From Microbispora corallina (GTDB lineage Bacteria; Actinomycetota; Actinomycetes; Streptosporangiales; Streptosporangiaceae), in the NCBI RefSeq assembly GCF_016863035.1, contig NZ_BOOC01000014.1, positions 62,001-126,000 on the forward strand: 64,000 bases of DNA. Reading direction: 5' to 3'. The translations under genes and the position numbers were made by a program. How positions within the stretch are numbered: the stretch's first letter is position 1; each line of letters starts with the position of its first letter. This document shows positions 1 through 64,000 of the stretch, piece by piece. The notes under the pieces are model-generated. The model made no database searches. It was not told the origin of the DNA and worked only from the letters and a program-made list of their open reading frames with translations.

Positions 1-1267
1 CGCCGAACCGCCAGGGCCGGCTCGTGCCGGTCAGCTCGCCGGCCGTCCCGGCGTCCCGCTGGTCGTGGTCGCCCCGCCGTCCGGAGTCGAGCGAGGCGAA
101 CACCCGCCGAAGAGCGGTCTCCCCGAGACGCCGTACGGCCTTGGGGGTGAGCTCCAGCTTGCCGCGGTTGCGGCGCAGGTACCCCTGGGCCTCCAGCTCC
201 CGCTCGACCTGCCGCAGGGCCTCCAGGTCGTCGACCGCGGAACGGCCGAGGGCGCGCCGGATGGCGTCCTCGTCGATGTCGTCGAGCCGGGCGCCGGGGT
301 AGTCCTGCCGGAGGGCGGTCTCCAGGTCGCTCAGGTCGGCGAGCTCCTGAAGGGCCGAGACGGCGTCGCCCATGCCCATGGGGTCGTCGCCGGACACCCG
401 TTCCGGCGCCCCCCAGGACAGGTCGGGACGGCGGGAGTAGAGCGCGTCGCCGAGGCGGCGCATCTGCTCCGCCAGCCCGGCCTGCTGGAGGGTCTGCTCC
501 ATGAGCCCGGCCAGCTCCTCGCGCTGCTCGGGCGTGAGGGACGCCAGCAGCCGCTGGGCCGCGGCGGCGCGCCGCGCGAGCTGGTCGACCAGCTCCTCCA
601 GGTTCTGCGGATTCTCGGGGAACATGTCCCCGTACTTCTGCATGAACTGGTCGAAGTCGTCTTGGGTGTGCTCGCCCCGCGCGTCCCGGTCGAGCATGTC
701 GTTCAGGTCCGTCATCATCTGGCGGACGCGTTCCATGGCGGCCGGGTCGGGGTTGGCCAGCGCGTCCCGCATGCCGCGGAACTGGCTGTCGAGCACCTCC
801 CGGCGTAGCAGGTCCCGCAGCTCCTCGAACGTCTGCCGGGCCGCGGGCGAGCGCCAGTCGTACTCGGACAGCTCCTGGATCGCGCGGGAGGTGTCCGAGG
901 GCAGCGCGTCGAGCGCCGCCTCCCGGAACCGGGCGTCGTCGGAGGGGTCGGGGAACAGCTCGGCCCGCTCCTGACCGATGGCCGTGTCGAGCAGGGCCCG
1001 CGCCCGCTCCAGCGTCCCGTCGAGCCGCGTGTTGTCCCGCAGCTCGCGGCGGCGCTGCCGCACCTGGCGCAGCAGGTCCTCCAGGCCGCGCCGCCCGGGG
1101 GCGTCCGGCAGCCCCCGCCGCAGCAGGTCGCGCAGCGCGTCGAGCGGGGTCGATCCGGACAGGATCGCGTCGCCCATCTCGTCGAGGGCCGAGCGCACGT
1201 CGTACGGCGGGGCCAGCGGATCCGGCCCGTCGTGGTACTCCCGATAGAAGTAGGACACCTCGGTCAC
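1..1267 (-). CDS. VWA domain-containing protein, 3' end beyond the window
   Basis: The visible 422 residues are an Arg/Glu/Leu-rich, mostly helical N-terminal region. It reaches the TGTSRPWRFG motif that in this family sits just before the von Willebrand factor A domain; the VWA domain itself lies off the left edge. The GTG start at 1267 is preceded by GAAGGGAG at good spacing. It lies 49 nt downstream of the MoxR-type ATPase gene on the same strand. MoxR AAA+ ATPases commonly work with VWA proteins as chaperone-like pairs that insert metals or remodel partner enzymes, so a shared job is likely, but the client is unknown. The pair call is confident; the specific function is not. Confidence 0.75.
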   Translation of the reverse strand, partial: MTEVSYFYREYHDGPDPLAPPYDVRSALDEMGDAILSGSTPLDALRDLLRRGLPDAPGRRGLEDLLRQVRQRRRELRDNTRLDGTLERARALLDTAIGQERAELFPDPSDDARFREAALDALPSDTSRAIQELSEYDWRSPAARQTFEELRDLLRREVLDSQFRGMRDALANPDPAAMERVRQMMTDLNDMLDRDARGEHTQDDFDQFMQKYGDMFPENPQNLEELVDQLARRAAAAQRLLASLTPEQREELAGLMEQTLQQAGLAEQMRRLGDALYSRRPDLSWGAPERVSGDDPMGMGDAVSALQELADLSDLETALRQDYPGARLDDIDEDAIRRALGRSAVDDLEALRQVERELEAQGYLRRNRGKLELTPKAVRRLGETALRRVFASLDSGRRGDHDQRDAGTAGELTGTSRPWRFG

Positions 1268-1316
1268 CGCTCCCTTCGTGCCCTGCGGACGGGGCGGCCG
1301 GCGGTGGTCGGGGGGA

Positions 1317-2726
1317 TCACGTGCGGTACACCGCTCCGCCGGCGACCTCGTCCTTCGACAGCCGGCGCATCAGGTAGAGCCCTTCGAGGGCGAACTCCAG
1401 GGCCGCCGCGGCGTGGCCGGGGGACTCGTCGCCCTCGCCCATGCCCAGGCGGGCCATGACCTTGGACAGGCCCTCGACCCGGCCGATCCGGCGCAGCAGC
1501 TCGTGGGCCGCGACGAGCTCGCCCGACTCGACCTGGGCGCCCTTGCCGAACCTGTCGAGCAGCGGCGCGAGGTCGGTGCCGCCGAGCGTGCCGCGGAAGG
1601 TCTCGGCCGTCGCGCGGCGCAGCAGGTGGGCGAGCACCTCGATCTCCCGGCCCTCCTCGCTGACCTCGAACTCGACCTTGCCGCGCAGCGTGTGGACCAC
1701 GCCGGGCAGGTCGCACACGCGGGTGACGGGCCGTTCCTCCCCGGTCAGCGCGGCCCGCCGTACGGCGGAGGCGGCGGCCGTCTCGGCGGCGGCGATCGAG
1801 AACCGGGCGGACACCCCGGAGCGGGCGTCCACCGCGGTCGACTCCCGGACCAGCCGGGTGAAGCGGGCGATGACCTCCACCAGGTGGTCGGGCAGGTCGG
1901 CGCCGAGATCGTCGAGGTCCGCCTCCTGGCGGATCAGGACGAGCTCGTCCTCGATCGACTGGGGGTAGTGGGTGCGGATCTCCGCCCCGAACCGGTCCTT
2001 CAGGGGGGTGATGATCCGCCCGCGGTTGGTGTAGTCCTCGGGGTTGGCGCTGGCGATCAGCAGGATGTCGAGCGGGAGCCGCAGGTTGTAGCCGCGGACC
2101 TGGATGTCGCGCTCCTCGAGGACGTTCAGCAGCGCGACCTGGATGCGCTCGGCCAGGTCGGGCAGCTCGTTGACGGAGAAGACGCCGCGGTTGGTGCGGG
2201 GCACCAGGCCGTAGTGGACCGTCTCGGGGTCGCCGAGCGTCCGGCCTTCCGCGATCTTGATGGGGTCGACGTCGCCGATCAGGTCGCCGACGGAGGTGTC
2301 GGGGGTGGCGAGCTTCTCGCCGTACCGGTCGTCGCGGTGCTTCCACGCGATCGGCAGGTCGTCGCCGAACTCGGCGGCGACGCGGCGGCAGCGCACGCAG
2401 ACCGGCTCGTAGGGGTGGTCGTTGATCTCGCATCCGGCGACGACGGGCGTCCACTCGTCGAGCAGCCCGGTGATCGTGCGGATCAGCCGGGTCTTGCCCT
2501 GGCCGCGCTCGCCCAGGAGCACCAGGTCGTGCCCCGCGATGAGGGCCCTTTCCAGGTGGGGCAGCACGGTCTCGTCGAAGCCGACGATGCCGGGGAATCG
2601 GGATTCGCCGTCCCGCAGCCGGGAAAGGAGGTTCTCCCGGATCTCGGCCTTGACCGTGCGGTAACGGTGTCCACTCTCGCGCAGTTCACGCAGAGTGCTG
2701 GAGGCAGGCGTGGGCGATTTGTGCAC
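1317..2726 (-). CDS. MoxR/magnesium-chelatase-like AAA+ ATPase
   Basis: A protein of about 469 aa with a Walker A loop GERGQGKTR near residue 75, a Cys pair (CVRC) in an insertion shortly after it, and the sensor/arginine-finger stretch around IASANPEDYTNRGRI typical of the ChlI/MoxR branch. The family is usually labelled magnesium chelatase or sigma-54-interacting in actinomycetes, but there is no chlorophyll pathway or sigma-54 here, so those labels should not be taken literally. I chose GTG at 2726 because the 40 residues upstream (to 2846) are Arg/Pro-rich and unlike the family; the ribosome binding site there is weak, so the start is uncertain. It is followed by its VWA partner and is divergent from the FIST gene. 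Confidence 0.8.
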   Translation of the reverse strand: MHKSPTPASSTLRELRESGHRYRTVKAEIRENLLSRLRDGESRFPGIVGFDETVLPHLERALIAGHDLVLLGERGQGKTRLIRTITGLLDEWTPVVAGCEINDHPYEPVCVRCRRVAAEFGDDLPIAWKHRDDRYGEKLATPDTSVGDLIGDVDPIKIAEGRTLGDPETVHYGLVPRTNRGVFSVNELPDLAERIQVALLNVLEERDIQVRGYNLRLPLDILLIASANPEDYTNRGRIITPLKDRFGAEIRTHYPQSIEDELVLIRQEADLDDLGADLPDHLVEVIARFTRLVRESTAVDARSGVSARFSIAAAETAAASAVRRAALTGEERPVTRVCDLPGVVHTLRGKVEFEVSEEGREIEVLAHLLRRATAETFRGTLGGTDLAPLLDRFGKGAQVESGELVAAHELLRRIGRVEGLSKVMARLGMGEGDESPGHAAAALEFALEGLYLMRRLSKDEVAGGAVYRT

Positions 2727-2882
2727 GGTGTCGAGACTACGTCCCCGCCGGGGCGTGCGGCATCCCGGTTCCCGCATCCGCGCGGATCCGCCGATTGCGT
2801 GCGGGGTCCGTGCGTTGAAGTCCTCCCAGTGGGGAGAATCCGGCAAGGACGATTACTGGTGGCGACAAGAGGAGGCGAGACG

Positions 2883-4079
2883 ATGGCGGTGATCACAAGC
2901 CGCTTCGCCGACGGTCTCGCCGTGGGCGCCGACCTGGTGGACGCGGCCGAGGGCGCGATCCGGCGGGCCCTGGCCGGCCTGTCGGGGCCGCCCGACCTGG
3001 TGTGCTTCTTCATCTGCGGGGACGACCCCGAGGACGTGAGCCGTGCGGGACGCCGCGCGATGGAGACCGTGCCCGGCGCCCACGTGATCGGCTGCAGCGC
3101 GACCGGGGTCATCGGGGACGGCCAGGGCGTCGAGCTCAAGCCCGCCGTCAGCGCCTGGGCGGCCTCGCTCGGCGGCGCCAGGGTGACCACGTTCGCCCTG
3201 GAGACGCTGCGGACCGAGGACCGGTTCGTGGTCGTCGGCCTCCCGGAGCGGGAGCCGGACGACCAGGTCGCGATCATGCTGGCCGACCCCTACAGCTTCC
3301 CCACCGACGCCTTCATCGAGCACTCCAGCGAGGTGCTCGACAGCCTGCCGATCGTCGGCGGGCTCGCCAACGGCCTGCAGGGGCGCGGGTCGGTCCGGCT
3401 GTTCGCGGACGGCGAGGTCCACGAGGGCGGCGCGATCGGCGCGATCATCGGCGGCCCGGTGCGGGTCGACACGGTCGTGAGCCAGGGATGCCGTCCCATC
3501 GGGCCGTCCATGGTGGTCACGGGGGCCGAGGACAACGTGCTGCTGGAGCTCGCCGGTCAGCCGGCGCTGGCCCGGCTGGAGGACATCGTCAGCGCGCTCG
3601 ACGAGTCCGACCGCGAGCTGGTGGCCTCCGGTTTACAGATCGGCATCGCGATGGACGAGTACGCCGAGCGCCACGAGCGCGGCGACTTCCTGATCCGCGG
3701 CGTCGTCGGCATCGACCCCGAGCGCGAGGCGGTGGCGATCGGCGACGTGGTCGAGATCGGCAGGACGGTCCGGTTCCAGGTCAGGGACGCCGAGGCGGCC
3801 GACGAGGACCTCTACGAGCTGCTCGACGCCCACATGGAGCGCATCGGGCGGGCCGACGGGGCGCTGCTGTTCTCCTGCAACGGCCGGGGCTCGGCGATGT
3901 TCGGCTCGGCCGACCACGACGCGCTCGCCGTGCGCGACACGCTCGGGCCGATCGGCGTGGCCGGGTTCTTCGCGGCCGGCGAGATGGGCCCGGTCGGCGG
4001 GCACAACCATGTCCACGGCTTCACGGCGTCCCTCCTCGTCTTCTCCTCCGGCGCCGGCGACCGGCGGGTGGCCGGGTGA
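2883..4079 (+). CDS. FIST N/C domain sensory protein
   Basis: The 398-aa product reads as a complete FIST protein. An N-terminal FIST domain (about residues 15-210) carries the HVIGCSATGVIGDG motif, and a FIST_C domain (about 220-385) ends in VAGFFAAGEMGPVGG. FIST domains are predicted to sense small ligands such as amino acids and usually feed signalling proteins; this one has no attached output domain and no signal peptide. The ATG at 2883 follows GAGGAGGCGAG. Its stop overlaps the GTG of the ROK kinase gene by 4 nt, so the two are translationally coupled. That association suggests a metabolic or cell-wall sugar context, which is inference only. Confidence 0.85.
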   Translation: MAVITSRFADGLAVGADLVDAAEGAIRRALAGLSGPPDLVCFFICGDDPEDVSRAGRRAMETVPGAHVIGCSATGVIGDGQGVELKPAVSAWAASLGGARVTTFALETLRTEDRFVVVGLPEREPDDQVAIMLADPYSFPTDAFIEHSSEVLDSLPIVGGLANGLQGRGSVRLFADGEVHEGGAIGAIIGGPVRVDTVVSQGCRPIGPSMVVTGAEDNVLLELAGQPALARLEDIVSALDESDRELVASGLQIGIAMDEYAERHERGDFLIRGVVGIDPEREAVAIGDVVEIGRTVRFQVRDAEAADEDLYELLDAHMERIGRADGALLFSCNGRGSAMFGSADHDALAVRDTLGPIGVAGFFAAGEMGPVGGHNHVHGFTASLLVFSSGAGDRRVAG

Positions 4080-5050
4080 CGGCGGACGGCCTGACGCTGG
4101 CCGTCGACATCGGCGGGACGAAGTTCGCGGTGGGCCTGGTGGGCCCGGACGGGCGGCTGGAGACCTCGGAACGGGCGGCCACCCCGTCCGGCGGCGAGGC
4201 GGAGACGCTCTGGAAGACGCTGACGGACCTGCTCGACGGCCTCGGCATGCCGGGGCGCCCCGCGGGGGTGGGCATCGGCTGCGGCGGCCCGATGACCTGG
4301 CCCGACGGGGAGGTGTCCCCGCTCAACATGGCGGGCTGGCGCGGCTTCCCGCTGCGGGCGCGGCTGGCCGCGCGCTTCCCCGGCGTGCCGGTCCGCATCC
4401 ACAACGACGCCGTCTGCCTGGCGGTCGCCGAGCACTGGCGGGGCGCGGGGCGCGGCAGCGCCAACATGCTCGGCATGGTGGTCTCGACCGGGGTCGGCGG
4501 CGGCCTGATCCTCGGCGGGCGCCTGATCGACGGCGGCACCGGGAACGCCGGGCACATCGGCCACGTGGTCGTCGACCCCGGCGGCCCCCCGTGCCGGTGC
4601 GGCGGCTGCGGCTGCCTGGAGGCGATCGCCCGCGGCCCAGGCCTCGCCGCCTGGGCCGTCGAGCAGGGCTGGTCGCCGGGCCCGGGCCCAGAGGACGACG
4701 ACGGGCTCTACCAGGAGGCGGGCACCGCCACCGCCCGCAGGCTCGCCGCGGACGCCGCGGCGGGGGACCCGGTCGCCGTCGCGGCGATGAACCGGGCGGG
4801 ACGGGCGCTCGGGACGGCGATCGCCTCGGCGGTCAACCTGTGCGACCTCGACGTCGTGACGATCGGCGGCGGGCTCTCCCAGGCCGGGCCGCTGCTGTTC
4901 GGCCCCCTGGAGGAGGCGCTGCGCGAGCACACGCGGATGGCGTTCGCGAGCCGGGTGAGGGTCGTGCCCGCGTCCCTAGGGCAGGACGCCGGCCTGATCG
5001 GCGCGGCCGCGCTCGTCCTCGCCGGCGAGAGCTACTGGTCCGCCCCCTGA
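4076..5050 (+). CDS. ROK family sugar kinase (glucokinase-like)
   Basis: The 324-aa protein has the phosphate-binding DIGGTK motif at residues 11-16 and the ROK zinc motif CRCGGCGCLEA near residues 172-182. It has no N-terminal helix-turn-helix, so it is a kinase rather than a ROK repressor. ROK kinases phosphorylate glucose or other hexoses with ATP in the cytosol; the exact sugar cannot be read here. The GTG start at 4076 lies inside the FIST stop (GTGA, 4-nt overlap), so its expression should follow the FIST gene. A weak inverted repeat at 5060-5099 follows it. Confidence 0.88.
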   Translation: MTADGLTLAVDIGGTKFAVGLVGPDGRLETSERAATPSGGEAETLWKTLTDLLDGLGMPGRPAGVGIGCGGPMTWPDGEVSPLNMAGWRGFPLRARLAARFPGVPVRIHNDAVCLAVAEHWRGAGRGSANMLGMVVSTGVGGGLILGGRLIDGGTGNAGHIGHVVVDPGGPPCRCGGCGCLEAIARGPGLAAWAVEQGWSPGPGPEDDDGLYQEAGTATARRLAADAAAGDPVAVAAMNRAGRALGTAIASAVNLCDLDVVTIGGGLSQAGPLLFGPLEEALREHTRMAFASRVRVVPASLGQDAGLIGAAALVLAGESYWSAP

Positions 5051-5059
5051 CGCCCCGGT

Positions 5060-5099
5060 GATCGCCCACCCCGGCCTGGCCGCCCGTACGGGGGCGATC
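5060..5099 (+). terminator. Possible terminator hairpin after the ROK gene
   Basis: GATCGCCC at 5060-5067 pairs with GGGCGATC at 5092-5099 across a 24-nt loop. There is no T tract. It may separate the FIST-ROK unit from the LysE gene, but the long loop makes it weak. Confidence 0.3.
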
Positions 5100-5129
5100 T
5101 AGGGTGAGGGTGACGAAGGGGGATCTTCT

Positions 5130-5777
5130 GTGAGCATCGGGGCACTCGCCGGGATCGCGCTGGTCGCGCTGGGCATGGTCCTCACGCCCGGGCCGAACAT
5201 GATCTACCTGGTCTCGCGGTCGATCAGCCAGGGCCGCCGGGCCGGCCTGGTGTCGCTCGGCGGGGTGGCGGCCGGCTTCCTCGTGTACCTGGCGGCCTCC
5301 TGCCTCGGGCTGACGGCCGTGTTCGCCCTGGTCCCGGAGGCGTACCTGGCGATCAAGCTCGCCGGCGCGGCGTACCTCCTCCACCTCGCGTGGAAGACCG
5401 TGCGCCCGGGCGGGGTGTCGGTCTTCCAGCCGAGGGACCTGCGCCCCGACTCGACCCGCAGGCTGTTCACGATGGGGCTGGTCACCAACGTGCTGAACCC
5501 CAAGGCCGCCGTGCTGTACCTGTCGCTGCTGCCGCAGTTCGTCGACCCCGCCGAGGGGCACGTGATGACTCAGAGCTTCGCCCTCGGGACCGTGCAGATC
5601 GCGGTCAGCATGCTCGTCAACACGGTGATCGTGCTGACGGCGGCGAGCCTGGCCGCCTTCCTCGGGACCCGGCCGAGCTGGCTGCGGCTCCAGCGGTACG
5701 TCATGGGCACGATGCTCGGCGCCTTCGCCGTCAAGCTGGCGGTCGACCGGCCGCCCGCGGTCGTCACGGCCTCGTAG
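5130..5777 (+). CDS. LysE/RhtB family amino acid exporter
   Basis: A 215-aa hydrophobic protein with about six membrane segments and the family signature near the N-terminus (LTPGPNMIYLVSRSISQGRRAG, residues about 14-35). It is the usual length for LysE/RhtB exporters, which move lysine, threonine, homoserine or related compounds out of the cell. The GTG at 5130 follows GAAGGGGGA. The next gene is threonine dehydratase on the same strand 62 nt downstream, so threonine or homoserine is a reasonable guess for the substrate. Confidence 0.88.
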   Translation: MSIGALAGIALVALGMVLTPGPNMIYLVSRSISQGRRAGLVSLGGVAAGFLVYLAASCLGLTAVFALVPEAYLAIKLAGAAYLLHLAWKTVRPGGVSVFQPRDLRPDSTRRLFTMGLVTNVLNPKAAVLYLSLLPQFVDPAEGHVMTQSFALGTVQIAVSMLVNTVIVLTAASLAAFLGTRPSWLRLQRYVMGTMLGAFAVKLAVDRPPAVVTAS

Positions 5778-5839
5778 GGCCCGCGCGACGCGCCGGAGGG
5801 CCCGCACGGCGCGGCCCCGTGAGGTGGGAGACTGCGGAC

Positions 5840-7054
5840 ATGGCTGTCCCACAGGTGACGTACGACGACGTCGTCGCCGCACGCGAGCTGCTGAAGGGTG
5901 TGGCGGCGCAGACGCCCGTCGTCCACTCCCGGGTGCTGTCCGAGACCGTCGGCGGCTCGGTCCACCTCAAGTGCGAGAACCTCCAGCGCGCCGGGTCGTT
6001 CAAGGTCAGGGGCGCGTACGTGCGTATCGCCCGGCTGAGCGAGGAGGAGCGGTCGCGGGGCGTCGTGGCCGCGAGCGCGGGCAACCACGCCCAGGGCGTG
6101 GCGCTGGGCTCGGCGCTGGTCGGCGCCAAGGCCACGGTCTACATGCCGCACGGCGCGCCGCTGCCCAAGGTCGAGGCCACCCGCGCGTACGGCGCGGACG
6201 TGGTGTTCGCCGGGCACACGGTCGACGTGGCGCTCCAGGCCGCGCGGGAGCACGCGGACAAGACCGGGGCCGTGTTCATCCACCCCTTCGACCACCCGGA
6301 CGTGGTGGCCGGGCAGGGGACGGTCGGGCTGGAGATCGTGGAGCAGCTCCCCGACGCGGCCACGATCGTGCTGCCGATCGGCGGCGGCGGGCTGGCGGCG
6401 GGCGTCGCCCTGGCGGTGAAGTCCCTGCGGCCCGGCATCCGGGTGGTCGGCGTGCAGGCCGAGCGGGCCGCGGCGTATCCGGAGTCGCTGGCCGCGGGCC
6501 ACCCCGTGATGGTCGAGCCCGCCTCGACCATGGCCGACGGCATCGCGGTCGGACGGCCGGGGGAGCTGCCGTTCGAGCTGATCCACTACCTGGTGGACAG
6601 CGTGGTCACGGTCTCGGAGGAGTCGCTGTCGCGGGCGCTGCTGCTCTGCCTCGAACGGTCGAAGCTGGTCGTGGAGCCCGCGGGGGTGGCCGGCGTGGCC
6701 GCGTTGCTGGACCAGCCGCACGCGTTCGAGCCGCCGGTCGTGGCGGTGCTGTCGGGCGGCAACATCGACCCGCTGCTGCTGGCCCGCGTGCTGCGGCACG
6801 GGCTCGCCGCGGCCGGCCGCTACCTCGCCTTCCGCATCCGGTTGACCGACCGGCCGGGCGCGCTGGCGGCGCTCCTCGGCCGGCTGGCCGAACTGGGGGC
6901 CAACGTCCTCGACGTGGTCCACGAAAGGGTCGGCGCCCGCCTGCAGGTGGAGGAGGCGGAGGTGCTGCTGCAGTTGGAGACCCGCGGCCCGGCGCACTGC
7001 GACGAGGTGCTCGGCGCGCTGCGCCGGGACGGCTACAAGCTCTTCTTCTCCTGA
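5840..7054 (+). CDS. ilvA: Threonine ammonia-lyase (threonine dehydratase)
   Basis: The 404-aa protein deaminates threonine to 2-oxobutanoate using PLP. The PLP lysine is K55 in GSFKVRGAY, and the glycine loop GGGGLAAG that holds the cofactor phosphate is near residues 181-188. A C-terminal ACT-like domain (about 330-404, starting FRIRLTDRPGALAALL) suggests amino-acid feedback. The single short regulatory domain and total length fit the TdcB/short IlvA type rather than the 500-aa biosynthetic IlvA. ATG at 5840 follows GAGGTGGGAG. It may work with the upstream LysE exporter to control threonine level. It converges on the M1 peptidase gene with only 9 nt between them. Confidence 0.93.
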   Translation: MAVPQVTYDDVVAARELLKGVAAQTPVVHSRVLSETVGGSVHLKCENLQRAGSFKVRGAYVRIARLSEEERSRGVVAASAGNHAQGVALGSALVGAKATVYMPHGAPLPKVEATRAYGADVVFAGHTVDVALQAAREHADKTGAVFIHPFDHPDVVAGQGTVGLEIVEQLPDAATIVLPIGGGGLAAGVALAVKSLRPGIRVVGVQAERAAAYPESLAAGHPVMVEPASTMADGIAVGRPGELPFELIHYLVDSVVTVSEESLSRALLLCLERSKLVVEPAGVAGVAALLDQPHAFEPPVVAVLSGGNIDPLLLARVLRHGLAAAGRYLAFRIRLTDRPGALAALLGRLAELGANVLDVVHERVGARLQVEEAEVLLQLETRGPAHCDEVLGALRRDGYKLFFS

Positions 7055-7063
7055 CCTTCCAGA

Positions 7064-8536
7064 TCAGGGGACGTCGGCCGGGCGGCGCGGCTGGGACAGC
7101 CAGGCGTCGAACAGGCCGCCGAGCTTCTTGCCCGACATCTGCTCGGCCAGCGCCACGAACTCGGGCGTGGTGGCGTTGCCGTACTGGTGGTCGGCCGTCC
7201 ACTTCTTCAGCAGCGCGAAGAACGTGGCGTCCCCGATCGACTTGCGCAGGGCGTGCAGCGTCATGGCGCCGCGGTTGTAGACCGAGGCGTTGAACAGGTC
7301 GCCGGGGCGGGCCGTCCCGGGCGGATACGCCCACATGGGGTCGGCGGCGTTCGCGTAGTAGCGGCGGAACTCCGCGTCGGCCGTGTCGCCGCCCTTGTGC
7401 TCGGCCCAGAGCCACTCGGCGTACGTGGCGAAGCCCTCGTTCAGCCACAGGTCGCGCCAGCGGGTGATGCTCACGCTGTCGCCGAACCACTGGTGGGCCA
7501 GCTCGTGGGCGACGATCCCGGACTCCGGCGGGAACCCTCCGTAGATCGGCTTGGTCTGGTTCTCCAGCGCGTACCCCGCGGCGAAGTCGTCGATCACGCC
7601 GCCCGTCGAGGAGAAGGGGTACGGCCCGAAGACGGTGGACCAGTAGTCGGTGATCTCCGCGCTCCGGGTGTACAGGTCGTTCAGCGAGGAGTGGAAGGCC
7701 GGGTCGACGGCGGCGTACACCGGCACGCCGGCCGCCGTCTTGCCCGTCCGCACCTCGAACTTCCCGGTCGTCATCGTGGCCAGGTAGGAGGCCATCGGGT
7801 GCCGCTCGTGCCACACGAAGGTGGTGCGGCCGCCGTTCGTCACCGGGGCGCCGTCGAGCTCGCCGTTGGCGATGGCCGTCACGCCCTGGGGCACCGTGAG
7901 CCGGAAGTCGTAGGTGGCCTTGTCGGCCGGGTGGTCGTTGGACGGGAACCACGTCTTGGCCCCGTTGGGCTCACAGGTGACGAACGACCCGTCCTTGGTG
8001 GCGATGAAGCCGTACGTCCCGAGGTCGCGGTCGCCGTGCACGGGGTCGGGCACGCCGGAGTAGTCGACGACGACCTCGAAGGAGGCGCCCTTGCCGATCG
8101 CTCGGGACGGGGTGAGGGTCAGCTCGTCGCCCCGGCGGGCGAAGGCGGCCGCCGCGCCGTCGACCGTCACCTTGCCGACCGTGAGGCCGTGCAGGTCGAG
8201 GTCGAACGACGACAGCTCCTGCGTGGCGGTCGCCGTGATCGCGGCGCTGCCCGCCAGCCGCTTCGTGGCCGGGTCGTACGACAGGGTGAGCCCGTAGTGC
8301 CCGACGTCGTACCCGCCGTTGCCGTCGGTCGGGAAGTCGGGGTCGCCGATCCCCGGCGCGCCGGCGGTCCCGCTCGCGGCGCGCGCGGCGCCCCCCGAGG
8401 CGAGGGCGCCGTCAGGCGTGGGCGTCGGCGCGGCGGCCGCGCCCTCGGACGCGGCGCAGGCCGCGCCGGCTCCGAGGAGTACGGCGGAGATCGCGGCGGT
8501 CAGGGAAAGCGTGATGGGGTAACGGTTCGCAGACAT
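7064..8536 (-). CDS. Secreted or lipoprotein M1 family zinc metallopeptidase
   Basis: A 490-aa aminopeptidase N-type protein. The zinc site is HELAH followed 18 residues later by the second glutamate in NEGFATYAE. The exopeptidase loop reads GYALEN where most family members have GAMEN, so substrate handling may differ. The N-terminus has a hydrophobic segment ending in LLGAGAACAAS, which could be a signal peptide or a non-canonical lipobox, followed by an Ala/Pro linker. It is shorter than 850-aa aminopeptidase N and lacks the C-terminal helical domain, like other secreted actinobacterial M1 proteins. I used ATG 8536; an in-frame ATG at 8551 is an alternative. Confidence 0.88.
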   Translation of the reverse strand: MSANRYPITLSLTAAISAVLLGAGAACAASEGAAAAPTPTPDGALASGGAARAASGTAGAPGIGDPDFPTDGNGGYDVGHYGLTLSYDPATKRLAGSAAITATATQELSSFDLDLHGLTVGKVTVDGAAAAFARRGDELTLTPSRAIGKGASFEVVVDYSGVPDPVHGDRDLGTYGFIATKDGSFVTCEPNGAKTWFPSNDHPADKATYDFRLTVPQGVTAIANGELDGAPVTNGGRTTFVWHERHPMASYLATMTTGKFEVRTGKTAAGVPVYAAVDPAFHSSLNDLYTRSAEITDYWSTVFGPYPFSSTGGVIDDFAAGYALENQTKPIYGGFPPESGIVAHELAHQWFGDSVSITRWRDLWLNEGFATYAEWLWAEHKGGDTADAEFRRYYANAADPMWAYPPGTARPGDLFNASVYNRGAMTLHALRKSIGDATFFALLKKWTADHQYGNATTPEFVALAEQMSGKKLGGLFDAWLSQPRRPADVP

Positions 8537-8596
8537 AGGTCCGTCCACCATACGCGAACAATCTCGCAGGTCAGGGACGTGACAGGGCCGAATGTG

Positions 8597-9103
8597 TCAG
8601 GTGTCGACCACGAGCGTCCCGGCCGCCTTGTCGTGCAGCGCCTGCTTGCGCCGGTCGAACAGGATCCAGGCCAGATTGACCAGGCCGAGACAGCACAGCC
8701 AGCCCAGGACGACCTCCACGAGCTGGCGGACCGCGATCCGCCCCGGCCCGGCCGGCTCGCCGTCGTCCCGGGCGACCCGCATGCCGAACAGCGCCTTGCC
8801 GAGGGTCCGTCCCCGCCAGAACGACTGGAGCGCCCAGTAGTAGAGGAAGGCGATCACCCCCGCCAGGGCGGCGTGGGTCACCCGGACGCTCGTGAACGAC
8901 CCCGTGGCGGGGCTCCAGGCCATCCGCCAGCTGCTCCAGGTGAACGGCGCCGAGACGAGCGAGACGATCACACCGTCGGCGATGCCGGCGAACAGGCGGC
9001 GCCAGCGGCCGGCCAGCGGCGGGGCCGTCTTCCCCAGCGGGAGGGGAGACCACGGGACCTGCGGCTCGTACGGCCCGCCCGGAGGCGGCGGCGGTGCTCC
9101 CAT
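8597..9103 (-). CDS. RDD family membrane protein
   Basis: The 168-aa protein has a Pro-rich N-terminus (residues 1-35), then the R-D-D style first helix (LAGRWRRLFAGIADGVIVSLV), a second hydrophobic segment, and the motif WRGRTLGKALFGMRVARDD that identifies RDD proteins. A third membrane segment is WLCCLGLVNLAWILF. Function in this family is mostly unknown, with transport or membrane stress roles proposed. ATG 9103 removes a TTG-initiated extension. It lies between hppD upstream and the M1 peptidase downstream on the same strand. Confidence 0.82.
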   Translation of the reverse strand: MGAPPPPPGGPYEPQVPWSPLPLGKTAPPLAGRWRRLFAGIADGVIVSLVSAPFTWSSWRMAWSPATGSFTSVRVTHAALAGVIAFLYYWALQSFWRGRTLGKALFGMRVARDDGEPAGPGRIAVRQLVEVVLGWLCCLGLVNLAWILFDRRKQALHDKAAGTLVVDT

Positions 9104-9130
9104 GGCTGGTTGGTCACCACGCCGCCGCCC

Positions 9131-9156
9131 GGGCAAAGCCGCCGAAGGGCAAAGCC
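9131..9156. repeat. Short direct repeat between hppD and the RDD gene
   Basis: GGGCAAAGCC occurs at 9131-9140 and 9147-9156, a 16-nt period. Each unit holds a small GGC/GCC inverted repeat. It lies in the 64-nt gap and may be part of a processing or attenuation structure; no known element is recognised. Confidence 0.4.
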
Positions 9157-9167
9157 TGTGTGCGGTG

Positions 9168-10319
<1,152 letters not shown>

Positions 10320-10367
10320 TCAGTGGACAATCTGCACAGAGCCTGGTCCGGATGGAAGGAGGACGGT

Positions 10368-10847
10368 GTGACGATTGATCAGCTCGACGCCCGGCTCATC
10401 GCGTTGCTGGCCGCCGAGCCGCGCATCGGGGTCCTCGAGAGCTCGCGGCGGCTGAACGTCGCCAGGGGGACGGTCCAGGCGCGGCTCGACCGGCTGGCCG
10501 CCCGCGGCGTGATCACCGGGTACGGCCCGGACGTCGACCCGGGCGCCCTCGGCTTCGACGTCACCGCGTTCGTGACCCTGCAGATCCGGCAGGTGTCCGG
10601 GCACGTGCCGGTGGCCGACCAGCTCGCGCTGATCCCCGAGGTCCTGGAGGTCCACACGATCACCGGAGGCGGCGACATGCTCTGCCGGGTGGTCGCCGGC
10701 AGCAACGCCGACCTGCAGCGCGTCATCGACCGCATCGTCGACGTCCAGGGCGTCGTGCGCACCTCGTCGGTGATCGCCCTGGACACCCCGGTGCCGTACC
10801 GGACGCTGCCGCTCGTCGCCGCCGCGGGCGGCCGGACCGGCGCCTGA
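10368..10847 (+). CDS. Lrp/AsnC family transcriptional regulator
   Basis: The 159-aa protein has an N-terminal winged helix-turn-helix (IDQLDARLIALLAAEPRIGV to about residue 50) and a C-terminal RAM/AsnC ligand domain (about 65-145, with the EVHTITGGGDMLCRVV strand). Such regulators form octamers that bind amino acids. GTG 10368 was chosen because GGAAGGAGGA sits just upstream; the in-frame GTG at 10323 has no such site. Divergent placement with hppD suggests it controls tyrosine degradation in response to an aromatic amino acid, which is inference from context. Confidence 0.88.
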   Translation: MTIDQLDARLIALLAAEPRIGVLESSRRLNVARGTVQARLDRLAARGVITGYGPDVDPGALGFDVTAFVTLQIRQVSGHVPVADQLALIPEVLEVHTITGGGDMLCRVVAGSNADLQRVIDRIVDVQGVVRTSSVIALDTPVPYRTLPLVAAAGGRTGA

Positions 10848-10932
10848 GGTTGCCCACCATCGTGGTCCATCGTTTACCGTGGTTGCATCCGCCCAGCTCA
10901 CGGGCGCAAGCGGACGTATCGGGGGGAAACGG

Positions 10933-13185
10933 GTGGACAGCGGCGACGAACGCCCCACGGAGCCGGTCATCCCGGCCGTCGAGGAGGGCGCCGCCGGGAA
11001 GCCGCGGCGGCGCCGGCGGCTGCCACGGGTCCTGCTTGTCGTCCTCGGCGCGATGATTCTCGGGCTCACCGCGTTCCTCGGCCTCGTGTGGGTGCTCACG
11101 CCGATCCCCGACAGCGCCCAGCAGCTCGCCACCGCGCAGGGCTCGGTCATCTACTACCGGGACGGCAGGACCGTCCTCGCCACCGAGGGCGTCAACCGCA
11201 AGAACGTGCCGATCTCCGAGGTGCCCAAGAGCGTCCGCGACGCCGTGATCGCCGCCGAGAACCGGACGTTCTACCAGGACCAGGGCGTGTCGCTGTCCGG
11301 CACGGCCCGGGCCATGTGGTCCACCATCACCGGGCGGCAGCTCCAGGGCGGGTCCACGATCACCCAGCAGATGGTCCGCAACTACTACAGCGGCCTCGGC
11401 CAGGAACGCTCCATTTCGCGCAAGCTCAAAGAGATCATGATCGCGCTGAAGGTGGACGGGTCGAAGCCCAAGGACTGGGTCCTGGAGCGGTACCTCAACA
11501 CGATCTACTTCGGCCGCGGCGCGTACGGCGTCCAGGCCGCGGCCAAGGCCTACTTCGGCGTGAACGTCGAGGACCTCTCGACGGCCCAGGGCGCCTACCT
11601 GGCCGCGGTGATCCAGCAGCCCACCCGGTTCGCCGACCCGAAGGGGGACGACCTGGTGGCCGTCCAGGCCAGGTGGAGGTCGGTCGTCGACGGCATGGTC
11701 CAGATCCGGGCGCTCAGCCGGGACGACGCCGAGCGGCTGGCCTTCCCCACGCTCGCCAGACAGAAGGCGCCGCTGTCGCTCGGCGGCCAGAACGGCTACA
11801 TGCTCGCCCAGGTCCGGGCCGAGCTCAACCGGCTCGGGTACACCGACGAGGACATCAACCAGGGCGGCCTGAAGGTCACCACCACCTTCGACAAGAAGCT
11901 GATGGGCCTGGCCCAGCAGGCCGTGAAGTCGGTCCTGCCGGACGGCACGCCCAAGAAGGTGCGCACCGGCCTGGCCGCGGTCGACCCGGCGACCGGCGAG
12001 GTCGTGGCCTTCTACGGCGGCCGCTACGAGACCAACCAGTACGACAACGCGTTCTCGGCCAAGGTCCAGGCCGGCTCCACGTTCAAGCCGTACACGCTCG
12101 CGGCCGCGCTGGAGGCGGGCTTCGGCCTCGACACCCTGGTGTACGGCAACTCGCCCATCCGCATCGGCAACGCCGACATCCCCAACTCGGGCGGGACGTC
12201 GTACGGGCCGGAGATCAACCTCGTCGACGCGACCCGCAACTCGGTGAACACGGCCTTCGTCGACCTGGGGCAGAAGGTCGGGCTCGGCAAGGTGGCCGCC
12301 ATGGCGGAGGCGGCCGGAATCCCCGCCGATCAGCTCACGCCGCACGAGTCGGCCGCCACCTTCCCGCTCGGCGTCGCCTCCGTCAGCGCGGTCCAGCAGG
12401 CCTCGGGCTTCGCGACGTTCGCCGCCCTGGGCGTCCACCACGACGCCCACGTGATCAGGTCGGTGACCGACGCCCGCGGCGTCACCCGGAAGATCACCGC
12501 GCCCGCCAGGCGGGCCTTCCGCGAGGAGACGGCGGCCGACGCGACGTACGCCATGGAGCAGGTGGTGCGCGGCGGGACGGGCACCGCGGCCCGCCTGTGG
12601 GACCGTCCGGTCGCCGGCAAGACCGGCACCACCGACAAGTCGTCCGCCGTCTGGTTCTCGGGCTTCGTGCCGCAGATGGCCGTCGCCGTGAACATGTTCC
12701 GCGACGACAACAAGCCGGTGAGCGTCCCCGGCTACGGCGAGCTGTTCGGCGGGTCGCTGCCCGCGCAGATCTGGAAGGCGTTCATGACCGAGGCCATGGA
12801 CGGCAAGCCGGTCAAGCAGTTCCCCGACCCGGTCACCTGGGACCCCTACAACTACTGGGACGGCTACTCGGCGGCCCGGCCCGACCAGGTGGGCGGCCAG
12901 ACGACGTTCCCCGGCCAGGGCGACCCCTCGGCGCCGTACCCCTCGCAGGGCCCCGGCGCCGGGCCCGGCGGCGGCCCGGGCGGCGGGCCGGGTGGCGGCC
13001 CGGGTGGCGGGCCGGCGCAGGAGACGCCGCCGGGGAACCCGCCCGGCGACATCGGTCCACCCGACGGCAACGGCCGTACGGGCGACGGCACCGGCCTCGG
13101 CGGAGACGGCCGCGGAGACGGTGGTGGAGAGGGCGCCGGCTCCGACGGCGAGCCCCCGCCCACGACCGTCACCCCCGCAGGTTGA
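10933..13185 (+). CDS. Bifunctional transglycosylase/transpeptidase penicillin-binding protein
   Basis: A 750-aa class A PBP that polymerises and cross-links peptidoglycan at the outer face of the membrane. A basic cytoplasmic N-terminus and one membrane segment (about residues 37-58) are followed by the GT51 glycosyltransferase domain with ENRTFYQDQGVS and GGSTITQQMVRN. The transpeptidase domain has the active-site SxxK in AGSTFKPYT, SVN, and KTGTT. The C-terminus ends in a Gly/Pro-rich tail of about 95 residues (GGGPGGGPGGGPG and so on), a common feature in actinomycete PBPs that may cross or sense the wall. GTG 10933 follows a G-rich stretch. Confidence 0.93.
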   Translation: MDSGDERPTEPVIPAVEEGAAGKPRRRRRLPRVLLVVLGAMILGLTAFLGLVWVLTPIPDSAQQLATAQGSVIYYRDGRTVLATEGVNRKNVPISEVPKSVRDAVIAAENRTFYQDQGVSLSGTARAMWSTITGRQLQGGSTITQQMVRNYYSGLGQERSISRKLKEIMIALKVDGSKPKDWVLERYLNTIYFGRGAYGVQAAAKAYFGVNVEDLSTAQGAYLAAVIQQPTRFADPKGDDLVAVQARWRSVVDGMVQIRALSRDDAERLAFPTLARQKAPLSLGGQNGYMLAQVRAELNRLGYTDEDINQGGLKVTTTFDKKLMGLAQQAVKSVLPDGTPKKVRTGLAAVDPATGEVVAFYGGRYETNQYDNAFSAKVQAGSTFKPYTLAAALEAGFGLDTLVYGNSPIRIGNADIPNSGGTSYGPEINLVDATRNSVNTAFVDLGQKVGLGKVAAMAEAAGIPADQLTPHESAATFPLGVASVSAVQQASGFATFAALGVHHDAHVIRSVTDARGVTRKITAPARRAFREETAADATYAMEQVVRGGTGTAARLWDRPVAGKTGTTDKSSAVWFSGFVPQMAVAVNMFRDDNKPVSVPGYGELFGGSLPAQIWKAFMTEAMDGKPVKQFPDPVTWDPYNYWDGYSAARPDQVGGQTTFPGQGDPSAPYPSQGPGAGPGGGPGGGPGGGPGGGPAQETPPGNPPGDIGPPDGNGRTGDGTGLGGDGRGDGGGEGAGSDGEPPPTTVTPAG

Positions 13186-13189
13186 CCCC

Positions 13190-13204
13190 CGCCGGACGAG
13201 CCGG

Positions 13205-13214
<10 letters not shown>
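13190..13214. terminator. Weak bidirectional terminator hairpin
   Basis: CGCCGG at 13190-13195 pairs with CCGGCG at 13209-13214 in the 19-nt gap between the convergent PBP and DUF255 genes, extending into the end of the latter. There is no T tract. Confidence 0.35.
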
Positions 13215-15190
<1,976 letters not shown>

Positions 15191-15353
15191 CGAGATCCTC
15201 TCCCCAGCCGGTGCGATCCCTACCCCGCCCAGTCTGCTCGGGGGATCCCCGCCGGGCGAAATCCGGGGCTGGGGGTTCCGTTACGGCGGCCAGGCACGCA
15301 GGTGGGAACCGTGGGGGTGTGTTCGCGCGCGGCCCGGCGTAGGCTCACAGGAC

Positions 15354-16514
15354 GTGGGCGTGGATCTGGACTTCGCGATCAGGCACTCGGGCCGGCCGGC
15401 CGTGGCGCTGACCCGGCGTGACGTGGCGCGTGCCCTGCTCGCGGTGCCCACGGGGCAGGCCCTGGTGGCCCTGCCGGACCTGCGCCGCCAGCTTCTGGCG
15501 GCCGGAAACCCGCTGTCCGTGACGTTCTGGGAGTCGGCCAAGGCCATCCTGACGAGGATCGAGTCGGGGGTGGCGACGGTCGGCGACGTGCAGCGCTGGC
15601 TGGAGTCGAGCGGCACCGAGCCGATCATGCTGACCCGCAGCTACTTCCTGTGGCCGGAGGAGACCGAGCGCGGCCCGGTGGCCACCGAGATGTACGAGCG
15701 CCTGGTCGAGTTCCTCGAGGAGCGGCTGGCCGAAGGGGAGATCGACGCGGACGCCCTGGCCGCGGGCGACCCCGACGCCCGGCACGCCTACGAGGACCTC
15801 CAGGAGCGCTGGCTCGGCACCCCGCTGCCGGACGGCCGGGTGCCGAACGTGGTGGTCAACGACGAGCAGGACCAGGAGCTCTACGCCGCCTGGGACGAGG
15901 AGGAGGCCTTCGCGCTCAGCGAGCTGCGCCGGCTGCTCGACGACCTGCCCGAGCCGCCGTTCCCCGCGGGGGACCTGCGCTCGGCGGCCACCCGGCTGCG
16001 CGTCACGCTGACCAGGCCCGGCTACCCGGGGAACGTGCTGCGGGCCTGCGCCGGGCTGGACGAGAACGCGCTGCCCGAGCGCGACGAGGACCTGTGGCTG
16101 GCCGTCGCGGCCGGCATCGTGGCGCCGATATCCGACCTCCCCGACGAGGAGGACGCGGCCCGCTTCTTCGACATGGAGGGCGAGCTCTCCCACGAGGACT
16201 CGATCCTGGCCTCGCTGTGCGCCATCCACCACGCCGACTGGCTCGCCGCCGTGACGACCCTGGTCCGGTACGGCCCGGGGGTGCTCGCCTCGCCCGAGCG
16301 GATCGCCCGGTTCATCGCCGACTCCGAGGACGTGGACGTCGAGCCCGACGAGCCGGAGGACCTCGAGGCGACGGAGATGCTCTTCACCGCCGTCACCCCG
16401 CTGTGGGCGCACCTCGGCATCGTCAACCGGGCCGAGGTGCTCACCCCGCTCGGCTGGTGGGGCCTGCCCAAGGCCCTGGAGCGCGCCTGGTCGGGCTCGA
16501 TCCCGCCGGAGTGA
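15354..16514 (+). CDS. Conserved protein of unknown function
   Basis: I do not recognise a family. The 386-aa product is acidic, has no signal peptide or membrane segment, and is probably a helical cytosolic protein. Conserved-looking segments are HSGRPAVALTRRDVARALL at the N-terminus, a central acidic block (DEEDAARFFDMEGELSHEDS) and a C-terminus ending LTPLGWWGLPKALERAW. The GTG at 15354 has only AGGA nearby, but TAGGCT at 15340-15345 lies about 8 nt upstream, so a leaderless transcript is possible. An in-frame GTG at 15360 is an alternative. Codon use matches its neighbours. It converges on the GNAT gene. Confidence 0.7.
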   Translation: MGVDLDFAIRHSGRPAVALTRRDVARALLAVPTGQALVALPDLRRQLLAAGNPLSVTFWESAKAILTRIESGVATVGDVQRWLESSGTEPIMLTRSYFLWPEETERGPVATEMYERLVEFLEERLAEGEIDADALAAGDPDARHAYEDLQERWLGTPLPDGRVPNVVVNDEQDQELYAAWDEEEAFALSELRRLLDDLPEPPFPAGDLRSAATRLRVTLTRPGYPGNVLRACAGLDENALPERDEDLWLAVAAGIVAPISDLPDEEDAARFFDMEGELSHEDSILASLCAIHHADWLAAVTTLVRYGPGVLASPERIARFIADSEDVDVEPDEPEDLEATEMLFTAVTPLWAHLGIVNRAEVLTPLGWWGLPKALERAWSGSIPPE

Positions 16515-16527
16515 CCGGGCGGGAGGG

Positions 16528-16830
16528 TCAGTCGGTGACCTCGGAGCGGTAGTCGTCGCCGACCAGGTCGGCGTACTCCTGGTGCCGCTTGATGTAGGCG
16601 GAGACGAACGGGCACAGCGGCGCCACCGTCAGCCCGGCGTCCCGCGCCCCGTCGAGGGCGGTCCGGACCAGCGCGCTGCCCAGCCCCTTGCCCTCGAACT
16701 CCTCGCCGATCTCGGTGTGGGTGAACACGATCGTGTCGCCGCGCAGCTTGTACTGCGCGAAGCCGGCGAGCCGGCCGTCGACCGTGATCTCGTACCGCGA
16801 CCTGCCCGGGTTGTCGGCGACCTCGCTCAC
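16528..16830 (-). CDS. Short GNAT-type N-acetyltransferase
   Basis: A 100-aa protein of the single-domain Gcn5-related class (YidJ/COG2388 type). It has the TEIGEEFEGKGLGSALVRTAL acetyl-CoA loop and a C-terminal PLCPFVSAYIKRHQEYADLV containing the catalytic-region Cys and Tyr. These small acetyltransferases are often called YjdJ-like and their substrates are unknown. Its GTG overlaps the stop of a 55-aa membrane protein gene by 4 nt, so the two are made together. Confidence 0.85.
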   Translation of the reverse strand: MSEVADNPGRSRYEITVDGRLAGFAQYKLRGDTIVFTHTEIGEEFEGKGLGSALVRTALDGARDAGLTVAPLCPFVSAYIKRHQEYADLVGDDYRSEVTD

Positions 16831-16994
16831 GTGTCGGATCCGTTCTCGCTCGGGCGGTCGTCACGCCGGTCGTCGGGCGTCTGGATCTTGGCGAACTGCC
16901 TGTTCATCGACTTGAGGAGGAAGAACAGGGCCAGCCCGATCGCCGCGACGATGGCGAACGCGATGACTCCCGGACCATAGCTGGTGTAGTCCAC
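16827..16994 (-). CDS. Small single-span membrane protein (55 aa)
   Basis: The frame starts at GTG 16994, just behind a perfect GGAGG, and encodes 55 residues. The product begins VDYTSYGPGVIAFAIV, has one membrane helix (about residues 9-29), and ends in a charged, Asp/Arg-rich cytosolic tail (DDRRDDRPSENGSDT). Its TGA overlaps the GTG of the GNAT gene. No family is recognised, but the ribosome site, the coupling and the clean membrane-helix design support a real gene. A TATAAG hexamer at 17003-17008 on this strand may be its -10 element. Confidence 0.75.
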   Translation of the reverse strand: MDYTSYGPGVIAFAIVAAIGLALFFLLKSMNRQFAKIQTPDDRRDDRPSENGSDT

Positions 16995-17028
16995 GCCTCC
17001 AGCTTATAGCTCGGGTTTCCCGCCCCGT

Positions 17029-17053
17029 CGTCCCGCTGCGCGCGGCCGGGACG
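17029..17053 (-). terminator. Terminator hairpin downstream of mca
   Basis: CGTCCCG at 17029-17035 pairs with CGGGACG at 17047-17053 around an 11-nt GC-rich loop, 46 nt past the mca stop. There is no T tract, as is usual in this GC-rich DNA. Confidence 0.4.
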
Positions 17054-17098
17054 GCGCCTCGCCGTGGGCGCCGTGGCCGCGCTCAGCTCCAGGACTCC

Positions 17099-17980
17099 CT
17101 ACGGGCAGGCGGGGGTGACCTCGACGTGGATCCCGGCGAACAGGTCGTCCTCGGGGAGCGTCGTGTCCACGAGCGAGCGCGCGAGGTGGTAGTCCTCGGT
17201 CGGCCAGACCTCCTCCTGCACCTCCCGGGGGCAGACGAACCAGAACCCGTCCGGGTCGACCTGGGTGGCGTGGGCGAGCAGCGCCAGGTCGCGGACCTCG
17301 AAGTACTCCGCGCACGGGACCCGGGTCGTGACCTCCCACTTCTCCGGGCGGTCCTCCCAGCGCGAGATCCAGTCGGCGTACGGCGAGCCCATGCCGCGCT
17401 CGTTCATGGCCTCGTGGAGCGCCTCGAACCGCTCGCGGGTGAAGCCCATGTGGTAGTAGAGCTTGAGCGGCTGCCACGGCTCGCCCGTCCCCGGATAGCG
17501 GTCCGGGTCGCCCGCCGCCTCGAAGGCCTCCACCGACACCCGGTTGGTCATGATGTGGTCGGGGTGCGGGTAGCCGCCGTTGTCGTCGTACGTGAGGATC
17601 ACGTGGGGCCGGAACTCGCGGACGGCGGCCACGAGCGGGGCCGACGCGACCTCGATCGGCTGCAGCGCGAAGCAGCCCTCGGGCAGCGGCTCGTTCTCGT
17701 CCTCCGGGAGCCCGGAGTCGACGAACCCGAGGAAGCGCTGATCGACGCCGAGGATCTCCCGCGCCTTCTCCATCTCCTGGCGGCGCACCTCGGCGATGTT
17801 CTCCAGGATGTCGGGACGGTCCATCTTGGGGTTGAGGATCGAGCCCCGCTCGCCGCCGGTACAGGTCACCACGAGGACCTCCGCCCCCTCGGCGACGTAA
17901 CGGGCCATCGTCGCCGCGCCCTTGCTCGACTCGTCGTCAGGGTGCGCGTGCACGGCCATCAGCCTCAACGATGCACTCAC
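17099..17980 (-). CDS. mca: Mycothiol S-conjugate amidase
   Basis: A 293-aa zinc amidase that cleaves mycothiol-toxin adducts to a mercapturic acid plus glucosaminyl-inositol, in the cytosol. The LmbE-type zinc motif HPDDES is at residues 13-18, and the second zinc region is YPHPDH. The RLMAVHAHPDDESSKGAAT start and TGGERGSILNP stretch separate Mca from the related deacetylase MshB. I chose GTG 17980, preceded by GAGGAGAG and matching the short family N-terminus; ATG 17992 is possible. Mycothiol is specific to actinobacteria. It is divergent from the DUF4307 gene, a common actinobacterial arrangement. Confidence 0.94.
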   Translation of the reverse strand: MSASLRLMAVHAHPDDESSKGAATMARYVAEGAEVLVVTCTGGERGSILNPKMDRPDILENIAEVRRQEMEKAREILGVDQRFLGFVDSGLPEDENEPLPEGCFALQPIEVASAPLVAAVREFRPHVILTYDDNGGYPHPDHIMTNRVSVEAFEAAGDPDRYPGTGEPWQPLKLYYHMGFTRERFEALHEAMNERGMGSPYADWISRWEDRPEKWEVTTRVPCAEYFEVRDLALLAHATQVDPDGFWFVCPREVQEEVWPTEDYHLARSLVDTTLPEDDLFAGIHVEVTPACP

Positions 17981-18123
17981 GGCTCTCCTCATGTGACTTC
18001 CGGCTACCAGAAGAGGTTAGCTTCTAATTGGCCGTGTGCTCCGGAAGCGCCTCGACGGCGACGGGGCCACGACCACGCCCAATCGTCTCGCACAACACCG
18101 ACAATTCCCGAGGTGATTCCACC

Positions 18124-18561
18124 ATGGCCAGCGACGAGGCCGAACGACGGCCCGGATCTCCCGGCGCGGGCCCCATCCTCGGCACCCCGGACGACTTCGC
18201 CGAACGTCCGCCCGGCCGGGGCCGGTTCGTGGCCTACGTCCTCATCGGCCTGGTCGTCGCGCTCATGGCCGGCGGCTGGGGCTACGTCATGCTCGCCGCC
18301 CACGGCAACCCGGTGGTCGACGCGGAGGTGGTGGCGTTCGACGCGAGCGCGCCCGGCTCCGCGCAGGTGACCTTCACCGTGCACAAGCCCGCCGACCGCG
18401 CGGCGACGTGCCGCGTGCGCGCGGTGGATGACCAGCACATGGAGGTCGGGGGCCGCGACGTCGACATCCCCAAGGGGAGGTCCGACCTCCAGTTCACCGA
18501 AAAGCTGAGGACGAGCGCCCAGGCCACGACGGTTCAGGTCGACTACTGCGATCTCGTATAG
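18124..18561 (+). CDS. DUF4307 membrane protein
   Basis: A 145-aa protein with a cytoplasmic Pro/Gly-rich N-terminus, one membrane segment (about residues 38-58, VAYVLIGLVVALMAGGWGYV) and a small extracytoplasmic beta domain with two cysteines (TCRVRA and DYCDLV) that could form a disulfide. This matches DUF4307, found next to mca and greA across actinobacteria. Function is unknown. ATG 18124 follows GAGGTGA. It precedes greA by 75 nt. Confidence 0.85.
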   Translation: MASDEAERRPGSPGAGPILGTPDDFAERPPGRGRFVAYVLIGLVVALMAGGWGYVMLAAHGNPVVDAEVVAFDASAPGSAQVTFTVHKPADRAATCRVRAVDDQHMEVGGRDVDIPKGRSDLQFTEKLRTSAQATTVQVDYCDLV

Positions 18562-18636
18562 TGGAATCTTTGGGGAAGCGTTCGAAGGCGTTAACTTGGC
18601 AGCCCTTCGAGTCACTTACGGAAACAAGGAGAGCCC

Positions 18637-19137
18637 GTGGCCGTCTCCCAGAACGACAACGTCACCTGGCTGACGCAAGAGGCGTACGACCGCCTCAAGG
18701 AGGAGTACGAGTACCTTTCGGGCCCGGGTCGCACGGACATCGCCAAGAAGATCGAAGCCGCCCGGGAAGAGGGTGACCTGCGGGAGAACGGCGGCTACCA
18801 CGCCGCCAAGGACGAGCAGGGCAAGATGGAGGCCAGGATCTTCCACCTCCGTCAGATCCTCGACAGCGCGCGCGTGGGCGAGGCCCCCCGCGCCGAGGGC
18901 GTCGTCGGTCCCGGCATGACCGTGACGGTCCGCTTCGACGGCGACGACGAGGAGGTCACCTTCCTGCTGGCCTCCCGTGAGGAGAGCGGCGCGCCGATCG
19001 ACGTGTACTCGCCCAATTCCCCGCTCGGATCCGCCATCAACGGCAAGAAGGTCGGCGAGAAGGCCAGCTACACGCTGCCGAACGGCCGGCAGAACACGGT
19101 CGAGATCCTCGAGGCCGTGCCGTACATCGGCAACTGA
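18637..19137 (+). CDS. greA: Transcription elongation factor GreA
   Basis: The 166-aa protein has the N-terminal coiled coil (about residues 1-80, with the conserved acidic tip AREEGDLRENGGYHAAKDEQ) and the C-terminal FKBP-like domain. It enters the RNA polymerase secondary channel and stimulates cleavage of backtracked RNA. GTG 18637 follows AAGGAGAG. A 40-bp perfect palindrome lies 16 nt past the stop. Confidence 0.96.
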   Translation: MAVSQNDNVTWLTQEAYDRLKEEYEYLSGPGRTDIAKKIEAAREEGDLRENGGYHAAKDEQGKMEARIFHLRQILDSARVGEAPRAEGVVGPGMTVTVRFDGDDEEVTFLLASREESGAPIDVYSPNSPLGSAINGKKVGEKASYTLPNGRQNTVEILEAVPYIGN

Positions 19138-19153
19138 TTCGGCGACACACCCG

Positions 19154-19193
19154 CGGCCGGAATTCCCGCAATCGATTGCGGGAATTCCGGCCG
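19154..19193. terminator. 40-bp perfect palindrome after greA
   Basis: Positions 19154-19193 form an uninterrupted perfect palindrome centred on ATCGAT (19171-19176), with arms reading CGGCCGGAATTCCCGCAAT. As RNA it gives an 18-bp stem with a 4-nt loop. It is followed by TGCGGCAATC, not a T tract. The position 16 nt after greA and 52 nt before the NlpC gene suggests termination; the perfect symmetry also allows a DNA-binding role. Confidence 0.65.
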
Positions 19194-19244
19194 TGCGGCA
19201 ATCTCGTCGTGGAACGGACCATTGCCGCGGAAAGGGGTGAGATC

Positions 19245-20555
19245 GTGCTCGATCGCCGAGCGCGCTTCTCCACCCGTGTCCGCAGGAACCTCGCCAGGGC
19301 GCTCTCGGAGACCCGGCAGGACCTCGCCTACCGGCCACGACTGCCTCGCAGGGACCCGGTCCGCAGGGCCGCGGGCCTGCGCCGCGCCGTCCCCCTCATC
19401 ACCGTGCTGCTGGTCTCCGTGCTCTCGGCCGACGTCCTGATCCTCACCGGGATGGACGAGGCGGCCGGGTCCGACACGGCGGCCGTGCAGATCGGGCGTC
19501 GTCCCGGGCACGGGTACGTCGCCGCCGCGCAGCGCGGGGACGCCTCCGGCCGGGGCGGGCCGCGGCCCACGGCGGCGCCGGCCGCGGTCGCGCCGCTGAC
19601 GCGGCTGATCCGCCCGCACCTGTTCGTCGTGGCCGACCACCCGCTGCCGCCGGACGTGGTCGACAGGGTGAGGCACCAGAAGGGCGTGGCCTCCGCCGAG
19701 GTCACCGACGCCGCCGGCGTGCTGGTGGACGGCAAACGGGTGCAGACGATGGGCGTCGACCCCTCGACGTTCCGTGCCTACACCCCCTCGATCACCGCGG
19801 CGTCCGACGCCCTGTGGCGCAACATCGCCGACGGCGACATGGCCGTGTCGTTCGAGCTCGGCCACGACGGCGGCGTGAAGCTCGGCTCCACGGTGGACGG
19901 CGGCGGGCGCAGGCTGCGCATCGGGGCGTACGCCACAGTGGGCATGGGGTCGATCGCGGCGGTCGTGTCGCATCGGACGGCCATGGCGCTCGGCGTCCCG
20001 CAGGGCAACGCGCTCGTCGTCAGCGCGCCCGAGGTCGACTCCGGCAAGCTGCGGTCCGCGCTCCTGTCGATCCTGCCGAAGGGCAGCCAGGTCGCCACGA
20101 TCAACCCGGTCGTGGTCGCGCCGAAGGGCCGCACGGCCTGGCCCGCGTCGGCGTTCATGGCGCCCCAGCAGCTCCAGACCGCCCTCCAGGCCGCGGTGAG
20201 CAAGCTCGGCCGCCCGTACGTGTGGGGCGCCGAGGGCCCGGACAGCTTCGACTGCTCGGGCCTGGTCCAGTGGGCGTACGGGCAGGCGGGGGTGCGGATG
20301 CCGCGGGTGGCGGCGCAGCAGTGGGCGGCCGGGCCGCAGATCCCGCTGTCCCAGGCCCAGCCGGGCGACCTGCTGTTCTGGCGCAACGACCCGACCAACC
20401 CCGGATACATCTCCCACGTGGCGATCTACTGGGGCAACGGGAAGATGCTGCACGCGCCGCACACCGGCGACGTGGTCCGCATCGCCGACGTCTACACGAA
20501 GAACCTCGCGGGCGTGGTCCGGGTGAGCCCCGCCGTCGCCGCCCGCGTCCGCTGA
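19245..20555 (+). CDS. NlpC/P60 family secreted peptidoglycan hydrolase
   Basis: The 436-aa protein has a basic N-terminus, a single hydrophobic signal or anchor segment (about residues 50-70, PLITVLLVSVLSADVLILTG), an Ala/Pro linker, a middle domain of unknown type, and a C-terminal NlpC/P60 cysteine peptidase. The catalytic residues are C337 (FDCSGLVQWAYGQ), H391 (ISHVAIYWG) and H403 (MLHAPHTGD). It should cut D-Glu-mDAP bonds in wall peptides. GTG 19245 follows GGGGTGAG; in-frame GTG 19209 is an alternative. It converges on the TetR gene through a shared palindrome. Confidence 0.9.
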   Translation: MLDRRARFSTRVRRNLARALSETRQDLAYRPRLPRRDPVRRAAGLRRAVPLITVLLVSVLSADVLILTGMDEAAGSDTAAVQIGRRPGHGYVAAAQRGDASGRGGPRPTAAPAAVAPLTRLIRPHLFVVADHPLPPDVVDRVRHQKGVASAEVTDAAGVLVDGKRVQTMGVDPSTFRAYTPSITAASDALWRNIADGDMAVSFELGHDGGVKLGSTVDGGGRRLRIGAYATVGMGSIAAVVSHRTAMALGVPQGNALVVSAPEVDSGKLRSALLSILPKGSQVATINPVVVAPKGRTAWPASAFMAPQQLQTALQAAVSKLGRPYVWGAEGPDSFDCSGLVQWAYGQAGVRMPRVAAQQWAAGPQIPLSQAQPGDLLFWRNDPTNPGYISHVAIYWGNGKMLHAPHTGDVVRIADVYTKNLAGVVRVSPAVAARVR

Positions 20556-20571
20556 CCCGCCGGCGGGTCAG
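20552..20571. terminator. Bidirectional terminator palindrome
   Basis: A perfect 20-bp palindrome (arm CTGACCCGCC) spans the stop codons of both convergent genes: TGA of the NlpC gene at 20553-20555 and the TetR stop at 20568-20570. One hairpin can therefore end both transcripts. Confidence 0.6.
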
Positions 20572-21200
20572 ATCGGCAGCCCGGCCTCCAGGTAGCCGAG
20601 CGCCTCGTCGAGCAGGTCCGGCAGCGAGATCCTGCCGTCCTGCTCGACCCACGTGAACAGGGCCGGGAGCATGATCCCCATGACCGCCCCGACGAGGGTG
20701 CGGACGGCGGGGCTGCGCGGGTCCTTGCCCGAACGCTCGGCGACCGCGCCGGCGAGCATGTCGATCGTGGCGAGCAGGTTCTCCACGGTGCGGGCCCGCA
20801 GCGCGGGGACGCTCATAGACAGCTTCATCCGGGTGAGCACCTGGTCGGTCTCGTCCTGCGGAATCAGGCCGAACGCCGAGCGGAACGCGGCGCGGATGGC
20901 GGTCAGCGGGGGGAGGTCGGCCGGCTGGGCCTTGATGGCCGCCATCAGCAGGGGGTCGTAGTCGTCCTGGATGACCACGTCCTCCTTGGTCGGGAAGTAG
21001 CGGAAGAACGTGCTGGGGGACACCTCGGCGGCGTCGGCGATCTGCTCGATGGTCGTCGCGTCGTACCCCTGCTGGGCGAACAGCCGCAGGGCCTCCTCCT
21101 GGATCGTCCGCCGCGTCTTCGCCTTCTTGCGCTCGCGCAGGCTCGTGACAGCGCAGTCGGGTGCGGGGGATGTGCGGTCAGCGCGCTGTGGAGAGCTCAT
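20568..21200 (-). CDS. TetR/AcrR family repressor
   Basis: The 210-aa protein has the TetR DNA-binding region (about residues 22-68, with TIEQIADAAEVSPSTFFRYFPTKEDVV) and a helical C-terminal ligand domain resembling the MftR/TetR_C_17 type. Its start lies inside the 3' end of the upstream MFS gene (23-nt overlap), so pump and repressor are co-transcribed. The 27-bp palindrome at 22688-22714 in front of the MFS gene is the obvious operator, giving ligand-controlled autoregulation. This wiring is inferred from arrangement. Confidence 0.9.
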   Translation of the reverse strand: MSSPQRADRTSPAPDCAVTSLRERKKAKTRRTIQEEALRLFAQQGYDATTIEQIADAAEVSPSTFFRYFPTKEDVVIQDDYDPLLMAAIKAQPADLPPLTAIRAAFRSAFGLIPQDETDQVLTRMKLSMSVPALRARTVENLLATIDMLAGAVAERSGKDPRSPAVRTLVGAVMGIMLPALFTWVEQDGRISLPDLLDEALGYLEAGLPI

Positions 21201-22689
21201 GCCCCGATTCTGCCGCCTTCCGGAGCTGTGCCGTACTCCCCGGTAGGAACGCGGCGACCAGGACGGCGGCGAGCAGCGACACGCCGCCGCACACGAGCAG
21301 GACCTGGTCCATCGCGCTCACGAACGCCTCCCGGGCCGTCCGCAGCAGGGCGCCGTCCCCGGTCCGCGCCGCGACGCCGACCGCGGCCGTGATCGAGTCT
21401 GCGGCCGCCGCGGGGGCGCCGGACGGGAGCCCGGCCACGTAGACGGCCGACAGCAGGCTGCCCAGCACCGCCACGCCGAGCGTGCCGCCGACCTGCCGCA
21501 CCGTCTGCAGCGTCGCCGAGCCCGACCCGGTCCGCTCCTCGGGGAGCGCGGCGAGCACGCCGTCCATGGCCGGGACCATGGCGAGGCCGACGCCCGCGCC
21601 CAGGACCGCCAGCCATGACGCCGTCAGGCCGTACCCGGATCCCGCGCCCGTGGTCGCGCCCAGGCCGAACCCGGCGGCGAGGACGACCAGCCCGGCGGTC
21701 ATCACCGCGCGCAGGCCGAGCCGGGCCGTGAGCCGCTCGCCCACGAGCCCTCCGGCCATGAGCCCGGCGACCATGGGGATCACCCGCACTCCGGTGCCGA
21801 GCGCGTCGTGGCCGAGGACGGCCTGCAGGTACTGCGGGACGACGAACAGCACGCCCGTCATGCCGAGGCTGACGAACGTCGCCCCGACGGCGCCCCAGGC
21901 GAACACCCGGCTGCGGAACAGGCCGAGGTCCGTCATCGCCGGCGACCGCCGGGTCTCCACCACGACGAACGCGATCAGGAGCACCAGGCCCGCGCCGAGC
22001 CCGGCCAGCACGGCCGGGTCGCCCCACCCCTGCGACGGGGCCTCGATGATCCCGTACACCAGGGCGGCGAGGCCGCTCACCGACAGCAGGGCGCCGATCA
22101 GGTCCAGCCGGGGCGCCGACGGGTCGCGGGACTCGGGCACGGACACGGCCGTGACCAGCATCGCGGCCGCCACGACGGGGATGTTGACGAGGAAGATCGA
22201 GCCCCACCAGAAGTGGTCGAGCAGGTAGCCGCCGACGATCGGGCCGAGCGGCAGGCCGAGGGCCATCGCCGCCGTCCAGGCCGCGATCGCCCGGCCCCGC
22301 TCCGCAGGCCCGAAGATCACCGGCAGGATCGACGTCGACAGCGGCATGATCAGCGCGCCGCCGGCTCCCATGAGCGCCCGCGCGGCGATCAGCGGGCCGG
22401 TGCCGGAGGCGACCATGGCGATCACGGACGCCACGGCGAAGGCCGCGAGCCCGGCCAGCAGCAGCCGCTTCCTGCCGAAGCGGTCGCCGAACGCGCCGGC
22501 CGGGAGCATGAGCGCCGCGAACGGGACCATGTACGCGTCCACGATCCACTGCAGGTCGCCGGTTGTCGCGTGGAGGTCCGTCGCGAGCGTGGGGAGGGCG
22601 ACGTTGAGCACGGTCGCGTCCATGCCGATGACCAGGACGCTGAGCACGAGGGCGCCGAGCGCCCACCATCGAGAAGTGGAAGTAACCAT
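21178..22689 (-). CDS. DHA2 family drug:H+ antiporter (MFS, 14 TMS)
   Basis: A 503-aa MFS exporter. It has the motif C-like LNVALPTLATDLHA region in helix 1, motif A (GDRFGRKRLLLAG) between helices 2 and 3, and the 14-helix layout of the EmrB/QacA branch. Such pumps expel hydrophobic drugs or the cell's own secondary metabolites. ATG 22689 sits at the edge of an operator palindrome. The promoter has a TTGACA -35 at 22721-22726 on this strand, and the transcript probably starts very close to the ATG. The gene is followed by its TetR regulator. Confidence 0.9.
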   Translation of the reverse strand: MVTSTSRWWALGALVLSVLVIGMDATVLNVALPTLATDLHATTGDLQWIVDAYMVPFAALMLPAGAFGDRFGRKRLLLAGLAAFAVASVIAMVASGTGPLIAARALMGAGGALIMPLSTSILPVIFGPAERGRAIAAWTAAMALGLPLGPIVGGYLLDHFWWGSIFLVNIPVVAAAMLVTAVSVPESRDPSAPRLDLIGALLSVSGLAALVYGIIEAPSQGWGDPAVLAGLGAGLVLLIAFVVVETRRSPAMTDLGLFRSRVFAWGAVGATFVSLGMTGVLFVVPQYLQAVLGHDALGTGVRVIPMVAGLMAGGLVGERLTARLGLRAVMTAGLVVLAAGFGLGATTGAGSGYGLTASWLAVLGAGVGLAMVPAMDGVLAALPEERTGSGSATLQTVRQVGGTLGVAVLGSLLSAVYVAGLPSGAPAAAADSITAAVGVAARTGDGALLRTAREAFVSAMDQVLLVCGGVSLLAAVLVAAFLPGSTAQLRKAAESGHELSTAR

Positions 22690-22714
22690 GTTTTGAAAGT
22701 AACTCTCAAAACAT
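22688..22714. promoter_or_regulatory. 27-bp operator palindrome, likely TetR site
   Basis: ATGTTTTGA (22688-22696) and TCAAAACAT (22706-22714) are perfect inverted arms, and the middle AGTAACT is also symmetric; only one base pair breaks the symmetry. It lies between a TTGACA -35 (22721-22726, minus strand) and the MFS start codon, covering the -10 region. Occupancy would block transcription. Confidence 0.75.
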
Positions 22715-22758
22715 AGTGACTGTCAATCCTCCCGCCCGTTGCCCGCTGGCCGAAGCGG

Positions 22759-22774
22759 TGTAATCTTGATTACA
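22759..22774. promoter_or_regulatory. 16-bp palindrome at the -10 region of the 172-aa gene
   Basis: TGTAATCTTGATTACA is symmetric apart from its central TT, and it ends on the A of the ATG at 22774. TAATCT (22761-22766) inside it is a plausible -10 hexamer 7 nt before the start, and there is no Shine-Dalgarno sequence. The gene is therefore probably leaderless and controlled by a dimeric protein bound here. Confidence 0.55.
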
Positions 22775-23292
22775 TGGATGCAGAAGAACAGCTGCGGGGA
22801 TGGTTCGCCGGCCGCCTCCCCGAGGGCTGGTTCGCCGACCGGCCCGAGATCGTCCTGGACCGCGAGGAGATCACGGTCATCGGCACGCTTCCGCCGCTCA
22901 CGGTGGCCGAGGGCCTGCCGGACCTGGAACGCGAGGCTGCCGTCGAGGGCTACGTCGAGCGGTTCCGTGAGGAGACCCGCGAGCGCCGGGTGGAGATCGC
23001 CAGGGAGGCCGAGCACCGGTTCCGCCGGAAGGTGTCCTGGGGGGTCGTCGCGGGCGGGGAGACAGTGATGTTCACCACTCTCTCCGTCCCGGTGATGACC
23101 CGCCTGCGGCAGCCGGAGCGGCAGGTGCTGGACACCCTGGTCGCGGCGGGCGTGGCCCGCAGCCGCAGCGACGCGCTGGCCTGGTGCGTCCGGCTCGTCG
23201 GCAAGCACACCGATTCGTGGCTCGCTGACCTGCGCGATGCCCTCCAGCACGTCGACCGCGTACGGGCGGAGGGGCCCGGCCTGGTGGACTGA
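22774..23292 (+). CDS. Conserved protein of unknown function, possible regulator
   Basis: The 172-aa product has no recognised family. It has a charged, helical middle (EGYVERFREETRERRVEIAREAEHR), then a short beta segment and a C-terminal part (VPVMTRLRQPERQVLDTLVAAGVARSRSDALAWCVRLV) whose pattern resembles a ribbon-helix-helix or small helix-turn-helix DNA-binding unit. No signal or membrane segment is present. The start is the ATG abutting a palindrome, with no ribosome site. The promoter palindrome hints at self-control, as in small repressors. The DNA-binding idea is inference. Confidence 0.65.
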   Translation: MDAEEQLRGWFAGRLPEGWFADRPEIVLDREEITVIGTLPPLTVAEGLPDLEREAAVEGYVERFREETRERRVEIAREAEHRFRRKVSWGVVAGGETVMFTTLSVPVMTRLRQPERQVLDTLVAAGVARSRSDALAWCVRLVGKHTDSWLADLRDALQHVDRVRAEGPGLVD

Positions 23293-23303
23293 ACCATTCT
23301 TGT

Positions 23304-23321
23304 GAATGGTCTGGACCATTC
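23304..23321. promoter_or_regulatory. DasR/GntR-type operator 1 upstream of pckG
   Basis: GAATGGTC and GACCATTC are perfect inverted arms around TG. The core TGGTCTGGACCA differs by one base from the published dre core TGGTCTAGACCA bound by the GntR-type regulator DasR. A further ACCATTC at 23293-23299 can pair with the left arm. Confidence 0.55.
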
Positions 23322-23322
23322 G

Positions 23323-23340
23323 CATTGGCCTATACCAATG
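23323..23340. promoter_or_regulatory. DasR/GntR-type operator 2 upstream of pckG
   Basis: CATTGGCCTATACCAATG has 6-bp inverted arms and a dre-like TGGNCTANACCA core. Its centre is 19 bp from that of site 1, so two dimers could lie on nearly the same DNA face. The next gene downstream is pckG. Confidence 0.5.
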
Positions 23341-23574
23341 TGTAAGCCACGGGAGGCGGGTAAGGGAAAGGGGATGTTTCTTCAGAACGGGCCGATGTGG
23401 GTAAGCTCCCACGCACTTGACGGTCCCTGCCTGGGCTGATGTCCACCAGGAGGCCGTGAGCGACGAATGTCGCCGAATTAACGGAGTGGAAACTCGGTGG
23501 TCTACGCCAATTGGATTCGGCGGCTATTCATCGCTGATGATGACCTGGCCCTGAGAGATTAAGGAGCCGCCCCC

Positions 23575-25371
23575 GTGTCCGTTTCCGTAGAGGTACCGCT
23601 TCCCACCGCACACCGCGATCTGGGCGCCTGGGTGGCGCAGATCGCGGAGCTCACGCAGCCCGACCGGGTCGAATGGTGCGACGGTTCCGAGGCCGAATGG
23701 ACTCGGCTGACCAACCTGCTCGTCGAGCAGGGCACGTTCAGACGCCTGGTCAAGCGACCCAACAGCTTCTACGCGGCGTCCGACCCGAGCGACGTCGCCC
23801 GCGTGGAGGACCGCACGTTCATCTGCTCGGAGCGGGAGGAGGACGCCGGTCCGACCAACAACTGGATCGCGCCCGGCGAGATGCGCCGGACGTTCTCCAC
23901 CCTGTTCCGGGGGTGCATGCGCGGCCGCACGATGTACGTCGTGCCCTTCTGCATGGGCCCCCTCGGCGGCACGATCTCCCAGCTCGGGGTGGAGATCACC
24001 GACTCGCCGTACGTCGTCGTGTCGATGCGGATCATGACGCGGATGGGCGAGGAGGCGCTGCGCCTGATCGAGGAGCGGGGCGACTTCGTCAGGGCCGTCC
24101 ACTCCGTGGGCGCGCCGCTCGAGCCCGGCCAGGCGGACGTCCCCTGGCCGTGCAGCCGGACGAAGTACATCAGCCACTTCCCCGAGACCCGCGAGATCTG
24201 GTCGTACGGGTCGGGGTACGGCGGCAACGCGCTGCTGGGGAAGAAGTGCTACGCCCTGCGGATCGCCAGCGTCATGGCGCGCGACGAGGGCTGGCTGGCC
24301 GAGCACATGCTGATCCTGAAGCTCACGCCTCCCCAGGGGGAGCCGCGGTACGTGGCGGCGGCCTTCCCGTCGGCGTGCGGCAAGACCAACCTCGCCATGC
24401 TCCGGCCCACGATCCCCGGCTGGAAGGTGGAGACGATCGGCGACGACATCGCCTGGATGCGGTTCGGCCAGGACGGCCGCCTGTACGCGATCAACCCGGA
24501 GGCCGGGTTCTTCGGCGTCGCCCCCGGGACGGGCGCCTCGACCAACGCCAACGCGATCGAGACGCTCTGGGGCAACAGCATCTTCACGAACGTCGCGCTG
24601 ACGGACGACGGCGACGTGTGGTGGGAGGGCCTCACCGACGAGCCGCCCGCCCACCTGACCGACTGGAAGGGCCGCTCGTGGACGCCGGAGTCCGGTGAGC
24701 CCGCCGCCCACCCGAACGCCCGGTTCACCACGCCGGCCGAGCAGTGCCCGACGATCGCGCCGGAGTGGCAGGACCCGGCGGGCGTGCCGATCTCGGCCAT
24801 CCTGTTCGGCGGCCGCAGGGCCACCGCCGTGCCCCTCGTCACCGAGTCGCTGAGCTGGCAGCACGGCGTCTTCCTGGGGGCCAATGTGGCGTCCGAGAAG
24901 ACGGCCGCCGCCGAGGGCAGGGTCGGCGAGCTGCGCCGCGACCCGTTCGCCATGCTGCCGTTCTGCGGCTACAACATGGGCGACTACTTCGCCCACTGGA
25001 TCGAGGTCGGCAGGTCGGCCGATCCGGAGAAGCTGCCGCGGATCTACTACGTCAACTGGTTCCGCAAGGGCGCGGACGGCCGCTTCCTGTGGCCCGGGTT
25101 CGGCGAGAACAGCCGCGTGCTCAAGTGGATCGTCGAGCGGCTCAACGGGACGGCGGAGGCCGTGCCGTCGCCGATCGGCAACCTGCCCGCGTCGATCGAC
25201 ACCGAGGGCCTCGACATCGCGCCCGAGGACATGGAGCTCCTGCTCGGCGTCGACCCCGAGGTGTGGCGCGAGGAGGCCGCGCTGATCCCGCCCCACTTCG
25301 AGGCCTTCGGGGACCACATGCCGAAGGAGCTGTGGGACGAGTACCACGCCCTCGTGAACCGCCTCGGCTGA
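23575..25371 (+). CDS. pckG: Phosphoenolpyruvate carboxykinase (GTP)
   Basis: A 598-aa enzyme that converts oxaloacetate plus GTP to PEP, the first committed step of gluconeogenesis. The kinase-1a loop with the hyper-reactive cysteine is FPSACGKTN (C268 region). Other family marks are the N-terminal PRT region and [20 protein letters not shown]. Length and motifs are those of the GTP class rather than the ATP class. GTG 23575 follows AAGGAG. The 282-nt upstream region carries two dre-like operators, a GTGGG/CCCAC hairpin at 23397-23412 and a possible 32-codon leader frame at 23456-23554. The last 22 nt of the gene plus its terminator recur at 26971-27033. Confidence 0.96.
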
Positions 25372-25380
25372 CGCGCCTCG
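25350..25380 (+). repeat. Copy A of a duplicated pckG 3' end
   Basis: These 31 bp cover the last codons and stop of pckG and match 26971-27001 at 29 of 31 positions; similarity continues more weakly into the following hairpin. Copy A is the functional gene end. Confidence 0.7.
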
Positions 25381-25384
25381 CCCA

Positions 25385-25417
25385 CGGCCCGCGCGTCCCA
25401 CCGAGGCGCGCGGGCCG
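25385..25417 (+). terminator. pckG terminator hairpin
   Basis: CGGCCCGCGCG (25385-25395) pairs perfectly with CGCGCGGGCCG (25407-25417), an 11-bp stem with an 11-nt loop, 13 nt past the pckG stop. It is followed by TTGCGGTCCT. Confidence 0.6.
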
Positions 25418-25514
25418 TTGCGGTCCTATCCGGGTTCCGGTTGGAATCAGGTCGTAACGCTCGCGCGCGACCGGTCATGTGGTGAGTCGGAAGCCCCCAA
25501 GCGAAAGGGAACGC

Positions 25515-26069
25515 ATGGGCCCGCCCGACGACCCCCGGAAGCGGTTCGAAGAGATCTACATGGCCTACTACCCGGCGCTGATGGCCTACGTACGGCGGCG
25601 CGTGGACGCGCCCGACGACGCCGCCGACGCCCTGGCGGAGACCTTCCTCACGGCCTGGCGCCGGATCGACCAGATGCCCCCCGGGCAGGAGGCCCGCCTG
25701 TGGCTGTACGGCGTCGCCCGCAAGGTGCTCGCGGGCGGCCGCCGGAACGCCAGACGCCAGGAAGGTCTCGCCGTACGGCTCCGCGCCGAGCTGGCGACCT
25801 GGACCGCGCCGCCCCCCGATCCGGAGCTCGACGCCGTACGGCAGGCGTTCGGGCGGTTGAAGGACGACGACAGGGAGCTGCTGTCGCTCGTGGGCTGGGA
25901 GGGCCTGAGCGCCTCCCAGGCCGCGACGGTGCTCGGGTGCTCCCCGGGAACCGCCCGGATCCGCCTGCACCGCGCCAGGAAGCGCCTCGCGAGGGAACTC
26001 GGCGCCGGCGGCCTCGACCTGTCCCGATACGGATCACGCGCCGCGGCGCTGGGAGGAGGACGATCGTGA
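25515..26069 (+). CDS. ECF-type RNA polymerase sigma factor
   Basis: The 184-aa protein has sigma region 2 (about residues 14-80, FEEIYMAYYPALMAYVRRRV and AETFLTAWRRIDQMP) and region 4 (about 118-165, LSASQAATVLGCSPGTARIRLHRARKRL), with no region 3, as in group IV sigma factors. ATG 25515 follows GAAAGGGA. Its TGA overlaps the GTG of the next gene, a single-span membrane protein that is probably its anti-sigma or signal partner. A GGAACC/CGTCTA ECF-type promoter lies about 1 kb downstream in front of the TIGR04222/MNIO operon, a plausible target. Confidence 0.9.
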   Translation: MGPPDDPRKRFEEIYMAYYPALMAYVRRRVDAPDDAADALAETFLTAWRRIDQMPPGQEARLWLYGVARKVLAGGRRNARRQEGLAVRLRAELATWTAPPPDPELDAVRQAFGRLKDDDRELLSLVGWEGLSASQAATVLGCSPGTARIRLHRARKRLARELGAGGLDLSRYGSRAAALGGGRS

Positions 26070-26911
26070 AGGCTGACATCGACGGGCTGGTGGCGCGGAT
26101 CGCCCCCGACCCCGGGCCGGGGATGACCCCCGGAGGGCGTGAGCTGCTCGACGAGATCACGGCGGTCCGGCCGGAGCCCGTCGCCGGGACGTCCCCCTGG
26201 CGGCGACTGCGGGTGGCCCTGCCGGTCACGGCGGTGCTCGCGGCCGTCGTCCTGGCCGTGACCTGGGCGCTCCCCGGCGACTCCCGCTCCCTCGGCCTCG
26301 GCGCCGGCCCGGCCGCGGCCCTGGACGTCACGACGAAGGGCGGCTACTACCTGGTCACGGTCGAGGACATGTACGCCGACCCGGCGCGGTACCAGGCCCA
26401 GCTCCGCCACCTCGGACTCGACATCACGCTCGAGCTCGTGCCGGCGACGCCGGCCATGTGGGGCACGGCCGTGGGTCCCGGCCCGATCGGCGGGGGAATC
26501 ACGACCATCGAGGGAACCGGGGACTGCCTGCGGCGTGACCCGTGCACGATCGGGCTGAAGGTCCCCAGGGACTTCCGTGGACAGGCCACCATCAGGCTCG
26601 CGCGCAAGGCGCGTCCCGGGGAGAAGTACGTGCTCATCGCTCCCATCGACGCCCCCGGCGAGCCGCTGCACTGCACGGGGTACGCCGGGAGGACCGTCGA
26701 CGAGGTGCGGGCACTGCTCCGGGTGCGTGGTGTGACGAACGTCCGATTCGCCACGGCGGAGGGCGCCCGGGAGCAGGTGCCGGGCTCGTGGATCGCGCAC
26801 GACGGCGTCATGTCGGCGCCCGACGCGGCGCTCCTGCTGGTCGGCCCCACACAGGACCGTCCGGACGCCCCGGGCCCCGTCTCGTCGCCCGACCCCTGCC
26901 GGCCTTCCTGA
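26066..26911 (+). CDS. Single-span membrane protein paired with the ECF sigma factor
   Basis: The 281-aa product has a cytosolic N-terminus of about 48 residues, one membrane helix (about 50-69, VALPVTAVLAAVVLAVTWAL) and an outside domain with two cysteines in CLRRDPC. A C-terminal segment (about 215-270, GRTVDEVRALLRVRGVTNVRF to LLLVGPT) has the spacing of a PASTA domain, which in other proteins binds wall fragments. The 4-nt overlap with the sigma gene and the topology suggest an anti-sigma or co-sensor. The N-terminal part lacks the HxxxCxxC zinc anti-sigma motif, so direct sigma binding is unproven. Confidence 0.7.
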   Translation: MKADIDGLVARIAPDPGPGMTPGGRELLDEITAVRPEPVAGTSPWRRLRVALPVTAVLAAVVLAVTWALPGDSRSLGLGAGPAAALDVTTKGGYYLVTVEDMYADPARYQAQLRHLGLDITLELVPATPAMWGTAVGPGPIGGGITTIEGTGDCLRRDPCTIGLKVPRDFRGQATIRLARKARPGEKYVLIAPIDAPGEPLHCTGYAGRTVDEVRALLRVRGVTNVRFATAEGAREQVPGSWIAHDGVMSAPDAALLLVGPTQDRPDAPGPVSSPDPCRPS

Positions 26912-26970
26912 CCCCCGCCGCGCCGCGAGCACGGCCATCGCGGGAGGGGGCTGCGGCACGGGCACCGGGG

Positions 26971-27033
26971 CCTCGTGAACCGCTTCGGCCGACGCGCCTC
27001 GCGCACCGCCCGCGCCCCCTTCAGGGCGCGGGC
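26971..27033 (+). repeat. Copy B of the pckG 3' end with its hairpin
   Basis: 26971-27001 repeats 25350-25380 with 29 of 31 matches, and the stop TGA is changed to CGA. It is followed by a hairpin, GCCCGCGCCC (27008-27017) with GGGCGCGGGC (27024-27033), similar in place and composition to the pckG terminator. The sigma/partner pair lies between the copies. No gene can be supported in the rest of 26912-27075. Confidence 0.65.
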
Positions 27034-27075
27034 CGTGGGCGCGCGGAGGCCGCCGTGGGAACGTGCCACCCGCGA

Positions 27076-27103
27076 GGAACCTTCGCCGCGGGGGCTTCGT
27101 CTA
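27076..27103 (+). promoter_or_regulatory. ECF-type promoter for the TIGR04222/MNIO operon
   Basis: GGAACC at 27076-27081 and CGTCTA at 27098-27103 are separated by 16 nt, the form expected for group IV sigma factors. It would give a leader of about 70 nt before the ATG at 27181. An ECF sigma gene lies just upstream. Confidence 0.55.
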
Positions 27104-27113
27104 CCGAGTAGAC
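27099..27113. promoter_or_regulatory. 15-bp palindrome over the -10 element
   Basis: GTCTAC-CGA-GTAGAC is a perfect inverted repeat covering the -10 hexamer and the start-point region of the predicted promoter. It suggests a dimeric repressor in addition to the sigma factor. Confidence 0.5.
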
Positions 27114-27180
27114 GGGGCGCGAGCCGTACGAGACCGGCCGGCAGCGGGGCGCCCCCCTCCTTCCCCCCAGGAGGGCGGAC

Positions 27181-28257
27181 ATGGAGTTCGTGCTTCTCCT
27201 CGCCGCGCTGGCCGCGGCCGCGCTCGTCGGATCGGCCGCGTCGGCGCTGCGCCGCGAGCACCGCAGGATCCGTTCGGTGACGGCCGTCGGCCGGGGCGAT
27301 CTCGACCACTACGAGCTGGCGTACCTCGCGGGCGGCCCGCGCCGGACCGTCAACACGGCCATCGCCGCCCTGGCCGCCCGGGACTGGATCCGCGTCTCGC
27401 GCGGCGGGCGGGTCACCGCCGTCGCCGGGGCGTCCCCGGTCACGCCCCACCCCGTCGAGCAGGCCGTCCTCGACCTGGCCGCCGTCCCAGGAGGACGTAC
27501 GGCCGGGGAGATCCGTCACGAGATCGGAGACGGGGTCGCGGTGGCCGGGCTGAAGAACCGCCTCATCGGGCAGGGTTTCCTGCTCCCCGACGGCTCCCTG
27601 CAGGGACCCCGGCGGCTCGTCGCGCGGCTGGGCGCCCTCGTGGCGCTCTGCTTCGCCGTCGAGGCCGCCCTGCTCGTGGTCCCGGCCACCGGCGTCGTCC
27701 CGTGGAGCCCGGTGTCCGTGGGGGCGGTGCTGGTCGCCGCCGTCGCCGGGGTGTACGGCCTGCGCACCCGGGCGCGCCACCTCAGGTCGCTGCGCAGCCC
27801 GCTGACCGGGCCCGGCGCGGACGTGCTCCAGCGGGCCCGGATCCGGCAGCCGCGGGCCGCCGTCGCCGCGACCGGCGGGGACGACGCCGCCTTCGCCGGC
27901 TTGACCGGAGCCGTGGCGCTGTACGGCCTCGGCGAGTATGGCGACCAGGGCGTGGCCGCCGAGATCGCCAGGGAGGAGATCCGGCGGCACGGCGAGCAGG
28001 TGGCGTGCGCCTCCGGCTCCTGCGGCGGCGGACCGCCGGCCGGAAACGGCTCGGGGGACTCCGCCTCGCATTCGGGAGACTGGGGCTGGGACTCCGGCGG
28101 GCACTCGGGAGGCCACTCCGGCGGGCACTCGGGTGGGCACTCCTGCGGCTCGGGCGGGCACTCCGGCGGCCACTCGTGCGGGTCGAGCGGCTGCGGGTCG
28201 AGCGGATGTGGTTCGAGCGGGTGCGGCGGCGGAGGTTGCGGAGGCGGCGGTGGGTGA
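27181..28257 (+). CDS. TIGR04222-type membrane protein with His/Cys repeat tail, possible RiPP substrate
   Basis: The 358-aa protein begins with a membrane helix (residues 1-20), then the TIGR04222 core ([32 protein letters not shown] and two related winged-helix-like repeats to about 140), two further membrane helices (about 147-168 and 176-194), and a segment to 270. The last 84 residues are low complexity: Cys276 and Cys281, His every four residues at 308, 312, 316 and 320, then 327 and 331, and Cys322 followed by Cys every five residues at 333, 338, 343, 348 and 353 in GSSGC units, ending in poly-Gly. It shares an 8-nt overlap with a DUF692 oxidase gene, so the tail is the likely target of modification or a metal ligand. 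ATG follows AGGAGGG. Confidence 0.8.
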
Positions 28258-29053
28258 TCTCGGTGTGGGGATCGGATGGCGGCCGGAGATCGACCTCACG
28301 GTTGAGCGGCTCGACGGGATCGGCTTCGTCGAGGTGATCGCAGAGAACGTCGAGCCGGCGCGGCTGCCGGAGTCGCTGGCCGTGCTGCGCGGGCGCGGCG
28401 TCCCCGTGGTCCCGCACGGCGTGGGTCTCGGGGTCGGCGGCGCCGACCGGCCGGACCCTGACCGGCTCGGGCACCTCGCGGCCTGCGCCGGGGCGCTCGG
28501 GTCGACGATCGTGAGCGAGCACCTGGCGTTCGTGCGGGGCGGCGGCATGGAGGCGGGCCACCTGCTGCCCGTGCCCCGCACCCGCGACGCGCTGTCGGTG
28601 ATCGTGGAGAACGTCCGGATCGCGCAGGAGTCGCTCCCGGTGCCGCTCGCGCTGGAGAACGTCGCGGCGCTGTTCGGCTGGCCGGACGACGAGCTGACCG
28701 AGGCCCAGTTCCTGGGGGAGCTGGTCGAGCGCACCGGCGTGAAGCTGCTGGTCGACGTGGCCAACCTGTACACCAACGAGGTCAACCTCGGCCTGGACGC
28801 GCGGGCCGCCCTCGACGCGCTCCCGGTCGACGAGGTGGCGTACGTGCACGTGGCGGGCGGCCACGGCCACGGCGGGATCTGGCACGACACCCACACGGCC
28901 TCGCCGCCGCGGGAGGTGCTCGACCTGCTGACCGAGCTGTGCGGGCGGACGTCGCCGCCGGGGGTGCTGCTCGAGTGGGACGACGCGTACCCGAGCGACG
29001 CGGTCCTCGCGGGCGAGCTGGGCCGGATCCGGGGAGCGATGTCGCGTGCCTGA
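28250..29053 (+). CDS. DUF692 / multinuclear non-heme iron oxidase (MNIO)
   Basis: The 267-aa TIM-barrel protein starts [12 protein letters not shown], the usual DUF692 N-terminus. Candidate metal ligands or active residues in the family positions are H56, H91 (SEHLAF), E136 (LALENVA), D169 and N172 (DVANLYTNE), H200 and H205 (HVAGGH), D213/H215 (WHDTH) and the late LEWDD. Relatives MbnB, TglH and BufB oxidise cysteines of RiPP precursor peptides using mixed-valent iron. GTG 28250 overlaps the TIGR04222 gene by 8 nt, and its end overlaps the helper gene by 8 nt. The chemistry here is inferred. Confidence 0.9.
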
Positions 29054-29366
29054 GCGAACCGGAGACGACGCCCGCGCCTCGCTCGCGGCGGGCCAGGCGC
29101 AGCTGCTGGCCGCCCTCGTCGCCGGCGGCCCGGTGCCCGAGGGCTTCGACGCCGAGCGGGTGCGCGTGCAGGCGCGGAGCCTGGTGGCCAAGCGGAGCGG
29201 CTCGGTGGCCCGGGTCGCGCCCGCCCTGGCCAGGCGGCTCGGCGCCGAGTTCGGGCGCCTGTTCGCCGAGTACGCCGCCACCCGCCCCAAACCGGGGGAA
29301 GGCTCCCGCGCCGACGCCGCAGCGTTCGCCGACTGGCTGGCCGCGCGCGACGCGGGCGGCATCTAG
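29046..29366 (+). CDS. DUF2063-like helper protein of the MNIO cassette
   Basis: A 106-aa all-helical protein. The pattern [20 protein letters not shown] followed by [23 protein letters not shown] and [11 protein letters not shown] resembles the N-terminal part of DUF2063/MbnC-type proteins, which bind the precursor leader and form a complex with the MNIO enzyme (as BufC with BufB). GTG 29046 lies 8 nt inside the DUF692 gene, so the pair is made in step. The family match is by pattern only and should be treated as probable. Confidence 0.65.
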
Positions 29367-29401
29367 AGGGCTTCCTGCAAGGCCCGGGGGGCGTTCCGCG
29401 A

Positions 29402-29431
29402 GGCCGGCCGGGCGCCCATTTCGGGCCGGCC
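29402..29431 (+). terminator. Terminator hairpin after the MNIO cassette
   Basis: GGCCGGCC at 29402-29409 pairs with GGCCGGCC at 29424-29431 around a 14-nt loop, 36 nt past the helper stop and well before uppS. Each arm is also self-complementary. Confidence 0.5.
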
Positions 29432-29586
29432 GCAACCGGCGGCTCTCCGTGAGCCGGGGAAGGGGCGAATCCACCCGCGATCAACCGTGGCTTTTCCCTC
29501 CGGACGCCTCCGCGAGGGCCGGGCACGCCGTCAGGACCGCGATAATTGGCTGATCGAGCTCAACCGGTCGCGAGGAAGAGGACTGC

Positions 29587-30348
29587 ATGGGCGTGCGCGA
29601 TCTCGTGTACAAGCTGTACGAGCGCCGGCTCGAGCGGACGATGTCCTCCGACCAGATCCCCCGGCACGTCGGGGTCATCGTCGACGGCAACCGCCGTTGG
29701 GCGCGCGCGATGGGCCTGCGCGACGTGAGCCGCGGCCACCAGAAGGGCGCCGACAAGATCTCCGAGCTGCTCGTGTGGTGCCGCGAGGCCGGGGTCGAAT
29801 ACGTGACGCTGTGGCTGCTCTCCACCGACAACCTGGCCAGGGACAAGGCCGAGCTGGAGCCGTTGCTGCAGGTCATCGAGGGGCTCGTGCAGGACCTGGT
29901 CGACCAGGGCTGGCATGTGAAACCAATGGGATCGCTCGATCTCCTGCCCGATCACACGGCTCGTGTCCTCAAACACGCCAAAGAAACCACATCGCATCGT
30001 CCCGGCCTGATTGTGAACGTTGCGGTTGGGTATGGAGGAAGGCGTGAGATCGCTGATGCGGTGCGCTCCCTCCTCCAGGAGCACGCCAGCAAGGGCGCGA
30101 GCATCGAGGACCTCGTGGAGGTCCTCGACGTGGAGCACATCGCGGAGCATCTCTACACGCGCGGCCTGCCCGATCCGGACCTCGTCATCCGGACCTCGGG
30201 AGAGCAGCGGCTCTCCGGCTTCCTGCTCTGGCAGAGCGCCCACTCCGAGTTCTACTTCTGCGAGGCCTACTGGCCTGACTTCCGCAGGGTGGACTTCTTG
30301 CGGGCGCTCCGCTCGTACGCCGCGCGTCACCGCCGGTACGGCTCCTGA
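29587..30348 (+). CDS. uppS: Isoprenyl (undecaprenyl/decaprenyl) diphosphate synthase, cis type
   Basis: A 253-aa cis-prenyltransferase. The catalytic Asp is D33 in VGVIVDGNRRWARAMG, and the late motifs DLVIRTSGEQRLSGFLLWQSAHSEFYF and YWPDFRRVDFLRALRSY are complete. It builds the C50-C55 polyprenyl carrier used for wall polymers, on the inner membrane face. The N-terminal extension VYKLYERRLERTM is typical of actinobacterial long-chain Z-prenyl synthases. ATG 29587 follows GAGGAAGAGG. A GATAAT hexamer at 29541-29546 may be its -10. Confidence 0.95.
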   Translation: MGVRDLVYKLYERRLERTMSSDQIPRHVGVIVDGNRRWARAMGLRDVSRGHQKGADKISELLVWCREAGVEYVTLWLLSTDNLARDKAELEPLLQVIEGLVQDLVDQGWHVKPMGSLDLLPDHTARVLKHAKETTSHRPGLIVNVAVGYGGRREIADAVRSLLQEHASKGASIEDLVEVLDVEHIAEHLYTRGLPDPDLVIRTSGEQRLSGFLLWQSAHSEFYFCEAYWPDFRRVDFLRALRSYAARHRRYGS

Positions 30349-30388
30349 CACGGTTCGCGAACAGCCCCTTTCGGTCATCGTTCACCTA

Positions 30389-30417
30389 TTGGGCCTGAGG
30401 GATTCGTTACGTACCGT
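30389..30417 (+). promoter_or_regulatory. Putative promoter of phoH
   Basis: TTGGGC (30389-30394) and TACCGT (30412-30417) are 17 nt apart. Transcription from here would place the 30418-30457 hairpin at the very 5' end of a leader of roughly 170 nt. Confidence 0.4.
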
Positions 30418-30457
30418 GGTAAGTGAGCGGCCATCGAGCCGATCGATGGCTCTTACC
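30418..30457 (+). other. Structured 5' leader hairpin of phoH
   Basis: GGTAAG (30418-30423) pairs with CTTACC (30452-30457), and GCCATCGA (30430-30437) with TCGATGGC (30443-30450), around a GCCGA loop. The stem totals 14 bp with an asymmetric internal loop. It matches no riboswitch class I know. Confidence 0.55.
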
Positions 30458-30594
30458 TCGGGAGAGGGCCCGCCCTTGCGTCACCGTCGTGCGAGGAGGG
30501 CCGGAACCCCGGCCCGCTTCGGCAGGTCACGGGCCCGGTCCGTTCACCACCAGTCAAGGCAGGGCGCCGTCCTCAGGCGCCCGGGGGAGAACGC

Positions 30595-31905
30595 GTGGCA
30601 GTGTCCTCGAGCAACCCGTCCGCATCCCGCACCTACGTTCTGGACACCTCGGTCCTGCTTGCCGACCCGGCGGCGATGAGCCGCTTCGACGAGCACGAGG
30701 TCGTCATCCCGATCGTGGTCGTCACCGAGTTGGAGGCCAAGCGCCACCACCCCGAGCTGGGGTACTTCGCGCGCGAGGCCCTGCGATTCCTCGACGACCT
30801 GCGGGTGCGGTACGGACGGCTGGACGACCCGATGCCGATCGGCGACGGGACCGTCCGGGTCGAGCTCAACCATAGTGATCCGTCGGTCCTCCCAGCGGGC
30901 TTCCGGCTGGGCGACAACGACACCCGCATCCTGACCGTCGCGCAGAACCTCGCCGCCGAGGGCCGTGACGTGGTGCTGGTGTCGAAGGACCTCCCGATGC
31001 GCGTCAAGGCCGCCGCGATCGGGCTGAGCGCGGAGGAGTACCGCGCCGGCATGGTCGTCGAGTCCGGCTGGACCGGCATGGCGGAGCTTCAGGTGACCAC
31101 AGAGGACATGGAGGCGCTCTTCGAGGGCGGCACGGCCGAGCTGGACGAGGCCCGCGACCTGCCCTGCCACACGGGCCTGCGGCTGCTGTCGGCCCGCGGC
31201 TCCGCGCTGGGCCGCGTCATGCCGGACAAGTCCGTACGGCTGGTCCGCGGCGACCGCGAGGTCTTCGGCCTGCACGGCCGGTCGGCCGAGCAGCGGATCG
31301 CCCTCGACCTGCTGATGGACCCCGACGTCGGCATCGTCTCGATGGGCGGCCGCGCCGGCACCGGCAAGTCGGCCCTCGCGCTGTGCGCCGGCCTCGAGGC
31401 CGTCCTGGAGCGCCGCCAGCACCGCAAGATCATCGTCTTCCGGCCCCTGTACGCCGTGGGCGGCCAGGAGCTCGGCTACCTGCCGGGCACGGAGAACGAC
31501 AAGATGGGCCCGTGGGCCCAGGCGGTCTACGACACGCTGGGCGCGGTGACCACTCCCGAGGTCATCGAGGAGGTCATCGACCGCGGCATGCTGGAGGTGC
31601 TCCCGCTGACGCACATCCGGGGCCGCTCGCTCCACGACGCGTTCGTGATCGTGGACGAGGCGCAGTCGCTGGAGCGCGGGGTGCTGCTCACCGTGCTGTC
31701 CCGGATCGGGGCCAACTCCCGGGTCGTCCTCACACACGACATCGCCCAGCGCGACAACCTGCGGGTGGGCCGCCATGACGGCGTGGTCGCCGTGGTGGAG
31801 AAGCTCAAGGGCCACCCGCTGTTCGCGCACATCACGCTGACCAGGTCCGAGCGGTCGCCGATCGCCGCCCTGGTGACCGAGATGCTGGAGGACATCACCA
31901 TCTGA
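30595..31905 (+). CDS. phoH: PhoH family PIN-ATPase
   Basis: The 436-aa protein joins an N-terminal PIN RNase domain (about residues 12-150, [29 protein letters not shown]) to a C-terminal PhoH ATPase domain with Walker [11 protein letters not shown] (about 250-259) and Walker [10 protein letters not shown] (about 350-358). In mycobacteria, PhoH2 proteins are ATP-driven RNA helicases with ribonuclease activity. Here the protein is chromosomal and stands alone, without the short antitoxin-like gene that precedes mycobacterial phoH2. The upstream 246 nt hold a promoter, a 5' hairpin and a GTTCGCGAAC palindrome (30354-30363). GTG 30595 follows GGGGGAGAA. Confidence 0.93.
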
Positions 31906-31925
31906 TCCCTCACGGGGGCAGATGG
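31898..31925. terminator. Bidirectional terminator between phoH and the lipoprotein gene
   Basis: CCATCTG (31898-31904) pairs with CAGATGG (31919-31925), with an inner CCC/GGG pairing. The hairpin spans the ends of both convergent genes. Confidence 0.55.
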
Positions 31926-32581
31926 CCGTCCTTGGGAGCCAGATCCCAGTACTCCCGGCAGGTGTGGATCTTCAGGGGTCCCGTCCTGTCGGGAGTCAAC
32001 TGGGCGATCTCGACGGCCCACACCTCGGGGCGCAGCCGCGCCGTGCAGGTGACCTGGGCCATCGCCAGCCGGGAGACCCGCCAGCCGCTCACGAACAGCC
32101 GCATGCGTAGGCTGAGCGTGTTGTCGGGGTCGTTGCGGCTGCCCGCGTCGGGGGCGTACCTGACGAGCTGGATCTGCGCCGGGGTGAGCCCGGCCAGGGC
32201 CGTGGTGAGCCCGCTGCCGGGCCGGGCCCTCGCCTTGAACAGCGCCGACATGATGTCGTTGACGTGCGGCGAGCGGGCCGCCACCGTGATCGGCTCCAGC
32301 CGGCCGTCCCGCACGAGGTAGATCCGCACCAGCGCCGGCGTGCCGGTGATGACCGGCGCCGGGCCCATGTCCACCACTCCGGTCGGCTCGACCCCGCAGG
32401 CCGCGGCCACGACCACCAGCAGCGCCGCCACCGCCGCCCGCAGCCGCGTCCTCAGAAGGGCCGCCCGCCGAGCCCCCGCGACCTTCCGCCGTCCGGCGGC
32501 AGGGGCCGTCCGGCGAGCCCCCGCGTCCTTCGGCCGTCCGGCGGCGGGGGCCGTCCCCCGCGAGCCCCCCGCCACGGGCAC
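31910..32581 (-). CDS. Lipoprotein with a GerMN-like domain, part of the AfsQ-like operon
   Basis: The 223-aa product starts with an Arg/Ala-rich stretch built of two 15-residue tandem repeats (TAPAAGRxKxAGARR), then a signal segment (RAAVAALLVVVAAAC) ending in a lipobox-like cysteine. The mature domain, with VRIYLVRDGRLEPITV and GLTPAQIQLVRY, reads like a sporulation/GerMN-type domain as in LpqB. GTG 32581 follows GAGGAGGAC; a GTG at 32620 overlapping the kinase stop is possible. Placement after the histidine kinase suggests it modulates the sensor outside the membrane, as accessory lipoproteins do in other actinobacterial two-component operons. Confidence 0.75.
   Translation of the reverse strand: MPVAGGSRGTAPAAGRPKDAGARRTAPAAGRRKVAGARRAALLRTRLRAAVAALLVVVAAACGVEPTGVVDMGPAPVITGTPALVRIYLVRDGRLEPITVAARSPHVNDIMSALFKARARPGSGLTTALAGLTPAQIQLVRYAPDAGSRNDPDNTLSLRMRLFVSGWRVSRLAMAQVTCTARLRPEVWAVEIAQLTPDRTGPLKIHTCREYWDLAPKDGHLPP
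32465..32554 (-). repeat. Two-copy 45-nt tandem repeat in the lipoprotein gene
   Basis: Units at 32465-32509 and 32510-32554 match at 41 of 45 positions and keep the reading frame, giving two 15-residue repeats rich in Ala, Gly and Arg ahead of the signal segment. Confidence 0.8.
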
Positions 32582-32616
32582 CCGTCCTCCTCGCGGGCCC
32601 CCCGCGCCGCCGCCGG

Positions 32617-34050
32617 TCACGGGCGGGGGATCCAGAGGCGGAAGAGCGTGCCCGGGTCGCATCGCTCGACGGTGATGCCGCCGCCGTGCAGTTCGGCGTT
32701 GGCCTTGGCGATGGCCAGGCCGAGCCCGCTGCCGACGCTCCGCGCGCGGTCCGAGCCTGCCTTGAAGAAGCGGTCGAAGACGTGGGGGAGCGCGTGGTCG
32801 GGGATGCCGGTCCCGTGGTCGCGGACGATCACCTCCAGGCCCGTACGGTCCTGCCGGGCGCCCACCAGGACGGGCGGGGCGCCGTGGTTGAGGGCGTTGC
32901 CGACCAGGTTGGCCACGATGACGTCGAACCGCCGCGCGTCCAGGGAGAACGTGAGCCCGACGGGCACGGTGAGCTTGACCCGGTCGGCCCAGCCCCGCAC
33001 CTCCAGGCAGTCGGCCAGGGTGTCTCCCACGTCCACCGTCTCGCGGCGCAGCACGGCGGCCCCGGCGTCGAACCGGCTGATCTCGATGAGGTGCTCGACC
33101 AGCACCCTGAGCCGGTCGATCTCGCGGACCACGATGCGCACGGCCTCGCCCGCGTCGTCCGGCAGGTCCTTCGCGTCCTCGGAGAGCATGTCGGTGACCG
33201 CCGTCATCGCGGTCAGCGGCGTGCGCAGCTCGTGGGAGACGTCCGCCACGAACCGGCGCGACATCGACTCCAGCGTGCGCAGCTCGGAGACCGTGTTCTC
33301 CAGCGCCGCCGCCGTCTCGTTGAAGGTCGCCGTGAGCGCGGCCAGCTCGTCGCGTCCCCGTACGGGCAGCCGGACGTGCAGGTCGCCGGTGCCGAGCGCG
33401 CGGGCGGCCGCGCCGAGGCGGCGCACGGGAAGCAGCACGCTGCGGGCCGACAGCAGGGCCACGGTCAGCGCGATCGTGAGCGTGATCCCCCCGGCCTGGG
33501 CGAGGGCGGTCAGCAGCCGCAGCAGCACGCCCTCCTCCTCGTGCAGCGGGAGGAACACGTACGCCGTGAGGCCGGTGGGCCGGGCGACGCCGTCCTGGTT
33601 GGCCCGCTGGATTTGGGTGGCCACGAGCAGCCAGGGCTCGTCCCGCAGCCGGAGCCGCTGGTAGACGAGCCGCCGGGCCGACTGCCACCGGAGCTGGTCG
33701 GGGACGTCCGACATCGTGAAGCGGGCGCCGGGACTGCTGCGCCGGTGGTCGCCGTACGTGACGATGATCACCCGCTCGGGGGCCTCCAGCGCGCTCACGA
33801 GGCTGCCCAGGTCCTCGTCGGTGACGGTCGAGTCGCTCGGCCACACGACGTCGCTGACCCCGACGGGCAGCGTGATCTTCGACAGCGTGTCGCGGACGTC
33901 GGCGACCTCGCTGCGCTCGGTGCGGTCGAGCAGCTCGCGGCGGACGAGCTGGTATCCCAGCCCGGCCACCATGGCCGAGGCGGTCACCGCCACCAGCGTG
34001 AAGGTGATCACCAGCCGGGCGCGGAGCCCGGTGGGCAGCCCCCTCATCAT
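32617..34050 (-). CDS. afsQ2: Sensor histidine kinase, AfsQ2-like
   Basis: A 477-aa membrane kinase. Two membrane helices (about residues 14-36 and 185-205) flank an extracytoplasmic sensor of about 150 residues; a HAMP domain, the H-box DVSHELRTPLTAM (His near 272), the N-box NLVGNALNHG, and the G boxes DHGTGIPD and GSGLGLAIA follow. ATG 34050 overlaps the response regulator stop by 4 nt. Its pairing with an AfsQ1-like regulator gives the name; in Streptomyces that system responds to nitrogen and carbon status and affects antibiotics. The signal here is unknown. Confidence 0.85.
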   Translation of the reverse strand: MMRGLPTGLRARLVITFTLVAVTASAMVAGLGYQLVRRELLDRTERSEVADVRDTLSKITLPVGVSDVVWPSDSTVTDEDLGSLVSALEAPERVIIVTYGDHRRSSPGARFTMSDVPDQLRWQSARRLVYQRLRLRDEPWLLVATQIQRANQDGVARPTGLTAYVFLPLHEEEGVLLRLLTALAQAGGITLTIALTVALLSARSVLLPVRRLGAAARALGTGDLHVRLPVRGRDELAALTATFNETAAALENTVSELRTLESMSRRFVADVSHELRTPLTAMTAVTDMLSEDAKDLPDDAGEAVRIVVREIDRLRVLVEHLIEISRFDAGAAVLRRETVDVGDTLADCLEVRGWADRVKLTVPVGLTFSLDARRFDVIVANLVGNALNHGAPPVLVGARQDRTGLEVIVRDHGTGIPDHALPHVFDRFFKAGSDRARSVGSGLGLAIAKANAELHGGGITVERCDPGTLFRLWIPRP

Positions 34051-34721
34051 GGCGGGCTGAAGCGGTACCCGAAGCCGCGCACGGTGTGAATGTAGACGGG
34101 GTCGGCCGGCACCGGCTCGATCTTGGCCCGGATCCGCTGGACGCAGGCGTCCACGAGGCGGGAGTCTGCCACGTGGGTGTGGTCCCAGACGGCCCGCAGG
34201 AGGTAGCGCCGGTTGAGCACCTGGCCGGGGTGGCGGACCAGCTCCAGCAGCAGCCGCAGCTCGGTCGGGGTCAGGTGGATCTCCCGGCCGGCCAGGCTCA
34301 CCTTCAGCGCGCCGCGGTCGATGACCAGGTCGCCGAAGGTCACCCGGTCGGCCGAGGCAGACTCCAGGCGGCGCAGGACGGCCCGGATGCGGGCGTCGAG
34401 GACGCGCGGCTCGACCGGCTTGACCACGTAGTCGTCCGCGCCGGCCTCCAGCCCCACGACCACGTCGAGGTCGTCGCCGCGGGCGGTCAGCAGGATGATC
34501 GGCAGTGAGTCGAGCTTGCGGATGCGGCGGCAGACCTCCACGCCGTCGATGCCGGGGAGCATGACGTCGAGGATCACGATCTCCGGGCGGCGCGCCCGGA
34601 TGTGGTCGAGGGCCTCCTCGCCCGTGCCGTAGGCGGTCACCGAGTGCCCCTGCCGGGTGAGCGCGAGCTCGAGCCCGGTGCGGACCGAGGGGTCGTCTTC
34701 GACCAGGAGGATGCCTGCCAC
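34047..34721 (-). CDS. afsQ1: OmpR-family response regulator, AfsQ1-like
   Basis: The 224-aa protein has a receiver domain with phospho-acceptor D52 (IVILDVMLPGIDGVEVC) and an OmpR winged helix ending VDACVQRIRAKIEPVPADPVYIHTVRGFGYRF. The ARGDDLDVVVGLEAGADDYVVKPVEPRVLDARI segment and LTPTELRLLLEL match AfsQ1 better than CseB or MtrA from memory. The GTG at 34721 has no ribosome site but has CATAAT 6 nt upstream (34728-34733), so it is probably leaderless. A GTCAC-N6-GTGAC site, the published AfsQ1 box form, lies at 34761-34776. Confidence 0.85.
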   Translation of the reverse strand: MAGILLVEDDPSVRTGLELALTRQGHSVTAYGTGEEALDHIRARRPEIVILDVMLPGIDGVEVCRRIRKLDSLPIILLTARGDDLDVVVGLEAGADDYVVKPVEPRVLDARIRAVLRRLESASADRVTFGDLVIDRGALKVSLAGREIHLTPTELRLLLELVRHPGQVLNRRYLLRAVWDHTHVADSRLVDACVQRIRAKIEPVPADPVYIHTVRGFGYRFSPP

Positions 34722-34760
34722 CCGGTCATTATGGGTCGTACATGTCCATTTCCCCTATTG

Positions 34761-34776
34761 GTCACAAGACCGTGAC
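34761..34776. promoter_or_regulatory. AfsQ1-type box
   Basis: GTCAC (34761-34765), six bases, then GTGAC (34772-34776) fits the described AfsQ1 consensus GTnAC-N6-GTnAC exactly. It sits 40 bp upstream of the afsQ1-like gene in the divergent region shared with the transglycosylase gene. Confidence 0.6.
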
Positions 34777-34850
34777 ACCACGAACACGCCATTCGGACGA
34801 ACGTGGAGCACGATGGATGGACCCCCTATGGCCGCCTCTCATAGGTCAGG

Positions 34851-34866
34851 TGTGAGCAAAGTCACA
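34851..34866. promoter_or_regulatory. CRP-type site
   Basis: TGTGA (34851-34855), GCAAAG, TCACA (34862-34866) is a perfect match to the TGTGA-N6-TCACA cAMP receptor protein consensus, 105 bp upstream of the transglycosylase-like gene. Confidence 0.6.
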
Positions 34867-34971
34867 ATGTCGGATAAGTCCAAGTGACCGGCCGGTTGGT
34901 CAAGAAATCCCCAACCGTCTCCCTCGTTTGGGTTGCGCACCACCCCCCAACTCAGGGCAAGCTCATAGGCC

Positions 34972-35688
34972 GTGAGCCCTGGTCAGCAGCTGAAGGATCG
35001 TACGTCCTCGTCCCGTTCGCGTAACCGTCGCGGTAACGACCGGCGGTCGTCGAGCCCGGGCTGGCTGACCCCCAAGCGCGTCGCCGTCATCGGACTGACC
35101 GTGGCCGTCCTCGCCGGAGGCACCGCCTACGTGGTGCGGACCGCGATCGACAACGCCAACGCGCCGCGGACGCCGATCGAGCTGCCGAGCCTGCTGGCGC
35201 TCGACCCCAACGCGCCGAACCCCGACGAGGACGCGCTGAAGGAGCACGCCGTGCAGGCGCTCCGGGAGGCCAGGCTCAAGGCCGTGCGCGACCACCGCAA
35301 GGTCCTCGACCCGGTGAAGATCGCGCCCAAGGCGCCCGGAGGCGCCGGGTTCAGCCCGGCCGCCTTCCCGCCCGGCTCCACCCCCGACCCGGGCAGCAAC
35401 AAGGCGGTCGGCAAGGAGATGGCCGAGTCCCGCGGGTGGGGCGGCGAGTGGGGCTGCCTGGAGAAGCTCTGGGACCGGGAAAGCCACTGGAACGAGCGGG
35501 CCATGAACCGCTACAGCGGCGCCTACGGCATCCCGCAGGCCCTTCCCGGCAGCAAGATGGCCAGCGCCGGCTCCGACTGGCAGACCAACCCGGCGACGCA
35601 GATCAAGTGGGGTCTCGGCTACATCGCCGGGCGGTACAAGACGCCGTGCGGCGCCTGGGCGCACTCGCAGGCCACCGGCTGGTACTGA
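34972..35688 (+). CDS. Secreted transglycosylase-like (lysozyme-fold) protein
   Basis: The 238-aa protein has a basic N-terminus, one signal or anchor helix (about residues 36-58, VAVIGLTVAVLAGGTAYVV), a charged linker, and a C-terminal lysozyme-like domain. That domain contains EWGCLEKLWDRESHWN with the likely catalytic glutamate in DRESHW, then AYGIPQALPGSKM and the closing TPCGAWAHSQATGWY; two cysteines can pair. This is the transglycosylase-like family related to resuscitation-promoting factors and acts on peptidoglycan. A CRP-like site and an AfsQ1-like box lie upstream. The GTG start at 34972 has no strong ribosome site. Confidence 0.85.
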   Translation: MSPGQQLKDRTSSSRSRNRRGNDRRSSSPGWLTPKRVAVIGLTVAVLAGGTAYVVRTAIDNANAPRTPIELPSLLALDPNAPNPDEDALKEHAVQALREARLKAVRDHRKVLDPVKIAPKAPGGAGFSPAAFPPGSTPDPGSNKAVGKEMAESRGWGGEWGCLEKLWDRESHWNERAMNRYSGAYGIPQALPGSKMASAGSDWQTNPATQIKWGLGYIAGRYKTPCGAWAHSQATGWY

Positions 35689-35703
35689 TCGGGCGGGCGG
35701 CCG

Positions 35704-35733
35704 GGTCGAAAGTCTGGTCAGCTTTGTTCGACC
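35704..35733 (+). terminator. Hairpin after the transglycosylase gene
   Basis: GGTCGAA (35704-35710) pairs with TTCGACC (35727-35733) around a 16-nt loop, 16 nt past the stop and 52 nt before the glycosyltransferase gene. It may terminate or be an operator. Confidence 0.4.
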
Positions 35734-35784
35734 TTTCGGCAAGTGCGGCCGGTCGCCGGGGGTCCTCAATGCACCCTTGGCCGC

Positions 35785-37740
35785 ATGGGTGTGAAGGTCA
35801 GCGTGGTTATGCCCGTGTCCAACCCCGGGCTCACCAACGAGGCGTTCGGCGCGTGCGTGCGCTCGGTGCTGGAGCAGTCGCTGCCGCAGGAGGAGTACGA
35901 GGTCGTCTTCGCCGACGACGGCTCCACTGACGGGACCCGCAGGAGGCTGGACGCCATCGCCGGGCACCGGCGGAACGTCCGCGTCCTGCATCTGGACCAC
36001 ACCGGGTCGGCGGCCCGCGGCCGCAACGTCGGCGTGTCGGTCGCCCGGGGCGAGTACGTCTACCTGCTCAACCAGTACGACAGGCTGGAGCCGTGGGCCC
36101 TGGAGCGGATGTACGCGATGGCCGTGGACGCCGACGCGGACGTGCTGGTCGGGCGGCTGGCCGACGGGGGCCCGCCCCAGGCGGCCTTCGCGGAGAACCG
36201 CGACCGCGCCGACATCGTGCGCGACCACCTCCTCGGCGTGGCGACGCCCCACCAGCTGTACAGCCGGGAGTTCCTGGAGGCACACCAGCTCAGGTTCGCC
36301 GACCGGCCGCTGTCGGAGGCGGCCTTCGTGACCAAGGCGTACCTCGCCGCGAAGGTCGTCGCCGTGCTCGGGGACGAGATCTGCTGCCACCTCGGACCGG
36401 CCGAGGAGGAGTGGCCCGACGGGGAGGCGCTGTTCGACGGCCTCAGCGCCGTCTTCGACGTGGTGGAGGCCTACACCGAGCCCGGCGGCCAGCGCGACCG
36501 CGTGCTGGCCCACTGGTACCGCGTCCTCGGCCTGCGCCGCCTCGGGGGCGCGCGGTTCCTCGCGGCCTCGCCCGAGGACCGGGCCGTGCTGTTCTCGTTC
36601 CTGCGGAGGCTGACGCTCGACCGCTTCCCCGAGGACCTGGACGTCCACCTGCCGGTGCACCTGCGGGCCCGGGCGGCGCTGCTGCGCCAGGACCGCCCCG
36701 AGACGCTCGTGGGGCTCGCCCAGGCCTCGCACGGCACGCGCGTGAGCGCGGAGCTGCGGGACGTGCGCTGGGACCAGGGGGTGCTCGCCCTCGACCTCGG
36801 CGTGGAGGTCCTGGCGGGCGACGGGAGCCCCCTGTGGCTCACGGCCGAGGGCGACCGCCTGCTGTGGAACCCGCCCGCCCCGATGTCCCTGCCGCGTGAG
36901 TCGGCCGACGTGACGGACGCCGTGGCGAGGTCCAGGATCGACGTGTACGTCCGCGAGACGGAGACGGGCGTCATGTACGCGCTGCCGGTGACCACGACCG
37001 TGGACCGGGCCGTGGTGGGCGGGCAGGTGCGCGTCTGGGCGACCGGGCGGGCCCGCCTCGACGCGTCCACGGCGGCGCTGGGCCGCCCGCTGCCCTCCGG
37101 CCTGTGGGAAATCCATGTGCGGATGCGGGGCGTCCATCCCGGACGCACCCGTCTCGCGCGGCCCGGCGTGCCGACGAACTGCGCGGGCGCGCTGTCGGAC
37201 GCCCCCCGCCGCCTCGTCGTGCCCTGCTGGTCGGAGCGCGGCGAGTTCGGGGTGTGCGTCGAGCCGAGGTCGTTCTCGGAGTCGGTGGCGCTGGTCTCGT
37301 CGCAGGCCACCGTGGCCCACCAGGAAGGGCACGTCTTCGTGGTCGTGCCCGTGCCGTACGTGCCGCCGAGCGGCGGGCCGGCGGCCGAGCTGGTGCTGCG
37401 CGAGGAGGAGGGCCGCGGCCGGACCATGGTGGTGCCGGCGCTGATCGAGCCGGGCGTCCCCGGCCGGGTGGCGGGCCAGCTCGTCGCCCGCGTGCCGGTC
37501 AGCAGGATCGGCGGGGAGGAGTGCCTCGGCCCGGGCTCCTGGCGGCCGGGCCTGCGGGTCGACCAGAAGGACGTGGACCTGCTGTTCGGCCTCGTCGTGG
37601 GCCGGGGCGGGCAGGCCAGGGTCATGCCGGCCGGCGCCCGGCCCGCGCCGTCCAGGCTCAGGAGGCTCGCCGTCCGCGTGCTCGGCGACCGCCGATCCGC
37701 GCGGGCCGCCCGGGTCGTGCGCGCCCGCCGCCGGGTCTGA
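35785..37740 (+). CDS. Family 2 glycosyltransferase with long C-terminal region
   Basis: The 651-aa protein has an N-terminal GT-A domain (residues 1-220) opening VKVSVVMPVSNP, with the nucleotide-sugar motif VFADDGSTDGTRRRLD and the SAARGRNVGVSVARGEYVYLLNQYD stretch; the usual DxD reads NQYD, a variant. The remaining 400 residues are beta-rich with repeated VRxxxRD-type modules and no membrane segment. This architecture recalls wall teichoic acid glycosyltransferases of the TarS/TarP kind, but the substrate is unknown. ATG 35785 has no ribosome site and may be leaderless; an in-frame ATG at 35743 is less family-like. Confidence 0.82.
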   Translation: MGVKVSVVMPVSNPGLTNEAFGACVRSVLEQSLPQEEYEVVFADDGSTDGTRRRLDAIAGHRRNVRVLHLDHTGSAARGRNVGVSVARGEYVYLLNQYDRLEPWALERMYAMAVDADADVLVGRLADGGPPQAAFAENRDRADIVRDHLLGVATPHQLYSREFLEAHQLRFADRPLSEAAFVTKAYLAAKVVAVLGDEICCHLGPAEEEWPDGEALFDGLSAVFDVVEAYTEPGGQRDRVLAHWYRVLGLRRLGGARFLAASPEDRAVLFSFLRRLTLDRFPEDLDVHLPVHLRARAALLRQDRPETLVGLAQASHGTRVSAELRDVRWDQGVLALDLGVEVLAGDGSPLWLTAEGDRLLWNPPAPMSLPRESADVTDAVARSRIDVYVRETETGVMYALPVTTTVDRAVVGGQVRVWATGRARLDASTAALGRPLPSGLWEIHVRMRGVHPGRTRLARPGVPTNCAGALSDAPRRLVVPCWSERGEFGVCVEPRSFSESVALVSSQATVAHQEGHVFVVVPVPYVPPSGGPAAELVLREEEGRGRTMVVPALIEPGVPGRVAGQLVARVPVSRIGGEECLGPGSWRPGLRVDQKDVDLLFGLVVGRGGQARVMPAGARPAPSRLRRLAVRVLGDRRSARAARVVRARRRV

Positions 37741-37753
37741 GAGACGTCGCCCG

Positions 37754-37792
37754 CCGTGCGGCCGCCACCGGGTGCCGGCGGCGGCCGCACGG
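37754..37792. terminator. Strong bidirectional terminator
   Basis: A perfect 13-bp stem, CCGTGCGGCCGCC (37754-37766) with GGCGGCCGCACGG (37780-37792), has a 13-nt loop and is flanked on both sides by GACGTC. It fills the gap between the convergent glycosyltransferase and alpha/beta hydrolase genes. Confidence 0.75.
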
Positions 37793-37797
37793 AGACG

Positions 37798-38823
37798 TCA
37801 GGAGGCGGCGTCCGCCAGGTGGGCGAGCAGGGCCTCGCGGAACTCGGCCGGCTTCTCCACGTGGGGGCTGTGGCCGCAGCCGGAGACGACCACCTCCCGG
37901 TAGGCGCCGTACCGCTCCAGCGCCGCCCGGGTCTGGGTGACCATGGGCTGGGCGGGGGTGCCGTCCCAGCCGGGGACGGCGCCGATGGCGCCCAGGTGGG
38001 CGAGGTCGAACAGCGACGTGTCCGACACGATCACGTCGTCGGCGCCCCTGATCCACAGGATCGGCGGGCGGGAGGCGATCTCGTGCAGGTCGTCGATGCG
38101 GAAGTTGGTCGGCGCGAGCGTGTTCAGCACGCCCCGCTTGCCCGGCGCCAGCCCCGGCCAGGCGTCGGACGGCGCCGAGTCGCCGGGGTAGTGGTCGTCC
38201 CCGATCCGCGTGGTCAGCATCGACTCGACGAACGCGTCCTCCTCGTCGCCGAAGCCGGCGCCCGGGACGACGTACGCGGTCCGTAGCACGGTGCGCGGCG
38301 AGACGGGGGAGTCGGCCGACCGGTCGCCGGCCCGCAGCGCCGCGACGAAGTCGGGGCTGGCCGCGCCGCCGCCGGACCCCGTGCCGTCGGCGTGGGTGAG
38401 CGTGCCGTCCGCGCCCTGCGTGCCGCCGAAGCCGTACGGCGAGACGGGGTTGACCAGCGTGAGGCTCCTCACCCGCTCGGGACGGTCGCGCAGGGCCTGC
38501 ATGACCACGCCGCCGCCGAGGCTCCAGCCGACCAGGTGGGCCGGCCCGATCACGTCGAGCAGGCCGAGGACGTCGTCGGAGTAGTCGCGCACCCCGCGGC
38601 TCGCGTCGACGGGCGCGGGGTCGGAGTCGCCGAACCCGCGCAGGTCGACCGCGTACGGCCGGTACCGGTCGGCGACGGCGAGCATGGTCGAGCGCCAGAA
38701 CGCGCTGGACGAGACGTTGCCGTGGACGAACAGCACCGGGTCGCCCGACGAGCCGGGGACCGACAGGACGTTGAGGGTCAGGCGGGGCGTTCCGACACGT
38801 TCCGCGGAGATGGACGGGGTCAT
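37798..38823 (-). CDS. Alpha/beta hydrolase
   Basis: A 341-aa cytosolic hydrolase with the oxyanion strand LFVHGNVSSSAFW, the nucleophile elbow GWSLGGG and the late histidine in GCGHSPHVEKP. The acid is probably the Asp in WIRGADDVIVSDTS. ATG 38823 overlaps the stop of the upstream oligomer hydrolase gene by 4 nt. Context places it last in the 3-hydroxybutyrate cluster, so it may hydrolyse short hydroxyacyl esters. Substrate is not readable from sequence. Confidence 0.85.
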   Translation of the reverse strand: MTPSISAERVGTPRLTLNVLSVPGSSGDPVLFVHGNVSSSAFWRSTMLAVADRYRPYAVDLRGFGDSDPAPVDASRGVRDYSDDVLGLLDVIGPAHLVGWSLGGGVVMQALRDRPERVRSLTLVNPVSPYGFGGTQGADGTLTHADGTGSGGGAASPDFVAALRAGDRSADSPVSPRTVLRTAYVVPGAGFGDEEDAFVESMLTTRIGDDHYPGDSAPSDAWPGLAPGKRGVLNTLAPTNFRIDDLHEIASRPPILWIRGADDVIVSDTSLFDLAHLGAIGAVPGWDGTPAQPMVTQTRAALERYGAYREVVVSGCGHSPHVEKPAEFREALLAHLADAAS

Positions 38824-40187
38824 GGTGCGGCTCCAAGCGAGCAGGTGTTGTCGAGGTCGCCCGAGGCCGGGCGGGGCACGGTCGTGCTGGAGGGCGGGGG
38901 CGTCCCCGTCCCGATCCACGCCTCCAGGGCCGTGAAGGCGCTCCGGAAGCAGGGCAGCAGCGGCCGCAGCTTGTCAGGGTACGACGGGTAGAGCCCGTCG
39001 ACGTGGTTGCCGCCCTCGATCCGGTAGTAGCGGAACAGCGGGCTCCGGTGCCGGTCGGCGATCATCTTGGCGTAGACGTCGGAGTCCTGGCCGATGGGCA
39101 GCAGGGTGTCGAGCGTGCCGTGGACGGTGATCAGCGGGCGCTTGATCTTCCCGGTGAGCGACACCCGCGCCACCGCCTGCCGTACGGCCTTCGGCCGGGA
39201 GGCGTAGTCGTAGTCGGTGTCGCAGGCGGGGGTGCCGGAGGCGCAGAACGGCGTGCCGGCCTGGGCGTCCCCGTCGAAGGACGGGTCGAACTCCTCGCGG
39301 TAGATCCGCTGGGTGAGGTCCCAGTAGTACTGGTAGTGGAACGGCCACAGGAACGACGTCTCAGGGGCGAAGCCGGCGGCCGCCATGCCCGCGGCGTCGC
39401 CCTTGGGGTAGGCCCGCAGCGCGGGCGGCAGGAACGTCAGCAGGTTGGGGCCGGTGGCCGTCCACAGCACGCCCTCCCAGTCGACGCCGCCGTCGAACAG
39501 GTCGGGCCGGTTCTCCAGCTGCCACCGGACCAGGTAGCCGCCGTTGGACTGGCCGGCCGCGACGGTCCGCTTGGGCGCCCGTCCGTAGCGCTGCCGCACC
39601 ACGGACTTCGCGGCCGCGGCGAGCTCGCTGACCCGCCGGTTCCACTCGGCCACGGCGTCGCCCGGGCGGGTCCCGTCCGTGTAGAACGTCGTGCCGCTGT
39701 TGCCCTTGTCGGTCGCGGCGTACGCGTAGCCCTTGGCCAGCGCCCAGTCGGAGATCGTGAAGTCGTTGGCGTAGGTCTCCCGGTTGCCGGGGGACCCGGC
39801 CACCACCAGGCCGCCGTTCCACTTCTCGGGCAGGCGGATCACGAACTGCGAGTCGTGGTTCCAGCCGTGGTTGGTGTCGCCGGTCGAGGTGTCGGGGAAG
39901 TAGCCGTCGATCTGCACGCCCGGCACGCCGCTCGGGTTCACCGCGCCGGGGGCGTTGAGCCCCGACCAGTCGGCCTGGTCGGTGTGGCCGGAGACCAGTG
40001 TGCCCTTGGTGGTGAGGTCGTCGAGGCAGGCGACCACCTGCCGCTCCGCGCCGGGGACCGTGATCGAGGGGCAGGACGCCGCCGCGGCCGCGGTGGTCGT
40101 CACGGCCGGGAGGCCGGCGGCCGCGATCAGGACGGCCGCGGCCAGGCCGCGCAGGCGCGGGGAGGCGCCCCCGGGACGCGGCGCCAT
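38820..40187 (-). CDS. Secreted 3-hydroxybutyrate-oligomer hydrolase/tannase-like esterase
   Basis: The 455-aa protein has a clear signal peptide (residues 1-36, LAAAVLIAAAGLPAVTTTAAAAA) and an alpha/beta hydrolase domain with nucleophile GQSNGGY near residue 214, acid in HGTLDTLLPIG and His in EGGNHVDGLYPSY. The overall pattern fits the D-(-)-3-hydroxybutyrate oligomer hydrolase group; related sequences are also labelled tannase or feruloyl esterase. The neighbouring 3-hydroxybutyrate dehydrogenase gene favours the first reading. Its ATG shares one base with the MFS stop (TGATG). Confidence 0.72.
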   Translation of the reverse strand: MAPRPGGASPRLRGLAAAVLIAAAGLPAVTTTAAAAASCPSITVPGAERQVVACLDDLTTKGTLVSGHTDQADWSGLNAPGAVNPSGVPGVQIDGYFPDTSTGDTNHGWNHDSQFVIRLPEKWNGGLVVAGSPGNRETYANDFTISDWALAKGYAYAATDKGNSGTTFYTDGTRPGDAVAEWNRRVSELAAAAKSVVRQRYGRAPKRTVAAGQSNGGYLVRWQLENRPDLFDGGVDWEGVLWTATGPNLLTFLPPALRAYPKGDAAGMAAAGFAPETSFLWPFHYQYYWDLTQRIYREEFDPSFDGDAQAGTPFCASGTPACDTDYDYASRPKAVRQAVARVSLTGKIKRPLITVHGTLDTLLPIGQDSDVYAKMIADRHRSPLFRYYRIEGGNHVDGLYPSYPDKLRPLLPCFRSAFTALEAWIGTGTPPPSSTTVPRPASGDLDNTCSLGAAP

Positions 40188-41530
40188 CAGGCCTCCTTCG
40201 GGGTGCGGGCGGCGGCCACCTGGACCTCGCCGGACGTGGGCGCGATGGCGGTCAGGTCGCGATCGCGGGTCTCCCTCGCCACGAACACCGCGATCAGCGT
40301 GAGCACGGCGGCCGCGGCCACGTACACGGAGATCGGCAGGCCCGAGTCGTACGAGCCGAGCAGGGCGACCGCGATGATCGGGGCGAGCGCGCCGGCGACG
40401 ATCGAGGCGAGCTGGTAGCCGATCGACACGCCGGAGTAGCGCATCCGGGTGGCGAACAGCTCGGAGAAGAACGCCGCCTGCGGGCCGTACATGGCGCCGT
40501 GGAACAGCAGGCCGACGGTGACGGCCAGCACCACGAGCCCGAACGACTTGGTGTCGATCAGCGGGAAGAACGCGAACGCCCACAGGCCGGTGCCGGCGGC
40601 GCCGATGAGGTACACCGGACGGCGGCCGAGCCGGTCGGACAGCGCGCCCCACAGCGGGATCGTGACGAAGTGGACGGCCGAGGCGATGAGCACCGCGTTG
40701 AGCACGGTGCCCTTGGGCAGGCCCGCCGCCTCGGTGCCGTACACCAGGACGAACGCGGTGATGACGTAGTAGGAGATGTTCTCCGCGAGGCGGGCGCCGA
40801 TCGCGATGAGCACGTCCTGCCAGTGGTGGCGCAGCACGCCGAGGATGGGGGCCTTCGGCGCGGCCTCCTGCTTGGTCAGGGCCTCCTGGAACACCGGCGA
40901 CTCGGTCACGGTGAGCCGGATCCACAGGCCGATCAGCACGAGCACGCCGGACAGCAGGAACGCGACCCGCCAGCCCCAGGAGAGGAAGGCGTCGTCCGAC
41001 TGGACGGCGGCCAGCAGCGCCAGCACGCCGGTGGCGATCAGGTTGCCGCCGGGGGCGCCGGCCTGCGGCCACGACGCCCAGAAGCCGCGGTTGCGGGGGT
41101 CGCCGTGCTCCGAGACCAGCAGCACGGCGCCGCCCCACTCGCCGCCGAGCGCGAAGCCCTGCACCAGCCGCAGCAGGGTCAGCAGCAGGGGCGCGCTCAC
41201 GCCGAGCGAGGCGTACGTCGGGAGGCAGCCGATGAGGAAGGTCGCGCCGCCCATCATCAGCAGGCTGACCACGAGCAGCCGCTTGCGGCCGAGCCGGTCG
41301 CCGTAGTGGCCGAAGACCAGCCCCCCGAGCGGCCGGGCCACGAAGCCGATGGCGTAGGTGAGGAAGGCGAGGAGCGTGCCGGTGAGCGCGTCCTCGGTGG
41401 GGAAGAAGAGCTTGTTGAAGACGAGGGCGGCGGCGGAGCCGTACAGGAAGAAGTCGTACCACTCGATGGTGGTGCCGACGAGGCTGGCCCCGACGACCTT
41501 GCCGATACGGGCGGGTGGGGTGTTTGCCAT
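40187..41530 (-). CDS. MFS transporter, metabolite:H+ symporter (MHS) family
   Basis: The 447-aa, 12-helix protein begins VVGASLVGTTIEWYDFFLYGSAAALVF and has GHYGDRLGRKRLLV, both hallmarks of the MHS branch (ShiA, KgtP, ProP), which import organic acids and other small metabolites with protons. ATG 41530 follows CGAGGAG. Cluster context suggests a hydroxybutyrate-type acid as substrate. A GTGA-N6-TCAC palindrome lies at 41568-41583 in the gap behind the PucR-type regulator. Confidence 0.88.
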   Translation of the reverse strand: MANTPPARIGKVVGASLVGTTIEWYDFFLYGSAAALVFNKLFFPTEDALTGTLLAFLTYAIGFVARPLGGLVFGHYGDRLGRKRLLVVSLLMMGGATFLIGCLPTYASLGVSAPLLLTLLRLVQGFALGGEWGGAVLLVSEHGDPRNRGFWASWPQAGAPGGNLIATGVLALLAAVQSDDAFLSWGWRVAFLLSGVLVLIGLWIRLTVTESPVFQEALTKQEAAPKAPILGVLRHHWQDVLIAIGARLAENISYYVITAFVLVYGTEAAGLPKGTVLNAVLIASAVHFVTIPLWGALSDRLGRRPVYLIGAAGTGLWAFAFFPLIDTKSFGLVVLAVTVGLLFHGAMYGPQAAFFSELFATRMRYSGVSIGYQLASIVAGALAPIIAVALLGSYDSGLPISVYVAAAAVLTLIAVFVARETRDRDLTAIAPTSGEVQVAAARTPKEA

Positions 41531-41567
41531 GGGAACTCCTCGCATGGGGGGTTCCGCCACGGTACGC

Positions 41568-41583
41568 AGTGACGCGGATCACT
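41568..41583. promoter_or_regulatory. CRP-like palindrome before the MFS/hydrolase operon
   Basis: AGTGA-CGCGGA-TCACT has perfect 5-bp arms and the GTGA-N6-TCAC form of CRP sites. It lies 37 bp upstream of the MFS start codon. Confidence 0.45.
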
Positions 41584-41606
41584 CCTATGGGGTGTCCACA
41601 CACACC

Positions 41607-43466
41607 TCAGGCCTGTGGCATGTGGGTCCGCAGGCGGTGCAGCCGCAGGGCGAGCTGGATCTCCAGGGCCCGTTCGGGCTCCTGCCAGTCGCCGCCGAGG
41701 AGCTGCCCCACCCGGTCGAGCCGCTGGGTGACCGTGTTCACGTGGATGTGGAGCGCCTCGGCCGTCCGGGACAGCGACCCGCCGCATCCGAAGTAGGCGG
41801 CCAGCGTCTTGACCAGGGCCGTCCCGCGGCGGGCGTCGTAGTCGAGCACCGGGCCGAGCGCCGCGTCGAGGAATCCGGAGACCTCGCGCCGCTCGCCGAT
41901 CAGCAGGCCGACGAAGCCCAGCTCCTCGGCGCTCGCCCCGTCGCCCGTACGGCCGAGGGCGGCCAGCGCGTCGGCGCAGCGGTGGGCCTCCCGGTAGGCG
42001 GCGGCCACCGACGGGCCTGGCCCGCCCGAGACGGCGGCCCCGGCGGTCGCGGGACGGCCCAGCGAGGCGCTCAGCTCGGCGGCGACCCGGCGGGCCGCCA
42101 TCCCCGGCTTGTCACCGGGCAGCAGCAGCACGACCTCGTCGCCCCGCGCCGCGGCCAGGCCGTGGGCCAGCGTGGCCTGCGACGACGCCCAGAACGCGGC
42201 CCGCTCCCGCTGCCCCTCGTGCCGGGCGACGACGAGCACATGGGGGGCGTGCAGGTCGATGCCGAGCCGGCGGGCCCGGTCGTGCAGGCCGTCGAGCTCC
42301 GGCCGGGAGATGAGGTCGTCGAGCAGCTCGCCGCGCACCCGGCCCTCGGCCTCGGCCACGCTCCTGCGGAACAGCAGCAGCAGCGCGGTGACAAGGGCGG
42401 CCCGCTCCAGGATGCGCTGGTCGGTGTCGGAGACGGTGTGGTCGGTCCGCAGGACCAGCGTGCACAGGGGCGCGGCCCCCACGTCGACCGAGGCGACGTA
42501 CGCGTCCCCCCGCTTGACCGTGCGGCCGAGGGCCCGGGACGACTGGGCGGCGTCGAACACCCCGGCGTCCAGGTCGCCGCTCTGGCCCACCAGCGGGGCG
42601 CCCTCGTCGTCGAGGACCGTCAGGCTGCCGCCGAGCACCTCGGTCACGACCGCGGCCACGTCCTCCACGCCGCCGCCGCGCAGCACGAGCCCGGTCATCC
42701 GGTCGTGGGCGTCCGCGGCCCGCTCGATCGCCTCGCTGTGCGCGCTGATGACCGTGTTCGCCTCGCTGAGCTCGGCCAGCGCGGCCCGGGTCTCCTGGAG
42801 CAGGCGGGCCGTGTCGATGGCCACCGCGGCGTGCGCGGCGAGCGAGCACAGCAGCGCGACCTCCTCCTGCGCGAACGGCCGGGCGCTGCGGTTGGCCGCG
42901 AACAGCACGCCGATCACCTGGGTGCCCAGGCGCAGCGGCACGCCGAGGATCGCGACGAGGCCCTCCTCGGCGACGGCCTCGTCGATCGTGGTGGTGTGGC
43001 GGAAGCGGGGGTCGGCGAAGTAGTCGGCCGTGTTGTACGGCGTGCCCGTCTGGGCCACCAGGCCGCCGAGGCCGGCTCCCATGGCCAGCCGCAGCCGCCG
43101 GAAGTGCGCCGATATCGAACCGTCGGTCACCCGCATGAACGTGTCCCCGCGCTCGGGGTCGTTCAGCGTCATGTACGCGATGTCGGTGGCGAGCAGCTGC
43201 CGGGCCCGCCGGACGATGGCCTCAAGGACCGCGTCGAGGTCGCGCAGCCCGGCCAGGTCGCTCGCGGTGTCGAACAGCGCCGACAGCTCGGCCTCGCGCC
43301 GGGCCCGGCGGCGCAGCATGCCCCTCACCCGGAGCGCGGCGACCTTCGCCTGCTCCAGCTCCTCCAGCGTCGCGGCGTCCGCCCCGGCGGCCCTGGCCTG
43401 CAGGATCGGGCCCTCGAACTCCACGGCCGAGGCCTCCCGCGCCAGGAGTTCGAGGTACACGTTCAT
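41607..43466 (-). CDS. PucR/CdaR-type transcriptional regulator with GAF domain
   Basis: The 619-aa protein has an N-terminal coiled segment, a GAF domain (about residues 60-215, DLDAVLEAIVRRARQLLATDIAYM), a middle GGDEF-like CdaR region, and the C-terminal PucR helix-turn-helix (about 555-612, LVKTLAAYFGCGGSLSRTAEALHIHVNTVTQRLDRV). It starts 1 nt after the dehydrogenase stop, so it belongs to that transcript, and it probably activates the cluster when the GAF domain binds a metabolite. The effector is unknown. Confidence 0.88.
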   Translation of the reverse strand: MNVYLELLAREASAVEFEGPILQARAAGADAATLEELEQAKVAALRVRGMLRRRARREAELSALFDTASDLAGLRDLDAVLEAIVRRARQLLATDIAYMTLNDPERGDTFMRVTDGSISAHFRRLRLAMGAGLGGLVAQTGTPYNTADYFADPRFRHTTTIDEAVAEEGLVAILGVPLRLGTQVIGVLFAANRSARPFAQEEVALLCSLAAHAAVAIDTARLLQETRAALAELSEANTVISAHSEAIERAADAHDRMTGLVLRGGGVEDVAAVVTEVLGGSLTVLDDEGAPLVGQSGDLDAGVFDAAQSSRALGRTVKRGDAYVASVDVGAAPLCTLVLRTDHTVSDTDQRILERAALVTALLLLFRRSVAEAEGRVRGELLDDLISRPELDGLHDRARRLGIDLHAPHVLVVARHEGQRERAAFWASSQATLAHGLAAARGDEVVLLLPGDKPGMAARRVAAELSASLGRPATAGAAVSGGPGPSVAAAYREAHRCADALAALGRTGDGASAEELGFVGLLIGERREVSGFLDAALGPVLDYDARRGTALVKTLAAYFGCGGSLSRTAEALHIHVNTVTQRLDRVGQLLGGDWQEPERALEIQLALRLHRLRTHMPQA

Positions 43467-43467
43467 G

Positions 43468-44241
43468 TCAGCGGGCGCTCCAGCCTCCGTCGATCGGGAT
43501 CGACACCCCGGTGATGAACGAGCCCTGCGGGCCGCACAGGTACGCCACCACCTCGGCGACCTCGGCGGGCTCGATGAGCCGCTTGATGGCCGCGCGGGCC
43601 AGCATGATCTGCTCCACGACCTCGTCGGGGCCGATGTCGTGGGCCTGGGCCTGGTCGGCGATCTGGTTCTCGACCAGGGGCGTGCGCACGTACGCCGGGT
43701 TGACGCAGGTGGAGGTCACGCCGTGGGGCGCCCCCTCCAGCGCGATGACCTTGGACAGGCCCTCCAGCGCGTGCTTGGCCGTCACGTACGCCGCCTTGTA
43801 CGGCGAGGCCCGCAGGCCGTGCACCGACGAGATGTTGACGATCCGGCCCCACCCCCGCTCGTACATGCCCGGCAGGACGGCCCTGGCCAGCAGGAACGGC
43901 GCCTCGACCATCACCCGCAGGATCTTCGCGAAGATCTCCGGGGGGAACTCCTCGATCGGCGCGACGTGCTGGAAGCCGGCGTTGTTCACCACGATGTCGG
44001 CGGTCAGCCGGGTGTCGGGCGACGGCGGGAGCTGCCCCCGCCAGGCCACCAGGAACTCCGGATCGGACAGGTCGACGGCCACGGGGGTACCGCCGATCTC
44101 CGCGGCCACCGCGGCGGCGGCCTCGGCGTTGATGTCGGCGACCACGACGTGCGCGCCGTCGGCGGCCAGGCGGCGGGCGCACGCCCGTCCGATGCCGCTG
44201 CCCGCGCCCGTCACCACGGCCGTCCGCCCTTCAAGGCTCAT
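43468..44241 (-). CDS. 3-hydroxybutyrate dehydrogenase (SDR)
   Basis: A 257-aa short-chain dehydrogenase with the NAD loop TGAGSGIG (residues 11-18) and catalytic S139, Y152 and K156. Q91 in NNAGFQH and H141 in SSVHGL match the substrate-carboxylate contacts known for bacterial D-3-hydroxybutyrate dehydrogenases, and the usual length is about 260. It would oxidise 3-hydroxybutyrate to acetoacetate. It heads a minus-strand unit with the PucR regulator. Confidence 0.88.
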   Translation of the reverse strand: MSLEGRTAVVTGAGSGIGRACARRLAADGAHVVVADINAEAAAAVAAEIGGTPVAVDLSDPEFLVAWRGQLPPSPDTRLTADIVVNNAGFQHVAPIEEFPPEIFAKILRVMVEAPFLLARAVLPGMYERGWGRIVNISSVHGLRASPYKAAYVTAKHALEGLSKVIALEGAPHGVTSTCVNPAYVRTPLVENQIADQAQAHDIGPDEVVEQIMLARAAIKRLIEPAEVAEVVAYLCGPQGSFITGVSIPIDGGWSAR

Positions 44242-44290
44242 GACGCCTCACCATAGGAACCGCGACCCGTCCGGCACATGGCGGCGGCCG

Positions 44291-44314
44291 ACATAGATCT
44301 CCGCACGGCTATGT
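44291..44314. promoter_or_regulatory. Inverted repeat upstream of the hydroxybutyrate dehydrogenase gene
   Basis: ACATAG (44291-44296) and CTATGT (44309-44314) are perfect arms 12 bp apart, overlapping the fumC stop and 50 bp before the dehydrogenase start. Spacing suits a regulator dimer, possibly the PucR-type protein, or a weak fumC terminator. Confidence 0.4.
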
Positions 44315-45700
44315 GGGGCGGGTCATGGACAGGACGTCGAGGATCTCGTCGAGTTGCTCCTCGGTCAGCGTGCCGTCGGCCACGTGGCCCCTCTCGATGA
44401 CGACCTGCCGGATCGTCTTGCGCTCCCGGAGCGCCTGCTTCGCGATCGTGGCGGCCTCCTCGTAGCCGACGTACCGGTTGAGCGGCGTCACGATCGACGG
44501 GGACGACTCCGCGTACTCCCGCAGCCGTTCGACGTTGGCGGTGATCCCGCGGACGCACCGGTCGGCCAGCAGCCGCGAGACGCCGGCCAGCAGCCGGATC
44601 GACTCCAGCAGGTTGCGGGCGATCACCGGCAGCATGACGTTGAGCTCGAACGTCCCCGACGCCCCGGCCATCGTGATCGTCGCGTCGTTGCCGACCACCT
44701 GGGCGGCCACCATCGTCACGGCCTCCGGGATCACCGGGTTGACCTTGCCCGGCATGATCGACGATCCCGGCTGCAGGTCCGGCAGGTTGATCTCGCCCAG
44801 CCCGGTCCGCGGGCCCGACCCCATCCAGCGGAGATCGTTGGCGATCTTGTTGAGCGACACCGCGACGACCTTCAGCACGCCCGACAGCTCGACCAGCGCG
44901 TCCCGCGCGCCCTGCGCCTCGAAGTGGTCGCGGGCCTCGGTGAACGGCAGGCCGGTCAGGCGGCTCAGCTCGGCGATGACGTCGCCCGCCCAGGCGAGGT
45001 CGGGGACGTTGACCCCGGTGCCCACGGCCGTGCCGCCCAGCGGCAGCTCGGCCACCCGGGGGAGCGCCGCCTGCAGCCGCTCGATCCCCAGCTCGATCTG
45101 CGTGGAGTAGCCGCCGAACTCCTGGCCCAGCGTGACCGGGGTGGCGTCCATGAGGTGGGTCCTGCCCGACTTGACCACGTCGGCGAACTCGGTCGCCTTC
45201 TCCTCGAGCGCGGTGGCCAGGTGCTCCAGCGCGGGGGTCAGGTCGTGCGCCACGGCGTGCGTCGCGGCCACGTGGATCGAGGACGGGAACACGTCGTTGG
45301 AGGACTGGGCCGCGTTGACGTGGTCGTTCGGGTGCACCGGCCGTCCCAGCCGCTCCTGCGCGAGCGTCGCGACGACCTCGTTCATGTTCATGTTGGAGGA
45401 GGTGCCGGAGCCGGTCTGGAACACGTCGACGGGGAACTCGCCGTTCCACCGTCCCTCGGCCACCTCGGCCGCCGCGTCCTGCACGGCGTCGGCCAGGTCC
45501 TTGTCGATGACGCCCCGATCGGCGTTGACCTTCGCGCAGGCCGCCTTGATCCGGGCGAGCGCGGCGATGTGCGCGGGTTCGAGGCCGCGGCCCGACACGG
45601 GGAAGTTCTCCACCGCCCGCTGGGTCTGCGCACGCCACTTGGCGCGGGCCGGCACCCGCACCTCGCCCATGGAGTCGTGCTCGATGCGGAAATCGTCCAT
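44309..45700 (-). CDS. fumC: Fumarate hydratase, class II
   Basis: The 463-aa protein interconverts fumarate and malate without iron. The signature [11 protein letters not shown] (about residues 310-320) with the catalytic serine, the [18 protein letters not shown] motif and the [11 protein letters not shown] stretch are complete. Length is normal. It lies 13 nt downstream of a Ser/Thr kinase gene on the same strand. A class I fumarase lies 4 kb upstream. Confidence 0.96.
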
Positions 45701-45713
45701 GGACCCAGTCCTA

Positions 45714-48491
45714 TCAAGAACTCCCGGCGAGATCGCGCCTGCCCGGCGTGAACGACGCCAGCACGGCGTCCCGCTGGCCCGCCCTCGCCGTCCAGTCGGC
45801 GTCCGGGACCACCCAGTAGATCGCGTACGGCGCGCCGCCCGGCGCCGCCACCCAGCGCGAGACGGCGTGCATCGGGGTGCCGCCCGAGACGTAGGTGAAC
45901 TCCCAGTCCACGGCCTCCGCCCCCGCGTACGGCGAGGGCTGCACCCGGCCGAGCGCGACGAGCGTGTACGACGCGTACGTGGCGCGGTCCGCCGCGCTCC
46001 GGACCGCCGCCAGGAGGTCCTTGGCGGGGCGGGTGCCCACCGTCACCCGGACGTAGCGGGGGTCGCCGGACGCCCGGAACACGATGTCCTGACCGCGGAG
46101 CGAGGCCTTGAGCGGGCTCGGCACGTCGATCGTGAAGCCCTTGGCGTCCTGGTGGCGGCGCAGGCCCGCGGCCGGGGTGGCGCCGGCGCCGGCGGCCGCC
46201 CTCGCCGACGGGATGCCGGGCAGGCTGACGCTGACGACGGGCTCGGTCCGGTTCGCGGCGGAGGTCCCGGCCGCGCCGAAGGCCGCCATCGCGAGGACGA
46301 CGAGCACGAGGAAGCCAGCGAGCGCGATCCCCATCAGCACCAGCACCCGCACGCGGCCGGCCGTGTCGGGCGGCGCCGGGGTCTGCATGGCGAACAGGTC
46401 GGTGCCGAGACCGCCCGGGCTGCCCGCCTCCTGACGGGGGGACGGCCGGAGGGAGCCGCCGGCCGGCATCGGGGCCGCGACCACCTCGCCACCGGGGCCG
46501 GGGAGCGGTTCGGGGCCGGCAAGCGCGGCGGCCCGGACGTCGGCCTCGGCCCGCAGGCCCGGGATCAGGTCCACGGAGGAGTCGGCCGACCCGTCCTCGA
46601 AGCCGGGGACGGCCTCGGCCGCCGTGCTCGTGAGCGGCGCACGTACGGGACGGTCCCATGGCTCCGCGTCGAGGTCGGCGTCGTGGGGGTGGTCGTGGAC
46701 GGCGTCGCCGGGCTCGTCGGGGTCCTCCGGAGCGTTCCGCCCGTCGCGTTGGGCGGCGGCCCCTGCTCCGGCGTCGTGATCGCCGCCGGTCGGACCGTCC
46801 CCGGCCTCGTCCTCGATCTCCGGGGCGCCGCGGTCGGCGGCCTCGTGCTCGGCCTCGCCTGCGGCCCCGGTCTGGAGGGCGGTCCGGCCGGGGGCCGCGG
46901 CGGCGGGGTCGGCTGCTGTCGCGGGGGCCGGTCGGGCGTCCGTGTCCGGCGGGGCCGCGGCGAAGGCGCCGGCACCGCGCACGGCGGCGTCGGGACGGGA
47001 GGACGACGGGACGTCCCCGAACGCGCCGAGGGAGCGCCTGCGCGGCCCGGCCTCCGGCTTCGCCCCGGGTTCTGCGGCCGGAGACGACCCCGCGTCGTCA
47101 CCGGCATCCCCCTGCTCGCCGGCCTGCCCGGGCTCCCGTTCGGCCGTCGGCGCGGGCCGGTCGGCGAGCGGGAGGGCGGCGGGCAGGTCGGTCACCCGCC
47201 GGGTCTCGCCCGCCGCGTCGTTGGTCGTGTCGCCGGTCATGTCGCCGTTCGCGGGCCTCGACGGCAGCCGGCCCGGCACGGTCGTCGTCCCCTCGGACTC
47301 GGCGTCGGCTTCCGGCACCCCGGGGGCGGTCTCCGGGGCGGCGCCGTTCCGCCCGGCGCCGGTCGCCCCGGACGCGGGAGGGGACGGGGTCCTGCCGCCG
47401 GGGGCGGGACGGCCGGGAGCGGCTTTCCCGCCGGGAACGCCGGGACGGGCAGACGGAGGCGGGATCCGCAGGCCGCCCTTCGGGCGGATGATGACCATGG
47501 TGCGGTCGGCGTCCTCCTCTCGCCAGGCGTCGCCGTCCTCGTCGAGGTCGGCCACCGGCAGCGCGGAGCCCCCGCCGTCGTCCCCGCGGTCGTCGCCGTC
47601 CTCCCGTGCCGTACGGGCCGGGGCCGCGGCCGCGTCCACGGCCGGGACGGCAGTGGGGACCGCGCCCGCAGGGGTGTCGGCGACGATCCGCAGCATGGCG
47701 GCCGCCTTCTCCGGCGTGAGCCGGGTCCGGTGGTCCTTGTCCAGCAGCCGTTCGAGCACGGGCCGCAGCGGACCGGCCTGGGTGGGCGGGTCGGCCGTCT
47801 CGGTCATGAGCGCCGCGAGGGTCTCCCCGACCGTGGCGCGCTCGTACGCGGGACGCCCCTCGACCGCGAAGTACAGCGTCGCGCCGAGCGACCACAGGTC
47901 GGACTCGGGGCCCGTGTGCTCCCCGCGCGCCCGCTCCGGAGCGGTGTAGCCGGGCGACCCGATCACCATGCCGGTCTGCGTGAGCGCGCTGTCGCCCAGG
48001 GCCTTGGCGATGCCGAAGTCGGTCAGCACCACCCGGCCGGTCTCGGTCACCAGCACGTTGCTGGGCTTCACGTCGCGGTGCAGGATGCCCTGGGCGTGCG
48101 CGGCGCGCAGCGCGCCGAGCAGCTCGCAGCCGATCTCGGCGACGAGCCGGGGCGGGAGGGGGCCCTCCTCGTCGATCACCTGCTCCAGCGAACGGCCCTC
48201 GACCAGCTCCATGATGATCCACGGGCTGCCGTCGGACTCGACGACGTCGTGGATCGTGGCGACCGAGGGATGGCTGACCCGGGCGGCCATGCGCCCCTCG
48301 CGGACCATGCGTTCGCGCAGCTCGCGCCGCTGGGCGGGGTTCAGCGACGGATCATGCCGGATCTCCTTCACGGCCACCTCGCGCCCGAGGGAGCGGTCGA
48401 AGGCCCGCCATACGGTGCCCATCGTGCCCCGGCCGATGCGGGTGCGCAGCTCGTAGCGGTCCGCGAGCAGCCGCGGTTGCTGTTCCGGCAT
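45714..48491 (-). CDS. Transmembrane Ser/Thr protein kinase with extracytoplasmic domain
   Basis: A 925-aa protein. The kinase domain (about residues 10-270) has the Gly loop [10 protein letters not shown], Lys42 in [22 protein letters not shown] and the activation-loop stretch [14 protein letters not shown], so it should be active. A very long acidic, Pro/Ala-rich linker (about 280-710) leads to one membrane helix (about 714-742) and an outside domain of about 150 residues that starts near [15 protein letters not shown]. PknB-like PASTA repeats are absent. The gene lies between the second kinase and fumC. Ligand and targets are unknown. Confidence 0.92.
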
Positions 48492-48502
48492 GAGAAGAAG
48501 AT

Positions 48503-48526
48503 AGCGATTCTGGGTTGAGAGTCGCT
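48503..48526 (-). terminator. Terminator of the second kinase gene
   Basis: On the minus strand AGCGACTC pairs with GAATCGCT (one G-T pair), an 8-nt loop separates them, and a T-rich ATCTTCTTCTC follows. It lies 7 nt past the stop of the 48533-49813 gene. Confidence 0.5.
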
Positions 48527-48532
48527 TTCCTG

Positions 48533-49813
48533 TTACTTGAGAAAAAACTTCGGCCAGTAGCGCCGGGGGAGCACCAGCATGACGACCTTGGCCAGCCGCC
48601 GCATGACGGGCGTGCGGGCGACCTGGTGGAAGGCGGGCTCGGAGGGCTTGCGGTGCAGTCCCTCGGCTGGCCGCCGCCGCTGCGAGGGCACGCTCATCTC
48701 ACGCGGCGCCCGGATGTCGTGCCCGACCTGCCGGTGCGGGCCCGAGTGGGTGACCGGCCCGCCGTACGCGTTCTGCCCGTACGGGTGCCCCGCCTGGCCG
48801 TACAGGTGCTGCATGCCGTACGGCGCCTGGCTGTGCGGGCCCGAGTCCCGGGGATGCGGGGTGACCTTGGGCGTGGGCCGCGACTCGGCGCGGTGCTGGC
48901 CCCGGTGCGACGGCTTGCGGCTGGGCAGCGGGACGACGGGCGGCGGCGAGGGCCGGGCGGGCCGGTGCGGCACGGGCGGCACGTCCTCCGCGGTCCCCCC
49001 GGCGGCGATCCGGGCCAGGAAGAGCGCCGCGCGCACCCCGTCGAGCCGGGCGGCGGGGTCGATCTGCAGCAGCCCGCGCAGGACCGGCGCGAGCGGGCCC
49101 GCCTTGTCCATCGGGATCGGCGCCCCGCTGGTCAGCGCCGCCAGCGCGGCGGCGGCCGTGCGGCGGCCGTGCAGGCCGCGTCCCTCGACGGCGGTGTAGA
49201 GGGTCGCGCCGAGCGACCAGAGGTCGGCGGCCGGGCTCGCCTTGTCGCCCAGCACCCGCTCGGGCGCGATGTAGCCGGCCGAGCCGAGCACGATGCCGGC
49301 CTGGGTGATCGAGACGTCGCCCTCCAGGGCGGCCAGCCCGAAGTCGGTCAGGACGGCCCTGTCCTCGGTCACCAGCACGTTGCTGGGCTTCACGTCGCGG
49401 TGGAGGATGCCCTTGGCGTGGACGGCACGCAGCGCGCCGAGCACCTGACGGCCGATCTCGGCCACCCGGCGGGGTTCGAGCGGCCCCTCCTGCTTGATGA
49501 GCTCCTCGAGGGACCGGGCCTTGAGGAGCTCCATCACGATCCAGGGCCGCTCGTCCTCGGTGATGACGTCGAACACCGTGATGACCGACGGATGGGCGAC
49601 CATGGCGGTCGCCCGGCCCTCGCGCTCGGTCCTGGCGCACAGCTCCGCCCGCAGCTCCTCGTCGAGGACCAGGGGGAGGCGCACCTCCTTGACAGCCACG
49701 TAGCGGTCGAGAAGCTCGTCGCGGGCGCGCCAAACGGTGCCCATCCCGCCGCGGCCGACCGGCTCCACAAGCCGGTAGCGCGCGGCTAGCAGGTATCCGG
49801 ACGGCGCACGCAT
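48533..49813 (-). CDS. Ser/Thr protein kinase with basic C-terminal anchor, no membrane span
   Basis: The 426-aa protein has a complete kinase domain (residues 8-270; VGRGGMGTVW, Lys42 in [36 protein letters not shown]). A His/Pro/Gln/Tyr-rich linker follows, and the chain ends in RLAKVVMLVLPRRYWPKFFLK, an amphipathic, strongly basic stretch that could bind the membrane surface. No membrane helix or outside domain is present. The kinase core closely resembles that of the neighbouring 925-aa protein, suggesting an old duplication. ATG 49813 has no ribosome site but has TAAGCT 7 nt upstream, so it may be leaderless. Confidence 0.9.
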   Translation of the reverse strand: MRAPSGYLLAARYRLVEPVGRGGMGTVWRARDELLDRYVAVKEVRLPLVLDEELRAELCARTEREGRATAMVAHPSVITVFDVITEDERPWIVMELLKARSLEELIKQEGPLEPRRVAEIGRQVLGALRAVHAKGILHRDVKPSNVLVTEDRAVLTDFGLAALEGDVSITQAGIVLGSAGYIAPERVLGDKASPAADLWSLGATLYTAVEGRGLHGRRTAAAALAALTSGAPIPMDKAGPLAPVLRGLLQIDPAARLDGVRAALFLARIAAGGTAEDVPPVPHRPARPSPPPVVPLPSRKPSHRGQHRAESRPTPKVTPHPRDSGPHSQAPYGMQHLYGQAGHPYGQNAYGGPVTHSGPHRQVGHDIRAPREMSVPSQRRRPAEGLHRKPSEPAFHQVARTPVMRRLAKVVMLVLPRRYWPKFFLK

Positions 49814-49912
49814 GGGTGGCAGCTTACCGATTTGTGTCGAGCGACCTGTAGAGACCATGCCGGGAAATTGTTGAGATCTTCTGTCAAATCTCCTGACAAC
49901 CCGGACGCAGGT

Positions 49913-51565
49913 TCAGCGGCGGCCAATGGTAAGGACGGGGCCGGTGGTGTCCTGGAAGAAGTCGTTCCCCTTGTCGTCGACGACGATGAACGCCGGGAAG
50001 TCCACCACCTCGATCTTCCAGACGGCCTCCATGCCGAGCTCGGGGTACTCCAGCACCTCGACCTTCTTGATGCAGTCCTGGGCGAGGCGGGCGGCCGGGC
50101 CGCCGATGGAGCCGAGGTAGAAGCCGCCGTGCGTCTGGCACGCCTCGGTCACCTGCTTGGACCGGTTGCCCTTGGCCAGCATGACCATCGAGCCCCCGGC
50201 GGCCTGGAAGCGTTCGACGTAGGAGTCCATGCGGCCGGCCGTGGTCGGCCCGAACGAGCCGGAGGCGTACCCCTCGGGCGTCTTGGCGGGCCCGGCGTAG
50301 TAGACCGCGTGGTCCTTGAGGTACTGCGGCATCTCGCCGCCGTCGTCGAGCAGCTCGGCGATCTTCGCGTGGGCGATGTCGCGGGCCACGACGAGCGGCC
50401 CGGTGAGCGAGAGCCGGGTCTTGACCGGGTACTTCGTGAGCTCGGCGAGGATCTCCCGCATCGGCCGGTTGAGGTCCACGCTCACCACGTCGCCGGACAG
50501 GTGCTCGTCGGTGGTGTCGGGCAGGAACCGCGCCGGGTCGGTCTCCAGCCGCTCCAGGAAGACGCCCTCGGGGGTGATCTTCGCCAGGGCCTGCCGGTCG
50601 GCGCTGCAGCTGACGGCGATGGCCACCGGGCACGAGGCGCCGTGCCGGGGCAGCCGGATCACCCGCACGTCGTGGCAGAAGTACTTGCCGCCGAACTGCG
50701 CGCCGATCCCGAGCCTCTGGGTCAGCTCGAAGACCTTCTTCTCCATCTCCAGGTCACGGAAGCCGTGGCCGCTCGTGGAGCCCTCGGTGGGAATCGAGTC
50801 GAGGTAGCGGGCCGAGGCGTACTTGGCCGTCTTCAGCGCGAACTCGGCGCTGGTGCCGCCCACCACGACCGCCAGATGGTACGGCGGGCAGGCGGCCGTG
50901 CCGAGCGAGCGGATCTTCTCCTCCAGGAAGGCGAGCATCCGCTTCTCGTTCAGGACGGCCTTGGTCTCCTGGTAGAGGAACGACTTGTTGGCCGAGCCGC
51001 CGCCCTTGGCCATGAACAGGAACTTGTACTCGTCCGGGTGGCCGTTGGGGTCCTCGGCGTACAGCTCGATCTGCGCCGGCAGGTTGGAGCCGGTGTTCTT
51101 CTCGTCCCACATGGTCAGCGGGGCCATCTGCGAGTAGCGCAGGTTGAGCCGCGTGTAGGCGTCGTACACGCCCCGGCTGACGTGCTCGGCGTCGCGCCCG
51201 TCGGTCAGCACGTGCCGCCCGCGCTTGCCCATGACGATGGCCGTGCCGGTGTCCTGGCACATCGGCAGCACGCCGCCGGCCGAGATGCTCGCGTTCTTCA
51301 GCAGGTCGAGGGCGACGAATCGGTCGTTGCCGCTCGACTCCGGGTCTTCGACGATCTTGCGGAGCTGGGCGAGGTGGGAGGAGCGCAGGTAGTGGGAGAT
51401 GTCGCGGATCGCCGTCTCGGTCAGCAGCCGCAGGGCCTCCGGGTCGACCTCCAGGAACCGCCGCCCGGCCGCCTCGACCACGCGCACCCCCTCGGAGGTG
51501 ATCAGGCGGTACTCGGTCTCGTCCGCCCCCAGCGGCAGCAGGTCGGTGTAGTCGAACTCCGGCAT
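49913..51565 (-). CDS. Fumarate hydratase, class I (iron-sulfur)
   Basis: A 550-aa single-chain class I fumarase. Three cysteines that should hold the 4Fe-4S cluster are at about C103 (MCQDTG), C225 (ACPPYH) and C320 (SCSADRQ), nearly the same spacing as in E. coli FumA. The C-terminal beta domain has [18 protein letters not shown] 51565 follows GAGGACG and fits the family start; the in-frame start at 51595 is an alternative. It lies 99 nt upstream of the soluble kinase gene. The oxygen-labile enzyme coexists here with oxygen-stable FumC. Confidence 0.94.
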
Positions 51566-51748
51566 CGTCCTCGGTCCTTCGTGCGTCTGCCTCATGGTCA
51601 GCTGGCCCGCTCCGCGGTCCTCCCAAAGCGTACGGCTCTCCGGGTGCGATACCGGTCCCTCCCCCTTTCACCCATTTAGACGGGATTTATAACCGCATAT
51701 GCCCACAAAGAGGGAGGATTAGGGCGAGCGGCATATGGAGGAGGACTC

Positions 51749-51874
51749 ATGGATGGCGGAGTCCTGGTGATGATCTTCTTCGGTGTGGCCATCTTCGTCG
51801 CCCTGGCGATCTCGCTGGTCATGATCGTGCTGCGTCAGGTGCGCGACGACGAGATCCGGTGGTGGTCCCGCTAG
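51749..51874 (+). CDS. Small single-span membrane protein (41 aa)
   Basis: The frame begins at ATG 51749, behind GGAGGAGG, and encodes 41 residues: a short polar start, one long hydrophobic helix (about residues 5-27, with MIFFGVAIFVALAISLVM) and a charged end RQVRDDEIRWWSR. A TATAAC hexamer at 51688-51693 could be its -10. Its last 56 nt overlap the 3' end of the EamA gene on the other strand. No family is recognised. The excellent ribosome site and clean topology support expression. Confidence 0.65.
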   Translation: MDGGVLVMIFFGVAIFVALAISLVMIVLRQVRDDEIRWWSR

Positions 51875-52790
51875 CGGCGCGCGCCGGGGGCGCGGACAGG
51901 CCGAGCAGGATCCCGGCGATGACGATCACCGCCCCGGCGACGTCGGCGGCGGACGGGACGCCGCGTCCCAGGACGGCGGCCGTGGCCATCGCGCCCACGG
52001 GGATCATCCCGGCGAACAGCCCCGCCCGGTCGGGGCCGAGCCGCGGCAGCGACCGGTACCAGAGGAAGAACGCCACCACGGTCACCACAACGGTCACGTA
52101 GCCCAGGCTGAGCGCCTCGGCGGCGGTCGGCGCGCGCAGCATCCCCGTCCCGTCCGTCACGGCACCCATGGCGAGCAGGAACGGCACCGCCACCGCCGCG
52201 GCCCTTGCCGACAGCCGGATCGGCCCGAGCGCCGGAAGCAGCGGCAGCGCGAGCAGCGAGAAGCACACCTCGCAGGCCAGCGCGCCGAGCGACCAGGCGA
52301 GCCCGGCCAGGTTGCCGCTGCCGAGCCCGGTGGCGAGCGTGGCCCCGGCCACGACCACCAGCGCGGCGGCCACGAGGCGCGCGGAGGGCGCCCTTCTTGT
52401 GCCGCCCGAGGTCAGCGGACCGAGGACGGCGAGGGCGAGCGGCACGGTCCCGAGCACGATCCCCACCAGGGACGGCCCCGAGGCGCGCGTCCCTTCGATC
52501 ACGCACACGTTGAAGATCACGAGCCCGGTCAGCGACAGCGCGGCGAGCAGCGTCCATCCGCGCGCGCCGAGCCGTACGGGGGGCCGGCCGCGGTCCGCGG
52601 CGCGGGCCACGACGGACAGGATCACGGCGGCGGCCGCGTACCGGACGGCCTGGCCGCCGTAGAGGGGGTAGTCCGTGATCACGCCGGAGACCGCCGCCAG
52701 CGTCCCGACCAGGAACATGGCCGTCGCGGCCCCCGCGACATGGCTCGGCCGTCCGGCCACGGGTGGTGAGGTGAGGGTGTCTGTCGTCAT
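51819..52790 (-). CDS. EamA/DMT family transporter
   Basis: The 323-aa protein has about ten membrane helices in two EamA repeats, as in RhaT/YdcZ-type drug or metabolite exporters. Helix ends such as GTLAAVSGVITDYPLYGGQAVRYAAAAVIL and VAFFLWYRSLPRLGPDRAGLFAGMIPVGA are typical. ATG 52790 was used. It is divergent from a MocR regulator across 67 bp containing repeated GGTCCAAT elements, which suggests direct control. Confidence 0.88.
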   Translation of the reverse strand: MTTDTLTSPPVAGRPSHVAGAATAMFLVGTLAAVSGVITDYPLYGGQAVRYAAAAVILSVVARAADRGRPPVRLGARGWTLLAALSLTGLVIFNVCVIEGTRASGPSLVGIVLGTVPLALAVLGPLTSGGTRRAPSARLVAAALVVVAGATLATGLGSGNLAGLAWSLGALACEVCFSLLALPLLPALGPIRLSARAAAVAVPFLLAMGAVTDGTGMLRAPTAAEALSLGYVTVVVTVVAFFLWYRSLPRLGPDRAGLFAGMIPVGAMATAAVLGRGVPSAADVAGAVIVIAGILLGLSAPPARAASGTTTGSRRRAPDAARS

Positions 52791-52811
52791 GCGATGAGAT
52801 CGTAGGAAGCC

Positions 52812-52859
52812 ATTGGTTCCCGGAACCGGTCCAATCCGGTGCACGTATCGTGGTCCAAT
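52812..52859. promoter_or_regulatory. Repeated GGTCCAAT elements, likely MocR operator
   Basis: GGTCCAAT occurs at 52828-52835 and 52852-52859 in direct orientation, 24 bp apart, with an inverted ATTGG at 52812-52816. Between them is the palindrome GGTTCCCGGAACC (52815-52827). Direct repeats of this kind are usual for MocR/PdxR/GabR regulators. The second copy runs into the mocR ATG. Confidence 0.6.
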
Positions 52860-54342
52860 GGCGGACCTCCACCTCGTGATCGACCGGACCGGCGGCGGGC
52901 TCGCCGCGCAGATCGCCCGTGAGCTCAGGGAGGCGATCCGCTCCGGGCGGCTCGCCCCGGGCAGCAGGCTGCCCGCCAGCCGCGACCTGGCCCGTGATCT
53001 CGGGGTCTCGCGGGGCGTCGTGGTCGAGGCGTACGAGCAGCTCGTGGCCGAGGGCTTCCTGGAGGCCAGGACCGGCGCCGGCACCCGCGTGGCCGCCGTC
53101 GCGCCCCGCGCCCCGGCCGAGCCCCCGTCTCCGCCGGAGGCCGAGGTGGACGCCGAGCCGGACGCCGAGCCGGACGGCGAGCGGCAGGAGCCCTGCGGGC
53201 CGTACTACGGGCACCGGCCCACCTCGCCAGACCTGGGCGCCTTCCCCCGGCAGGCGTGGCTCGCGGCGGTCCGCCACGTGCTGACGGCGCTGCCGAACGA
53301 CGCGCTCGACTACGGCGACCCCGGCGGCGTGCCCGACCTGCGCGCGGAGCTGGCCGCCTACCTCGGCAGGGTACGGGCGGCCGCGGCCCGGCCCGAGGAC
53401 ATCGTGGTCGTCACGGGCGTCGCGCAGGGGCTCAGCCTGGCCGTCCACACGCTGTCGGCGGCCCGGGGGCGGCGGCTCGTCCTGGCGGTGGAGGACCCGA
53501 CCAGCGTGCGCCAGCTTCCGCTGCTCCAGAGGGCCGGTGCCGAGGTGGTGCCCGTGCCGGTCGACCGCGAGGGCATCGTGGTCGCGGCGCTCGCGCGGAC
53601 CCGGGCGGAGGCGGTGCTCGTGACCCCGGCCCACCAGTACCCGACGGGCGTCGTGCTGTCGCCGCGCCGCCGGGCCGAGCTGATCGCCTGGGCGGCGGAC
53701 ACCGGCGCGTTCGTGCTGGAGGACGACTACGACGCCGAGTTCCGCTTCGACCGCGACCCGGTCGGCTGCCTCCAGGGCCTCGCCCCCGGCCGCGTGCTGC
53801 TGTCCGGCAGCGTGAGCAAGGCGCTCGCCCCCGGCCTGAGGCTCGGCTGGGTCGTCGCGCCGCGTGCCCTGGCGGCCGACGTGCGGCGGGCCCGTGGAGA
53901 GTTCGACCTCGGGTCCCCGGTGATCGACCAGTACGCCCTGGCCCACCTGATCAGGACCGGAGGGCACGACCGGCACCTGCGCCGGATGCGCCGGGAGTAC
54001 CGCGACCGCAGGGACGCGCTCGTCCTCGCGCTGGCCGAGCACCTGCCCTGGATCGAGGCGCACGGCATCTCGGCCGGGCTCCACCTCTACGCCGAGTACG
54101 TCCCGGGGCCCGACGTGAACGCCCTGGTCATGGCCGCGCAGGCGGCCGGGCTGGCCGCGGAGCCGGTGGCACCTGTGCTCGGGACCGCACCCCCGCCCGA
54201 CGGTGCCGATCGCGCCCGTCCCCGAGCCGGACGGGCGGCACTCGTCATCGGCTTCGCCCGTCTTCCCGCCCGCCGGATCGCCCAGGCCGTCCGGGAGCTG
54301 GCGTCCATGATAGATCGTCAGAATGTCAGGACAAAGTATTGA
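52858..54342 (+). CDS. MocR-type regulator (GntR HTH fused to aminotransferase)
   Basis: The 494-aa protein joins a GntR winged helix (residues 10-75, LAAQIARELREAIRSGRLAPGSRLPASRDLARDLGVSRG) to a fold-type I aminotransferase domain (about 125-485). The expected PLP lysine is in GSVSKALAPGLRLGW. MocR proteins sense PLP or amine/amino acid effectors. ATG 52858 lies 6 nt past TATCGT with no ribosome site, so it is probably leaderless. Its likely target is the divergent EamA exporter and itself. The iol operon promoter overlaps its 3' end. Confidence 0.92.
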   Translation: MADLHLVIDRTGGGLAAQIARELREAIRSGRLAPGSRLPASRDLARDLGVSRGVVVEAYEQLVAEGFLEARTGAGTRVAAVAPRAPAEPPSPPEAEVDAEPDAEPDGERQEPCGPYYGHRPTSPDLGAFPRQAWLAAVRHVLTALPNDALDYGDPGGVPDLRAELAAYLGRVRAAAARPEDIVVVTGVAQGLSLAVHTLSAARGRRLVLAVEDPTSVRQLPLLQRAGAEVVPVPVDREGIVVAALARTRAEAVLVTPAHQYPTGVVLSPRRRAELIAWAADTGAFVLEDDYDAEFRFDRDPVGCLQGLAPGRVLLSGSVSKALAPGLRLGWVVAPRALAADVRRARGEFDLGSPVIDQYALAHLIRTGGHDRHLRRMRREYRDRRDALVLALAEHLPWIEAHGISAGLHLYAEYVPGPDVNALVMAAQAAGLAAEPVAPVLGTAPPPDGADRARPRAGRAALVIGFARLPARRIAQAVRELASMIDRQNVRTKY

Positions 54343-54368
54343 CTCTTTGCTCGCCCCGCACCTACAAC
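54339..54368 (+). promoter_or_regulatory. Promoter of the iol operon
   Basis: TTGACT (54339-54344) and TACAAC (54363-54368) are 18 nt apart, giving a short leader before iolG. A small TGTC-AG-GACA palindrome at 54324-54333 lies just upstream. The -35 overlaps the mocR stop. Confidence 0.55.
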
Positions 54369-54409
54369 TTAAGGAGCCGTGCCGTAGTCGTGGAGTCCAG
54401 GAGGGCGTC

Positions 54410-55396
54410 GTGCGTGTCGGTGTGCTGGGTCTCGGCCGGATAGGCGCCTTCCACGCGGCGACGCTGGCGGGGCTCGCCCGCGAGGGCCTGGTGGACGGCC
54501 TGGTCGTCGGCGACGCGGACGGCGGGCGCGCCGAGGAGGTCGCCGGGCGCCTCGGCGTCGCGGTGGGCGACCCCTTCGAGGCCGACGCCTTGGTGATCGC
54601 GACTCCGACCTCCACGCACGCCGCGCTGCTGGTCGAGGCCTGCCGGCGGAGGCTGCCGGTCTTCTGCGAGAAGCCGGCCGCGCCGACCCCCCGGGAGACC
54701 CTGGAGGTGCGCGAGGCGGCCGAGCGGGCCGGGAGCGTGGTCCACATCGGGTTCCAGCGGCGGTTCGACGCGGGCTACGCGGCCGCCCGCTCGGCGCTGC
54801 GCGCCGGTGAGATCGGCCGCCTCGACCGCGTCCACCTGATCACCGCGGACCCCCGGCCGCCGGCCCCCGGGTACATCCCGCTGTCCGGCGGGATCTTCCG
54901 CGACTGCCACATCCACGACTTCGACATCCTCCGCTGGGTGACCGGCCGGGAGGCCGACAGCGTGTACGCCACGGGTGCCAACCGGGGTGAGGCGTTCTTC
55001 GCCGAGGCCGGCGACGTCGACAACAGCGCCGCCCTGCTGACCATGGACGACGGCACGCTGGTGACCCTGCAGGGCTCCCGCTACAACGGCAACGGCTACG
55101 ACGTGCGGATGGAGCTGGCCGGCAGCCGCGCGACCTGGGCCGTGGGCCTCGACGCCCGCGTCCCGCTGCATTCGGCCGACGGGCCCGGCGCCGGCGGTGA
55201 GCCGTGGCCGGACTTCCAGGCCCGTTTCGAGCCGGCGTACGTCCGGGAGATGGCCGCCTTCCTGGAGGCGGCGCGGGGCGAGCGAGAGAGCCCCTGCACC
55301 GTGGACGACGCGCTGGCCGCCCTCTACATCGCCGAGGCCGCCGACCTCTCCCGCAGGGAGGGCCGGGCGGTCCGCCTCACGGAGGTGACGAAGTGA
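54410..55396 (+). CDS. iolG: Inositol 2-dehydrogenase (Gfo/Idh/MocA family)
   Basis: The 328-aa protein has an N-terminal Rossmann domain (VGVLGLGRIGAFHA, residues 3-16) and the EKP motif FCEKPAAPTPRE whose lysine is catalytic. The C-terminal domain has GGIFRDCHIHDFDILRWVTG with the active-site D and H. It oxidises myo-inositol to scyllo-inosose. GTG 54410 follows CAGGAGGG. It is the first gene of six overlapping iol genes. The family also contains scyllo- and chiro-inositol enzymes, so exact stereochemistry is open. Confidence 0.88.
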   Translation: MRVGVLGLGRIGAFHAATLAGLAREGLVDGLVVGDADGGRAEEVAGRLGVAVGDPFEADALVIATPTSTHAALLVEACRRRLPVFCEKPAAPTPRETLEVREAAERAGSVVHIGFQRRFDAGYAAARSALRAGEIGRLDRVHLITADPRPPAPGYIPLSGGIFRDCHIHDFDILRWVTGREADSVYATGANRGEAFFAEAGDVDNSAALLTMDDGTLVTLQGSRYNGNGYDVRMELAGSRATWAVGLDARVPLHSADGPGAGGEPWPDFQARFEPAYVREMAAFLEAARGERESPCTVDDALAALYIAEAADLSRREGRAVRLTEVTK

Positions 55397-56256
55397 AGAT
55401 CGCCGGAGCGCCCATCTCGTGGGGCGTGTGCGAGGTCCCCGGCTGGGGACACCAGCTCGGCCGCGACCGCGTCCTCGCGGAGATGCGCGACCTCGGGCTG
55501 ACCGCCACCGAGCTGGGCCCGGACGGTTTCCTACCGCCCGATCCCGAGGAGCGGCGCGCGCTGCTCGGCGGGTACGGAATGCGGGCCGTGGGCGGGTTCG
55601 TCCCCGTCGTCCTGCACGACCCCGCACGGGACCCGCTCGCCGGGCTGCGGCCGCGGCTGGAGTCCTTCCGCGAGGGCGGGATCGAGGTGATGGTCCTGGC
55701 CGCGGCCACCGGTCTCGACGGCTACGACGAGCGGCCGGTCCTCGGCCCGGCCGGCTGGGAGGCCCTGCTCGGCGCCCTCGACCGCGTGCTCAAGGAGGCG
55801 GCCGACGCCGGCGGCCCGCTCATCACCCTGCACCCCCACGTGGGCACCATGGTCGAGACCCGCGAGGAGGTGCGGCGGGTGCTCGACGGCTGCGCCGTGC
55901 CGCTGTGCCTCGACACCGGACACCTGCTGATCGGCGGCACCGACCCGCTGGACGTCGTGCGGGAGGCCCCGGAGCGGGTGGCGCACGTCCACCTCAAGGA
56001 CGTGGACGCCGGGCTGGCCGGGCAGGTCGGGGACGGCAGGCTGACCTACACCGAGGCCGTGGCGAAGGGGATCTACCGGCCGCTCGGGACCGGGGACGTG
56101 GACGTGGCGGCCGTCGTCCGCGGCCTCGGCATGGCCGGGTACGACGGGTGGTATGTCATGGAGCAGGACGTCGTCCTCGACCGCGACCCCGAGCCGGGGG
56201 AGGGGCCGATCCGCGACGTGAGAGCCGGCATGGACTTCCTCGAGGGCCTCACATGA
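55393..56256 (+). CDS. iolE: Inosose dehydratase / sugar phosphate isomerase-epimerase fold
   Basis: A 287-aa TIM-barrel protein starting IAGAPISWGVCEVPGWG, the typical IolE N-terminus. Metal-binding residues are expected at the E/D/H positions in LITLHPHVGTMV, CLDTGHLLIGG, HVHLKDVD and YVMEQDVVLD. It would dehydrate scyllo-inosose to the diketone used by IolD. GTG 55393 overlaps the iolG stop by 4 nt, and its own stop overlaps iolC by 4 nt. Confidence 0.88.
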   Translation: MKIAGAPISWGVCEVPGWGHQLGRDRVLAEMRDLGLTATELGPDGFLPPDPEERRALLGGYGMRAVGGFVPVVLHDPARDPLAGLRPRLESFREGGIEVMVLAAATGLDGYDERPVLGPAGWEALLGALDRVLKEAADAGGPLITLHPHVGTMVETREEVRRVLDGCAVPLCLDTGHLLIGGTDPLDVVREAPERVAHVHLKDVDAGLAGQVGDGRLTYTEAVAKGIYRPLGTGDVDVAAVVRGLGMAGYDGWYVMEQDVVLDRDPEPGEGPIRDVRAGMDFLEGLT

Positions 56257-57197
56257 CCGAGGTGCTGACGATCGGCCGGATCGGGGTGGACGTCTACCCC
56301 CTGCAGGTGGGGGTGTCGCTCCGGGAGGTCGAGACGTTCGGCAAGTATCTCGGCGGCAGCCCGGCCAACGTGGCCGTGGCCGCGGCCAGGCACGGGCGTT
56401 CGGCGGCGGTGATCACGCGGACCGGCGCCGATCCGTTCGGGGAGTTCCTGCACGACGCGCTGGCCTCCTACCGCGTGGACGACCGCTACGTGACGGCCGT
56501 CGAGGGCCTGCCGACCCCCGTGACGTTCTGCGAGATACGGCCGCCCGAGGACTTCCCGATCTTCTTCTACCGCTACCCCAAGGCTCCCGACCTGGAGATC
56601 CGTCCGGAGGAGCTGGACCTGCCCGCGGTCGCAGGGGCGGGCCTGTTCTGGGCGACGGTCACCGGGCTGTCCCAGGAGCCGTCTAGGTCGGCCCACTTCG
56701 CGGCGTGGCGGGCCCGCGGCCGCCGCCCGCTCACCGTCCTCGACCTCGACTACCGGCCCATGCTGTGGCCCGACCCCGCCGACGCCCCCGCCCTCGTACG
56801 GCGGGCCCTGGAGCACGTGACCGTCGCCGTGGGGAACCTCGACGAGGTGGAGGTCGCCACCGGGACGCGGGAGCCGTACGACGCGGGGAAGGCCCTGCTG
56901 GACGCCGGGCTCGACCTGGCGGTCGTGAAGCAGGGCTCGAACGGCGTGCTGGGCATGACGAGGGACGAGACCGTGACCGTGCCCCCCCAGCAGGTCGAGG
57001 TCGTGAACGGCCTGGGCGCGGGCGACGCGTTCGGCGGCGCGCTGTGCCACGCGCTGCTGGCCGGCTGGCCGCTGGAGCGGACGCTGCGCTTCGCCAACGC
57101 CGCGGGCGCGATCGTGGCCGGGCGGCTCGCCTGCGCCCCGGCGATGCCCACCACCGAGGAGGTCGAGGCGATGCTGGCGGGGGACGCGCATGCGTGA
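56253..57197 (+). CDS. iolC: 5-dehydro-2-deoxygluconokinase
   Basis: A 314-aa PfkB-type kinase with the N-terminal substrate region GKYLGGSPANVAVAAARHG and the C-terminal VNGLGAGDAFGGAL, where the aspartate is the catalytic base. In inositol breakdown it phosphorylates 5-dehydro-2-deoxygluconate. The GRIGVDVYPLQVG start is characteristic of IolC. ATG 56253 overlaps iolE by 4 nt and the end overlaps the aldolase gene by 8 nt. Confidence 0.93.
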   Translation: MTEVLTIGRIGVDVYPLQVGVSLREVETFGKYLGGSPANVAVAAARHGRSAAVITRTGADPFGEFLHDALASYRVDDRYVTAVEGLPTPVTFCEIRPPEDFPIFFYRYPKAPDLEIRPEELDLPAVAGAGLFWATVTGLSQEPSRSAHFAAWRARGRRPLTVLDLDYRPMLWPDPADAPALVRRALEHVTVAVGNLDEVEVATGTREPYDAGKALLDAGLDLAVVKQGSNGVLGMTRDETVTVPPQQVEVVNGLGAGDAFGGALCHALLAGWPLERTLRFANAAGAIVAGRLACAPAMPTTEEVEAMLAGDAHA

Positions 57198-58077
57198 CGA
57201 GGACTACCGGCGGCTGCTGAACGACCGCGCCCGCCATCCCGAGCGCATCGCGGAGGCGGCGGCCGAGCGGCGGCGCAGGCCGCTGCTCGAGGACCGCGAC
57301 CAGCTCATGATCATCGCGGCCGACCACCCGGCGCGCGGCGCGCTCGGCGTGTCCGGGCGGCCGATGGCCATGGCGAGCCGGGTCGACATGCTCGACCGGC
57401 TCCTGGTCGCCCTGTCGCGGCCCGGCGTCGACGGGGTGCTCGCCACGCCCGACGTGATGGAGGACCTGCTGCTGCTCGGGGCGCTGCACGACAAGGTCGT
57501 GATCGGCTCGATGAACCGGGGCGGCGTCCAGGGGGCGGTGTTCGAGTTCGACGACCGGTTCACGGCGTACGACACCGAGGCGATCGTCGCGATGCGGCTC
57601 GACGGCGGAAAGATGCTGTGCCGGATCGGGCTGGAGGACGACCGGACGGCCGGGACGCTGGAAAGCTGCGCCCGCGCCGTCACCGAGCTGGCCAGGCACG
57701 GGCTGACCGCCATGGTCGAGCCGTTCTGGTCCCGCAGGTCCGGCGGGGCGGTGACCCACGACCTGTCGGCCGACGCCATGATCCACGCCATCCACGTGGG
57801 CCAGGCCCTCGGGGCCTCCTCGGCCCGCACCTGGCTGAAGATCCCCGTCATCGACGACATGGAGCGGGTGATGGAGGCGACCACGCTGCCGACGCTGCTG
57901 CTCGGGGGCGACCCGAGCGGGGCGCCCGAGGAGGTCTACGCCTCGTGGGGCAAGGCGCTGCGCCTTCCCGGGGTGCGCGGGCTGGTCGTGGGCCGGGCCC
58001 TGCTGTACCCGCCGGGCGACGACGTGGCGGCCGCCGTCGACACGGTCGCCGGGCTGCTGGAAGGGGCGGGGCGATGA
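57190..58077 (+). CDS. Class I aldolase-like (beta/alpha)8 protein of the iol operon
   Basis: The 295-aa product has IIAADHPARGALGVSG near the N-terminus and TWLKIPVIDDMERVMEATTLPTLLLGGDPSG with a likely Schiff-base lysine, as in the actinobacterial LacD/DeoC-like aldolase group found in iol operons. It probably performs the IolJ step, splitting 6-phospho-5-dehydro-2-deoxygluconate into DHAP and malonate semialdehyde. It is not homologous to the class II zinc IolJ of Bacillus. That role is inferred from position. ATG overlaps iolC by 8 nt. Confidence 0.8.
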   Translation: MRDEDYRRLLNDRARHPERIAEAAAERRRRPLLEDRDQLMIIAADHPARGALGVSGRPMAMASRVDMLDRLLVALSRPGVDGVLATPDVMEDLLLLGALHDKVVIGSMNRGGVQGAVFEFDDRFTAYDTEAIVAMRLDGGKMLCRIGLEDDRTAGTLESCARAVTELARHGLTAMVEPFWSRRSGGAVTHDLSADAMIHAIHVGQALGASSARTWLKIPVIDDMERVMEATTLPTLLLGGDPSGAPEEVYASWGKALRLPGVRGLVVGRALLYPPGDDVAAAVDTVAGLLEGAGR

Positions 58078-58894
58078 GCCACATCCCGTTCGGGACGGCC
58101 GCGGCCGGCCCCTGGGCCGTCCAGGTCACCCCCGAGTCGGCCGCCTGGACGTACTGCGGCCTGCGGATCGCGGACCTCGATGACGAGCCGGTCGAGTTCG
58201 CCACCGGCACGGAGGAGATGCTGGTCCTGCCGCTGTCCGGCTCGTGCGAGGTGGTGGCCGACGGGCTGCGGATGACGCTCCACGGGCGGGAGTCGGTGTT
58301 CCACGGGCCGTCCGATTTCGCCTACCTGCCCATCCGGACGTCCGTGCGGCTGTCCGGGCGGGGGCGGGTCGCACTGCCGGCCGCCCGGGCGACGCGGCGC
58401 CTGCCGGTCCGGTACGGCCCGGCCGCCGACGTGCCGGTGGAGATCCGGGGGGCGGGGCAGTCGACCCGGCAGGTGAACAACTTCTGCTCGCCGGAGGCGT
58501 TCGACTGCGACAGGCTGGTCGCCGTCGAGGTCCTCACGCCCGGCGGCAACTGGTCGTCGTACCCTCCGCACAAGCACGACACGCTCCGCGAGGGCGAGGC
58601 CGTGCTTGAGGAGATCTACTACTTCGAGGGCGGCCCCGGCTACCAGCGGGTGTACGGCGGGCACGACGTGCTGGCCGAGGTGGCGGCCGGAGACGTGGTG
58701 CTGGTGCCGCGCGGCTACCACGGCCCGTCGATGGCCGCCCCCGGCTACGACCTCTACTACCTCAACGTGCTGGCCGGTCCGGCCGAGAAGCGGACCATGG
58801 CCTTCTGCGACGACCCCCGGCACGCGTGGATCCGGTCGTCGTGGAGTGGCCAGCCGATCGACCCCAGGGTCCCGTTCGGGCGAGGTGAGAACTG

Positions 58895-58895
<1 letters not shown>
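58074..58895 (+). CDS. iolB: 5-deoxy-glucuronate isomerase
   Basis: A 273-aa bicupin with metal ligands in SSYPPHKHDT, LEEIYYFE and VLVPRGYHGPS, and the downstream YDLYYLNVLAGP. It isomerises 5-deoxyglucuronate to 5-dehydro-2-deoxygluconate, the IolC substrate. ATG overlaps the aldolase gene by 4 nt, and its stop shares one base with the iolD start (TGATG). Confidence 0.94.
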
Positions 58896-60745
<1,850 letters not shown>

Positions 60746-60769
60746 CCGCCCCGGCCTCGTCGCGGGCGG
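60746..60769. terminator. Terminator at the end of the iol operon
   Basis: CCGCCC (60746-60751) pairs with GGGCGG (60764-60769) around a 12-nt loop in the 25-nt gap between iolD and the convergent MFS gene; it could serve both. Confidence 0.4.
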
Positions 60770-60770
60770 C

Positions 60771-61976
60771 TCAGGGCGCCGCGGGGGCGGGGGAGGCCGA
60801 GGCGGAAGCCGTACGGGGCTCGAAGCCCCGGGCGAGCAGGATGATCACGGCGGAGAGTACGAGCGGCGCCGCGAACGCCACCCGGTACGTGGACGTTCCG
60901 GCGATCACGCCGACCAGGGCGGCGCCGAGAACGAACCCGACATAGTTGAACATGTTGACCCGAGCGATGGCGACGCCGGTGCCCGCGGGGTCGAGCCGCC
61001 CCGCCGCGGAGAACGACTGCGGGGCGACCACGGACAGGCCCACCCCCGTCAGGGCGAAGCCGGCGATGGCCAGGGGCACGCCGGGGGCGGCGACGATCGC
61101 GACGAAGCCCAGCGTGGCGACGGCGCCCCCGGCGCGGACGATCGCGGCCGGGCCGTACCGGCGGACCGCGAAGTCGCCGCCCACCCGGATGAGGAACGTG
61201 GTGGCCTGGTAGGCCCCCAGCGCCAGCGGCACGACCGCCGGAGAGCCGTGCATGATCTTGTCCATGAAGACGGACCCGTAGTTGGAGATCGACGAGTCCC
61301 CCACGTACAGGAACGCCATGGCGAGGCACAGCGGGATGATCGGCCGCCACGGGAACCGCGGAGCCGCGGCGGCGGAGGCCGTCGCGGCGCCGTCCTCCTC
61401 GCCGACGTGCTCCTCGACCGGCCGGTAGAGACCGGCGGAGGCGGCCAGCGAGATGACGACGGCCGGAACCAGCGCGATCACGAACGTCGTGGGCAGGGCG
61501 AGCCCCAGCCCGGCGGCCGTGGACGCCCACAGGGCGCCGATCACGGCGGCGGCGCTCCACAGCGCGTGGAACCCGGTCAACACCGGCCGTCCGTACCGGC
61601 GCTCGACCGCGACCCCCTGCATGTTCATGCCCGCGTCGACCCCGCCCAGGGCGAGGCCGAACAGCACGTTGGACGCCACCAGGGACGGCACGTTCGGGGC
61701 GAGACCGGCCAGGACGACGGCCGCGCAGGCGAGCGGCTGCACCAGCCGCAGCACCCGGCGGCTGCCGAACCGCGAGGCGAGCGTCCCCGCGAGCACGCTC
61801 CCCACACCCGCGATCACGGGCACGACCAGCAGCAGGACGGTGAGCTCGTCGTCGGACAGGCCGTGCTTCTTCTGCAGCGCCGCGACCTGGGACAGCAGCG
61901 TGGCGAACGTGAGGCCCTGCACGAAGAACACGGCGAAGGTGGCGAGCCGCGCCTGCCGGTCGCGAGGAATGGGCAC
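60771..61976 (-). CDS. MFS transporter (YbjJ-like)
   Basis: A 401-aa, 12-helix MFS protein. Features are FFVQGLTFATLLSQVAALQ in helix 1, LASRFGSRRVLRL as motif A, and a cytosolic acidic loop after helix 6. The pattern GVDAGMNMQGVAVERRYGRPVLTGFHALWS is typical of the YbjJ/FucP-like group, whose substrates are often sugars but mostly unproven. GTG 61976 follows GGAGG at ideal spacing and replaces a TTG start at 62006. It converges on iolD, so inositol transport is possible but unsupported by sequence. Confidence 0.85.
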   Translation of the reverse strand: MPIPRDRQARLATFAVFFVQGLTFATLLSQVAALQKKHGLSDDELTVLLLVVPVIAGVGSVLAGTLASRFGSRRVLRLVQPLACAAVVLAGLAPNVPSLVASNVLFGLALGGVDAGMNMQGVAVERRYGRPVLTGFHALWSAAAVIGALWASTAAGLGLALPTTFVIALVPAVVISLAASAGLYRPVEEHVGEEDGAATASAAAAPRFPWRPIIPLCLAMAFLYVGDSSISNYGSVFMDKIMHGSPAVVPLALGAYQATTFLIRVGGDFAVRRYGPAAIVRAGGAVATLGFVAIVAAPGVPLAIAGFALTGVGLSVVAPQSFSAAGRLDPAGTGVAIARVNMFNYVGFVLGAALVGVIAGTSTYRVAFAAPLVLSAVIILLARGFEPRTASASASPAPAAP

Positions 61977-62245
61977 CGCGGCCTCCAAAACATGAGGAGG
62001 GTTCAATTTCGCGTCAGACTAGGAGGCGGCACCCCCGAGGTCAATGGGTGCGCGCACGGCGGGCGACGGGATGCGGGACCCCGCGGCGGGTGACTACGTA
62101 TGTGCGCCGGTCAGGTAGGGCCCCACGGTTTTCCCCGTTTTGGCGAGAAGGCCCGCCACGGAGGCTGGTATTCAGGCGCCGGGGTCCCTCGGCAGTGAGG
62201 GGAACGGGCCGGCGTCCACTTCTCGCCGTGCACTAGGAAGCGCCG

Positions 62246-63160
62246 ATGAACAGCATAGTGAAACGGATGGAACACGCCGAGCGTGTCGCCGAGCGCGCGC
62301 TCGGGCATCAGCGGCAGTTCGCCGCGGACGCGTCCCATGAGCTGCTCACGCCCATCGCCGGCATACGCGCGCAACTGGAGGTCGCCCGTCTCTACCCGGA
62401 CGACGTGTCCGAGGCGATCGAGGGGGCACTGCGGGCCACCAGCAGGCTGGAGGCGATCGTCGCCGACCTCCTGCTGCTCGCCGGGATCGGCGCCGCGACC
62501 CTGGCCGAGAGCGAGGAGATCGATCTCGGTCAGCTCGTCGCCGCGGAGCTGGGCCGCCGGCCCGGCCGCCGCCCGACCCGGCTCCACCTCACCTCGAGGG
62601 TGATCGTCGGAGGGCTGCGGCCGCTGCTGTCCCGCATGGTGACGTGCCTGCTCGACAACGCCGAACGGCACGCCGCCACCTCCGTCCACGTCGAGGTGCG
62701 CAGGGAGGGCGAGCGGGCCGTGCTCGCGGTCACGAACGACGGGGAGGCGATCCCCGAGGCGGAGCGCGAGCGGGTCTTCGACCGGTTCTACCGCAGGGAC
62801 GCGGCCAGGAGCAGGAGCAACGGCGGCCCCGGACTCGGGCTCGCCATCGCCCGGGAGGTCGCCGAGGCCCACGGAGGCCGCATCGCCGTCCAGGACGCCG
62901 AGCCCGGGAGCCGCTTCGTCGTCAGCCTTCCCCTCGCGCCCTCCGGCGAGGTCGTCGTCTCGTTCGCACGGAGGGCCCCGGTGATCAGGTCGCGCGCCGC
63001 GTCGTCCGGGCAGGGTCCCACGCCTCCGCCCGGTGTCGCGGCGCGCGGCCGCTTCACCGAGCGCGGCGAGGCCGCCGCGGGATGTCGTCGTGATCCCGCC
63101 TGTGCCCCCCGGCGGCCTTCCGCGCGGTCACCCATGCCGCGATCTGCGTGCGGGAGCTGA
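62246..63160 (+). pseudogene. Histidine kinase catalytic core lacking its sensor half
   Basis: The 304-aa frame begins right at the region that normally follows a HAMP domain (MNSIVKRMEHAERV) and has the H-box FAADASHELLTPIAGI, the N-box LLDNAERHA, and G boxes with GGPGLGLAIA. No membrane helix or sensor is encoded, and an in-frame TAG lies 9 nt upstream of the ATG. The normal end of such a kinase falls near 62960, yet the frame runs about 60 residues further into the 3' end of the LuxR gene on the other strand. This looks like a 5'-truncated, decaying gene; a soluble kinase is the alternative. No response regulator is adjacent. Confidence 0.6.
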
Positions 63161-64000
63161 AGCCGAGCTTTGTCAGGATGTGCTCGACGTGGCCCTCGGT
63201 GGTGCGCTGCGCGATCACCAGCGCGGAGGAGATCTCCTTGTTGCTGAAACCCTGGGAGATCAGTTCCGCGATCTCCCGCTCCCGCCCGGTCAGCGGCGAC
63301 GGCTCGGGCCCGGCCCGCTCCCCACGCCCCGGGCGATCCTCCCCGAGCCTCTCGTCCGGCTCCGCGCCCGGCGCCTCGTCCGGCCGCGATCCGAGCGCCT
63401 CGGCGACGGCGTCGTCGAGCGTCAGGCGCTCGCCCTGCCGCAGGGCCCGGTCGAAGGCCCGCTCGCCCATCCTCTCGCGCAGGGCGATCACGCACCGTTC
63501 GTGGGACTGCGAATAGCTCGCCACCCGCTGCGTCGACACCCCCGCCGCCCGGCACAGCTCCTCGGCCACGCCGAGCATGCGTGCCGCGGAGGCGTCGCGG
63601 CGCCCGGTCTCGAAGATCCAGCCGAGCACCTCGAAGGTGGTGGCGAGCGCGAGCCGGTCGTCGAAGTCCCGGCCGACCACCAGGCTCTCCCTGGCCAGGC
63701 CCGTCGCCCTCTCCGCGTCCCCGCGCTGCCAGGCGTGGACGGCGACCACCGTCAGCACCCAGGACCTGATCCAGCTGTCCCCGCCGCTTTCGGCAAGGGC
63801 TAGGCTCCGCTCGAACAGCCGCCGCTCCCGGTCCTCCTCGCCGAGGCTGCCTGCCGTGGCCGCGAGCGTCAGCAGGCCGACGAGGGCGGCCAGACCGTCC
63901 CCGGCCGCGGTGTGCCCGGCCACGGCCTCCTCCAGCAGGACGGCCGCCCGCGCGTAGTCGCCGTGCTGGTGGGCGGCGATGCCGGAGACCAGCGAGCCCA
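63054..64000 (-). CDS. LuxR-family regulator with TPR-like repeats, 5' end beyond the window
   Basis: About 315 residues are visible. The N-terminal visible part is TPR-like helical repeats (GDYARAAVLLEEAVAGH, RERRLFERSLALAESGG, GDAERATGLARESLVVG), then an acidic linker and a C-terminal LuxR helix-turn-helix (about 65 residues, LTGREREIAELISQGFSNKEISSALVIAQRTTEGHVEHILTKLG). This matches the C-terminal half of large ATP-binding (LAL/MalT-like) regulators; the ATPase part would be off the right edge. The frame is open to 64000. Confidence 0.88.
   Translation of the reverse strand, partial: GSLVSGIAAHQHGDYARAAVLLEEAVAGHTAAGDGLAALVGLLTLAATAGSLGEEDRERRLFERSLALAESGGDSWIRSWVLTVVAVHAWQRGDAERATGLARESLVVGRDFDDRLALATTFEVLGWIFETGRRDASAARMLGVAEELCRAAGVSTQRVASYSQSHERCVIALRERMGERAFDRALRQGERLTLDDAVAEALGSRPDEAPGAEPDERLGEDRPGRGERAGPEPSPLTGREREIAELISQGFSNKEISSALVIAQRTTEGHVEHILTKLGFSSRTQIAAWVTARKAAGGHRRDHDDIPRRPRRAR

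Follow-up and report, generated by a model that had tools for sequence, protein, structure and literature searches.

A TIGR04222-MNIO-helper cassette of Microbispora corallina and its cysteine-tailed membrane protein as a candidate tethered substrate

Which molecule does an MNIO enzyme act on when the only candidate beside it is a membrane protein? The question is raised by three genes of Microbispora corallina, found in a 64,000-nucleotide stretch of contig NZ_BOOC01000014.1 (the window). They encode a TIGR04222 membrane protein (gene 1, 27181-28257), an MNIO/DUF692 enzyme (gene 2, 28250-29053) and a DUF2063-like helper (gene 3, 29046-29366), all on the forward strand. An initial annotation proposed that the substrate is the membrane protein rather than a small peptide, and the comparisons below support this. 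The preferred reading is that the MNIO and its helper oxidise cysteines of a membrane-tethered tail in the cytosol, perhaps for soft-metal binding; its probability is put at about 0.55.

The three gene identities are borne out by profile matches, that of the helper being the weaker. Gene 1 (358 aa) scores 90.9 bits against NCBIfam TIGR04222, for which the curated cut-off is 43. Gene 2 (267 aa) matches PF05114 with 255 bits (E 7.2e-76; cut-off 25). Residues H56, H91, E136, D169, H200, D213, H215 and E242 are invariant across 29 MNIO sequences, and they are candidate iron ligands. The conserved His, Glu and Asp positions align with PDB 8hci over residues 119-244. Among the matches listed, the nearest relatives of gene 2 in named genomes are from Streptosporangiaceae, for example Acrocarpospora pleiomorpha (79% identity). 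Gene 3 (106 aa) is too short for an RRE domain and reaches PF09836/DUF2063 only at E 0.0059, which is under the Pfam cut-off. The source genome (8.36 Mb, 121 contigs) contains one TIGR04222 match and one MNIO match; both are the cassette genes.

Bufferins (BufA/BufB/BufC) are a related system, as they also combine an MNIO with a DUF2063-like partner that acts on cysteine, and MNIO_BufB is the closest NCBIfam model to gene 2. The two systems differ in all three components. The window's MNIO scores 180 bits, under the BufB cut-off of 310. The substrate candidate is an integral membrane protein with no match at E 1 to DUF2282, which with Buf2 is one of two alternative bufferin precursor domains. 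The helper has 106 aa and a DUF2063 match under the cut-off, whereas the PME-type 1 partner of bufferins carries DUF2063 plus an RRE in about 250 aa. Methanobactin (MbnABC) is more distant: gene 2 scores 28 bits against the MbnB model (cut-off 325), and MbnA is a small soluble peptide.

Gene clusters of this kind are already in print. TIGR04222-MNIO-PME-type 2 clusters of Actinomycetota have been described by Antoine et al. 2025 (PMC12452194), with the same three kinds of protein, a Cys-rich, low-complexity C-terminal tail and the proposal that the tail is the substrate. According to the sections of that paper considered here, TIGR04222 proteins account for 40% of the signal-less Cys proteins (more than 1,000) whose genes precede that of an MNIO; subsets of them are proposed as MNIO substrates, and the nature of the modification is called open. 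PME-type 2 is the name given there to DUF2063-like helpers without the DUF2063 signature, and gene 3 is probably of this kind. Since TIGR04222 substrates had been proposed in this way, the idea of the initial annotation is known rather than new. No experimental chemistry on the TIGR04222-MNIO family was found in the papers considered here. The cassette is a real, coherent and already catalogued system; a cytoplasmic, tethered tail is a sharper claim than the one in print.

The three genes are tightly linked, as first proposed. Gene 1 and gene 2 overlap by 8 nt (GTGGGTGA, 28250-28257), and gene 2 and gene 3 overlap by 8 nt (GTGCCTGA, 29046-29053); both overlaps were read from the forward strand. 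They had been called identical; their letters differ, so this is true of their length only. On the same strand, a Shine-Dalgarno-like GGAGG (28240-28244) was read within the tail codons, 5 nt before the GTG start of the MNIO gene. In three of the four same-genus relatives, a GTG with an 8-nt overlap is the nearest in-frame start upstream of the aligned MNIO domain; the relatives' candidate GTG sits approximately 35-47 codons ahead of that domain. Spacing between gene 1 and the MNIO gene varies outside the genus.

Fifteen genomes of the window's genus were compared. Five contain a TIGR04222 protein over the cut-off and the same five contain an MNIO, on the same contig and with domain matches about 0.3 kb apart; the linkage is therefore far beyond chance. 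UppS is found in all 15. In the ten cassette-free genomes, the PEPCK match ends 118-322 bp before UppS and there is no cassette match between them, which leaves an empty site. In the four other cassette-bearing genomes, the three genes are located between PEPCK and UppS. Gain and loss affect the cassette as a whole. In the window, an ECF sigma factor gene followed by a further membrane protein gene (25479-26911) also lies between PEPCK and UppS, on the PEPCK side of the cassette; neither was found by tblastn on the cassette strand in stretches from the 14 other genus members.

A wider survey covered 296 genomes drawn evenly from the class, with a TIGR04222 match in 109 (84 over the cut-off) and an MNIO in 76. 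Sequence was taken from every TIGR04222 place over the cut-off and from some weaker ones, with 22 weak rows below the cut-off left out. Of 116 core hits, three with E above 1e-20 were discarded, which leaves 113 proteins. By a fixed rule, 49 of the 113 are Cys-tailed. The rule misses a few: the protein at L158 and one at L085 are Cys-tailed by eye and are counted as without. Forty-eight of the Cys-tailed proteins are in genomes where an MNIO was found; downstream of the 49th (L103), an MNIO gene begins and is cut by the contig end. The 64 proteins without a Cys tail are divided between genomes with an MNIO (37) and without (27). Counted over 89 genomes, 44 have both a Cys-tailed protein and an MNIO, one has a Cys-tailed protein without an MNIO (the cut one), 19 have tail-less proteins with an MNIO and 25 have neither (Fisher p 3e-9, uncorrected for shared descent; both states recur within the window's family). 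Where an MNIO is encoded less than 600 bp downstream, 29 of 33 TIGR04222 proteins are Cys-tailed. For seven Cys-tailed proteins, the fetched stretch shows no MNIO: in six cases the genome encodes one at another place, and the remaining case is the contig-cut L103. Lack of co-conservation had been named as what would refute the initial proposal, and the outcome is favourable: all 49 Cys tails go with an MNIO, one of which is contig-cut.

A second type of MNIO (PF05114 E about 1e-110) is encoded at L189, L190 and L191, in genomes G268, G230 and G211. Genomes G268 and G211 yielded no Cys-tailed TIGR04222 protein.

The association can also be viewed from the enzyme. MNIO and helper were searched with single sequences, given the existence of MNIO-helper fusion proteins. 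The 80 nearest MNIO loci listed are a sample biased towards the window's cluster type. In 62 of these, the 5-kb flanks contain, on the same strand, a gene for a TIGR04222 protein with at least three cysteines after the core. MNIO and helper are fused in 37 loci and separate in 39, and no helper was seen in four; this type-biased share with a helper (76 of 80) compares with PME-type 2 genes in at least 10% of TIGR04222 clusters in Antoine et al. 2025. MNIO-PME fusions are not named in the sections of that paper considered here. The remaining 18 loci have no Cys-tailed TIGR04222 protein. Twelve keep only a tail-less one, 0.5-2.6 kb downstream (11 in Streptomyces and one in an unclassified actinobacterium); six have no TIGR04222 protein, and three of these six are near a contig end. 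Some such MNIOs must therefore have another substrate or none. Because of these exceptional loci, the association runs in one direction only: where there is a Cys tail there is an MNIO, whereas an MNIO can occur without a Cys tail.

The 18 exceptions could be explained if the TIGR04222 protein were a membrane dock or sensor and the MNIO acted on something else, particularly as a tail-less TIGR04222 protein is still encoded nearby in 12 of them. This is improbable, given that it is the Cys tail itself and not the mere domain that tracks the MNIO (49 of 49). In addition, no other frame of at least 40 aa with a Gly/Ser-rich Cys tail, the one make-up scanned for, was found in the 18 exceptional loci.

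Several Streptomyces loci (L162, L164, L173, L175, L259 and L269-L271) encode a tail-less TIGR04222 protein downstream of an MNIO-helper fusion; these proteins have a Cys pair in or after the first helix (MFWVLLLLLAWAVAGTACTRLCLAAV). In at least four Streptomyces loci without a Cys-tailed protein, a Cys-poor membrane protein (MRPRPP..GRG.FSGTGL) is encoded between the MNIO-helper and the tail-less TIGR04222 protein (L271:6424-7212, L251:6528-7367, L234:6419-7318 and L259:6569-7390). Tandem TIGR04222 genes beside one MNIO are present at L070, L168, L170, L179, L075, L085 and L090. In the first four of these, one member of the pair is Cys-tailed and the other tail-less; the tandem proteins perhaps form heteromers.

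In the window's family, the position of the cassette is constant, near PEPCK, UppS and PhoH. Across 24 loci outside this family, gene 1 and the MNIO are present in all 24 and the helper in 20; no further gene is present in more than three. The one ABC-ATPase group among them occurs in three of the 24 loci, with 31-48% identity. The single syntenic place within the family would fit a tail that is plain low-complexity sequence from high-GC repeats, linked to the enzyme by inherited gene order only; tails rich in Gly, Asp and Ser are also common among relatives without an MNIO. Such an explanation is very hard to sustain when Cys tails across nine families in the survey sample are present only where an MNIO exists and when no other neighbour is shared by many loci beyond the window's family.

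The make-up of the tail is consistent with modification. In the window, gene 1 has eight cysteines in its last 86 residues, and all four same-genus relatives with the cassette have a Cys-tailed gene 1. The tail was first described as a His/Cys repeat; the tail is present and its cysteines are conserved, while the His repeats recur in one near relative and are uncommon across the wider set. The last 60 residues of the 49 Cys tails contain 238 cysteines. The next residue is Gly in 207 cases, Ser in 23, Ala in seven and the C-terminus in one; the preceding residue is Gly (142) or Ser (84) in 226 of 238. Spacing between cysteines is 4-8 in 147 of 189 cases, and the last cysteine is 2-4 residues from the C-terminus in 38 of the 49 tails. 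By this pattern, the tail cysteines are regular oxidisable sites. It is likely that the tail is modified by the MNIO of its cassette.

Gene 1 has a confident core and a disordered tail in its AlphaFold2 model (mean pLDDT 80.8). Residues 1-276 are modelled confidently as three long helices and two winged-helix-like units; residues 277-358, the Gly/Ser/His/Cys tail and proposed modification site (28009-28254), are disordered with pLDDT below 50. A hydropathy and charge scan places transmembrane helices at residues 3-20 (27187-27240; model helix 2-31), 150-167 (27628-27681; model helix 141-169) and 178-194 (27712-27762; model helix 177-204). The first winged-helix-like unit, residues 43-80 (27307-27420), is found in the model, has weak Crp-type HTH matches and falls within profile matches to GPP34 and DUF2207_C. 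The second, residues 91-134 (27451-27582), is found in the model and lies inside the same two profile matches. All of these features are on the forward strand.

In profile comparison, the core matches DUF2207_C with a probability of 94.2 (E 1.1e-7) over 174 columns, which include the helical hairpin, and GPP34 with a probability of 87.2 (E 3.9e-6) over 89 columns. The latter match is confined to the tandem winged-helix part of gene 1. The DUF2207_C score is 54.7, against 17.2 for the reversed profile and 16.9 for the best of 60 column shuffles; the GPP34 score is 44.3, against 13.4 and 18.3. A second alignment was weaker, with probabilities of 26.5 (DUF2207_C) and 70.2 (GPP34). DUF2207_C and GPP34 do not match each other (probability 0.4). 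Among 62 family members compared with Pfam, there are 14 weak DUF2207_C hits and three GPP34 hits; conversely, the TIGR04222 model reaches E 2e-7 with a DUF2207 protein, a match that falls short of the model's cut-off. The DUF2207 protein at L272 has a signal-peptide-like start, an outer domain and one transmembrane helix, followed by the DUF2207_C part; from this layout, the winged-helix part of DUF2207_C should be inside. A literature search for TIGR04222 together with DUF2207 and GPP34 gave only Antoine et al. 2025, and the sections considered mention neither DUF2207 nor GPP34.

Arginine and lysine content was used to predict which side of the membrane the tail is on. The set comprised 99 proteins whose core is full-length and for which a simple start-codon rule gave a usable start; the three hydrophobic helices were located in each and Arg plus Lys were counted in their flanks. 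Densities were used rather than raw counts because the short N-terminus biases the latter. In the 46 Cys-tailed proteins, Arg plus Lys per residue is 0.019 before TM1, 0.200 after TM1, 0.207 before TM2, 0.071 in the TM2-TM3 loop and 0.241 after TM3. Density favours an outer N-terminus and an inner tail in all 46; positive residues are more numerous after TM1 than before it in 44 (reverse in none), and after TM3 than in the loop in 44 (reverse in none). The corresponding densities in the 53 other proteins are 0.075, 0.186, 0.181, 0.076 and 0.127; here positive residues after TM1 exceed those before it in 47 (reverse in three), those after TM3 exceed the loop in 36 (reverse in six) and density favours an inner tail in 39. 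By MNIO linkage, the tail is predicted inside for 54 of 60 linked proteins and 31 of 39 others.

The published topology is the opposite: Antoine et al. 2025 (section 16) place the Cys tail in the periplasm, based on predicted topology and AlphaFold2 models. The tail would then be exported and face the cell wall, acting there in the manner of a bufferin, and the MNIO would have to act before export. Two features of the proteins agree with this. The N-terminus could pass for a signal peptide, and TM3 is followed by another hydrophobic stretch (Kyte-Doolittle at least 1.6 over 17 residues) in 12 of the 60 MNIO-linked proteins; if this fourth stretch spans the membrane, the tail is outside. In the window's protein, the start (MEFV) has no positive n-region and the positive residues come after helix 1; the region after TM3 is modelled as a 15-residue helix (234-248), which is short for a spanning helix. 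By density, all 46 Cys-tailed proteins have their positive charges on the side of the winged-helix part and the tail, and DUF2207_C, the nearest relative found, should have its winged-helix part inside. Domains of the winged-helix and GPP34 kinds are typically found in the cytosol. Between the winged-helix part and the tail there are two helices; whether these span the membrane or are buried, both parts should share one side. An exported tail is unlikely. From the charge pattern, the tandem winged-helix fold and the profile homology to DUF2207 and GPP34, which agree, the tail is likely to be in the cytoplasm, on the same side as the MNIO. Surface adhesion, a role suggested by the initial annotation, is disfavoured because the tail is predicted to be cytoplasmic.

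RiPP precursors are usually cut. The TIGR04222 protein could similarly be a leader or carrier whose tail, once modified, is cleaved and set free as a small RiPP. The tail is disordered in the AlphaFold2 model, and gene 1 evolves fast even without it (within the genus, the core with the tail removed is 45-71% identical to that of the window, compared with 85-88% for the MNIO). Release is unlikely, however, as no protease or exporter family is present in more than three of the 24 loci of other families and no conserved cleavage motif was seen by eye in the tails. Metal-related genes are likewise not a regular partner in these 24 loci. Since no gene beyond the three occurs in more than three of them, the copper or soft-metal role stays an analogy; it is the weakest step of the explanation, and a role in copper specifically is doubtful.

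The preferred reading, oxidation of a tethered cytosolic tail, would work as follows. The three genes would form one modification unit. Gene 1 would have its N-terminus outside, followed by the tandem winged-helix domain inside, a two-helix membrane hairpin and the disordered Cys tail in the cytoplasm. The MNIO and its MbnC/DUF2063-like helper would oxidise tail cysteines, chiefly those in Gly-Cys-Gly or Ser-Cys-Gly, while the tail hangs from the membrane. Likely products would be thiooxazole- or oxazolone/thioamide-type groups, as for other Cys-directed MNIOs. The outcome would be a membrane-anchored tail at the inner face that binds a soft metal or has a redox function. A broader possibility, put forward tentatively, is that an MNIO modifies many cysteines of a permanently anchored, cytosol-facing tail in these monoderm bacteria, which might give an inner-face, metallothionein-like coat on a winged-helix platform of the GPP34/DUF2207 type. 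To our knowledge, none of the MNIO products described so far remains anchored on the cytoplasmic side.

New peptide chemistry continues to come from MNIO enzymes, for which TIGR04222 proteins form a large class of candidate substrates. The co-occurrence of tail and enzyme, the presence or absence of the cassette as a unit within the genus, the helper fusions and the prediction of a cytoplasmic tail are new here. With the empty-site strains of the genus and the MNIO-helper fusions, a direct test of the substrate question is within reach. If the tail is cytoplasmic, the difficulty that a cytosolic enzyme would have with an exported tail disappears, and the roles that the product may have change as well.
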